NCBI GenBank assembly: GCA_030141605.1
Contig: JAQGDQ010000666.1
Coordinates: 1-64,000 of the forward strand
Source: Tubiluchus corallicola
Taxonomy: Eukaryota > Priapulida > Priapulimorpha > Priapulimorphida > Tubiluchidae
Reading direction: 5' to 3'
Length of the DNA stretch: 64,000 bases
Numbering within the stretch: position 1 is the first letter of the stretch; the number at the start of each line of letters is the position of its first letter. The notes beneath the pieces were generated by a model. That model saw only the letters and a list, made by a program, of their open reading frames with translations, had not been told where the DNA came from and did not search any database. The translations under genes and the position numbers were made by a program. This document shows positions 1 through 64,000 of this stretch, in pieces.

Positions 1-194
1 GATAACATATTTCTTCTACATTGTATATTTATAGTGTGGTGTATATTGAAGCAATTGTTATAGAAGCATAATGTACTGACAAGCTGAGATTTGGCATTGC
101 ATTGCACACCTTATTGTAATTTACAAAAATGGTAAACGAATCTCCTTTACTAAATAATGATGCTTATCATAATCATGGTTGAGCAACTCATCTT

Positions 195-226
<32 letters not shown>

Positions 227-452
227 TGTATGTATGTATGTATGTATGTATGTATGTATGTATGTATGTATGTATGTATGTATGTATGTATGTATGTATG
301 TATGTATGTATGTATGTATGTATGTAGTATGTATGTAGTATGTATGTATGTATGTATGTATGTATGTATGTATGTATGTATGTATGTATGTATGTATGTA
401 TGTATGTATGTATGTATGTATGTATGTAGGTAGGTACGTACGTACGTACGTA
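195..452. repeat. TATG tetranucleotide microsatellite
   Basis: A run of TATG/TGTA units covers about 195-427 with two short phase breaks near 326-340. It grades into TAGG and then ACGT units up to about 452. Tyr/Val/Cys/Met-rich or Thr/Tyr/Ile/His-rich open frames on either strand are by-products of the repeat and are not genes. Confidence 0.97.
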
Positions 453-1492
453 ATGTCATCCGCACTTTGATGTAAAACCTATCTCACCATCTATTTTATA
501 TAGCAACAGTGATGCCAGTATAACTTCACTCTATTGAAATTATCGTTGCCGTTGTTGTCATTGTTGTTATTCATTTGATTTATCATATTTAATTAATTTC
601 AATGATTAGCTACCTATATTTTTTTCTTTTGTGGTGTCATAATTTTCTGATTCCTGATAATTTGTTGTACATAGCATTATTATATATATTGAGTCTGTAT
701 TTTATTGTAAAGCCACTAGCAGTATTTTTCCGTTTAGTTGGCCTTTGCTCACCTCAGGTTTTGCTTTACCCAAGACATACGGAGGGACAGACATCACAAA
801 TACGGGGTATGTAATATAGCTAATATGTCTGCCCTTCAGTATGATGTCAACCAAAATGAAAATCTGATTACGTTACGCTTCTCTATACATGCTTTTATGT
901 GGTTATGTGTTTATTTTTATTGAGATTATTATAATCATCTTGAGTGTGCTAATTACACTGCAGCCCGGCTGCAAAGGTGTCATGATGTATAGGCCTAATA
1001 TTAATGCATTCAATCAAAATAATAATAATGTTATTATAGTAGAAGATGATGTGCTGTAGACATGTTAAGATATCTTACAAGTATTGAAAGATTAATGAGT
1101 GATTTCACTGAATTGTATGACACTGTTTGACCACGATGGAATGCTGTTTGTTACCTGTCTGTCTGCCACTCAAGCATCCAAAGGAGGCTTAAAATTTCGC
1201 CATTTAATTTTTGCATTAAAGGTTGGAACTAATAATTATATTGACGTAGTTTACATAGTTCGTATATCAACCGTAATTTTCGCCGTCTTGCCCAGCGTGA
1301 CGTCGGCTAAAACCGCACCGACCGTTTATCTGTTAACCTTTAACTTTCATAAAAATTATACAATATTGCCTGAATACTGTAGGATTATATCTGTTGTCTT
1401 CCAAAGATTTGTAATAGTAGTTAGGTTAAATATTCCAAAGACGAATAGCAATACGTAATAATTCATTGTACTTCGTTCAGTTACGTATTGCT
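453..1492. other. No gene recognised
   Basis: AT-rich sequence with only short open frames that have no family motif, no plausible paired splice sites and ordinary stop density. I see no RNA gene or transposon end here. Confidence 0.5.
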
Positions 1493-2347
1493 CTAGGGTT
1501 AAGCCTATAGTTAGATTTAATCCTAAGGTTAGGGTTAGGATTGAGGTCAGGGTTGGGGCTAGGATTAGTAGTAATTTTTTCCTGTGCCTTTTTCCTGTAA
1601 CTTTTTTATCTGTGAGTTTGTTACCTGGATTCCTTTATTCAACCAGGATTAGACGGCTTGCAAGTTCAGACATAGCTTTGTGTAGTTTCAAACAGAAGTA
1701 TATAAAGTATGAATCAGTACTGCTTGTATGTTTTTATACGTGTTTGTGATTTTATACCACGCAGGGATCAGAGAGATTCGCAAAAATCTCCAGACAGGAA
1801 CATCATCACACTGGTGTTAACACCATTAAAAGTTCGTTATACTATTCTAATAGGTATTTGTGCCCATGCAGTTTTAAAAATTTTTATACAGGTTTAAATT
1901 AAGCAAAAAGTGAACTTGCTTTGCAGTCAGCATTTGCGGCCCGTCCATGTCAGGAAAATTCTGGAATTTTGTTGTTCCAGCACCCTCCAGGATAATCATC
2001 GTCAGGACAAAAAGAAGCCCATTTGGAATGAACGACGCTGTGACAACTGGCGCCGCCTGGAGTACAATCCAGCACCTAAAGCAGCAAAGTTTTAAAATGC
2101 TAAAATTAACGACTTATAACTCTTTGCAATGCACTTTTTCCCTGATGAACAAACACACAAAAATTATACAAACTGGCAAACATACAAGTAGACAAACAAA
2201 CAATCATATAAACAAGCATACAAACTAAACTTATGAACAGATAGGTAGACAGGCACAGGAAAAAATTACTACTAATCCTAGCCCCAACCCTGACCTCAAT
2301 CCTAACCCTAACCTTAGGATTAAATCTAACTATAGGCTTAACCCTAG
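1493..2347. repeat. Perfect 97-bp inverted repeat with telomere-like sequence, 661-bp loop
   Basis: Positions 1493-1589 are exactly the reverse complement of 2251-2347, read by eye base by base. The arms contain degenerate TTAGGG/CCCTAA-type units such as GGTTAGGGTTAGG. The sequence outside the arms differs, apart from further CCCTAA-like bases to the right. The arrangement fits a foldback element, a small DNA transposon with long terminal inverted repeats, or an inverted duplication. No target-site duplication is obvious. Confidence 0.85.
1927..2095 (+). other. Possible terminal exon or captured coding fragment inside the inverted repeat
   Basis: A TTTGCAG acceptor ends at 1926. It is followed by a 56-codon open frame, richer in GC than its surroundings, ending in TAA at 2093-2095. 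The peptide is basic (Arg, Lys, Trp, Asn rich) and ends in PAPKAAKF. I do not recognise the family. It lies wholly in the loop of the inverted repeat, so it could be captured host sequence, a terminal exon of an upstream gene, or chance. Confidence 0.25.
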
Positions 2348-2779
2348 GAAAACCCTAATTGTAACCCTAAGATATTATTTTTTCGCATGTAACGCCATCA
2401 TATGTAAATAGTGTTGTCAACATACACAAGTCACGTTGTACGTATTGTATTACCAGTTAGTAACTGATTTAAAATGTTGAATACATTTCTGTTTTTTTAA
2501 TTCAGTTGTTTATGGTACTTAAATAAGTTGTGACTGACTTGAATATATTTGTTTGGTTACCCGATTTTCTTTCCTAGCCAAAATTGTGTTTTTTTCTAGC
2601 CAAAATTGTGACTTTTTTCTAGCCAAAATTGTGGCTTTTTTCCGGCCACCATAAATTAATTGCAGCTATTTTCTGTGACCACAGGGTAAACTTTTCTTTC
2701 GGCTAGTAATTTGAAAAACCGCTTGATTAACCTATTTTCTTACTGTTCGCGAGGTGAGGTCAATTACTTGTCTCTTTAG
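2348..2779. other. No gene recognised; short local repeat
   Basis: AT-rich spacer. Around 2575-2645 the phrase TAGCCAAAATTGTG occurs three times in tandem with TTTTTTC spacers. Nothing else is recognisable before the exon at 2780. Confidence 0.5.
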
Positions 2780-2948
2780 AATAAACCAGAAGGCAAATAT
2801 GGTAATTACTCCCATGATGTTTGTCAGCTGGTGCCTTGGAGTAATTGCTTATTCAGAGCAAGATTTTGCGTTCTTCTCTCTGTTTGGTATCTTCAGTTCT
2901 ATCATGGGGTGGCTCATGTTCAGTTCACACTGCTTGGGTAATGAAAAG
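2780..2948 (+). CDS. Exon-like segment resembling adhesion-GPCR TM6-TM7
   Basis: A CTCTTTAG acceptor (ending 2779) and an AAAAG|GTAAGA donor (2949) bound an open 169-bp segment. The peptide has two hydrophobic helices. The first includes MMFVSWCLGVIAYS, the second runs through SLFGIFSSIMGWLMF, and they are followed by SSHCLGNEKVRQ. The pattern of a Trp-x-x-Gly helix, a helix with IF-S-x-x-G, then an HC...L-N-x-x-V-R end is typical of TM6-TM7 of family B2 (adhesion) GPCRs. That is family knowledge, not a search result. No flanking GPCR exon is visible. It could be part of a gene overlapping or nested in Bicaudal-C, the end of a neighbouring gene, or a pseudogene exon. Confidence 0.5.
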
Positions 2949-3479
2949 GTAAGACAAATATGCAGCAACAAGAAACAGAATTTTTGCTTTTTTAATTAAT
3001 GTGCACTGGTAAAGGCTTATTATTGACAAAGCGCCATTTTTTGCATTTTGTCCCGTTGAAAGTCAGAAGCCAGCTCTCAGCAATGGAATCTATTTTTTGT
3101 TGATGGATGAGGCCTAGACCAGAATCTTGATCATTATCAGGGATCAAATCGTCTGAGATGAGGCACTGAACCAGCAGAAGAGATGAAGTAGTGTCTGATG
3201 TTTACCTGTCATATATATCCTCTCTTAAAAAGAAAAGTAGCAGGAGGTAGTGTATGAGGTTATCAAACAATAGGAGGGTGTGAGTTATTATTACTTTTGT
3301 ATAATTAATTAATAAAGCTGTGGTTGGGTTGGTAAGTCGACGACTGCCTGTACTAGCTAAACTCAAGGCCAAGTGAAGGTCAACCAAAGGTCAAACTTGT
3401 TGCAAAATGAAAGAATTTTTATGCAGCTTGGCGCTTTGCAAGCATCAGTTTAGCTCTCGGCATCATGTCTACTCGATGT

Positions 3480-3705
3480 ATGTGATTGTTGTAGAAGTGG
3501 AATGTATCTCACTACTACAGATGAGTCACTGAACCAGCAGAGGTGTCTTAACCATATTCATATATCATTGTAAACAGCCAGAATCAGTATGGTCAGTTAT
3601 AAAATCATCCAAAATTAATATTCAAGTTTATTGTCGCCATTCACTACCTAAGTTCAGTTGCTAAGCATACACCATGACCACTCGGCTATACAACTCACCT
3701 CTTTA
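3480..3705 (-). repeat. Dispersed tRNA-like/SINE-like repeat, copy 1
   Basis: Blocks shared with about 16640-16870 include GAACCAGCA..GGTGTCTTA and AGTTGCTAAGCA, in the same order and orientation. On the minus strand the sequence near 3700-3655 contains TAGCCGAGTGG, which fits a pol III box A (TRGYNNARNNG). No convincing box B is seen, so the tRNA origin is tentative. A further partial match lies near 3160-3190. Confidence 0.4.
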
Positions 3706-3765
3706 TAATTAACACTGTCAGATTGCCATTAACCAAACGGGTGTGTAATTTTTGCTTTTTTTCAG

Positions 3766-6700
3766 TCTGTGATAATCAAAACTTCTGAACGCAACGCTGC
3801 TGCCCTCTACGATGCTCGAATGCAAATACTGGCCGAGTGCGAGAATGAGGAGGCGCCACCGTTGACTTCCTCCGCTGCTCCGGTCGCATTTCACAACAAT
3901 AACAACATAATTATCTCTTCAAGTAACAGTCCTTGTGAGTATATTGGCTTTTTTATCTCTTCTTTAGCTTACCTCTCTTATTTGTGTACAAAGATGTGAG
4001 TCTATAGACAAGAGTCGATTGTCATTCAGAGTTTTTGCTAAGAAGATTCATAATTGCAGGGATGAGAATTTTTCGCGGATACGCGGAATTCCGAGTTTTT
4101 GGAAGACCAGTAGTGCCATTACTGTAAATCACATAAATTCGTTGAGAAAATTTTTACTGACCCAGTACATTATTTCACAAACTGACCGCTAGTTGGCAGG
4201 CCGTCACTTTGTTTACATCACGTACATCAGTGTAACCACGTGTATATCTCTATGTATAAAAATATAGAATCAATTGTGCGGAGTTATTTGAGTCAATTGC
4301 AGACAGTTTTTATATACTTTTGCATAGGAGCAGCCAGTACTTAGGCGTTTTTGAGACAATTAGGTATCATGTATCCTTGATAGTTGGGTATTTTAAATTA
4401 TGCATGAAACAAGGTAATTGATATTTTAAGTCCACTTAGAGGTTCTCTATGGTCACAAAATTTGCTTTTTGTTGCTTTGCTCCCCTTGAACTCCTTTGGG
4501 GGGCCTAGGTGGTCCCTAAACTGCCAGATTGTTTCAGAGTTTTTTTTACAATTTGTCATTCTCATCCCTGTAATTGTACTCGAGGTTCAGTTTCGTTATT
4601 TCGACCAAATTTATTAACCTTTTTAGCGGAAAATTTTGCCGACTTTGCGTAGTATTTTTCCGGTTTTTTAGTAGTATTTGTTCAGTTTGCCTCTTCTCTT
4701 TTCCCAGATGCTAAAAACCACTGAAAAATCTTGCTGAAACAAACAAACTGAAAATTTCACGTAGCTTGCTAGTTAAAGTTTGATTTTTATGCAATATGGC
4801 ATATCTTTTGTGCTGATGACTTTAAATCTTAAACAAAGACGGGATGATTTTTCATATATTACTCCATTTTTCAAGTACTGTATAAGTATACGTTTTAACT
4901 CAAAGCATTTCTGATGATTAAATAATGGATAAAAACTTAATTAGTGGTGGGCGAGCCCAACTATTGATGACATCACAAGTGAACATAATTTTCACAGCAC
5001 TAACATTCCACGTGCGTATTGTACGTGTTTGTGAAAGTTGAAGTACAGTGTTGCTGTGCAACTTTCAGTCTGTTAGTGCTGTGCTCACGCGTGAGATCTG
5101 GAAAGCGTGCACTACGTCACAACTGAATAGCGAAGAGTATAGAGAAGAGTATTAAAGGAAGACAGGATGATTTTCCATATACTACCTCATTTTGAAGTAC
5201 GGTGAAAAGTATACATTTTAACATCAATGATCCAAAAGCGTTTGTGTTAATTAAATAATAGATTAAAAAGTTAATTAAAGGCGGGCGAGCCCAACTGTTG
5301 ATGACATCACAAACTAACATAACCTTCAACAGCAAAAATATTTAACGAGCGTGTTACACATCTTTGCAAAAGCATTTCTGATGATTAAATAATGGATAAA
5401 AAACTTAATTAGTGGTGGGTGAGTCCAACTATTGATGACATCACAAACTAGCGTAACCTTCAACGGCAAAAATATTCAGCGAGCGTGTTACATGTGTTTG
5501 CAAAAGCAAAAATTGAAGTATAGTGTTAGTGTAGGACATTCAGTGTGTTGTACTAAAACTAGGCAAGTTGTAAGATGAAAATTTCAAATTTAACGCTAAG
5601 AAAAATTACTGAAACGGCACGCTCTGGGCTTTTCTAATGAGTGAAGGTAATACAGGTGCACTAGCATTGTCCCATTCACCTGTTCTCACCTGTTATGAAC
5701 TGTTTGCTATGTTGATTTTTATTATTATTTGTTATACTGCATTTTCAACAATGTCTCCTACGTGTTTCACATAATTTGTGGCTTGTATTTTCCAACTTGT
5801 TGTTTTTTTTTGTGAAAATTAGCTGTTTTTTTACGTACAATTTGCCTTTACGTTTTCCAGACCTGATGAATCAGAACTTTTTAAACGTGCAGACGACATA
5901 TAACAGCCTGATAGGTCCCGTGCCGAGTCCGTTAGCAAGTACGAGTCCTATTCCTCCTGCGTGGAGCACGATATCATCAGAACATACAAGTATGTTTGTC
6001 TGTCTGTCTATCTGCTCGTTTGTCTGTTTTTTTGTTCTCTTTAGTAGAGGTGTTTACTAAGGCACCTGCTAATGTAACTCTTTTCATAAATAAAATTTCA
6101 ACGATTCGTCCTGAAATTTTGTATCTCTTGCATGACGCCTTATTGCATAGAGAGCTTGCGTTCAGTAACGCTGTATAAAGCTTGTAAATTTAAATTCTCT
6201 TGGTAGTTGCAAATATTTTAATCGTAAAATGATTTACATTGCTTAGAGTTTGAAAAAATAATCAGAGCATTCGTAGTACACACTAACTGCACAAACATTT
6301 ACTTTACTCTATATTGTCGATAAGTTGGTGAATCAGTGGTGCACACTGGGAAGGCAGCAACATTTTATCAGGTGGCACGAACATTTGAAATTATTAAGAA
6401 ATTTCTTTTCCAATTAGACTAGCATTTCGAACAGGTAACCATAACGCAAAGTAATGTATTTTTGTGTGGAGTATTTTTTGGGACATAAGGCAGCCTTTGT
6501 TTCCCTTTAACGTGCCGATTCTGGCTGTTCACCGGATAATTATGGTTTCATTGCAGCCTACCCATCGGTACTCACACACGAGTCATACGGCAACACACTT
6601 CGCATTCCAACTCCCGTGGATAAACTTGTCAGTGGTGGCAGCGGCAGCATCAGTCCGTGCGACAGTCCGGTACGCAGAACTACGGATGATCATACAGGTA

Positions 6701-9700
6701 GGGATCATTCGTTAATCTATCCCGTTAATCTATCCTGGATTTATCCTATAGGCTAGTATTTCGTTCCATTCTAACCAACCCTTTCTTGTATATAAGTTTA
6801 CTATGTCTCTGTAAACTAACTCTGTGTTTTTACTTGTGCCTCAATTTTTATTGTTGTTTGGACTGTAAAACTGTAAATGTCTGAAATAAAATTAATTAAT
6901 TAATAAATAAGTAAATAAATAAATAATAGTAATAATAATTCATGTGTTTGCAAATAAACTTGAATTGACTATTGCTTACTGGCTAATGCTTTCCCCTATC
7001 AACCACCATACATTCTCAGTGTGCGCAGTTGGTTTAGGTAAATAAACTTGAATTGACTGTTGTTTAGTGGCCAATGCTTTCCCCTATCAACCACCATACA
7101 TTCTAAGTGTGCGGGTTGTTTATGTAAATAAACTTGAATTGACTATTGCTTACTGGTTAATGATTTCCCCTATCAACCACCATACATTCTAAGTGTGCGC
7201 AGTTGGTTTAGGTAAATAAACTTGAATTGACTGTTGTTTAGTGGCTAATGCTTTCCCCTATCAACCACCATACATTCTAAGTGTGCGGGTTGTTTATGTA
7301 AATAAACTTGAATTGACTTTGTTATGGCAATGCTTCCCACAAAACAAAAAAACAAACCAAAACACAACACCAACACATAAATAAACTTGAATTGACTATT
7401 GCTTACTGGCTAATGCTTTCCCCTATCAACCACCATACATTCTCAGTGTGCGCAGTTGGTTTAGGTAAATAAACTTGAATTGACTGTTGTTTAGTGGCCA
7501 ATGCTTTCCCCTATCAACCACCATACATTCTAAGTGTGCGGGTTGTTTATGTAAATAAACTTGAATTGACTATTGCTTACTGGTTAATGCTTTCCCCTAT
7601 CAACCACCATACATTCTAAGTGTGCGCAGTTGGTTTAGGTAAATAAACTTGAATTGACTGTTGTTTAGTGGCCAATGCTTTCCCCTATCAACCACCATAC
7701 ATTCTAAGTGTGCGGGTTGTTTATGTAAATAAACTTGAATTGACTATTGCTTACTGGCCAATGCTTTCCCCTATCAACCACCATACATTCTCAGTGTGCG
7801 GTTGTTTATAAATAAACTTGAATTGACTTTGCTTACTGGCAATGCTTTCCCCTATCAACCACCATACATTCTAAGTGTGCGGGTTGTTTATGTAAATAAA
7901 CTTGAATTGACTATTGCTTACTGGCTAATGCTTTCCCCTATCAACCACCATACATTCTAAGTGTGCGCAGTTGGTTTAGATAAATAAACTTGAATTGACT
8001 GTTGTTTAGTGGCCAATGCTTTCCCCTATCAACCACCATACATTCTAAGTGTGCGGGTTGTTTATGTAAATAAACTTGAATTGACTATTGCTTACTGGCT
8101 AATGCTTTCCCCTATCAACCACCATACATTCTAAGTGTGCGCAGTTGGTTTAGATAAATAAACTTGAATTGACTTTTGTTTAGTGGCCAATGCTTTCCCC
8201 TATCAACCACCATACATTCTAAGTGTGCGGGTTGTTTATGTAAATAAACTTGAATTGACTATTGCTTACTGGCTAATGCTTTCCCCTATCAACCACCATA
8301 CATTCTAAGTGTGCGCAGTTGGTTTAGGTAAATAAACTTGAATTGACTGTTGTTTAGTGGCCAATGCTTTCCCCTATCAGCCACCATACATTCGAAGTGT
8401 GCGGGTTGTTTATGTAAATAAACTTGAATTGACTATTGCTTACTGGCTAATGCTTTCCCCTATCAACCACCATACATTCTAAGTGTGCGCAGTTGGTTTA
8501 TGTAAATAAACTTGAATTGACTGTTGTTTAGTGGCTTATGCTTTCCATCATTCATGTGTTTGCAAACACCTTGGCATGTTATAGCAGCCGCTTAGTCGTT
8601 TGTTTTAGAAAATGTGGATTGGCGATGGACTCATTACAACCAGGTGATGAGTAAATCATAAATTTTTTTTCATAACGTTGCTGATTATAACAAAAAGTGG
8701 CTCTTAAATATAATTAGGTATTTTTACAGATACCATGAAAGAGAGCAACGACAGGGGCCTCGGTCTGGTGGACATGATGCACAAAATCTCAGCAAACGGA
8801 GGTCTCATCCCTCCCAACGGTCTGCCGCGCGTACCCAACGGCATCTCGCGCGTCAGCCTCCTCAGTTCTACTAGTCGTACGAGAATGGATCTCTCCAGGC
8901 CGCTCCAGTCGAGATTTCCCGACGCTTGCGATCAGCCGGTGGAGTTTCACAAGCATCGCGGCTTGCATTTTCAGTAAGTGCGAATTGTTTAGTCGAAAGA
9001 AAGATTTCTTCTGTGACGAGTTGCAAGGGTCGTCACTACTGTTTGTGTGCAACGGTTTTTGTGAATTACATTTTTTTTAGCACATAGAGTTTATAAGTTT
9101 ATTTATTTCCACTCAGCATCTAACAATTATAATAAAAATACAGATAATTTCACTGAAGTAAATATAAATATAAATATAAATGCAATATTATCCAGAAATT
9201 ACAAAATGCAGCATATACATGTGCAAATTACATTACAGAGTAATTTTGATGCATACAGTTTGAGCCTAAAAGCATAGCTTGACAGGCCAAACTGTACGTG
9301 GAAATCTTAAAGAAGTGATCAATAATTGAAATAATGATAATATATACATAAAAGTGTGGGAGGGGGAGTAGTGAATGAAAGATGAAATGGAGCGAGAACT
9401 AAGAAAAACTGTGATCATGATTATAAAGTGTTCAGTAACCCGTTGAGCATAGTCACGTTTTATTAAGATTACTGTGGAAAAAGAATGCAGGTGATTACCA
9501 TTATCAAACTGTATTACTCTCAATACTTTTGAAATATTTCTTTTCTGACGGTTTTTTTAAAAGTTGAAAGGGAGTGACTACATTTTGAATTGAAAGGGAG
9601 TGACTACAATTTGAATTGAAAGGGAGTGACTACATTTTGAGTTGAAAGGGAGTGACTACATTTTGAGTTGAAAGGGAGTGACTACATTTTGAGTTGCGGC

Positions 9701-12700
9701 TTAGTCTATTCCATAGGACTGGTCCCATATAGCTAATGAAATAAAGAAGACAGAGTGTCTGTCGGGGGTGTTACCGAAACTGAATTTACAAACCGAAACC
9801 GAAATTTATGAAACAAACTGAAACCCAAATTTACGAAACAAACCGAAAACGAACCAAAACATTTTTGGAAAACCAACTAGTATTGAAACTGAAAAAAGAA
9901 AATTCTAAAATAAGTCCATTTTTTGCCTTTTGTTTCTTTGTTTTTGTTTGCTGTGATGTAAAATCACTTGATGATAAAAAATTCTAATATGAAAAGGACA
10001 CGGCAGTTTTATAGTATAGAACCGCAAGTTTGATGGGGTGACTTACCTTAGAAAATCTGTTATAATGTTTTTGGATTTAAATATCCTTGGTGATTAAAAT
10101 TTAAAGATCGTAATGCTTCATTAAAATAAAGAAATTTTATTTTGTAGATATTTTGTCGCTTACATTTCATAAATTATAAAATTAAACGTGATTTTGCTCA
10201 AGTAAATTCAAACGCGGTTTGATGTTTCGGTTGATTGGGCCTGGAGACCCGAAAACTTCCCAGTGGTCAGCACTGAAGATGTGCCGCGTTGCTGATAAAG
10301 CGCATCACAAACTCTTATGTAAATGAACTTTTCCCTTTAATTGAACTATTTCAGCCAAGATTTTTCGGCAGTTTTTGACGTCTAGGTGAAAAGAAAAGAT
10401 AAATTGAATTAAATTAAATACTAATAAAACCACGAAAAAATGATAACGACAATTATCCGGAAGTTTGGCTAGGAAACTTAACCAAAAGTGCAATTATCGG
10501 CAAACCGAAATGAAAATTTCCCTTCGGTAACATCCCTGGCGCCCCCTAAGTGTGAGATATTTTCATTTCCCGCATGACGTTATCAAGTGAAATCTACTTT
10601 TGTGGCCTACATGTTAAAAGACCTAGGTTTACAATTGACGGACCTACATCTAGTGTTTCAAGTAGATTTCAGTTGACGACATCCATGAAGGACGAAAGCT
10701 GATGGAAAAGTTTTTGAGATGTAGAGGGCACTTTGTCTTCTTTACGATTACGACCGCGGCAAGTCACTGAAGAGCTACTATCTTATCTTAGATCAGGAGC
10801 GGTTTCATCGTTTCATCAGGTGTAGTGTTCTTATAGATCAGAAACATGGATAAGAAAAAGAGGAAGATTGAAGAAGAGCATTGAGTGTTTCAAGACAGAT
10901 TAATATGCATTGTACAACACAGACTCAGGGATGAGAATTTTCCGCAGATACGCGGAATTCCGAGTTTTTGGAAGACCAGTAGTGCCATTTTTGTGAATCG
11001 CGTAAATTCGTTGAGAAAATTTTTATGGCCCCAGTACATTATTTCACCAACTGACCGCTAGTTGGCAGGCCATCACTTTGTTTACATCACGTACATCAGT
11101 GTAACCACGTGTATATCTATGTATAAAAATATAGAATCAATTGTGCGGAGTTATTTGAGTCAATTGCAGACAGTTTTTATATACTTTTGCATAGGAGCGG
11201 CCAGTACTTAGGCGTTTTTGAGACAATTAGGTATCATGTATCCTTGATAGTTGGGTATTTTAAATTATGCATGAAACAAGGTAATTGATATTTTAAGTCC
11301 ACTTAGAAGGCTCTCTATGGTCACAAAATTGTAATTTGTTGCTGGGTCCAAGGGGGCTTCCCTTGAAACCATTGGGGGCCTGTTTCAGAGTTTTTTGCAA
11401 TTTGTCATTCTCATCCCTGCAGACTGTGTGATATACTGAACTAATACACATTGTAATAAAATTACCACTATCTGACATGAAAATTGAAATCTGTAGTTTT
11501 TAATATGAAATTTTAATAACTTTTAACAAAGTTTTCTTGAGTGTAATAGTGGAGTAGTAATCATGTGCATAGATCGGATGAAAAAAAATCGTTATTAGGT
11601 CCTACTGTACTTGGCTTCTTGACCAAACTACATGTGGCCGACAGGAACCGTGGGAAAGTTTAATGTGGTCCAGCTAATCGGATAATTTGCACACTTCTGT
11701 CTTAGATGATCTACCTATCTTGCGTTATCATGACGTTGTCATTTACAAACTGGTGCAAACTTGGAAGTGTTGTACGATTGAAAAGCCGTTTGCATCTAAC
11801 AAGGTTGTTCGTTACAGGCATTTAGACGATGGAGACGGGAGCTTGAGCGATCAAAGCGGAAGTAACACTCAAGATTACGAGCACAAAAAACTTATGGCCT
11901 GCAAAGGTAGCGTATTAGCATTCTAAATACGACTGTTTGTAGTGGAGGGAGACCATGTTTGCCGAGTTCTGAAGCCAAGTTTTAACAGAAATGTAAAAAA
12001 GTCAGGGTTGCACCTGGATTTGAACTGATGGACTTTGGAGTACAAATCTAACACCGCTATGCAACGGCAGTAATTATGACAGATCTTAATGTCCATCCAG
12101 GGGTTGTATAGTCTAGTGGTCATGGCACTGGACTTGGTAATCTGAAAGTCCTGGGTTCAGGTCCAGGGTCTGTCACAAGTAATAAATAAAGCTTAACAAA
12201 TTCATTACATGCTGTCTTATTGTATACAGAGCTTGCATTAGCAGTAATGCTGTCTAAAACATGTAAAATTAAACTTCTGCGATAGCCGTTAGATGCAGCC
12301 AATTTAATGGTAAAGTGTTTGGGACTTGTTTAGATAACATTGTGTAAAGTTTAAAAAATAATCAGAGCATCATCAGTAGCACACTCTTTACTAACAAAGA
12401 AAAAGTGTAAACTGCTTTATATTGTCAGTAAGATCAGTAATATGTTTTTGGTGAATCAGTGGTGCATACTGGGATGGTGATGCAGTGCTGTTTCAGTAAT
12501 GTGTTTTTGGTGATTCAGTGGTGCATACTGGGATGGTGATGCAGTGCTGTTTCAGTAATGTGTTTTTGGTGAATCAGTGGTGCATACTGGGATGGTGATG
12601 CAGTGCAGTTTCAGTAATGTGTTTTTGGTGAATCAGTGGTGCATACTGGGATGGTGATGCAGTGCTGTTTCAGTAATGTGTTTTTGGTGAATCAGTGGTG

Positions 12701-15700
12701 CATACTGGGATGGTGGTGCAGTGCTGTTTCAGTAATGTGTTTTTGGTGAATCAGTGGTGCATACTGGGATGGTGATGCAGTGCTGTTTCAGTAATGTGTT
12801 TTTGGTGAATCAGTGGTGCATACTGGGATGGTGATGCAGTGCTGTTTCAGTAATGTGTTTTTGGTGAATCAGTGGTGCATACTGGGATGGTGATGCAGTG
12901 CTATTTCAGTAATGTGTTTTTGCTGAATCAGTGGTGCATACTGGGATGGTGATGCAGTGCTGTTTCAGTAATGTGTTTTTGGTGAATCGGTGGTGCATAC
13001 TGGGATGGTGATGCAGTGCTGTTTCAGTAATGTGTTTTTGGTGAATCAGTGGTGTATCATTTATGAAGCAAATGCGATTTTATTTAGACGAATATTTCAT
13101 TTCAGCTATGCAAAAGAATCCCGTGGGATCCGAATCTCGGACGCCCACCGCTACGTGGTCCGGTCTCGGCTTCTCCAAGTCCATGCCGGACGCCATCATT
13201 CGAGAACGATTAAAGGACAAGGGGAAGTACACCGGACCCAGCATGGCTACCACATACGAGGTGAGTGGTTGAAACTGGCCTGCTCGGAAACCAAATTCAA
13301 CAATGGCTTCTTGATCTAGTTGCCGTAATGTCAAAACTAATAACAAAGAAGCTTGTATTCGTTTCTTACAGAACTGTGCCAGCGATACGGAGAAAGACAA
13401 AGATCCGTGGAAAGATTCTCCAAACACGTCACCGTCGTCATCAATGAACGGTACACTAGGTGTCTCTGCTGCGCCGGGAGAGTTCCCGGCTAATCCTCTA
13501 CGCAGGCGAAATAAATGTAAGTGAAGGTTTGAGAACGTCTACTCACCTCACTAATTCGCGGCCTTTATCACCCCTCCTAACATGAGTGCTTTACCACCTT
13601 TATCACCCCTCTTAACTCGAGTGCTTTACCACCTTTATCACTCCTCGTAACTCGAGTGCTTTACCACCTTTATCACCCCTCGTAACTCGAGTGCTTTACC
13701 ACCTTTATCACCCCTCATAACACAATTGCTTTACCACCTTTATCACCCCTCGTAACTTGAGTGCTTTACCACCTTTATCATCCCTCGTAACTCGAGTGCT
13801 TTACCACCTTTATCACCCCTCATAACTCGAGTGCTTTACCACCTTTATCACCCCTCGTAACTCGAGTGTTTTACCACCTTTATCACCGCTCGTAACTCGA
13901 GTGCTTTACCACCTTTATCCCCCCTCATAACTTGAGTGCTTTACCACCTTTATCACCCCTCATAACTCGAGTGCTTTACCACCTTTATCACCCCTCATAA
14001 CTTGAGTGCTTTACCACCTTTATCACCCCTCATACTCGATTGCTTTACCACCTTTATCACCCCTCCTAACACGAGTGCTTTACCACCTTTATCACCCCTC
14101 GTAACTTGAGTGCTTTACCACCTTTATCACCCCTCATAACTCGATTGCTTTACCACCTTTATCACCCCTCATAACATGAGTGCTTTACCACCTTTATCAC
14201 CCCTCATAACATGAGTGCTTTATCACCCCTCATAACATGAGTGCTTTACCACCTTTATCACCCCTCATAACATGAGTGCTTTACCACCTTTACCACCCCT
14301 CGTAACTTGAGTGCTTTACCACCTTTATCACCCCTTGTAAGAAGAGTGCTTTACCACCTTTATCACCCCTCGTAACTCGAGTGCTTTACCACCTTTATCA
14401 CCCCTCGTAACTCGAGTGCTTTACCACCTTTATCACCCCTCGTAACTTAAGTGCTTTACCACTTTATCACCCCGCGTAAAATGAGTGCTTTACCACCTTT
14501 ATCACCCCTCGTAACTCGAGTGCTTTACCACCTTTATCACCACTTGTCATCTCATCACCTCAAAATGTCCTTGATCACTTCTACTCACTAAACATTTTTA
14601 TCACCGCTAGGCAGCTAATCATTCCATATTGCCTTTAAACATTTAATCACAGCTTTACCTAACTACTTCACCACTTTTACCATTTCTAGTCAGCTAACTT
14701 GTCCACCACCTTGTTGATCACTTGCTTCACTAACTTTATCATGTAGAGTTTGAAACTTTAGTCCTTCACGACAAATAGCATATAAATACATTTAATTTTA
14801 ATCGACTCATTTAAATCACAAGAAAACACTCTTCATAAATAAAGCTTGCAAAATTTTACGTGAAATTTGGTATCATGCACATCGTGACTTTGTGTTTGTG
14901 TTAACAATAATTTGTGTTTGGGTTTCTATGGTGACAAACAGACAAAGTCATCAAGTATTGCTTAGTATAATATTTCATTGTTCGTGCACCATCATCACAG
15001 CACATGACCCTTCGTCATTCTCATCCCCGCTTATATACTTGAATGTTCCCTTTTCTTCCCCTTTTAATAAACTATTAAATTGGAACGGCTTGCATGGAAC
15101 AACGAAGCCGTTTAAATAAACAAGTGCACATCCTAATCAAACATTACCGTACAATTGATGCTGATGAACTGATGAATTTTCTTCAAACAGACGAGTACAA
15201 CCTGAGCAGTAGTAACTACATCGACAGCGTGACCTTACCAAAGACGATGTGGACGGTGGAACGGACGAAAGAGGACCTGCCGGACCTCCTCAGCAAGCTG
15301 CAGTTGGGAAAATATACGGATCTCTTTCAACAACAGGAGGTACGTCTTCTTCGTTACGGTTCCCCTCGTGTGTTGCGTTGAAATGCGGTTCCTAGTTGCC
15401 ATGTTTTTCACCGTTTAAGACGCGTTTTTTTCTCGACTGCAAAAATCCAGCAGTACCACAGTACCTATACACGAGCTGCCACTGGCAAAGTATTCACTTA
15501 ACCCTTTCAGTCACAAATTATTTTTGTAATAAGAAAAAATTTTTGGCTTGGTACTTTTGTTCAGTATGTCCATCTTGTTTACACATAATAATTATTTTTT
15601 CTACCTGTGCCCGCGTGCTAAATATAGCCTGTATCCCACGGGATACATTGGGATTCAATGGAAGCTTCATTTTGCAACTGCTGATAATTTTTTAAAGTAT

Positions 15701-18266
15701 GTAAGACATTTAGTATGCATGCTATGCTGATCTGTACAAAGTCGTCTCTAAAGTACTGTACCTTGCGCAGTTTTTTATGCTATGTAGATTTTCTAGTTTG
15801 CCATTTTATCACCATTTTTAGTCTATTGTTATTGGCTTAAATCAAAATAACTATTAACAGATCAAATAACTGTCAGTTTTAAAATTTTATTTATTGTAAA
15901 AGCAGAAAATATTCTCGTATCCCACGGGATACAACGGGTATGAAAGGGTTAAGACTTCTGTCATGTCCTAGACATGTATAAATATGAGTATTTTCCACTT
16001 TAAAAACAAGCATTGTACAGTCAACCCTCATTAAACCGGACTAATTGGGGGGGGGGGGGGTCCGGTTTAGCCGATTGTCCGATTTATCTGATATGCCTAT
16101 ATATGGTCTATATTACACAGGAATAATCACCTTAATAAGGCCTATATACTGTGTACTATATACTATACTGTATATTACTTTAAAATAGTTAACCTGTGAG
16201 GATAAAGAAATTATTGTACAGTTGGTAGGCCATGTTGTGTTTAGCACTCGGGCTCGGACGGAAATCGGTCAGTTTCCTTTACCACGGATGACGTCCGTCT
16301 TATCCTATATCCGGGCTAACGGGGTCCGGTTTAACGAGGGTCGACTGTACTATTTTATATGACAATGAAAGTTTATAGAAGTCGTCGTATACAGGTACTA
16401 TGAAAATTTTTTCATTACAGTAAACAACAAAATGTTCTTAGGCCGGCCTAACTAAGGCCTAAATTGCTTCTTCTTTTTTTAAAGATGGGAATACATTTAA
16501 TACCCCATTGCATCTTTTATGGCAAAAAATATGACAACTTTTGTTTTTGAAATACTACGTTTATGTTTACTGTGTGTTTGTACTACTGCGCCTACTGCGT
16601 GGCATGGTGTGGCACAACTGGAACCTAGCTCATTATCACGGCTATACCTTTGTGACGGGGCACCGAACCAGCAAGGGTGTCTTAGCCATGTTCTAATGTG
16701 AATAAGTGCCTTTAATAAACTAGCAGAATTAACGTGATGGTGGACTGAACTGCCCAGAATGGTATCAAGCCTGGCCAGGTTGGTCGGCCATCCGTTTGCT
16801 GTCGAGTCTTAGCTTTGCTTAACTTCAGTTGCTAAGCACACTCGGTAACCATTCGACTCTGCTCTAATGTTCATTTTTTCATTATTGTTAACGTTCAGGC
16901 CGTTCATCAAACAGTTTCACTTTGACCCCTCTCATTTTTTTATGGTTTTTAGATTGACCTCGCAACGTTTATGACGCTAAGTGACCTTGACCTGAAGGAG
17001 TTGGGAATCTCGACCTTTGGCGCCCGCAGGAAGATGCTGCTAGCCATTTCTGGTTCGTTTTGAATTATTTGTGTTTAAGTCGTATTTTTAATTGCTCTTT
17101 CTGCCTGTAGATGGCAGCAAAGTTACTCTAGCCAAGTGTTCTAACGTAGACAATCAGAGTATGGAGTCAGCACTAGTTATTTTAGTGTAAGTGTAATTTA
17201 TGCAATTATGAATAAATGTTTAGTTGCCTTTCAGTTAAATAAAAATGCAAAAGATTGTCTACTTGCTTGACTCCTGCAGGACTGCACCACTCAAAATAGG
17301 ACTTATAAGACCAATAACTTTTCTGCTACTGTATGAGGACAGACATAATTAAATGATTACAAATTAGGGACTGTTCTATTCAGGAGAATATCGGTTATCG
17401 AATCATTCTATTTGTTTAAACATTTTTAGCTAATTTAATTGGGTAAAATTAAGAAAAACACGCCCTTTTCAGGCACTCCAACTTACCCTATTGAGTAGCT
17501 TAGTCTGGTGTACACTTGCGTGATCGTACACACTATTTTATTGATCACCTACTTGCTACAGCCCAAGAGAATTGTTGTTATATAGAATTCCAGGAAACAC
17601 CAAGCGGTCAGCCAACGACAAATTGAGGTCGTTTCATCTTTTAACTGAAATTTCTTCTTAAAAGTAGAGTAGACTTGAGGCCAAAGTGTACTAGGGTCTA
17701 GACAGTTGAACATTAGCCGATTTTGCACAAGTGATACTGTACATTGTCACAGTGTAAACACCGCAGTTGCTGAAGGGTTTTATTCATTTTTTTCATCAAA
17801 AATCGATTTTTAATTTGTCTAAGGTAAGCATATGCAATTCATGTATAATTTTGCATGAAAGTCCATTGTGTGATGGGGTAGAAACTTCAAAAATTTTCAA
17901 ATATAATGTAATTGTTGCATAGTGAGAGCAGTTTTTCATGAACCCGTGCAAAATGCAGCAAATGCTTACCGTCCTGAAAGAGTTAAGAATATCACTAATA
18001 TCATTAAAAATAGAAAAGATTTCTAAGTTGTGAAATATGTTGTTATTTTTCCATAGTATCTTCTTTTATCTTAGCGATTAATTATTGCATATGCAGAAAT
18101 GTCGAAACGGAAGCAGCCTCTCTCTCCGGTCGTCGGAGATGGCCGACCCATGGCTCCCTCGTGTGGCAGCATCGGACAGCAGGATCCGTCCCAGTCTCTG
18201 CTGACGACCGCCAACAGCTTGTCTCCACCCAGTGCGATGTCGACGACGACGAATAAAATATGGTAG
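3766..18266 (+). CDS. BICC1: Bicaudal-C family RNA-binding protein, 3' portion (ten exons, 496 codons)
   Basis: Post-transcriptional regulator with N-terminal KH domains that bind mRNA and a C-terminal SAM domain that polymerises into cytoplasmic foci (family knowledge). Exons: 3766-3934, 5861-5989, 6557-6697, 8730-8973, 11818-11906, 13106-13260, 13372-13516, 15191-15339, 16953-17052, 18097-18266. All introns are GT-AG, the phases join without a break and the total is 1491 bp, ending in TAG at 18264-18266. Exon 1 opens inside a KH domain (SVIIKTSERNAAALYDAR). A Pro/Ser-rich linker follows, then the family block TPTATWSGLGFSKSMP (exon 6), LSSSNYIDS (exon 8) and the SAM domain split over exons 8-9 (EDLPDLLSKL...FQQQE / IDLATFMTL...FGARRKMLLAIS). 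The KH-coding 5' exons were not found in the window and presumably lie upstream. Long introns carry arrays and MITEs. Confidence 0.95.
4057..4570. mobile_element. MITE, CAGGGATGAGAAT family, copy 1
   Basis: 514-bp element starting CAGGGATGAGAAT and ending in its reverse complement ATTCTCATCCCTG. It is flanked by 6-bp direct repeats TAATTG (4051-4056 and 4571-4576). The interior matches copies at 10926-11419 and, inverted, 33727-34194. No transposase is encoded. It lies in Bicaudal-C intron 1. Confidence 0.85.
4835..5645. repeat. Three adjacent copies of a dispersed repeat with a TTGATGACATCACA motif
   Basis: Blocks containing GATGATTTTTCATAT, TTAATTA..GGCGGGCGAGCCCAAC and TGATGACATCACAAACTA occur at about 4840-5110, 5150-5365 and 5370-5640. 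The same family recurs at 22004-22330 and 35822-36330. No coding potential is seen; it is probably a non-autonomous transposon whose ends I could not fix. Confidence 0.6.
6065..6360 (+). repeat. Diverged copy of the SINE-like body found at 12190-12470
   Basis: Shared phrases in order include TTATTG..ACAGAGCTTGC-like sequence, AAAAAATAATCAGAGCAT, ACTTTA..ATATTGTC and GGTGAATCAGTGGTGCA. It lacks the tRNA-like head seen at 12100 and appears 5'-truncated. Confidence 0.5.
6950..8545. repeat. Tandem array of alternating 88/86-bp units
   Basis: About 18 units, each starting AAATAAACTTGAATTGAC and containing TTTCCCCTATCAACCACC. Two subtypes alternate: A (TATTGCTTACTGG...GCGCAGTTGG) and B (TGTTGTTTAGTGG...GCGGGTTGTTT), giving a dimer of about 174 bp. 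One aberrant unit lies near 7318-7376. The phrase ATTCATGTGTTTGCAAA occurs at both edges (near 6939 and 8552). It lies in Bicaudal-C intron 3. Confidence 0.95.
9553..9692. repeat. 26-bp minisatellite, about five copies
   Basis: The unit GGGAGTGACTACATTTTGAG preceded by TTGAAA repeats about five times with almost no divergence, in Bicaudal-C intron 4. Confidence 0.9.
9763..10537. mobile_element. Probable MITE with GTTACCGAA ends
   Basis: The left end reads GGGTGTTACCGAAAC and the right end reads TTCGGTAACATCCC, its near reverse complement. Subterminal sequence is rich in GAAACCGAAA-type repeats. Exact termini and a target duplication were not resolved, and no coding region is seen. Confidence 0.5.
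10926..11419. mobile_element. MITE, CAGGGATGAGAAT family, copy 2
   Basis: 494 bp, same terminal inverted repeats and interior as copy 1, flanked by 6-bp duplications CAGACT (10920-10925 and 11420-11425). It lies in Bicaudal-C intron 4. Confidence 0.85.
12100..12430 (+). mobile_element. tRNA-derived SINE
   Basis: The head near 12104-12170 resembles a tRNA. Box A is TAGTCTAGTGG, which fits TRGYNNARNNG; the phrase GACTTGGTAATC resembles a threonine-type anticodon arm; box B is GGTTCAGGTCC, one mismatch from consensus. The stems are not intact, so this is not a functional tRNA gene. The body continues to about 12430 and is shared with 6065-6360. Confidence 0.65.
12431..13056. repeat. 59-bp tandem array at the 3' end of the SINE
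   Basis: About ten to eleven near-identical 59-bp units containing TTTCAGTAATGTGTTTTTGG and GTGGTGCATACTGGGATGG. The repeated sequence matches the end of the SINE-like body (also single-copy near 6330), so the array seems to have grown from the SINE tail. It ends about 50 bp before Bicaudal-C exon 6. Confidence 0.92.
13558..14548. repeat. 35-bp tandem array
   Basis: About 28 copies of a 35-bp unit of the form ACCACCTTTATCACCCCTCG followed by TAACTCGAGTGCTTT. It starts about 40 bp after the donor of Bicaudal-C exon 7. Variants are dispersed, with occasional shortened units (near 14215-14235). The strand is strongly pyrimidine-rich. Confidence 0.95.
15498..15952. mobile_element. piggyBac-type MITE (TTAA), copy 1
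   Basis: Bounded by TTAA on both sides, with ends TTAACCCTTTCA and TGAAAGGGTTAA. The near-palindrome GTATCCCACGGGATAC occurs twice, at 15631-15646 and next to the right end at 15917-15932. Four more copies are at 31580, 37374, 50425 and 61143. TTAA targets and CCCTTT ends are typical of piggyBac-type elements. Confidence 0.85.
16018..16347. mobile_element. pogo/Tigger-type MITE
   Basis: 330 bp between TA dinucleotides (16016-16017 and 16348-16349). The ends CAGTCAACCCTCATTAAACC and GGTTTAACGAGGGTCGACTG are inverted repeats with few mismatches. A poly-G run follows the left end. There is no open frame. It lies in Bicaudal-C intron 8. Confidence 0.8.
16640..16870 (-). repeat. Dispersed tRNA-like/SINE-like repeat, copy 2
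   Basis: Shares GAACCAGCA, GGTGTCTTAgCCAT and AGTTGCTAAGCA blocks, in order, with 3480-3705. More diverged than a recent insertion. Confidence 0.35.
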
Positions 18267-19327
18267 CTTGCCAGCGCCACCTACGATTCCTCGTCGAGCG
18301 TAGTTCTGCTGCCGAGTACCGCCATCTAAGCGACGGAGGGCCCGTAATCAAGCGTCCTCTCTCCAACTAGATTTTGACTGGATGAACCAATGGCGAGTGC
18401 CGAGCGTTAGAGATATAACTGATAGTTTAGAGCACAGCTGATTTGTTTATATCAGAGATTATTAATAGAGTTTTTTTTTTAACTAAAGTAGAGTATAGCG
18501 CGGTCAACTACGAGTGCAAATAAGTTCCGTCTTTCAGTCGTGTTTGTTTACGTACGTTGTTCTATGATTATGGCACTTTGTGTTCGAGATTTGTTTTATG
18601 ATTTTTTTCGCCGCTGGGACGCGCTGTATTGAAATGCCGATTATGATACGTTTTGATCTGATGGCGATCGTGTTGGATGCAATATTTTCCCCCAAATCAT
18701 GTTCGCCGGCGTAATCCGATAATCTGGGTTTATTTATGTACTTAATTAACGATCAAGAGTTAAAGGGAAAGATTCTTTTCGTAATTTTCAGCGTCTTTTT
18801 TACGATAATTATGCAGACAAAGGTAAGTTTTATTGATTTTATATAACCGCTGATGTAATTCTACAGCGGGGTAGTAGGTAAGTTTCATTCTATTCTTAAA
18901 GCCTCTGTTTTATCGAGATTCTGTCCAGAGAGTCTGAGTTTATTTTTGGTAATGCCGCAGACTTCTCAGACAGGCGAGTTACTTCCAAAAATTTAGTTTT
19001 CTAATATTTCGGTTAATCACGTCTTGCAATGTAGTGCTATACCTTGTTACTCGTATAAAAAATGTATTTTCTTAACGGAGAAGCTTTGACCATCATAATA
19101 CAACACGTCGAATCTAATTACTTATAATGGACTACTGTTAACTTTAATTGAAGTTTTATTGGTGTTGTTGATTGACATTGTGAGACTTTAGAGCTATCTG
19201 TGTCCGAGTTTAAGTTAGAAGTTTCTACGGTGTGTTAATGTAAAATATAGTTTCAGGCGTTTTATTTTGATAACAACATTTTTATCAGTACTGGCTAAAC
19301 GAAGTTCATGTTGTATCATGTATGTTT
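18267..19327 (+). other. Probable Bicaudal-C 3' UTR / flank, proximal part
   Basis: Follows the Bicaudal-C stop codon directly. There is no open frame of note and no transposon end recognised. Transcript extent cannot be read from sequence alone. Confidence 0.4.
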
Positions 19328-20310
19328 TCTTGTTGATGTGGCACTGTGTACATTATCAAGTTGATGTTGCACTGTGCACATTTCTTGGTTAATGTTGCAC
19401 TGCGTACATTATCAACTTGATGTTGCACTGTGGACATTTCTTGGTTAATGTTGTACTGCATACATTATCAACTTGATGTTGCACTGTGTACATTTCTTGG
19501 TTAATGTTCTACTGTGTACATTTCTTGGTTGATGTTGTACTGCGTACATTATCAAGTTGATGTTGCACTGTGCACATTTCTTGGTTGATGTTGTACTGCG
19601 TACATTATCAAGTTGATGTTGCACTGTGCACATTTCTTGGTTAATGTTGTACTGCGTACATTATCAAGTTGATGTTGCACTGTGCACATTTCTTTGTTGA
19701 TGTTGAGTACATTATAAGTTGATGTTGCACTGTGCACATTTCTTGGTCAATGTTGTACTGCGTACATTATCAACTTGATATTGCACTGTGAACATTTCTT
19801 GGTCAATGTTGTACAGCGTACATTTTCAACTTGATGTTCCACTGTGGACATTTCTTGGTCAATGTTGTACTGCATACATTATCAAGTTGATGTTGCACTG
19901 TGCAAATTTCTTGGTTAATGTTGTACTGCGTACATTATCAAGTTGATGTTGCACTGTGCACATTTCTTGGTTGATGTTGTACTGAGTACATTATAAGTTG
20001 ATGTTGCACTGTGCACATTTCTTGGTCAATGTTGTACTGCGTACATTATCAACTTGATATTGCACTGTGAACATTTCTTGGTCAATGTTGTACAGCGTAC
20101 ATTTTCAACTTGATGTTCCACTGTGGACATTTCTTGGTCAATGTTGTACTGCGTACATTATCAACTTGATATTGCACTGTGAACATTTCTTGGTCAATGT
20201 TGTACTGCGTACATTATCAACTTGATGTTCCACTGTGGACATTTCTTGGTCAATGTTGTACTGCGTACATTATCAACTTGATGTTGCATTGCGTACATGT
20301 TCAGGATATT
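19328..20310. repeat. 56-bp tandem array with higher-order structure
   Basis: About 17 units of 56 bp, each a dimer of diverged 28-bp halves (TTGATGTTGCACTGTGCACA... and TTAATGTTGTACTGCGTACA...). A block of about five units including the short variant GAGTACATTATAAGTTG (near 19705) reappears about 280 bp later (near 19985), so there is higher-order repetition. It lies 1.1 kb downstream of the Bicaudal-C stop. Confidence 0.93.
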
Positions 20311-20426
20311 GTTGTACAATGTGTACTTTCAAGTTTAGCTTGTTGAATATGCTGATTTTACGGTGCCTTATCTTTTGCCAGACAACTCTCACTTGTCATC
20401 TACTCTGTAAATATTGTATTTCTGCG

Positions 20427-20472
20427 CCCGGCGCCGTGAACTTTGGCCGCGCGGTGACGGCGCGGCGCATTG
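20427..20472. other. GC-rich patch in AT-rich flank
   Basis: A short GC-rich stretch containing CCCGGCGCCG and CGGCGCGGCGC stands out in otherwise AT-rich DNA. No function is assigned. Confidence 0.4.
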
Positions 20473-21100
20473 CGAATCAAAAAAACGTGCCGTTTTCGTA
20501 TTGAAACCAATTTTTATTGGTTCTTATCCATTTTGTCGATTCGTTTATAGCATTTTTGAATTGTTGTTTGCATGATATATTATTGATGCAAGTTTTTTTA
20601 AGTGCCTTTCACAATGAGTTGTGAATCCGTGTGCATGAGGTTTTATTGTTATAAATAGAATTGAGACAGTTTTATCACCACCTGTATTATATCATTACTA
20701 TTTTACGTGCATTTAAAACAGAGCGCACTCGGTGCATCTGTTACAGTTTATTGTGAATCGTAGCGCAATTTAATATCGTTCGTATCTATTTTTATCACTT
20801 GTTTTTAGAAGTGTTCGCGTCATCTCGTGTTAGCGTTGCCATAGTAACCGCCGTTTTGAGTGATATCGTTTAGCACAAGATTGTACATATATTTTGTCGA
20901 CTTTCAAATCGGATGATGATTGTGTTTGATACATTTGATGCTGCCTACCAACTATGTTCACGGTTCATTTGCGTTCAGCGTTCACTCGGCAGGGTGTTCA
21001 TCTCTTCTGCTCAAGCATCATAAATTCTCCCCTGTACAGTTCATCGTAACTGCAAGACAAATCAGCTTTACTTTACCGAATCATTTTAGTGTCGCTTAGT

Positions 21101-21226
21101 TCATGTCCATATAAGGTAATTTGTCATGTCCATATAAGGTAATTTGTCATGAGGTAATTTGTCATGTCCATAAGGTAATTTGACATGTCCATATAAGGTA
21201 ATTTGTCATGTCCATATAAGGTAATT
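21101..21226. repeat. 23-bp minisatellite
   Basis: About five copies of TCATGTCCATATAAGGTAAT plus TTG, some truncated. Confidence 0.9.
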
Positions 21227-21930
21227 TCACTAATTTCTTGCCTCATTTGTGCATAATAAGTAGTTTTTGTTAAGAACTGTTAGATTTTATTTGAATAATA
21301 CTCAACAAAATACTTCAGAGTCGATATTATCGTTGACATAATTTCATATTTTATTGTGCGTCAAGCAAAATAACTGAAATATTGTCTGGACACTCGAGAG
21401 AGAGAGCTAAAGATGGAGTATTCCAAATTTTTGTAATATTTTTTTGAGATAATTTTTATACTTAGAGCGATGAAACTGTATGTCAAATTTGTACTATACT
21501 GTCACATTATACATACACTTATCTGACGTGCTATATTTCTAAACTTCTCTGTAAATCCATGCTGTATATAAAAATTGTATGTCAAAAGTGTGTTATTCAA
21601 CAATTTTCATAAGAAACATGTTTGCAGTACACTGAATTTGTGAACACACTAGTGAACTTTGTCATTTTCCTGAAATACTATAAGCATGCCATTGTAAGGT
21701 TTTGTTACATGCATATAAACATTGTCATTCATGCTTCACCTGCGAGCATTGTCTTCATGCTTCATTTTGTATTTTCAAGAATGTTCTAGTCATCGAGCAT
21801 AAAAATGTACAAGCTAATAACAGTTTATTTGTTATTTTGTAATTGAAGAGCGACTCTTTCTTATGAGATCCTAAATTTTGTATTGAAGTTTTTTGCTATA
21901 TGAGATACATAACAGATTGCATTGGTTTTG

Positions 21931-21936
21931 AATAAA
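21931..21936 (+). promoter_or_regulatory. Candidate polyadenylation signal for Bicaudal-C
   Basis: AATAAA in the sense orientation about 3.7 kb past the Bicaudal-C stop and before the next transposon copy. It is a candidate only; no downstream GU-rich site or transcript end was tested. Confidence 0.35.
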
Positions 21937-22003
21937 AGAAATGTTTAATTGCGAACCACATCACTCTACGGTTTTTTTATGTCACCCTGTATTTTTACTG
22001 AAA

Positions 22004-22330
22004 GGAGGACAGGATGATTTTTCGTATACTGCCCATTTTAACTCCGATAAAAACTATACATTTTAACGCAACCAATACTGCAGAACCATTTCTGATAATT
22101 AAATAGAGTATTGATGACATCACAAACATAATTTTCAACAAGAAAAATATTCCACGAGCGTGTTGCACATGTTTGAGAAAGCAAAAATTGAAGTACAGCG
22201 TTACTGTAAGATATTCAGTGGGTATAAAGCACGGCTCGTTTTAAAATAAAAATTCAAATTTTCATGCATGAGCTCCAACGTGTGTAGTTCGTCACAAGCT
22301 AACACATCTGAACTGAGCGATACAACACCT
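22004..22330. repeat. Dispersed TTGATGACATCACA-family repeat, single copy
   Basis: Same family as 4835-5645: GGACAGGATGATTTTTCGTAT at the start, ATTGATGACATCACAAAC inside, CACGAGCGTGTTGCACATG further on. Confidence 0.55.
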
Positions 22331-23244
22331 GTTTGTGCAACGCTTTCCGAAATGCAGGCGCTAGTGCCCGTCTAACTAAATGCAAATGGTGAAATGCATG
22401 TAACAGCGAAGAACTAGTGGATGCAAATGTGACATTCAATTTCATGCTGAAGCTGAATTTCAAGATTTCAAGAATCACCAATAAAAGCAGTCAAACAAAA
22501 TTCATTTGCATTTCTTGATGTTGTTCGCTCATTTCATGATGTTTCAAATGTTTAAATGATAAAGATGGTAATTGTAGTGGTAAATATTATGTTCGATTCG
22601 TATTAAAAAAATCATTACCCCAAAGGATGTAAAATAAGTGTGTATAAACTAAATAATAATATTCACGCTATAATTAACTTTACATCAAGAAAAGACGAGA
22701 ATCCATTCAATTAGTACGCCTTACCCACGATTACTGTGGGCTAAAACGCTTGACCAAGCATGACGACGAACCTATACCATCTCTAAACCAGCAAAATCGT
22801 TGTAACGACAGCGAAACTTACTACAGGTACTAGGACTTTGCATAAAAGATAAGATTACAAAAACAAGAAATACATAAATCGATCTCATGTACTTTTAATA
22901 TTGCATACAATGTACGAATGATAGTAAGTAAGTATCTTTATTTATCACCTTTTTTACAAGACAAACACAAAGCATGGTACGATAATATGATAAAGTGACA
23001 AGGTTATTAAATGAATAAATTATCTGAGTTAATGATGTTCAAGTGATTGGTGAAAGGGTGGCGAAAAACTAAAAGTTACCAAAGTCAACCACCCTGTAAG
23101 TAATGTTGCTATTAGTAATATGCGCAATTATCTTGACGAAGATTTCAGAATAAGGTGTGTAAAACTATTGAGATTAACTGAGATTAAGTTTAAATTTGAA
23201 CAGAAATAAAGAATAGATAGAAAATATTTAAACTCAAACGTGTA
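22331..23244. other. Intergenic region between convergent genes; no gene recognised
   Basis: AT-rich, with no family motif in any frame. TTTATT at about 22938-22943 is AATAAA on the minus strand and could serve ATAD1, though a transposon lies between it and the ATAD1 stop. Confidence 0.4.
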
Positions 23245-23970
23245 CAGTCTAGCCTCGTTATCTCGCCCCTCGTTATGCCGCCAAACTCGTCTCTCGCCAT
23301 AGAAAGTACCAGGACGGATTTCCTGCTTTGATATTTACCTCTTTAAGTCGCCACCTCGCTTCTCGCCCTCGCCACGTCATGCTAGGATGAGTGCTTATGT
23401 AAACTATATTCGTTATGTCGCCAAACAGACAAACTCAGAGGTGAATCGATCAATACATATACCGCGTGTCGATCAATATAACCGCGGTATGTAGACAATG
23501 CTGCTGTACTCGATAGACAGACATAATTAATCTAGTGTGTGTCTCACCAGGATTAGATTAGGAGTGCTGTGGTTGGTTAATGCGCAGAGAAACTAAAGCG
23601 TCACCGATATCCTTACTCTATAACACCAAAGCTGCGTTTAAGTTCCACAAAGTGTGAGCAACTTTACATGATGTCTCTGAAGCGAAAACTGTTTTGTCTT
23701 AATCCTGAACAAAAAAAGGAAATTCGTATTTATCATACGAATAATTCTTCAAAGACACAACAGGAAATTGCTACTGTATTTAGTGCGAAATGTTGATTGG
23801 TATCATAATGCAAAATATATTTTATATGTACATAGAGGAACACTATATTAATCAACTATTATGTACATACATATAGACTAACTTCGTTATATTCCCGTTA
23901 TCTCGCCATACTCACCTCTCGCCAAAAATTTGCCCTAGACGGACAGTGGCGAGATAACGAGACTAGACTG
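23245..23970. mobile_element. Deleted pogo/Tigger-like DNA transposon
   Basis: 726 bp flanked by TA (23243-23244 and 23971-23972). The ends CAGTCTAGCCTCGTTATCTC and GAGATAACGAGACTAGACTG are inverted repeats differing by one base. The left end is followed by degenerate CTCGTTATGCCGCC and CTCGCC repeats. The interior retains a transposase N-terminal fragment (23668-23796). Confidence 0.85.
23668..23796 (+). pseudogene. Truncated pogo/Tigger transposase N-terminus (helix-turn-helix)
   Basis: A 42-codon open frame, ATG at 23668 and TGA at 23794-23796, reading MMSLKRKLFCLNPEQKKEIR and then NNSSKTQQEIATVFSAKC. The arrangement (SxKRK, then EQKxEI, then Q-x-E-I-A-x-x-F) matches the first DNA-binding helix-turn-helix of pogo-class transposases by family knowledge. 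The frame stops where the recognition helix should finish; the catalytic DDE domain is absent. Confidence 0.6.
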
Positions 23971-24167
23971 TACAATTCATAGCTGTATTTAAATCACCCT
24001 GCTTAAGATAGTAGGATCATTTCCTATGTTACATAATTGTACTGTCCGTGTACATACGTAGTTCCCCGGATTAACAGATATAGCAAATATATATATATCT
24101 AAGTTAGCTAAGCTGATTAAACTATGTACAAATGTATGTGACTAGTAGCATCCGGAGACGACGGTCG

Positions 24168-39607
<15,440 letters not shown>

Positions 39608-39661
39608 CTTCTCGATGACTGTCCCCACAAGATTAGCGCACCGTTTGTCAAATACATTCAC

Positions 39662-41120
39662 CGCACACCATACAAGTCAATAAGTAGACCCGTTTCCCTG
39701 AAATACTTTCTTCTAGAATATTTTTTGCCAGACAAAAATTTTCACGGGAAACTTTTTGGCATAAAAACTTGTTCTTCATTAAAATTCTTCCCAGAAATGA
39801 TTTTCTGCAGAATTGCAACTTTTCCCAAAAAATCCCAGAATCAAATTTTGCTTAGAAAAAGAAAAAACTCAAAAAATGCAGCAAAAACAATAAAATATAG
39901 TAGCTAATTATTCATTAATATGCTTCATAAGCGATTAAAAATCAGAAAATTGGTCTGCTCAATAAGGCAAGAAAATAGAGTTGTAACGATATAAGTAGCG
40001 ATTAGTGAATCATGTCAATCTTTGCATATGCAGTTGTGAACTATAGCATAAGATTGGCTACCAAAGTTAAGCAATGCCAAGCATTGTGCATGATTTGTTG
40101 AGAGACTGCTTAGGAATCTTGCTCTTAAGCAATTACTTTTTTTACTAGTGGTTCGGAATTATTTTGTTTGTTTCGTCATGCTTAGAAAAGATGTACATGC
40201 ATCTGAAAGTGACTCCAACATCTCTGCCAGTTTAGTAGTTCATCTCAGAGGATTATCTTAATAATGAACTAAGATCTGTTCTTGCCAGAAAGAAATAGGA
40301 AAAATCCAGTAAAAGAGCGCAACATACAAGGCAAAATTTAATGTTAACCACTATTATAGTTAATGTTTTACGTTAATTTTTTACGTTTTACAAACAATTA
40401 AGAAAGTAATTTCAGCTAAACAACCTGAAATTGTAGCAACAAAGTTTCAAAACAAAATATTTTTCTAAAACAAAATTAAAAGACAAGCTTGACCCTTTAA
40501 TTGTTTGTCTCTTTAAATGGTTTTCATTTATGATAGTCATTTGTTAAAGCATTGCACATAAATTGAGAGCAGAAAGACAGAAAACGAAAGAGACAGAGAG
40601 AGAAAAAAGGAAGGAGAATGAGAAAGAAATAGGGAAAGGTAAAGAGAAGGAAAGAGGGCTGAGAAGAGATAAAATCAGAGAAGAAGACAGGGAGATGGCA
40701 GAGAATAGGAAAGGAGGAGAATAGGGAAATAACATAGGAACAGGGAGGCAGTAAAGGGAGTCAAGACGCAAACAGAAGAAAGTAATCAAAAGCTTAATTA
40801 AATTTATCCGACTAAAGATGGGTGATTTAGCAATTAAAAGGTAACTGTATTTTTTTATTAAATTAGAGAAAATCAAATTGCAGAACTGCAGACTTGTAAT
40901 TGCACTTATCATTTGTCAAGGTAAACATATAGTGCTGCCAGAAATAAAAATACATCTAAGTTACAAAATTTTGCCTACGTAAAAGACCAAGAGGGGTAAT
41001 AAGTTAGCCCATACCACGTAGTATCTGGCACTCGTGCTCTATAAAAAGGCATGAATATTAGTTTTCAATAAAACCAAGGTATGGTTGTATAACAAATTAA
41101 AAAAATATCCAATCACTGCT
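39662..41120. other. ATAD1 upstream region; no gene recognised
   Basis: Presumed to hold the ATAD1 promoter, but no core element can be assigned. A purine-rich AGAGAG/GGAAAG tract covers about 40565-40740. Open frames antisense to it are low-complexity artefacts. Confidence 0.45.
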
Positions 41121-41139
41121 ACATAGTTTGAAAATTTTT

Positions 41140-41395
41140 AATTGTATGCATCAATATAAAAAATGTGGAATAATTGGTAAACAAAGAACAACAAAAACTG
41201 ACATAAGAATGAAGGCTTATCAATTACCTGTTAATTACAATAAGCTTAAATTTATGCAAATCACTACTCGCTATTCCAAACTAAACAGAACTAACTTTCA
41301 GATCAAAATGGACAATATTAATCCTGAGCAAACTGATCAAATCAAGCATTTAGGTATCCTATCGATAATAAGTATCATGGAAACTGTATACACGT
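41140..41395 (+). pseudogene. LINE reverse-transcriptase fragment
   Basis: The open frame reads NYNKLKFMQITTRYSKLNRT, then NFQIKMDNINPEQTDQIKHL and LGI. This resembles the LINE thumb region with L-K-x-M-x-I...I-x-x-x-K-x-L-G-I. No flanking RT motifs are intact. Confidence 0.5.
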
Positions 41396-41455
41396 CACAT
41401 TTCCTATAAAATTGTTAAAATTATAAATATCATAAGCAAATTGCAGCATTACGTA

Positions 41456-41552
<97 letters not shown>
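41456..41552. repeat. CA microsatellite
   Basis: An uninterrupted AC run of about 97 bp. Confidence 0.97.
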
Positions 41553-41554
<2 letters not shown>

Positions 41555-42785
41555 AAGAAACTGTTTATTATGCACTAGTCTACCCCAAAAGCAATATAGT
41601 ATCCTGGCTTGCAGAAGAGCAGCTAATTAAACATTGGAACCAGTCATTACTGCACAGAACAAAATTGTTAAATTAATGAATTTCTCCTTGATTCATACAC
41701 ATTCAATGCCAGCATATAAAGGTTTACATAATTTATACTAAAAATACATGACGTTTATATTGAATCTAAATGTGAACCTAGTACATGAATCTGAATCTGA
41801 TATACCCTAGATTAGTGCTTACCACGCATCACTGAAACAAAATGAATTACATAAACGTAGTACGTAATTTATTATAATGGTTATATTTATGACATTACAC
41901 CAATGTGAATGTATACTACAATATAAGTATGGCAGTAAAAGTTTTACATTAATTTACAATATACTGGACAACAGAATAATAGACATTACGAAGTTTTGTA
42001 TCAACATGTGAACACGTGTCCAGAGGATACATTAACATGATTTAAATACTGTGACAAAGCTGTCAGTTTCATTAACATAATTCAAATACTGTCTCAGAGC
42101 TGTCAATTTCACAATACATTCTTTAATTATCAGCATTAATTTCAGACAAACCGTTGCCTTTAACAAACGGCTACTTTTTCTAGCCAAAATGAATATGCTT
42201 ATTTTTTCAACCTAACACTAACCTCATGAATGGAACCTAAGCTACAACATCAATTGACTGTTCGTTTGTCAGTCAGTCAGCAAGCTAAGCAGCCAGTTAC
42301 ACATTTTGTTGACCAGCGAGCCAGCCAACCAATCATTTAATCAGTAAGTCGGAGAGTCGGTCATTCACTCCATTAGCCAATCAATTTGTTCACTAGTCAA
42401 CAGGCATCTATGCTAGTCTGTTTGCTCTTTCATTCAAATAATCTGTGACTAACTGATTAACAGCTAGCCTGTTTTATTGGTTGACCCATTACCGAAGCAA
42501 AACATTCAACTTGTTGTCTGCCTCTTTTACAACAGTCGACAGTCACAATTACAAGTTCATTCATTGATGAAATGCAACTTGAACTAAATGCTCTGTTTAC
42601 AATAAAATGATGCAATTATAATATATCCATTTCCTGATACACGTATTGCTGACTGTCGTGTTCATGTGGTGTGAATACCCATGTGCCCGACATGGTGATC
42701 CCGACAAGAAAATGGTTTGTCACATAAAGTCAAATTTGTAGGGTTTTACTCCAGTATGAGTGTTCATGTGCTTGCGAAGATGACG
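41553..42785. other. Zinc-finger unit A 3' flank; degenerate finger remnants only
   Basis: Immediately past the stop of unit A (minus strand) are decayed finger remnants: MNTHTG-like sequence near 42760, and GTCGGGCACATGGGTATTCA near 42690. The rest is AT-rich with no gene recognised. Confidence 0.5.
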
Positions 42786-44531
42786 TCACTGAAAAAATGA
42801 TTTGTCATATAAGTCACATTTGTGGGGTTTCATTCCAGTATGAGTGTTCATGTGCGTGAGAAGATGATCTTGCCGAGAAAATGATTTGCTACATAAGTCA
42901 CATTTGTGTGGTTTCTCTCCAGTATGGATGTTCATGTGACGGAGAAGATTACCTCGCACAGAAAATGATTTGTTGCATAACTCACATTTATGTGGTTTCA
43001 TTCCAGTATGAGTGTTCATGTGACAGAGAAGACTACTTCGATGAGAAAACGATTTGTTGCATAAGTCACACTTGTGCCGTTTCATTCCAGTATGAGTGTT
43101 CATGTGCGTGAGAAGACTACTTCGATGAGAAAATGACTTGTCACATAACTCACATTTGTGGGGTTTTATTCCAGTATGGGTGTTCATGTGCATGAAAAGA
43201 TTGCCTCGCTGAGAAAATGATTTGTCACATAAGTCACATTTGTGCGGTTTCTCTCCAGTATGGATGTTCATGTGACATAGAAGACTACCTCGCTGAGAAA
43301 ATGATTTGTTGCATAACTCACATTTGTGCGGTTTTTCTCCAGTGTGGATGTTCTTGTGACGGAAAAGACTACCTCGCTCAGAAAATGCTTTGTTGCATAA
43401 CTCACATTTGTGGGGTTTCATTCCAGTATGAGTGTTCATGTGACAGAGAAGACTACTTCGATGAGAAAATGATTTGTCACATAAGTCACATTTGTGTGGT
43501 TTTTCTCCAGTATGGATGTTCATGTGACATAGAAGACTACCTTGCTGAGAAAATGATTTGTTGCATAACTCACATTTGTGGGGTTTCATTCCAGTATGAG
43601 TGTTCATGTGCCTGAGAAGATGACCTCGCTCAGAAAATGATTTGTTACATAAGTCACATTTGTGGGGTTTCATTCCACTATGAGTGTTCATGTGACTGAG
43701 AAGACTACTTCGATGAGAAAATGATTTGTTGCATAAGTCACATTTGTGGGGTTTTATTCCAGTATGGGTGTTCATGTGCACGAGAAGATTACCTCGCCGA
43801 GAAAATGATTTGTCACATAAGTCACATTTGTGCGGTTTCTCTCCAGTATGGATGTTCATGTGACAGAGAAGACTGCCTCGCTCAGAAAATGACTTGTCAC
43901 ATAACTCACATTTGTGGGGTTTTATTCCAGTATGGGTGTTCATGTGACAGAGAAGACTACCTCGCTGAGAAAATGATTTGTCACATAAGTCACATTTGTG
44001 GGGTTTCAATCCAGTATGAGTGTTCATGTGCCTGAGAAGACTACCTCGCTGAGAAAATGATTTGTTGCATAACTCACATTTGTGGGGTTTCATTCCAGTA
44101 TGGGTGTTCATGTGACTGAGAAGATGACCTCGCTGAGAAAATGATTTGTCACATAAGTCACATTTGTGGGGTTTCAATCCAGTATGGGTGTTCATGTGAC
44201 TGAGAAGACTACTTCGATGAGAAAATGATTTGTTGCATAAGTCACATTTGTGGGGTTTTATTCCAGTATGGGTGTTCATGTGCACGAGAAGATTACCTCG
44301 CCGAGAAAATGATTTGTCACATAAGTCACATTTGTGCGGTTTCTCTCCAGTATGGATGTTCATGTGACAGAGAAGACTGCCTCGCTCAGAAAATGACTTG
44401 TCACATAACTCACATTTGTGGGGTTTTATTCCAGTATGGGTGTTCATGTGACTGAGAAGATGACCTCGCTGAGAAAATGATTTGTCACATAAGCCACACT
44501 TGTGCGGTTTCATTCCAGTATGGGTGTTCAT
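42786..44531 (-). CDS. C2H2 zinc-finger protein, unit A (20 fingers)
   Basis: A 581-aa open frame of 20 consecutive C2H2 fingers (CxxC-x12-HxxxH) on an exact 28-residue period, plus a degenerate last finger (CDLYDKSF, with Cys lost). Probable nuclear DNA-binding protein. Most linkers are TG(M/I/L)KP; canonical TGEKP occurs in a minority. No KRAB, SCAN, ZAD or BTB domain is visible. Fingers 2-4 and 8-10 are identical, showing an internal six-finger (504-bp) duplication. The first ATG lies in a finger linker, and an in-frame TAG (44574-44576) sits 15 codons upstream inside the preceding finger. The true start may therefore be spliced on from an upstream exon, or the N-terminus is lost. Status as an expressed gene is uncertain. 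Confidence 0.75.
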   Translation of the reverse strand: MNTHTGMKPHKCGLCDKSFSQRGHLLSHMNTHTGIKPHKCELCDKSFSERGSLLCHMNIHTGEKPHKCDLCDKSFSRRGNLLVHMNTHTGIKPHKCDLCNKSFSHRSSLLSHMNTHTGLKPHKCDLCDKSFSQRGHLLSHMNTHTGMKPHKCELCNKSFSQRGSLLRHMNTHTGLKPHKCDLCDKSFSQRGSLLCHMNTHTGIKPHKCELCDKSFSERGSLLCHMNIHTGEKPHKCDLCDKSFSRRGNLLVHMNTHTGIKPHKCDLCNKSFSHRSSLLSHMNTHSGMKPHKCDLCNKSFSERGHLLRHMNTHTGMKPHKCELCNKSFSQQGSLLCHMNIHTGEKPHKCDLCDKSFSHRSSLLCHMNTHTGMKPHKCELCNKAFSERGSLFRHKNIHTGEKPHKCELCNKSFSQRGSLLCHMNIHTGEKPHKCDLCDKSFSQRGNLFMHMNTHTGIKPHKCELCDKSFSHRSSLLTHMNTHTGMKRHKCDLCNKSFSHRSSLLCHMNTHTGMKPHKCELCNKSFSVRGNLLRHMNIHTGEKPHKCDLCSKSFSRQDHLLTHMNTHTGMKPHKCDLYDKSFFQ

Positions 44532-44574
44532 GTGCCTGAGAAGACTACCTCGATGAGAAAATGATTTGTTGCAC

Positions 44575-45060
44575 TAGTCACATCTGTGAGAGTTCATTCA
44601 TGTGTAATGTTCGCGTGTTTACAAAGACTACATTGATGGTAAAAGTATTGATTGCACTGGCCACAGCTGTATGCTTTCAGTTTGTTTTTCCATAACTGCA
44701 AAACTGGTTTTTCTAAGAGTGTAGATTGCAGTTGCAAGACTACAGTTCATGTGCAGGCAGAAACACCTATATAGAAGATAAAGCAAAACTAAAATGTGTA
44801 GTTAATAATTCAATATCCATTCAGCGTTTTAAGACTACGTAAGTGGTTTGTAATTTAAGAAAACAATCAACACAAACATTCGTTTACTGATGCTGAAAGC
44901 CCCAAATTAATGAACATCACAGTGGTAAATAGTGGTAGTGATAATGCAGTTTATAAGATTAATATTAAGAAAAAATAAGAACGCTGTTGATGACAAAAAT
45001 GAGATACATTTTTGTAAAGTATTTTAAGTAATTGCTGTTTTGCAATTTTGCTGAAGAAAC
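44575..45060. repeat. Segmental duplication, flank of unit A
   Basis: Near-identical to about 47170-47650 (GTGTTTACAAAGACTA, GCTGTATGCTTTCAGTTTGT, ATCAACACAAACATTCGTTT and so on). It shows that finger units A and B plus upstream flank arose by tandem duplication. On the minus strand the proximal part retains a decayed finger-like CGQCNQYF. Confidence 0.9.
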
Positions 45061-45550
45061 ACTAAGCAGAACGAATGCGAATGACTACAAGGTAGCTTAT
45101 GATTCTTTTAAAAAGTGACAAATTTCAGAAAAAGCTGGCATCGATAATAAAATAAACAGAAATTGTTGTTAAAGAGATACTAAACTGTAAAGTAACAAAT
45201 GCTCAGAACATTTTCTGTGTCTTGTCAAAACGATTACATCAAAAATTCCCTTTAAATCATTTCACAATGCTGCTCAGCTCAGAAGCATTGTGAAATGTTT
45301 TATGCACAGAGGGGGCAAAGGATGTAGATACCCCTACCTCCTGTTTCCCTAACCTTCAGCTAGGAACCTCGGGGTGATATTTTCTGCTTTCAAGGCACTT
45401 TAAAGATTTAAACTGAGATCTAAATTGGACTGCATTTGTTTTCAAAAAATGCCAAAAAAGCCCAAACTTCATTGAAAATGATTTGTTGCACAAGTCACAT
45501 TTGTGGGGTTTTATTCCAGTATGGATGTTCATGTGGCAGAGAAGACTACC
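45061..45550. other. Spacer between zinc-finger units; one finger remnant
   Basis: No gene in 45061-45470. At 45470-45550 (minus strand) a further in-frame finger (GSLLCHMNIHTG then HKCDLCNKSFS) follows the unit B stop and then ends abruptly. Confidence 0.6.
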
Positions 45551-47044
45551 TCACTGATAAAATGATTTGTCATATAAGTCACATTTGTGGGGTTTCATTC
45601 CAGTATGAGTGTTCATGTGCGTGAGAAGATTATCTCGCCGAGAAAATAATTTGTCACATAACTCACAAGTGTGGCATTTCATTCCTGTGTGAGTGTTCAT
45701 GTGCCTGAGAAAATTGCCTCGCTCAGAAAAGGATTTGTCACATAACTCACACTTGTAGGGCTTCGTTCCAGTATGAGTATTTATGTGCATGAGAAGATTA
45801 CCTTGCTCAGAAAATGATTTGTTGCATAAGGCACATTTGTTGGGTTTCATTCCAGTATGGGTGTTCATGTGCCTGAGAAGTTGACCTTGCAGAGAAAATG
45901 ATTTGTCACATAACTCACATTTGTGGGGTTTCATTCCAGTATGAGTGTTCATGTGCCTGGGAAGACTACCTCGATGAGATTTTGATTTGTTACATAAATC
46001 ACATTTGTGTTGTTTCATTCCAGTATGAGTGTTCATGTGACTGAGAAGACTACTTCGATGAGAAAATGACTTATCACATAACTCACATTTGTGGGGTTTT
46101 ATTCCAGTATGGGTGTTCATGTGCATGAAAAGATTGCCTCGCTGAGAAAATGATTTGTCACATAAGTCACATTTGTGCGGTTTCTCTCCAGTATGGCTGT
46201 TCATGTGAGTAAGAAGACTACCTCGCTCAGAAAATGACTTGTCACATAACTCACATTTGTGGGGTTTTATTCCAGTATGGGTGTTCATGTGACTGAGAAG
46301 ATTACCTCGCCGAGAAAATGATTTGTCACATAACTCACATTTGTGGGGTTTCATTCCAGTATGAGTGTTTATGTGCATGAGAAGACTACCTCACTGAGAA
46401 AATGATTTGTTGCATAAGTCACATTTGTGGGGTTTCATTCCAGTATGAGTATTCATGTGAGTGAGAAGATTGCCTCGCTGAGAAAATGATTTGTCGCATA
46501 AGTCACATTTGTGGGGTTTTTCTCCAGTATGAGAGTTCATGTGACGGAGAAGACTACCTCGATGAGAAAATGATTTGTTGCATAAGACACATTTGTGCGG
46601 TTTCATTCCAGTATGGATATTCATGTGACGGAGAAGACCACCTCGCTTAGAAAATGATTTGTCACACAAGTCACATTTGTGGGGTTTCATTCCTGTGTGA
46701 GTGTTCATGTGACTGAGAAGATGACCTCGCTGAGAAAATGATTTGTCACATAAGTCACATTTGTGTGGTTTCTCTCCAGTATGGATGTTCATGTGACGGA
46801 AAAGACTACCTCGCTCAGAAAATGATTTGTTGCATAACTCACATTTGTGGGGTTTCATTCCAGTATGAGTGTTCATGTGACAGAGAAGACTACTTCGATG
46901 AGAAAATAATTTGTTGCAAAAGTCACACTTGTGCAGTTTCATTCCAGTATGGGTGTTCATGTGCGTGAGAAGATTACCTCGCTGAGAAAATGATTTGTCA
47001 CATAACTCACATTTGTGGGGTTTCATTTCAGTATGAGTGTTCAT
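45551..47044 (-). pseudogene. C2H2 zinc-finger unit B, interrupted by an in-frame TGA
   Basis: Two same-frame open segments, 47044-46391 (seven fingers) and 46378-45551 (nine fingers), are separated by one TGA at 46391-46393. Sister fingers have CGA (the Arg of SFSQRG), a C-to-T change at a CpG. Just upstream, another finger is damaged (TCA to TGA at 47075-47077, and a zinc-ligand His replaced by Val). Unit B ends in CDLYDKSFYQ followed by TGA, as unit A does with CDLYDKSFFQ, so that end predates the duplication. It could still be expressed as a shorter protein from either segment; decay is more likely. Confidence 0.7.
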
Positions 47045-47169
47045 GACACAGGGAAGACTACCTCGATGAGAAAATCATTTGTTGCATAAGTCACATTTGC
47101 GGGGTTTCATTCCAGTATGGGTGTTCATGTGCCTGAGAAGATTACTGTGCCAAGAAAACAAGTTGATGC

Positions 47170-47650
47170 ACTAGTCACATCTGTGAGAGTTCACTCGTGT
47201 AATGTTCGCGTGTTTACAAAGACTAGGTTGATGGTAAAAGTATTGATTGCACTGGTCACAGCTGTATGCTTTCAGTTTGTTTTTCCATAACTGCAAAATT
47301 GGTTTTTCTAAGAGTGTAGATTGCAGTTGCAATACTTCAGTTCATGTGCAGGCGGAAACACCTATATAGAAGATAAAGCAAAACTAAAATGTGTAGTTAA
47401 TAATTCAATATCCATTGAGCATTTTAAGACTACGTAAGTGGTTTGTAATTTAAGAAAACAATCAACACAAACATTCGTTTACTGATGCTGAAAGCCCCAA
47501 ATTAATGAACATCACAGTGGTAAATAGTGGTAGTGATAATGCAGTTTATAAGATTAATATCAAGAAAAAATAAGAATGTTGTGATGACAAAGTTAGATAC
47601 ATTTTTTAAAGTATTTTAAGTAAATGCTGTGCTGTTTTGCAATTTTAAAA
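47170..47650. repeat. Segmental duplication, flank of unit B
   Basis: Partner of 44575-45060, with small differences such as a short deletion near 47580. Confidence 0.9.
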
Positions 47651-48528
47651 TATGTTCGTCATCTTTTATTATGTATGTATGTAGTGTTGGATTATAATTT
47701 GTAACTATGTCTATTGTACATGATCGTTGTCGTTCAATGTGTCTCATGCATTCTAAATTATATATATATATGTGAATAGGTTTAATACATTATAAATGCT
47801 TTTAGAAATTTTAAACATATCCCTACAAATAGAGGGAATGTATTCTGCACATTGTTTTCTAAAAATAAAGAATTATAATGAAAAATAATAATGTGTGCAT
47901 ACATGTGAAAACTCCTTAAGTGGCTTCATGCCAGCATTCATCAACATAATTTTCTATCATAATCTAACGCTTTTAACATAATTTAACCGGTCGTCTTTGC
48001 AACGTCTTGGCAACATTTGTAACTTTGTTAGAAACTTTATAGAACATTTAACATAACTCTTTCTTGCTTATTAATCTGTTTATTCACAAAGACTGCTGCC
48101 ATGATAAGTCTAAAGAGTATAACGCCTCGTGGCTTGCCCGCTAAAAACAGTGAGAGGAAACCTTAGTTATTTTCAAACTTTAAAATATAAACCATAGATA
48201 AGAACACGTCACACTCTATACTACTGATAAAAAACAAATGAGCTGTTTAGACGATTCTCCCTAGCACAGCTGCACGGATAAAGAACGCCCGAATTCGAGT
48301 GCCGATGCAAGACTACTTGAGGATTTCTAATTAGGTATTGTTTTCGCCCGAGGACATGGTAGAGTAGCTCAGTTGACAGAAAGTTTGCCCCTTTTTGGCG
48401 TGATTAGAGTTTAATCAATTCATAAGAGCATTTGCTGGTAGAGAAACAGTAGTTTTATAATCTCTCTAACTAGGCCCCAACAGAAAACTGAACGCTCAAT
48501 CAGGCTAGATTGAAATTGTGTAGTAATG

Positions 48529-48572
<44 letters not shown>

Positions 48573-49520
48573 CATTCATTCATGGGCAGAAATGAGTGAA
48601 TCAAAGAATGGTTAGGGTTAGTAGACATGATGGAATGGAAAAAATAGTAAAATTGGGGATAGGAAGAAAGAGAAGAAACGACCACAGTGTATGTTTAATT
48701 TACATAGAGGTATATTAAAATAGCATTATAATTGATTGGAGGCCATATATTGCGACTACATGAGACATGGAACCATTAAAATTGTATTTATAAGTATGAA
48801 TCAAAAATGGTCCTTTTCAAGTACTTTTTGAAACTATAAATAGTTTTGTGTATTTTTACTTGGCCACAACAGAACGAAAAATTCTCCCCACAATTTTTCA
48901 ATACCTTCTAAATGGTCTGTAGCCAACTAGTCTTGCTAATCTTAGTATACTACTGTAACTGCAATATGCATAACGACACTTATTTATTGGAAGGTGCTGC
49001 CCTCTACGAGCAGTGCGGAGAGGAAAGGACAGCAGGAGGACAATAGTGGTCGCGTTTTTATTCACAGCAATGTTTTTTGTCGTTATTGTGTTATAGTTAA
49101 TAACAGCGTTTAGTTATAACCAAATTTGTACTTGAGAAATTTTAAATCTTGATGAAGAGCCAACGATGTAAGTTACATGAACTTAAATAATTTAATTAAG
49201 TTATGAATTCGATCTCTGAAATTTGAGAAAGTACTTTTACCAATAAGTTGACTTCTTTGTAATTATTAAGCTTCTGTTTATCATTTTATTTATTTTCTTA
49301 CTTGTTAATGTTCTCTTTATTATTCTCTTTAGAATAAATGACTTTGGAACATGAATGGAATAGTGAAGGCTTTCTGTACATAACAACTACTCTAATTCCA
49401 CTAATGCGTGCTAACTATTTAACTAATAGCGCTAATGGGACACAGTTAATTCAAACTCAGTTTTTTACCCCAGGCACTTAAAAACATTTATAGTTAAAAT
49501 AACCCAACTTTATTAAAGCT
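47651..49520. other. No gene recognised; CAAT microsatellite
   Basis: AT-rich spacer. CAAT units run from about 48530 to 48570, followed by CATT units to about 48582. A TATATA run lies near 47760. A weak tRNA-like phrase at 48360 (GTAGCTCAGTTG) lacks box B and stems. Confidence 0.5.
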
Positions 49521-49525
49521 TTTTA

Positions 49526-49633
49526 CTTCACGTAGTTAAAGATCGTGCCAAAAGTTTCGACTGTCATTACCATTGATGAGAGCAGCAGCCTGTCGAAACG
49601 GTTGGCATGTTTTTTAACTACGTGAAGTAAAAT
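49526..49633. repeat. 20-bp perfect inverted repeat with nested TTTCGAC/GTCGAAA
   Basis: TTTTACTTCACGTAGTTAAA at 49526-49545 and its exact reverse complement at 49614-49633 enclose an inner TTTCGAC...GTCGAAA pair, giving a two-step hairpin. It lies directly upstream of the LINE-like frame at 49668. Confidence 0.8.
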
Positions 49634-49667
49634 ATTTTAATAAAATTGTGGTAAACCTCCAATATCA

Positions 49668-50275
49668 GTGCATCATACGCGCATGAGAATCGGATTTTCT
49701 CAGCTAAACTACGACCTTTTCTCTAAAGGCTGTAAAGATAATAACGGTCATCCAATATTGCCGAATTGTAACTGTGGATTTCGATTTGAGTCTGTTGAAC
49801 ACTTTTTGTTGCACTGTCCATTGTATCAACTAGCTAGGGATGTTATGTTTGATAAATTAAATGAAATATTTCTGCCCGAAAACCTTAATATAGCTGTCTT
49901 AGGAAATAATGATCTGTTGAAGTTGTTATTATTCGGTAAAGATGAATTTAACTACGTTACTAACTGTAAAATATTCGAATGTATTCATGACTTTATATTA
50001 CGTACTAAATGCTTCCAGTAGTTTCTATCTGATATAAAATGCGTCATTCTTAAATAATCATACATTAATATTTACTAACCGTCATTTTCTACTAATGTGT
50101 AATGTATCACTGTAGTAAAACTTTAGTATACTAAAGTATACTAAAAACTAGGTATAGTCTATTCTTACTGTAAATGTTTTTGTAAATAGTGTATAAAGTC
50201 TGTTGTGGTGAGGATCCTAAATCATGTTGTACAAACTGTATGATAAAATCCTAAATAAATTATATTTAAACTAAT
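49668..50275 (+). pseudogene. LINE ORF2 C-terminal remnant and 3' tail
   Basis: Frame 49668-50021 has RMRIGFSQLNYDLFSKG, then CNCGFRFESVEHFLLHCPLY. This is the conserved end of CR1/RTE-like ORF2 proteins (R-x-R-x-G-x-S-x-L-N..., C-x-C-G...E-H-F-L-x-x-C-P-x-Y). An AT-rich 3' region follows to about 50275. The RT core is absent. Confidence 0.65.
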
Positions 50276-50424
50276 AAAATTGTGTTGTTTTATTTACAGT
50301 TCTTCTTCTGTTACTAAAGCATGCCAACCACGCTAATTTTGCTAAGCCTACAGCCTAAGTTTCTGAGCGATATTTTACGATACGACTTGCACAGAACTCT
50401 GTTTACAAAAGTTGGTATATTGAA

Positions 50425-50889
50425 TTAACCCTTTCAGTCCCGAATTATTTTTTAGTAAGAAAAATTGTTTTGGCTTGGTACTTTTGTTCAGTATGTCCAT
50501 CTTCGTTACACATAATAATTATTTTTTTCTACCTGTGCCCGCGTGCTAAATATAGCCTGTATCCCACGGGATGCACTGGGATTCAATGGAAGCATAAAAT
50601 GTGCTTCATTTTGCAACTGCTGATAATTTTTTAAAGTATTTAAGACATTTAGTATGCATGCTATGCTGATCTGTACAAAGTCGTATCTAAAGTACTGTAC
50701 TTTGCGCAGTTTTTATGCTATGTAGATTTTCTAGTTTGCCATTTTATCACCATTTTAGTCTCTTGTTATTGGCTTAAATCAAAATAACTATTAACAGATC
50801 AAATAACTGTCAGTTTTAAATTTTTATTAATTTTAAAGGCAGAAAATATTCTCGTATCCCACGGGATACAACGGGTATGAAAGGGTTAA
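50425..50889. mobile_element. piggyBac-type MITE (TTAA), copy 4
   Basis: 465 bp including TTAA ends, same interior; the first near-palindrome reads GTATCCCACGGGATGC. Confidence 0.85.
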
Positions 50890-51222
50890 ACTAGCAAAAT
50901 GTGCTAAACTATTACTACTCAGAACGAAGAAACTTACCTTCATGCAACTGACGTCGTATTGTATGTAGCGTACGTTCAGAACAATTCTAACACGAGTTTT
51001 AATCGTAACAGTTACTAGTACAAGCTGCTTCTGTCATAAACTGCTGCTCTGTGAGGACAGTGTCAGTCTGGCCTTCAGCGTCCTGTCCGAGAATGTGGAT
51101 TTACTACCTGCTAAAGTCATTGATTAGTCAGGTAAAGTGCCCGAGGGAAGGTGAAATACCTGCATGTGTGATTGTCTGAAAATCATTGCGCCATTTGCTG
51201 ATACTGCAGCGAGGACAAAACA

Positions 51223-51273
51223 ATGAGAGAGAGAAATAAAATACTGCTTAAGAAGAGAAAGAGGGAGAGAGAA

Positions 51274-51308
<35 letters not shown>

Positions 51309-51353
51309 AATAAAATACTGCCTAAGAAGAGAAAGAAGGAGAGAGAGAGAGAC

Positions 51354-51444
<91 letters not shown>

Positions 51445-51560
51445 AAATACTGCCTCAGAAGAGAAAGAGGGACAGAGAGAGAGGGTGAGAAAGAAATAGA
51501 GATAGAAATAAAGAGAGCACTCTGGGAGGGAGAGAAAGAAAGAAAGAGAGAAATGAAGAT
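51223..51560. repeat. GA-rich microsatellite
   Basis: AGAGAG runs interrupted by three copies of a spacer reading AAATACTGC(C/T)T(A/C)AGAAGAGAAAG. Arg/Glu and Ser/Leu open frames are artefacts. Confidence 0.95.
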
Positions 51561-51993
51561 AGAGAGATCTTTTATTATAAGTCTTTTATTTACCTGTATT
51601 TGCAGGTACACATATACATATACAATCAACATACAAAGTATAACAAGTAATATAAATAAGTGGGCTTATATATATATATATCTGTAATACAAGTTTACAG
51701 TCTGTGAATTTCCACAGAACTTTCCTACAACAACCACAAGACATTATTATTTACACGTTAGCCTGGGGGTTCCAATGCTACACTTAAGGTCACAAGACAA
51801 ATATTCGTCTATTTACAGTTCTGTTGTAGAGAACGTCGTTAATTAAGCCAAAGAAGTTTCCTTTGACGTCTGCTTGAAGTAGTTAATATTGGAGGCCATG
51901 GCACTGCACGCTATCAAATGCTCTTTCGAAGTCACAGCAGATAGCCAGTGACTTCATATCACGCTGTATATTTTGCTCTAGAGTAGCTATCAG

Positions 51994-52331
51994 TAGGGGT
52001 GAGCATCGAACTCGATTCGAATCCAAAACTATAGATTCGAATAATTCAGCACTTCAATCACACGTGTTCTTTATCACTAAAATGATTGAAACATCATGCA
52101 ATTATCATAATTTAGCTGTGATTTCTGCACACAATTTTAAACAAATTACTAGTCGTTTTACTGCAGAACAAAATCTAGTGATACACATGATCTTTGTAAG
52201 ACTAATTTTTACTGGTGGTTCGAAAACTTGTTCGAAAATCGTTCAATCTCAGTTCGAATTCGGTTCGAATTCGAAACACTGAAGTTCGGTTCGATTCGAA
52301 TTCGCTTTCTGGTAGAGAATGCTCACCCCTA
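51994..52331. mobile_element. hAT-type MITE with perfect 8-bp target duplication
   Basis: 338 bp with ends TAGGGGTGAGCAT and ATGCTCACCCCTA, flanked by GCTATCAG at 51986-51993 and 52332-52339. Subterminal TTCGAATTCG-type repeats are dense near the right end. An 8-bp duplication is the hAT signature. Confidence 0.9.
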
Positions 52332-52339
52332 GCTATCAG

Positions 52340-53485
52340 ACGAAAAGGCATCTGGGTGTTCTACGCTCTGGCACAAAAGCTTCTTATTCCGTGTCTATTA
52401 TATGATTTTTTTTCAACAAACTGTCCCTATCTTTTTTCTAACATTCGTTCCACGAGCTTTCCAAAATACGACGATATACATTCTATTGTCCGATTCCAAA
52501 CCCACTCACCCATTTCCATGCATAGGTTACTCAAATTAAGTATTACTTGTAACAATACCATAGATATGGTTTGTGTAGATCAAAGATCTCGGTGATTGCT
52601 TAGCAGTGTTCTGCATTCTAGACTGTCTTGCTGTTCTGATCTTCTTTGTTTAAGTTCCTAATTAGTTTAACAAATACTACTTTATTATGCACGCATTTGT
52701 CTGGTTGCTAATATTATTGTAGCGTGTAACATTACTGATTTGGCCCAAAAGCGTAAAATGTTTTAACATTTATGGATGAAATGTTGTGAATCAAATTTAG
52801 AATAAGGAATTAATTAGAAAATTAATCGGAATAATTAAATGATAAGAGTTCGGAACTAGATTACTCATCATTGGTTGCATAACAAAGACTGTACGATTTG
52901 ATTATAAGTGACTCACTCAGTTGTACCTTGAATTTAATGAGTTAAGGTATCAGAGGTTGGTACATGGGAAAAGTAGAAGATCAAACAAACGCCGACTAGT
53001 AAAATGAATTCCAATGTCATTAACGCATATAAACTGCGCTACACGCTGGCAAGAGAAATCAACTGGCAGATGGTCATTTAGAACGGCTCATTGTTTAGAG
53101 TCGGAGTGTGACATCTACTGATAATTAACCTAGTTTCCAGGCGACGTTTCAAGGCCTAAAACAATAGAATTGCTGTCTTCGGTAACCCGAAGTACCGGGA
53201 GAATCAAGGATGCCATCTGTGGATGGTCAGCCACGTGTCTCTGCAGCGTATCACCAGGGCCTATTCAGCCTAGGCGAGGCCCGGGGAAGTGGGGTGTGGG
53301 GGGTCGGTCGCTACCATGGTTGACGCCCAGAAAATTTTTGAACTGCTAGAACGCCGGAGAAGCATTTTCGAAGAGAAAATATGGAGTTATACAGTTGTTA
53401 AAGGAAAGAACAATTGAAAGAAAAACTGCTTTATTTTCAAGACCAGTCCTTAATACTTGTCAATACTGGCAAACGGCGCGCGTGC
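52340..53485. other. No gene recognised
   Basis: AT-rich to mixed composition. A GC-richer stretch at about 53180-53330 has no recognisable coding frame. Confidence 0.5.
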
Positions 53486-53487
53486 GG

Positions 53488-53595
<108 letters not shown>

Positions 53596-54179
53596 GGCAG
53601 TATGTTCGCATAAAGCAAAAAATGTTGCCTTGGCACGAAGCCCCCTGGAGGGTGAGGCCCCGGGGAAGTATCCCCACTCCCCCCCTTGAAATAGGCTCTG
53701 CGTGTCACTCATTGCAACTTGTAACTCATTTCCCGATCGTGATTATTCTTTAGAATTAACCGTTTAGTTGTAAGCGTCTACAAGTGCATAAATTAAAGCT
53801 TTGTTAAAGTGCCGCATAACTCTGGATTAAATTGCGAACTTTGTTACAATCAAACTTTCATCACTTTAACTTAAAGTCGAATTGCTTTGATATTCAAGGA
53901 GTTACAAAAGAACATACTCGTTAAAGACACTATTTGCTTAAAAGAACCTGGTATATTCACACTGAAAGGCTCATTGCGGAAGCCAGCTTGATAACTCGAG
54001 AGACAAAGAGTTATACTCACAACGCAATATCTCGTGGTTTCAGTTGTGTGGGACATTATCAAAGCCCTATCAACTTGACCTAAGCTCTCGGAGTCGGGCA
54101 ATTAATCTGATACGAAATTAATTTTCTTTAACCATTCAAGAGTGTGAATGAATCATTCGATTAATTAAATAAATAATCA

Positions 54180-54640
54180 ATAAGTTGTTTGTGAGAAAGA
54201 CAAGCGACAGAAATCTATCTATATCTAAACTTCTTCCACTGCTCGGTGTTCGTTTTATTCCTTTCGCTACTTCCGACATAGTAATGTTTGCATTTAGACA
54301 TACTGGATCCACCCCTTTAAAGTGCTGAGCTAATTTCTGTACGTTATTTTCCCTATATGCTTTACAGTTGTTATCGAAATCGTACGTTTTAAGGCGATTC
54401 TCGTCAAATTTTTTTTATAGAAATGTCACCTTTGTCTTTATTATGATCGTAATACTTTCCATCATAAAATAATACATCTACTGGTAAATTTACTTCCTTG
54501 TAGAACAGTTTGTTATAGTTTCTTCAAAATTCACTGCCTTTACTTACATTCAACTCCTTCGTACTTTTAAATAACAAAAAATCGGCTGCACATCTCAAAG
54601 CTTTTTCGAATTTGACTTTATTGTCCAGGTACATTTTGTT
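54180..54640 (-). pseudogene. Unassigned decayed coding fragments
   Basis: On the minus strand, several peptide-like stretches in shifting frames separated by stops, for example KVKFEKALRCAADFLLFKST, NYNKLFYKEVNLPVDVLFYD and NNVQKLAQHFKGVDPVCLNA. The composition is protein-like and not repeat-like. I do not recognise the family. Its position, just 3' of LINE-like fragments of the same strand, makes a decayed mobile element the simplest guess. Confidence 0.3.
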
Positions 54641-54752
54641 TATTTACCAAGTCAGAATACAAAAATTATCTTTTTTTATTGCGTCTCATTGTTTCGGACA
54701 GGTTTGTTAATTCCCTGGACCAAAATTGTGTAGAGTGTCGGGTTATTTGCTT

Positions 54753-55600
54753 TTAAACTAAACTTACTAGAGTTTCTTCGTTTGACTGCATTTGTAGCTC
54801 CTGAAAGTTTTCCCATATTTCCCGCGGTTTTTTATCTTCTAGATGCTGTACCACTTCCGTTACAACGGAATTAAAAGATCTGCTGATTGTTGGAAGTGAA
54901 AGCTTTAACATTTGAACACTTATCCCATCTAGGCCTACAGCTCTCTGAATTTTCGTAATGATTTCAGCTACATTTTGTACTGTTGCTACAGGTATCACAA
55001 AACCAAATCTGGTGTCTGAATATCGTGTTTGTATGACCTAACGGAAGTGGTGCTTACAAGCCACTGGCGTAGCAGTGTCTAGTTTTTTCGCTGGATTATT
55101 GCTGCGTTTACCTGTCTGAAGGCAGATTTCTTTTATTTTAGAATTCTGCCTACCTAATGTCTGCAATAGACATGACGGGCGTATGATGATGAAGACAGAT
55201 ACTGCACAATTTGAGAAAAAGCGGCTTGCAGTTTCGTTTCAAGAGAATGAGGCCACTGCCTCCAATCACTGTTTTTAAACTCGTAAACTATACGCACTTG
55301 AAGGGTACGATGTTGTTTTACGAGAAATGTGCTAATTATGGGATAATGACCCATTATTCGTGCACCTATGAATAGTTCAATTCCAGCGTCAACTATTTGA
55401 GATGTAATTAGGTCAGTTATATTCCGAGTGGCTAAAATTATATCAATTATGCTTTTTTGTGTAAGGTTACTTAATCAGGAACGATTACAAATATATCATT
55501 GTCACTTTCACATTTATCGTTAATTAATCGACCATTGGTCATTGTTTTGAAAATCCCATTTAAGATGCCTGGCGTTAAAATCACCAAAAGCTGATGATGT
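54753..55600 (-). pseudogene. LINE endonuclease-end and RT-start remnants
   Basis: In minus-strand order: sequence near 55600-55320 resembles the end of an apurinic-type endonuclease (a SIIDIILATRNITDL-like stretch, then GHYPIISTFLV where SDHxP is usual). At 54998-54753 a frame with RAVGLDGISVQMLKLSLPTI matches the RT start motif G-L-D-G-I-S-x-x-M-L-K. Several stops and frameshifts interrupt it. Confidence 0.55.
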
Positions 55601-55619
55601 TCGTCCTTCGAATCGAAGA

Positions 55620-56170
55620 TGACCATAGTAGTGACAGGGATAAAGGGTCAGTTTGGGGGGTTGTCATTCCTTTGATGAGCTCGAAGGTGACTGATTAGGC
55701 CAATTCCGGCTTGGAAACTTTTCTGGCATTTGGCACAGGCTGGGTGTTTGGACCTGTTGTTGGGCAGTATCACATGCCTTGCGTCTCCTGCGCTTTTCCT
55801 CTGCCTCCTCAATTCTTTTCGCCTCTGCTGTCTTAGCCCCTGTGGTGATGGCACTCCGCCTTGCTGAGCGATCTTGTGCAAGGGTCTCCATTGAGCGGAT
55901 ATCCATGCTGAGCTCCTTGAGTGAAGCCTTCAGGCTGTCTTTGAAGCGTTTCTTTGGTCGTCCAACCTTTCTCTTTCCAGACATAAAGCATCTTTTTGGT
56001 GTAACACCATTATTTCTGCTAAAAGCTATAACACCATTAATTCCATGTTGTATTGTAAAACGTTGAGCGATACTGAAATTTTCCAAAAACCGGGACACTG
56101 ATTTGGCCTCACATACACTCAGCAAAATAATTTGATCCTGTTTTTTGAACCTGCGTGGACAAGAACCCAA
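55620..56170 (-). pseudogene. LINE ORF2 C-terminus, frameshifted
   Basis: Frame 56170-55664 has GKRKVGRPKKRFKDSLKASL, METLAQDRSARRSAI and EEAEEKRRRRKA. The overlapping frame 55881-55648 has CAKCQKSFQAGIGLISHLRA. Together these are the GRPK...LAQDR-x-x-W-R...C-x-x-C...GLISHLR-x-H end of a well-known LINE protein class, broken by a frameshift near 55750-55790. Confidence 0.7.
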
Positions 56171-56315
56171 ATTACGTCGGTATTAAGGTCTTCCAGCTCA
56201 TCAAGTCTACAGGTAATTAGTCCATTCCTAACGAAGAGGGGGCACCCACCAAAGTGCCCTGTAGAAAGTTTCACATGCACCTGATTAAAACACTCACATT
56301 ATTCACATTAATTGC

Positions 56316-56375
56316 TATGAAGATGATGATCATGATGATGATGACGATGATGATGTGATGATGATGATGATGATA
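56316..56375. repeat. GAT trinucleotide repeat
   Basis: Imperfect GATGAT run. Confidence 0.9.
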
Positions 56376-56728
56376 TAAATAATTATTTTCACTTTATTGC
56401 TTAATTGTCATGCACAAATGGAAATACAAAGAAAAACGCTTTTCTAAAAGAGAGTGATAAGCAGCGAACCAAATTCAATGTGATGGGGATATTCTAGACT
56501 AATATAGGTACAATATTGTACATTACTGAATAATAAAATAAAATCATAATTAATGATACGTATCGTTATCGTTAACATTCCCAATCCTTGTGCATTAAAA
56601 GTTTTACTTAGTCATTTATTTATTTATTTATGTGTTTGTTTGTTTGTTTATTTATTTATTTATATATATAAAATAACTTTATATATTTCGATGTTAGAAA
56701 GTCTGCGTGTCCTGTATAGATATCAGTA

Positions 56729-56950
56729 TCACCGGCATATTGAATTATGTAAAACTAAATGAATTTTATTAATGTATAAACAAAAGAGTAAAGGACCTAA
56801 TATCGTACCTTGCGGGATTCCTCTCTGTGGGGTGTCCCATGTTGAAAAAGTGTTTTTGTTCAGCTTGACTCTTTGTTTTCTATTGTGTAGGTAATTTTCT
56901 ATTGTGTAGGTACAATAAATAAATTTTTTGTACTTGGTATTGAAACTCAT
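56729..56950 (-). pseudogene. LINE reverse-transcriptase fragment
   Basis: Frame with YLHNRKQRVKLN and then RGIPQGTILGPLLFCLYINK, the RT block of non-LTR elements (R-G-(I/V)-P-Q-G-S-x-L-G-P-L-L-F). The following YADD block is absent. Confidence 0.7.
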
Positions 56951-57415
56951 AGATCACATTTGTTCTTACATTCAAGATTATTCTGACTAGCTGGAACTTT
57001 GCCAAAAATTATGCACTTTCATTAAGTACAGTACAAGTTTAATGTGCAACCAAGCATTCTTCAAAAAAGATAACACACTAAAAACTGTAGATGAAAATTA
57101 TAACATTCTTTTAAAAAAGCTAAAAGACGTAAAATTGTACATAAAAAAATTATAAAGTTCTTTAAAAAAAAGAGAACAGGCGCAAAATCATGCGTAAAAA
57201 ATTATGATATTCTATTCAAAAAGGCAACAGTCGGAACATTGTGCATAATAAATTATAATATTATATAGAAGAAGTAACAGACGGTAAATTTAAAATAAAA
57301 AAAATTATAAGGATCCTTTAAAATAAGGTTACAGACAGAAAATTGCGCGTGAAATTATTATAACATTCAAAGGTAGCAATTATTGAAGTCGATAGCAAAT
57401 AATAGATTCTTAGAG

Positions 57416-59329
57416 TCAGGTTCCCATTTTATGACGCCTCTGCAAGACAATCGTGTAGGTTAGGATGCATAAGATGCCAAACAAAACTATTGCAAATGCC
57501 GTGAGTATAAGAACCTCGTTCATGCTGTTACTAGTCATTGAATCATCATGCAGTGCCTCTATCCATCCTTCAATTCTTTCTACTATTGTGGCCAATACTT
57601 CAACTGCACTGCACAAGTCCTTTTCATTGATTTGCACATTTCCATCTATGCAGGCAAGAACAACAAAACTGTACTTTCCCAAGTGCAAATTTTTTAACAT
57701 ATCCGTGCCCGTAATGACGCCGATTCCCTGCCGTTGAGATTTAATCACAAAGAAGTCACGCATAGTAAGTATTCGAAACTTAACAACATCTGCAGGTGTT
57801 GCCATGACTGCAACCTCCTCTTCGTCCTCGGAGACATTTTGCGCAAATGTGAAATCATAAAAGTCTTGTGAGAACTTTGGATTCTCGTTAATTTCTTTCA
57901 AAACGGTCACCTCAATATCAGCCTCCCTCACCCCATCCGCATTTGAAGCCACTGCAGCAAATTTTTGAATTCCTGGAGTCAGTCTTTTGGTGGTTTTTAT
58001 TATACCATAGCCGTCCACTGTAAACTCACTTACTGATTCGCCAGTCTTCGTCTTCAGACTATAAGAAAACTCCGGGATGTTTGTCCGGGATACATCTTCG
58101 GCTTGGACGACCAATACGCTCCGTCCTACCGGAAGACTTTCCACAACTGTAGCTTTGTACAATATTTGAGTAAATCCAGGGGGTGGTCCTTGAATTTGCA
58201 CTTCAATATGTATGCCTGTCATTGCAGTGTAGTACTCGGGTTCGCCATCCTTCACGTAAGCGGCTCTGACCGGCAGGAAATACTCACGTTCTGTTATCTT
58301 TCCTATTATTTTTATATCCCCTACACTTTCCTCTGGCGTTTCTTTATTGTCTGCATTGACAAATTTAAAAGGTTTACTACTAACTTCCAGGCTGTATCTT
58401 ATGTGTTCATCACTTTTTCCCGATTCGCCGTCGACGGCAGAAATTCTGTTTGGCTTGACATTTATTATCGTCCCTACTGGGTCATTGTCTTTTATAGTGG
58501 CGTAATACATTTCTGCATCAAATACAGGATTGAAATGGACATCTGCTACATCGAAAGTGAATACATGTGTGCCTTCATTTGGAATAACGCCTGCATCACG
58601 CATCGTAACTGTGACATTATACTGCGACTGCTGCTCATAATCTACTTCCTTGCGCAAGAAAATGTCACAATTCTTGGTACCATTTCTTGCTTTTGCTTCA
58701 AACTTGGAATTACTGTCCTTGATGAAACACGTTGAATAAATATTGTAGGGAGCAGTCAGATCGTCATCTAGCACTCTAAAACTTGCTAACATTGTTCCAA
58801 TCTCAGCTTTTTCCGAAACGTAACAGCTATCAGGCGTTTCTGGTGCTGCTCTTGGTGGGTGTTCGTTCATTGATTTTATAGTAACATTCATATTAATATC
58901 AAATTTTTCCTGTGGACGGGAGACTGATTTGCATTTTATTTTTATTACCCAGTTTAAGATGGGTGGGTCACCTTGAGTGCTGAGATAGTCTGGTATAGAC
59001 CTTTTAGTTCGTAAACTGAATGCGTATTTGTTATTTGCTGAGTTTCCCAAAGTGAACAGATGGCCTTGGTCTGACTTTAATCTGAATGTTACATGTTCGT
59101 AAGTGAGACCAGGTTGTTTACCAAAGAACAGAGTAAAGCTTCTGTTAGGCACACGATTGTCCCTAACTTTCCAATAATACTGCGATTTCATTACCTGATC
59201 ACACCGACTTAAATCTATTGTTGAAGTCAAGACTACAAAACTAAGAAAAATTATCGTGGTAAGTACAATATTGTGCAAAGTGCTAGCCACAGCTTTGCCA
59301 GTGAAAATATGGCAAACATGATCAGACAT
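57416..59329 (-). CDS. Cadherin-repeat transmembrane protein, intronless
   Basis: One uninterrupted 637-aa frame. Residues 17-40 are hydrophobic (IVLTTIIFLSFVVLTS), a likely signal peptide or anchor. About four to five cadherin-type repeats follow (roughly 45-155, 165-268, 270-380, 383-482, 484-580). Evidence is the boundary phrases MNEHPP, DVHFNPVFD and INENPKFS and the DYEQQSQYNVTVTMRDAG strand. Several canonical Ca-binding DxNDN motifs are degenerate. A transmembrane helix lies at about 605-628, then a tail of about nine residues (ending RRHKMGT) with no catenin-binding region. Probably a cell-surface adhesion or recognition protein; the exact family is not known to me. Lack of introns suggests a single large exon or a retrocopy. 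Confidence 0.8.
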   Translation of the reverse strand: MSDHVCHIFTGKAVASTLHNIVLTTIIFLSFVVLTSTIDLSRCDQVMKSQYYWKVRDNRVPNRSFTLFFGKQPGLTYEHVTFRLKSDQGHLFTLGNSANNKYAFSLRTKRSIPDYLSTQGDPPILNWVIKIKCKSVSRPQEKFDINMNVTIKSMNEHPPRAAPETPDSCYVSEKAEIGTMLASFRVLDDDLTAPYNIYSTCFIKDSNSKFEAKARNGTKNCDIFLRKEVDYEQQSQYNVTVTMRDAGVIPNEGTHVFTFDVADVHFNPVFDAEMYYATIKDNDPVGTIINVKPNRISAVDGESGKSDEHIRYSLEVSSKPFKFVNADNKETPEESVGDIKIIGKITEREYFLPVRAAYVKDGEPEYYTAMTGIHIEVQIQGPPPGFTQILYKATVVESLPVGRSVLVVQAEDVSRTNIPEFSYSLKTKTGESVSEFTVDGYGIIKTTKRLTPGIQKFAAVASNADGVREADIEVTVLKEINENPKFSQDFYDFTFAQNVSEDEEEVAVMATPADVVKFRILTMRDFFVIKSQRQGIGVITGTDMLKNLHLGKYSFVVLACIDGNVQINEKDLCSAVEVLATIVERIEGWIEALHDDSMTSNSMNEVLILTAFAIVLFGILCILTYTIVLQRRHKMGT

Positions 59330-60314
59330 GACCGTGTCAAATCATCAGTTCACTGTCTGCTACGAATTCGACAACTGCTCAAATTATAAAATCTGCACCT
59401 TCTTGCGATATCCTCCTTTTCCTCTTTTCAAATTGTCCTCCAAATTTGTGCTTTCTTTAAGCTAGCGAGGCACACGTTCCATTCCTGCCCAAGCGCCTCG
59501 CATTCTAAAGATTTTACAATTTTGATTTCCAATTCAATCATACAAATAGAATGATCAGGACACAGATAATTGGCAACAATGGAACAATGTCTGCCTTTCG
59601 ACCCATTGTCTTTTCTTCAATGGCAGGAAGTTATAATTAATCACGACAACTTGCCCCTAAGAATGTATGATTGCATTTGAAAAAGAAATTCTGAACTTCT
59701 AATAAGATTTTTTTTAATAAAAATATATTTAAATAGAAATATTAATTTCATTATATTGTTATTCACATATTGAGCACATTATTTCTCAGGCCATTAGAAG
59801 CAATTGGAATGATAAAATGCTGCATTTCATTACATAGTGCATAAGTTATTATACTTCCATAACCACATTATGTTATTTTAAAAGAATAGTTTAGAAAGAA
59901 CTCGGTAGAGATGTATTAGTCGGGCTTTGATATTCAACCTGGACTATGTTTTGGATATAAGCACGTGGTGCCTCCTGGTGTTTGTTTTCCCAAGTTTAGA
60001 CAGGTGAGCTAGGACCGGAAATAGGCCATTGGCCTCATTTCACAGTTAAGATATGAAAGTAGTGAGTCACCGGTATGCGGCAAAGATGTAAGTTTCATTT
60101 CTTCACAGTTTGTCATGTCATATTATTGTTAATTATCATTATACCAGTTACTTAATGTTTTGACGTTGGTTTAGCAGAAAGAATTTTTAATTTTTCTTCA
60201 GATAAAACGAAGTCGAACGCATGTCGCGTACAGTTTTATATCTTAGTCCGTGTGCCTAGACGAGACGGCCATATTGCTTTCGAGAACAGAACACCTGAAC
60301 AAGGCTAGTACAGC
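59330..60314. other. Upstream region of the cadherin-like gene; nothing specific recognised
   Basis: AT-rich; probably contains the cadherin-like gene's 5' UTR and promoter on the minus strand. No core element can be assigned. Confidence 0.4.
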
Positions 60315-60503
60315 ATGGCTTCCGGGCAAGGCAAGATTTGTTCAGACAAAATGAAGAACAGCTTCAGCAAAAAACCGTACAACTGTGTATCTTCTCCTGA
60401 ACAATGCAGTGGCACAATAGACCTTATTAACAGCCACAAAGTCATCAGCTGTAATTCGCTTCTATGCTGTGATCAGTCTTCGTGCCTCTGGGTGATAAAC
60501 TAA
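60315..60503 (+). CDS. Small open frame, doubtful
   Basis: A 62-codon frame starting MASGQGKICSDKMKNSFSKK in a reasonable initiation context (ACAGCATGG). It has seven cysteines. No family is recognised and no signal peptide is seen. It may be a small protein, a first exon or chance. Confidence 0.2.
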   Translation: MASGQGKICSDKMKNSFSKKPYNCVSSPEQCSGTIDLINSHKVISCNSLLCCDQSSCLWVIN

Positions 60504-61142
60504 GTTATAGTTGTGCCGATGTTGTTGGATTTTTTAAAATCACTTTGATTTACGATAACATCATTCTCCTATCTAGCAAACAGTGGCTCCATTTGGCGGT
60601 GAAATTATGACAAGAAACGCAAAAGTTATCTTCAGTTATATGGCCCGATTTTGCTAATACGATCAATGTTGACAAATATTTGTTTTTGGCACGGCAAATT
60701 GTTTGTAACCTAACAAATAAGTATTTTGTAAACAGTTACAGAATTTTGTTTTTATAAAATTCGTTTGTTATCTTTATTATCAATGTTAGTGTGTTGAATG
60801 TGTGTATGAAGTTGGGTTTTATGCGAACACTAATACGTTAATACATTTATCTTTTGTTTCCTGGGAGGTAGTCAAACACGTTTAAACCGTATCTATGATT
60901 CTATCAAAAATTACCATTAAGGGAGTAGAGTAAGACGCCATTAAATTCTTAAGCAGGCAGCAATTTTGATAGGAAAATTATGTGAGAAGTTATTCGGCGT
61001 CTCGTTGCAAAATGAAATTGGAGTAGGTGGAGCAGTGAGGAAGATGCAGCCCAGTTGGTCTGCCATTGAAATAACCTTTGCTCACTTAATACAGTCATTA
61101 TTATTCCTGCAAGCGCCCAGTGAAATGCACGTGTTTTACAGC
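60504..61142. other. No gene recognised
   Basis: AT-rich spacer with short open frames only. Confidence 0.5.
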
Positions 61143-61562
61143 TTAACCCTTTCATACCCGTTGTATCCCGTGGGATACGAGAATATTTTCTGCCTTTAAA
61201 ATTAATAAAATTTTGATTTAAGCCAATAACAATAGACTAAAATGGTGATAAAATGGCAAACTAGAAAATCTACATAGCATAAAAAAACTGCGCAAGGTAC
61301 AGTACTTTAGAGACGACTTTGTACAGATCAGCATAGCATGCATACTAAATGTCTTACATACTTTAAAAAATTATCAGCAGTTGCAAAATGAAGCTTCCAT
61401 TGAATCCCAATGTATCCCGTGGGATACAGGCTATATTTAGCACGCGGGCACAGGTAGAAAAAAATAATTATTATATGTAAACAAGATGGACATACTGAAC
61501 AAAAGTACCAAGCCAAAATTTTTTTTCTTATTAAAAAAATAATTTGGGACTGAAAGGGTTAA
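61143..61562. mobile_element. piggyBac-type MITE (TTAA), copy 5, inverted, internally deleted
   Basis: 420 bp including TTAA ends, opposite orientation to the other four. It lacks about 37 bp present in the others (the AACTATTAACAGATCAAATA region), with short AAAAT-type microhomology at the breakpoint. Confidence 0.85.
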
Positions 61563-61728
61563 AGCAAACATCATTTAAACTCCCAGCCTGGCAACCTCAT
61601 TTTACACCACGTTTGACTTTTGGCTCACACTGTTTTATTTATTTTTGGCAGTGTATATAGGTGAATGTTTTTACACCACGTCTTGTTTTGTAATAATCAG
61701 GTGTTATCGATGTATATGTTAACAGTTA

Positions 61729-61914
61729 ATGAAAGTCCACTTCTTCGCCAAAGCCTGCCGACACCTGGAGGAAAGATCCACATGGATTATTCACATTCCA
61801 ATTGTTTCCTTCCTTAAGAACCCAACAATGGAAAATCTTCATGGATCCGCGTATGCAAAAGTCAACCATACGATCATATTTGCTCAACTTTTACACAGCA
61901 AACACTTGAAATAA
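61729..61914 (+). pseudogene. Decayed SDR exon (catalytic-region fragment)
   Basis: An open stretch ends in GSAYAKVNHTIIFAQLLHSK. The pattern resembles the active-site segment of RDH-like SDRs (Y-x-x-S-K-L-A-N-x-x-F-A-x-x-L). The invariant Lys of YxxxK is Asn here, so it would not be catalytic. It lies 1.6 kb upstream of the SDR gene on the same strand, which suggests a relic of a duplicated SDR copy. The match is short. Confidence 0.4.
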
Positions 61915-62250
61915 CTCATTAAAGAGCCCTTGTGCAAACTGCACACCACACCTATAACACACGTCGCTTTCCATTATTATTATTATTGCAAAATTTTCCA
62001 AGGGTATCCACCACGCAAGACTGAAAACGTATGTTATTTGCAAAATGATTACTCTATATTACAAGTTGCGTGAATAAACGCGTTACGTGGTGTGATTTAT
62101 CAGGTAGACGCATAGCACGGAAGTATCTGCACCGATTGCACTTGAAAATGACAATAATGATAGCGATTGTTGTAATGGTATGGTAAAGCGGTAGAACCGC
62201 AAACCTGTGTCAAGAGAACTTGTTTTTGAAACGATTCAGGATATGTAAAA

Positions 62251-63540
62251 TCCTATGCCGGAACAACCAGATTGAACTAACATGTCTGTGAAGTTGGCAA
62301 TATTAACATGATCATCGTGTCATCTCTGATAGCATTTTTACTGTACGGTACATATGCTCTGATAACGATCTATGCTGGAACAACTAGATTGAACTAACAT
62401 GTCTGTGAAGTTCGCAATATTAACATGATCATCGTGTCATCTCTGGTAGCATTTTTACTGTACTGTACATATGCTCTGATAACGATCTATGCTGGAACTA
62501 CTAGATTGAACTAACATGTCTGTGAAGTTCGCAATATTAACATGATCATCGTGTCATCTCTGGTAGCATTTTTACTGTACTGTACATATGCTCTGATAAC
62601 GATCTATGCTGGAACTACTAGATTGAACTAACATGTCTGTGAAGTTCGCAATATTAACATGATCATCGTGTCATCTCTGGTAGCATTTTTACTGTACTGT
62701 ACATATGCTCTGATAACGATCTATGCTGGAACTACTAGATTGAACTAACATGTCTGTGAAGTTCGCAATATTAACATGATCATCGTGTCATCTCTGGTAG
62801 CATTTTTACTGTACTGTACATATGCTCTGATAACGATCTATGCTGGAACTACTAGATTGAACTAACATGTCTGTGAAGTTCGCAATATTAACATGATCAT
62901 CGTGTCATCTCTGGTAGCATTTTTACTGTACTGTACATATGCTCTGATAACGATCTATGCTGGAACTACTAGATTGAACTAACATGTCTGTGAAGTTCGC
63001 AATATTAACATGATCATCGTGTCATCTCTGGTAGCATTTTTACTGTACTGTACATATGCTCTGATAACGATCTATGCTGGAACAACTAGATTGAACTAAC
63101 ATGTCTGTGAAGTTCGCAATATTAACATGATCATCGTGTCATCTCTGGTAGCATTTTTACTGTACTGTACATATGTTCTGATAACGACCTATTCTGGAAC
63201 AACTAGATTGAACTAACATGTCTGTGAAGTTCGCAATATTAACATGATGATCGTGTCATCTCTGCTAGCATTTTTACTGTACTGTACATATGCTCTGATA
63301 ACGACCTATTCTGGAACAACTAGATTGAACTAACATGTCTGTGAAGTTCGCAATATTAACATGATGATCGTGTCATCTCTGCTAGCATTTTTACTGTACT
63401 GTACATATGCTCTGATAACGATCTATGCTGGAACAACTACATTGAACTAACATGTCTGTGAAGTTGGCAATATTAACATGATGATTGTGTCATCTCTGCT
63501 AGCATTTTTACTGTACTGTACATATGCTCTGATAACGATT
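62251..63540 (+). repeat. 117-bp tandem array, 11 copies, made from the SDR start region
   Basis: The CATGTCTGTGAAG landmark recurs every 117 bp: 62281, 62398, 62515, 62632, 62749, 62866, 62983, 63100, 63217, 63334, 63451. Each unit holds a nine-codon ORF (MSVKFAILT, then TGA). That TGA overlaps the ATG of a second ORF beginning MIIVSSLVAFLLYCTYALIT and closed by TAA just before the next unit's CATG. The last unit's second ORF continues into the SDR. Units 3-7 are almost identical (CTACTAG variant), while units 9-11 share other variants (TCTGCTAGC), as expected of unequal exchange. Confidence 0.95.
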
Positions 63541-64000
63541 TATATTTGCTTAAAGGTGATTAGCAAAGTTACACAACAGAATAAAAAAAGGTGGGTGTCA
63601 AGGGACATGACCGGAAGAGTTATCCTGATAACCGGTGCCAGTTCCGGCATAGGCTATGCAGCTGCACAAGAGCTGGCCAGAAAGAGGGCAAAGCTCATAA
63701 TGGTTTGTTGGAACAAGGAACCAAACTTGACAGAATTGGTGGAGGAAGTGAGAAAAGCATCCGGTAACGAGGAGGTTTATCTGCAAAAAGTTGACCTGAG
63801 CAAGCCCAAGTCTGTCCGGAAGCTGGCCAAAATCATCCTGGAAGGAGAAAACAGGTTAGATGTTTTGATAAATAATGCCGGCGGTGTGTCCGTCAATGGT
63901 TCCAGCAAAGTGCATTGTGGGATCGGCTATTGTTACGCCACAAACTTCTTTGGACATTTTCTCTTGACAAATTTGCTGCTTCCATTGCTGATGCAGACGC
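63478..64000 (+). CDS. Membrane-anchored short-chain dehydrogenase/reductase, RDH-like, partial
   Basis: Open from ATG 63478 to the window edge (174 codons). Residues 1-28 form a hydrophobic anchor (MMIVSSLLAFLLYCTYALIT) followed by a basic stretch (NKKRW). The Rossmann fold starts at about residue 45: MTGRVILITGASSGIG (cofactor-binding TGxxxGxG), then a D-L-S segment, INNAGG (NNAG motif) and NFFGHFLLTNLLLP. The order and the anchor resemble retinol-dehydrogenase 11-14-type NAD(P)(H) SDRs of the ER or mitochondria; the substrate is unknown. After the first strand the sequence reads VCWNKE where RDH-type enzymes usually carry CR, so cofactor choice is unclear. The catalytic YxxxK lies beyond the window. 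ATG 63478 is chosen because it adds the anchor; a second Met follows immediately. Confidence 0.88.
   Translation, partial: MMIVSSLLAFLLYCTYALITIYICLKVISKVTQQNKKRWVSRDMTGRVILITGASSGIGYAAAQELARKRAKLIMVCWNKEPNLTELVEEVRKASGNEEVYLQKVDLSKPKSVRKLAKIILEGENRLDVLINNAGGVSVNGSSKVHCGIGYCYATNFFGHFLLTNLLLPLLMQT

Follow-up and report, generated by a model that had tools for sequence, protein, structure and literature searches.

The SDR gene and the array at its start codon

The window, i.e., the whole stretch of 64,000 nucleotides analyzed from contig JAQGDQ010000666.1 (C119) of Tubiluchus corallicola, ends inside an intact, intron-free frame coding for an SDR enzyme, and the start codon of this frame lies in the last unit of a tandem array (Table 1). 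The classical SDR motifs are TGxxxGxG, NNAG and YxxxK, and the full-length frame carries them as TGASSGIG at residue 52, NNAG at residue 132 and YCNAK at residue 209 of 333. The in-window part of the frame was recognized as Pfam adh_short (E 1.4e-22), and the best sequence matches among solved structures are SDR enzymes. Ahead of the Rossmann fold the N-terminus is hydrophobic, with a 19-residue mean hydropathy of up to 2.23, and the codons contributed by copy 11 encode part of this anchor; motifs and anchor both fit a classical SDR of the RDH/HSD17B-like kind. Since the frame is intact, the gene is presumably expressed.

Table 1. Positions of the array, its copies and neighboring features, and copy numbers of the 28-bp arrays at other loci of the assembly.
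Feature	Position	Strand	Basis or remark
117-bp tandem array, 11.0 copies	62253..63543	+	TRF, unit alignment, variable sites
Copy 1, most upstream	62253..62369	+	G at unit position 44 common only to copies 1 and 11
Copies 3-7	62487..63071	+	mutually identical, recent expansion block; distance matrix
Copies 9-10	63189..63422	+	one difference apart; ATGATG and GCTAGC common to copies 9, 10 and 11
Copy 11, functional	63423..63539	+	supplies SDR ATG and about the first 21 codons
9-codon uORF of copy 11	63452..63481	+	TGA overlaps SDR ATG (ATGA at 63478-63481)
SDR frame, 333 codons and stop, 1,002 bases	63478..64479 (C119; past window end at 64000)	+	intact, intron-free
Dispersed MITE-like element	61142..61562	+	690 bp upstream of the array, not part of it
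28-bp array, 50.9 copies	C1867
28-bp array, 50.9 copies	C1181
28-bp array, 36.3 copies	C1921		cut by contig end
28-bp array, 33.5 copies	C1312

The position of the start codon was compared with that in related proteins. The nearest intact paralogue found, at C2125:16834-17835, is likewise a single open frame of 333 codons, is 44% identical over residues 17-172 and opens with MM and a hydrophobic stretch. The local protein match begins only at residue 17, and the comparison of the anchors relies on a global alignment of low identity, in which the start of the paralogue falls within two residues of that of the window SDR; as the anchor is poorly conserved, the paralogue backs the length of the N-terminus more than its letters. 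A similar length fit was obtained with HSD17B13 chains, which may carry tags: chain position 12 aligns to residue 16 of the window SDR. The lengths of the paralogue and of HSD17B13 thus support the ATG at 63478 or 63481 as the probable true start of the SDR. No tandem array was detected near the paralogue in the 7 kb read. Its leader contains a minimal uORF, ATGTAA, which abuts its own ATGATG start, a stop-start contact of another make.

TRF described the array with a period of 117, 98% matches, 0% indels and a score of 2407, and a chance product is excluded. Its head-to-tail units of tens to about a hundred bases are those of a minisatellite, and each comprises 55 bp of leader and 62 bp of SDR 5' coding sequence. 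The preliminary description, in which eleven 117-bp copies were claimed, the last one being the SDR start with its anchor codons and the other ten truncated decoys, was borne out in all these respects: TRF counted 11.0 copies, copy 11 provides ATGATG at 63478/63481, and only copy 11 joins the intact SDR frame. A search with the array sequence through the window's own assembly (343.5 Mb, 2344 contigs) recovered a single 117-bp array locus. Exact matches of a 22-base piece of the unit were absent from the prokaryote and viral collections, and Rfam at gathering scores returned 0 matches in the window.

Most units contain four ATG-started frames, with lengths of 6 codons (at unit position 3; missing from copies 9 and 10), 9 codons, 29 codons (the anchor frame, to which copies 9 and 10 add an extra ATG) and 2 codons (at unit position 102). 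Two ORFs per unit had been described earlier; both are present, but the 6-codon and 2-codon frames had been missed. The overlap of the TGA of the 9-codon ORF with the following ATG (ATGA), claimed for each unit, was found in all 11 copies, and hence the uORF stop overlaps the main start, the contact looked for as a mark of reinitiation. In copies 1-10 the 29-aa anchor mini-ORF closes with TAA one nucleotide ahead of the next 9-codon ORF, in agreement with the earlier account, which had however placed this stop before the next unit: with the units phased as by TRF, the mini-ORF closes 28 bp inside the following copy. Ahead of 63478 the array contains 42 ATGs, 23 of them with a purine at -3. Comparable overlaps, defined as an in-frame ATG at most 40 codons upstream with no stop between and ending at the TGA in question, occur at 119 of the 604 ATGA sites in the window (both strands, outside large arrays), a control that is looser than a 9-codon uORF. 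Given this background, the ATGA overlap may be one chance arrangement that was passively copied eleven times.

Variation among the copies

In the alignment of the copies, 12 of 117 positions are variable, and the outermost copies 1 and 11 are the most distant from the consensus, with five differences each. The preliminary description had read the copy variants as a mark of unequal exchange, and their order is as expected from such a process: the summed differences between neighboring copies amount to 18, as compared to a mean of 36.2 for shuffled orders, and a value this low was reached in 0 of 20,000 shuffles. This pattern is the usual picture of within-array expansion with older edges. The variable sites are distributed over the leader (6 of 55) and the coding part (6 of 62), five of the six coding sites alter the amino acid (133 of the 180 possible changes would do so), and the probability that variation spares all 10 start and stop bases is 0.32. 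There is no sign of constraint on the array copies, though 12 sites are few. Short likenesses at the edges (ATCCTATG upstream, ATCTATG between copies and ATTTATA downstream) fit a slippage origin but are too short as proof.

The exact copy number is uncertain, since five identical copies spanning 585 bp are present in a single assembly. Reads from copies 3-7 could be misplaced and the copies miscounted; nevertheless, that the copy number was inflated or altogether invented by the assembly is hardly credible, as the 12 variable sites follow a coherent order and both edges of the array have diverged.

Broken relatives of the SDR start and a second array

The whole-assembly search with the array detected the SDR start at four further loci, C1867, C1181, C1921 and C1312. 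At the first three about 185 bp of the SDR 5' end are left, with stops present, and the alignment of the C1867 fragment to the SDR shows deletions; at C1312 only 51 bp of the SDR are left. Likeness between the first two loci is 99.2% over 18 kb, and for C1921 it is about 97% over 11 kb, which indicates that the three are recent duplicates or haplotypes. C1312, about 89% alike over 3 kb, is older, and the four fragments form two diverged groups. An origin of the fragments as retrocopies was rejected because the 5' end is kept and the 3' end lost.

In all four fragments the likeness to the window SDR starts at TTAACATG, five bases before the ATG, and directly ahead of it lies a different array, with a unit of 28 bp. 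When the junction was used as query, in a search that passes over simple repeats and very frequent words, these four loci alone came up with the 28-bp array (5 candidates, all scored). The 28-bp unit itself has no ATG, and 6 to 21 ATGs occur in the stretches of up to 1.4 kb before the fragments. Comparison of the 28-bp unit with the 117-bp leader revealed no likeness above that of shuffled sequences (P of 0.15, 0.24, 0.32 and 0.31), and against random window stretches the values were 0.05, which is borderline, and 0.08 in two scorings; a distant kinship is possible. Moreover, a dimeric structure of the 117-bp leader was not visible (P 0.89). Arrays of at least 500 bp were found within about 1.5 kb on each side of 0 of 26 other SDR loci. 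These are the 30 loci of 34 matches minus the window gene and three fragments (four matches, one of them array copy 10, were left out of the locus count); minus-strand loci were left unturned, and only the strand-free array result is used.

As the duplicates are not independent, the cases of an array at the SDR start are two and not five. One and the same SDR start codon thus adjoins a large array in two lineages, and the units of the two arrays differ: either a fragment landed beside a 28-bp array, or arrays arose twice at one spot. The latter may be taken further, the start codon of this SDR lineage being a recurrent birthplace of unrelated arrays at the same few bases (117-bp in the intact gene, 28-bp in its broken relatives), perhaps via transcription initiation or open, nicked promoter DNA, with the copies as stacked starts. 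We regard this as a tentative idea of low probability; still, arrays at the start codon in two settings exceed what a plain accident predicts.

In the course of these searches, a genome-common element was seen at C119:64507-64920, beginning 27 bases past the SDR stop codon, and a relative of it abuts the 51-bp SDR fragment at C1312. In the nucleotide search with the SDR body and its 3' flank 40 of 3,587 candidates were scored; as the search was swamped by the common element, further DNA copies of the SDR body are possible. The SDR match in the region C1761:505884-506192 adjoins a bacterial-looking frame, which we take to resemble bacterial FabD, and the assembly may hold bacterial contigs.

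Readings of the array

The array, the intact frame, the support for its start codon and the pattern of variants are direct observations, and we consider it probable, at roughly 60%, that they reflect a minisatellite at a gene start, which slippage or unequal exchange would have enlarged, the mini-ORFs being passengers and the mRNA mostly containing none of the array or only its last copies. Following this, we propose that the array began as a tandem duplication of a 117-bp stretch that spans the SDR start codon, which slippage or unequal exchange later extended to eleven copies. The SDR would have been kept whole, the last copy joining leader, ATG and anchor codons to the body, and the ten upstream copies would have been left ahead of it without encoding enzyme. 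The nested mini-ORFs would then be passengers of the duplication and no selected device, and productive SDR mRNA would start within or after the last one or two copies, or the array would be spliced away; if copy number had an effect, this would come mainly through the upstream DNA, by spacing or promoter copies. We infer this order of events, as well as the transcription start site, the expression of the SDR and the absence of a selected function. The retention of the 9-codon ORF and ATGA in 11 copies and of TAA in copies 1-10 could also be explained by selection.

It had been proposed that ten coupled start/stop cassettes in a translated leader tune SDR translation by copy number, and this we now regard as very unlikely. 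The constant anatomy, with TAA one nucleotide before the next ATG in copies 1-10, agrees with such a device, and the C2125 paralogue likewise has a stop right at its start codon. According to PMC5972666, stop-start overlaps are known in the cellular mRNAs of GAD and SLAMF1, and in Drosophila short uORFs of strong start context are followed, with the help of DENR-MCT-1, by reinitiation regardless of distance. However, the same source states that reinitiation after short uORFs typically needs distance or time and that the viral coupled kind needs a TURBS (PMC5972666), and the 18S-complementary UGGGA core of the latter occurs 0 times on either strand of the array. RNA folding of four stretches gave a stability no greater than that of shuffles (z of -0.45 to 0.54), comparable coupling is common in the window, and the 28-bp unit before the SDR fragments, having no ATG, offers no start/stop chain. 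Furthermore, of the ribosomes scanning past the 23 AUGs that have a purine at -3, about 1 in 8 million would get through at a leak of 50%, 0.6% at 80% and 9% at 90%, figures which are an illustration and not a measurement and which assume a transcript from upstream retaining the whole array. Scanning through all copies would thus be very inefficient, although reinitiation could alter this estimate, and the simplest way to square it with an intact frame is a productive mRNA that probably begins in the last copies or beyond them, or is spliced.

Where the transcript begins is also the subject of two readings which we consider unlikely but not negligible. In the one, the units are tandem promoters, each with a putative start site, the copies being additive or giving alternative transcripts in the manner of mouse L1 monomers, which provide a precedent (PMC9022269). 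A promoter originally placed upstream of the unit would, after the duplication, be some 1.2 kb away from the real ATG, so a working gene may need a start near copy 11, and any element within the unit would occur in every copy. On the other hand, the plus strand of the array contains no exact TATA[AT]A[AG] or TCA[GT]T[CT], and in copies 2-11 it is SDR-derived coding sequence that lies directly upstream of the leader. The single TATA match within 61500-63480 on the plus strand, at 61654, is far upstream of the array; the missing TATA and initiator consensus is nonetheless little proof against promoter activity. A bacterial-type promoter scan gave 9 matches as compared to 9.2 expected, with a model that is not meaningful for animal DNA. 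In the other reading, to which we give slightly less credence, the array is removed from the mRNA via a 5'UTR intron or trans-splicing and is thus unseen by the ribosome. Scored with generic weight matrices, 61661, 62104 and 62178 upstream of the array are donor-like (97.6th, 96.5th and 96.9th percentile of 4,022 GT sites), and 63503, at unit position 81, is acceptor-like (93.5th percentile of 3,508 AG sites). Yet use of the latter would remove anchor codons that are backed by the paralogue N-terminus and the HSD17B13 length, from 63400 to the ATG there is a single AG, at 63464, which scores weakly (40th percentile), and splice-site scoring revealed no convincing acceptor just ahead of the SDR ATG. 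The best donor-like site of the region, 63556 (AAG/GTGATTA, 98.4th percentile), lies within the SDR frame, 16 bases past copy 11; the frame is open across it, and splicing out of the array does not explain it. This site is close to the position of the 21-base deletion in the C1867 fragment.

It is known that repeats close to the start of a gene can change its expression, and one example is TYMS, with a unit of about 28 bp that is not known to contain start codon or coding sequence. The TYMS VNTR and the 117-bp array have in common that an enzyme gene carries tandem repeats at its 5' end; the former, an enhancer region, modulates expression of human thymidylate synthase and its unit carries USF1 sites (PMC7712088). 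Of the two, it is the TYMS VNTR for which an effect on expression is documented. The 5'UTR monomers of mouse L1 are likewise tandem units before a first ORF; their number varies between copies (PMC9022269, PMC6454616), they act as promoters in reporters and a tether separates them from ORF1 (PMC9022269). By contrast, the 117-bp unit contains the ORF start, and promoter activity is a feature of the L1 monomers. In SLAMF1, GAD and the calicivirus TURBS, a uORF stop overlaps the main start as in the window SDR; UGAUG with a putative TURBS-like core is described for SLAMF1 and GAD and a proven core for caliciviruses (PMC5972666). The window SDR differs from these in its ATGA, its chained repeats and the core not being found. 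Among literature titles and abstract openings, a search of limited reach, no tandem array of a gene's own start codon was found.

The array is best filed as a minisatellite, in a variant whose unit contains the start codon of a gene. Besides the 117-bp array and an array coding for zinc fingers, the window contains four non-coding arrays of at least 500 bp, which cover 4,170 bp (6.5%), and in a window so rich in such repeats one array at a gene start is not astonishing. The other minisatellites of the window have units of 26 to 174 bp; the 117-bp array differs from them in that its unit includes start codon and anchor codons. What makes the case more than ordinary is that this codon adjoins another array in the broken SDR relatives. 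An array unit with a start codon is a natural series of decoy starts: if transcripts cross the array, the number of upstream starts that a ribosome can get past could readily be tested on it, and if they avoid it, it illustrates how a gene can exist with its own start present eleven times. Where minisatellites are born is a testable question raised by the unrelated array found at this codon in the relatives.

Several further features of the window were recorded. The MITE-like element upstream of the array has further copies near 15498-15953, 31580-32046, 37374-37836 and 50425-50892, five in all, of about 420-470 bp; its ends are TTAACCCTTTCA...TGAAAGGGTTAA, and it resembles a piggyBac-type MITE. 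The zinc-finger array, at 42707-47145 on the minus strand, is made up of about 53 units of 84 bp in head-to-tail order; they encode C2H2 zinc fingers and lie in three long open frames of 227-595 aa. At 57416-59341, also on the minus strand and divergent to the SDR, lies an open frame of 641 aa, in which Pfam recognizes one cadherin domain and which has a hydrophobic stretch towards its C-terminus.
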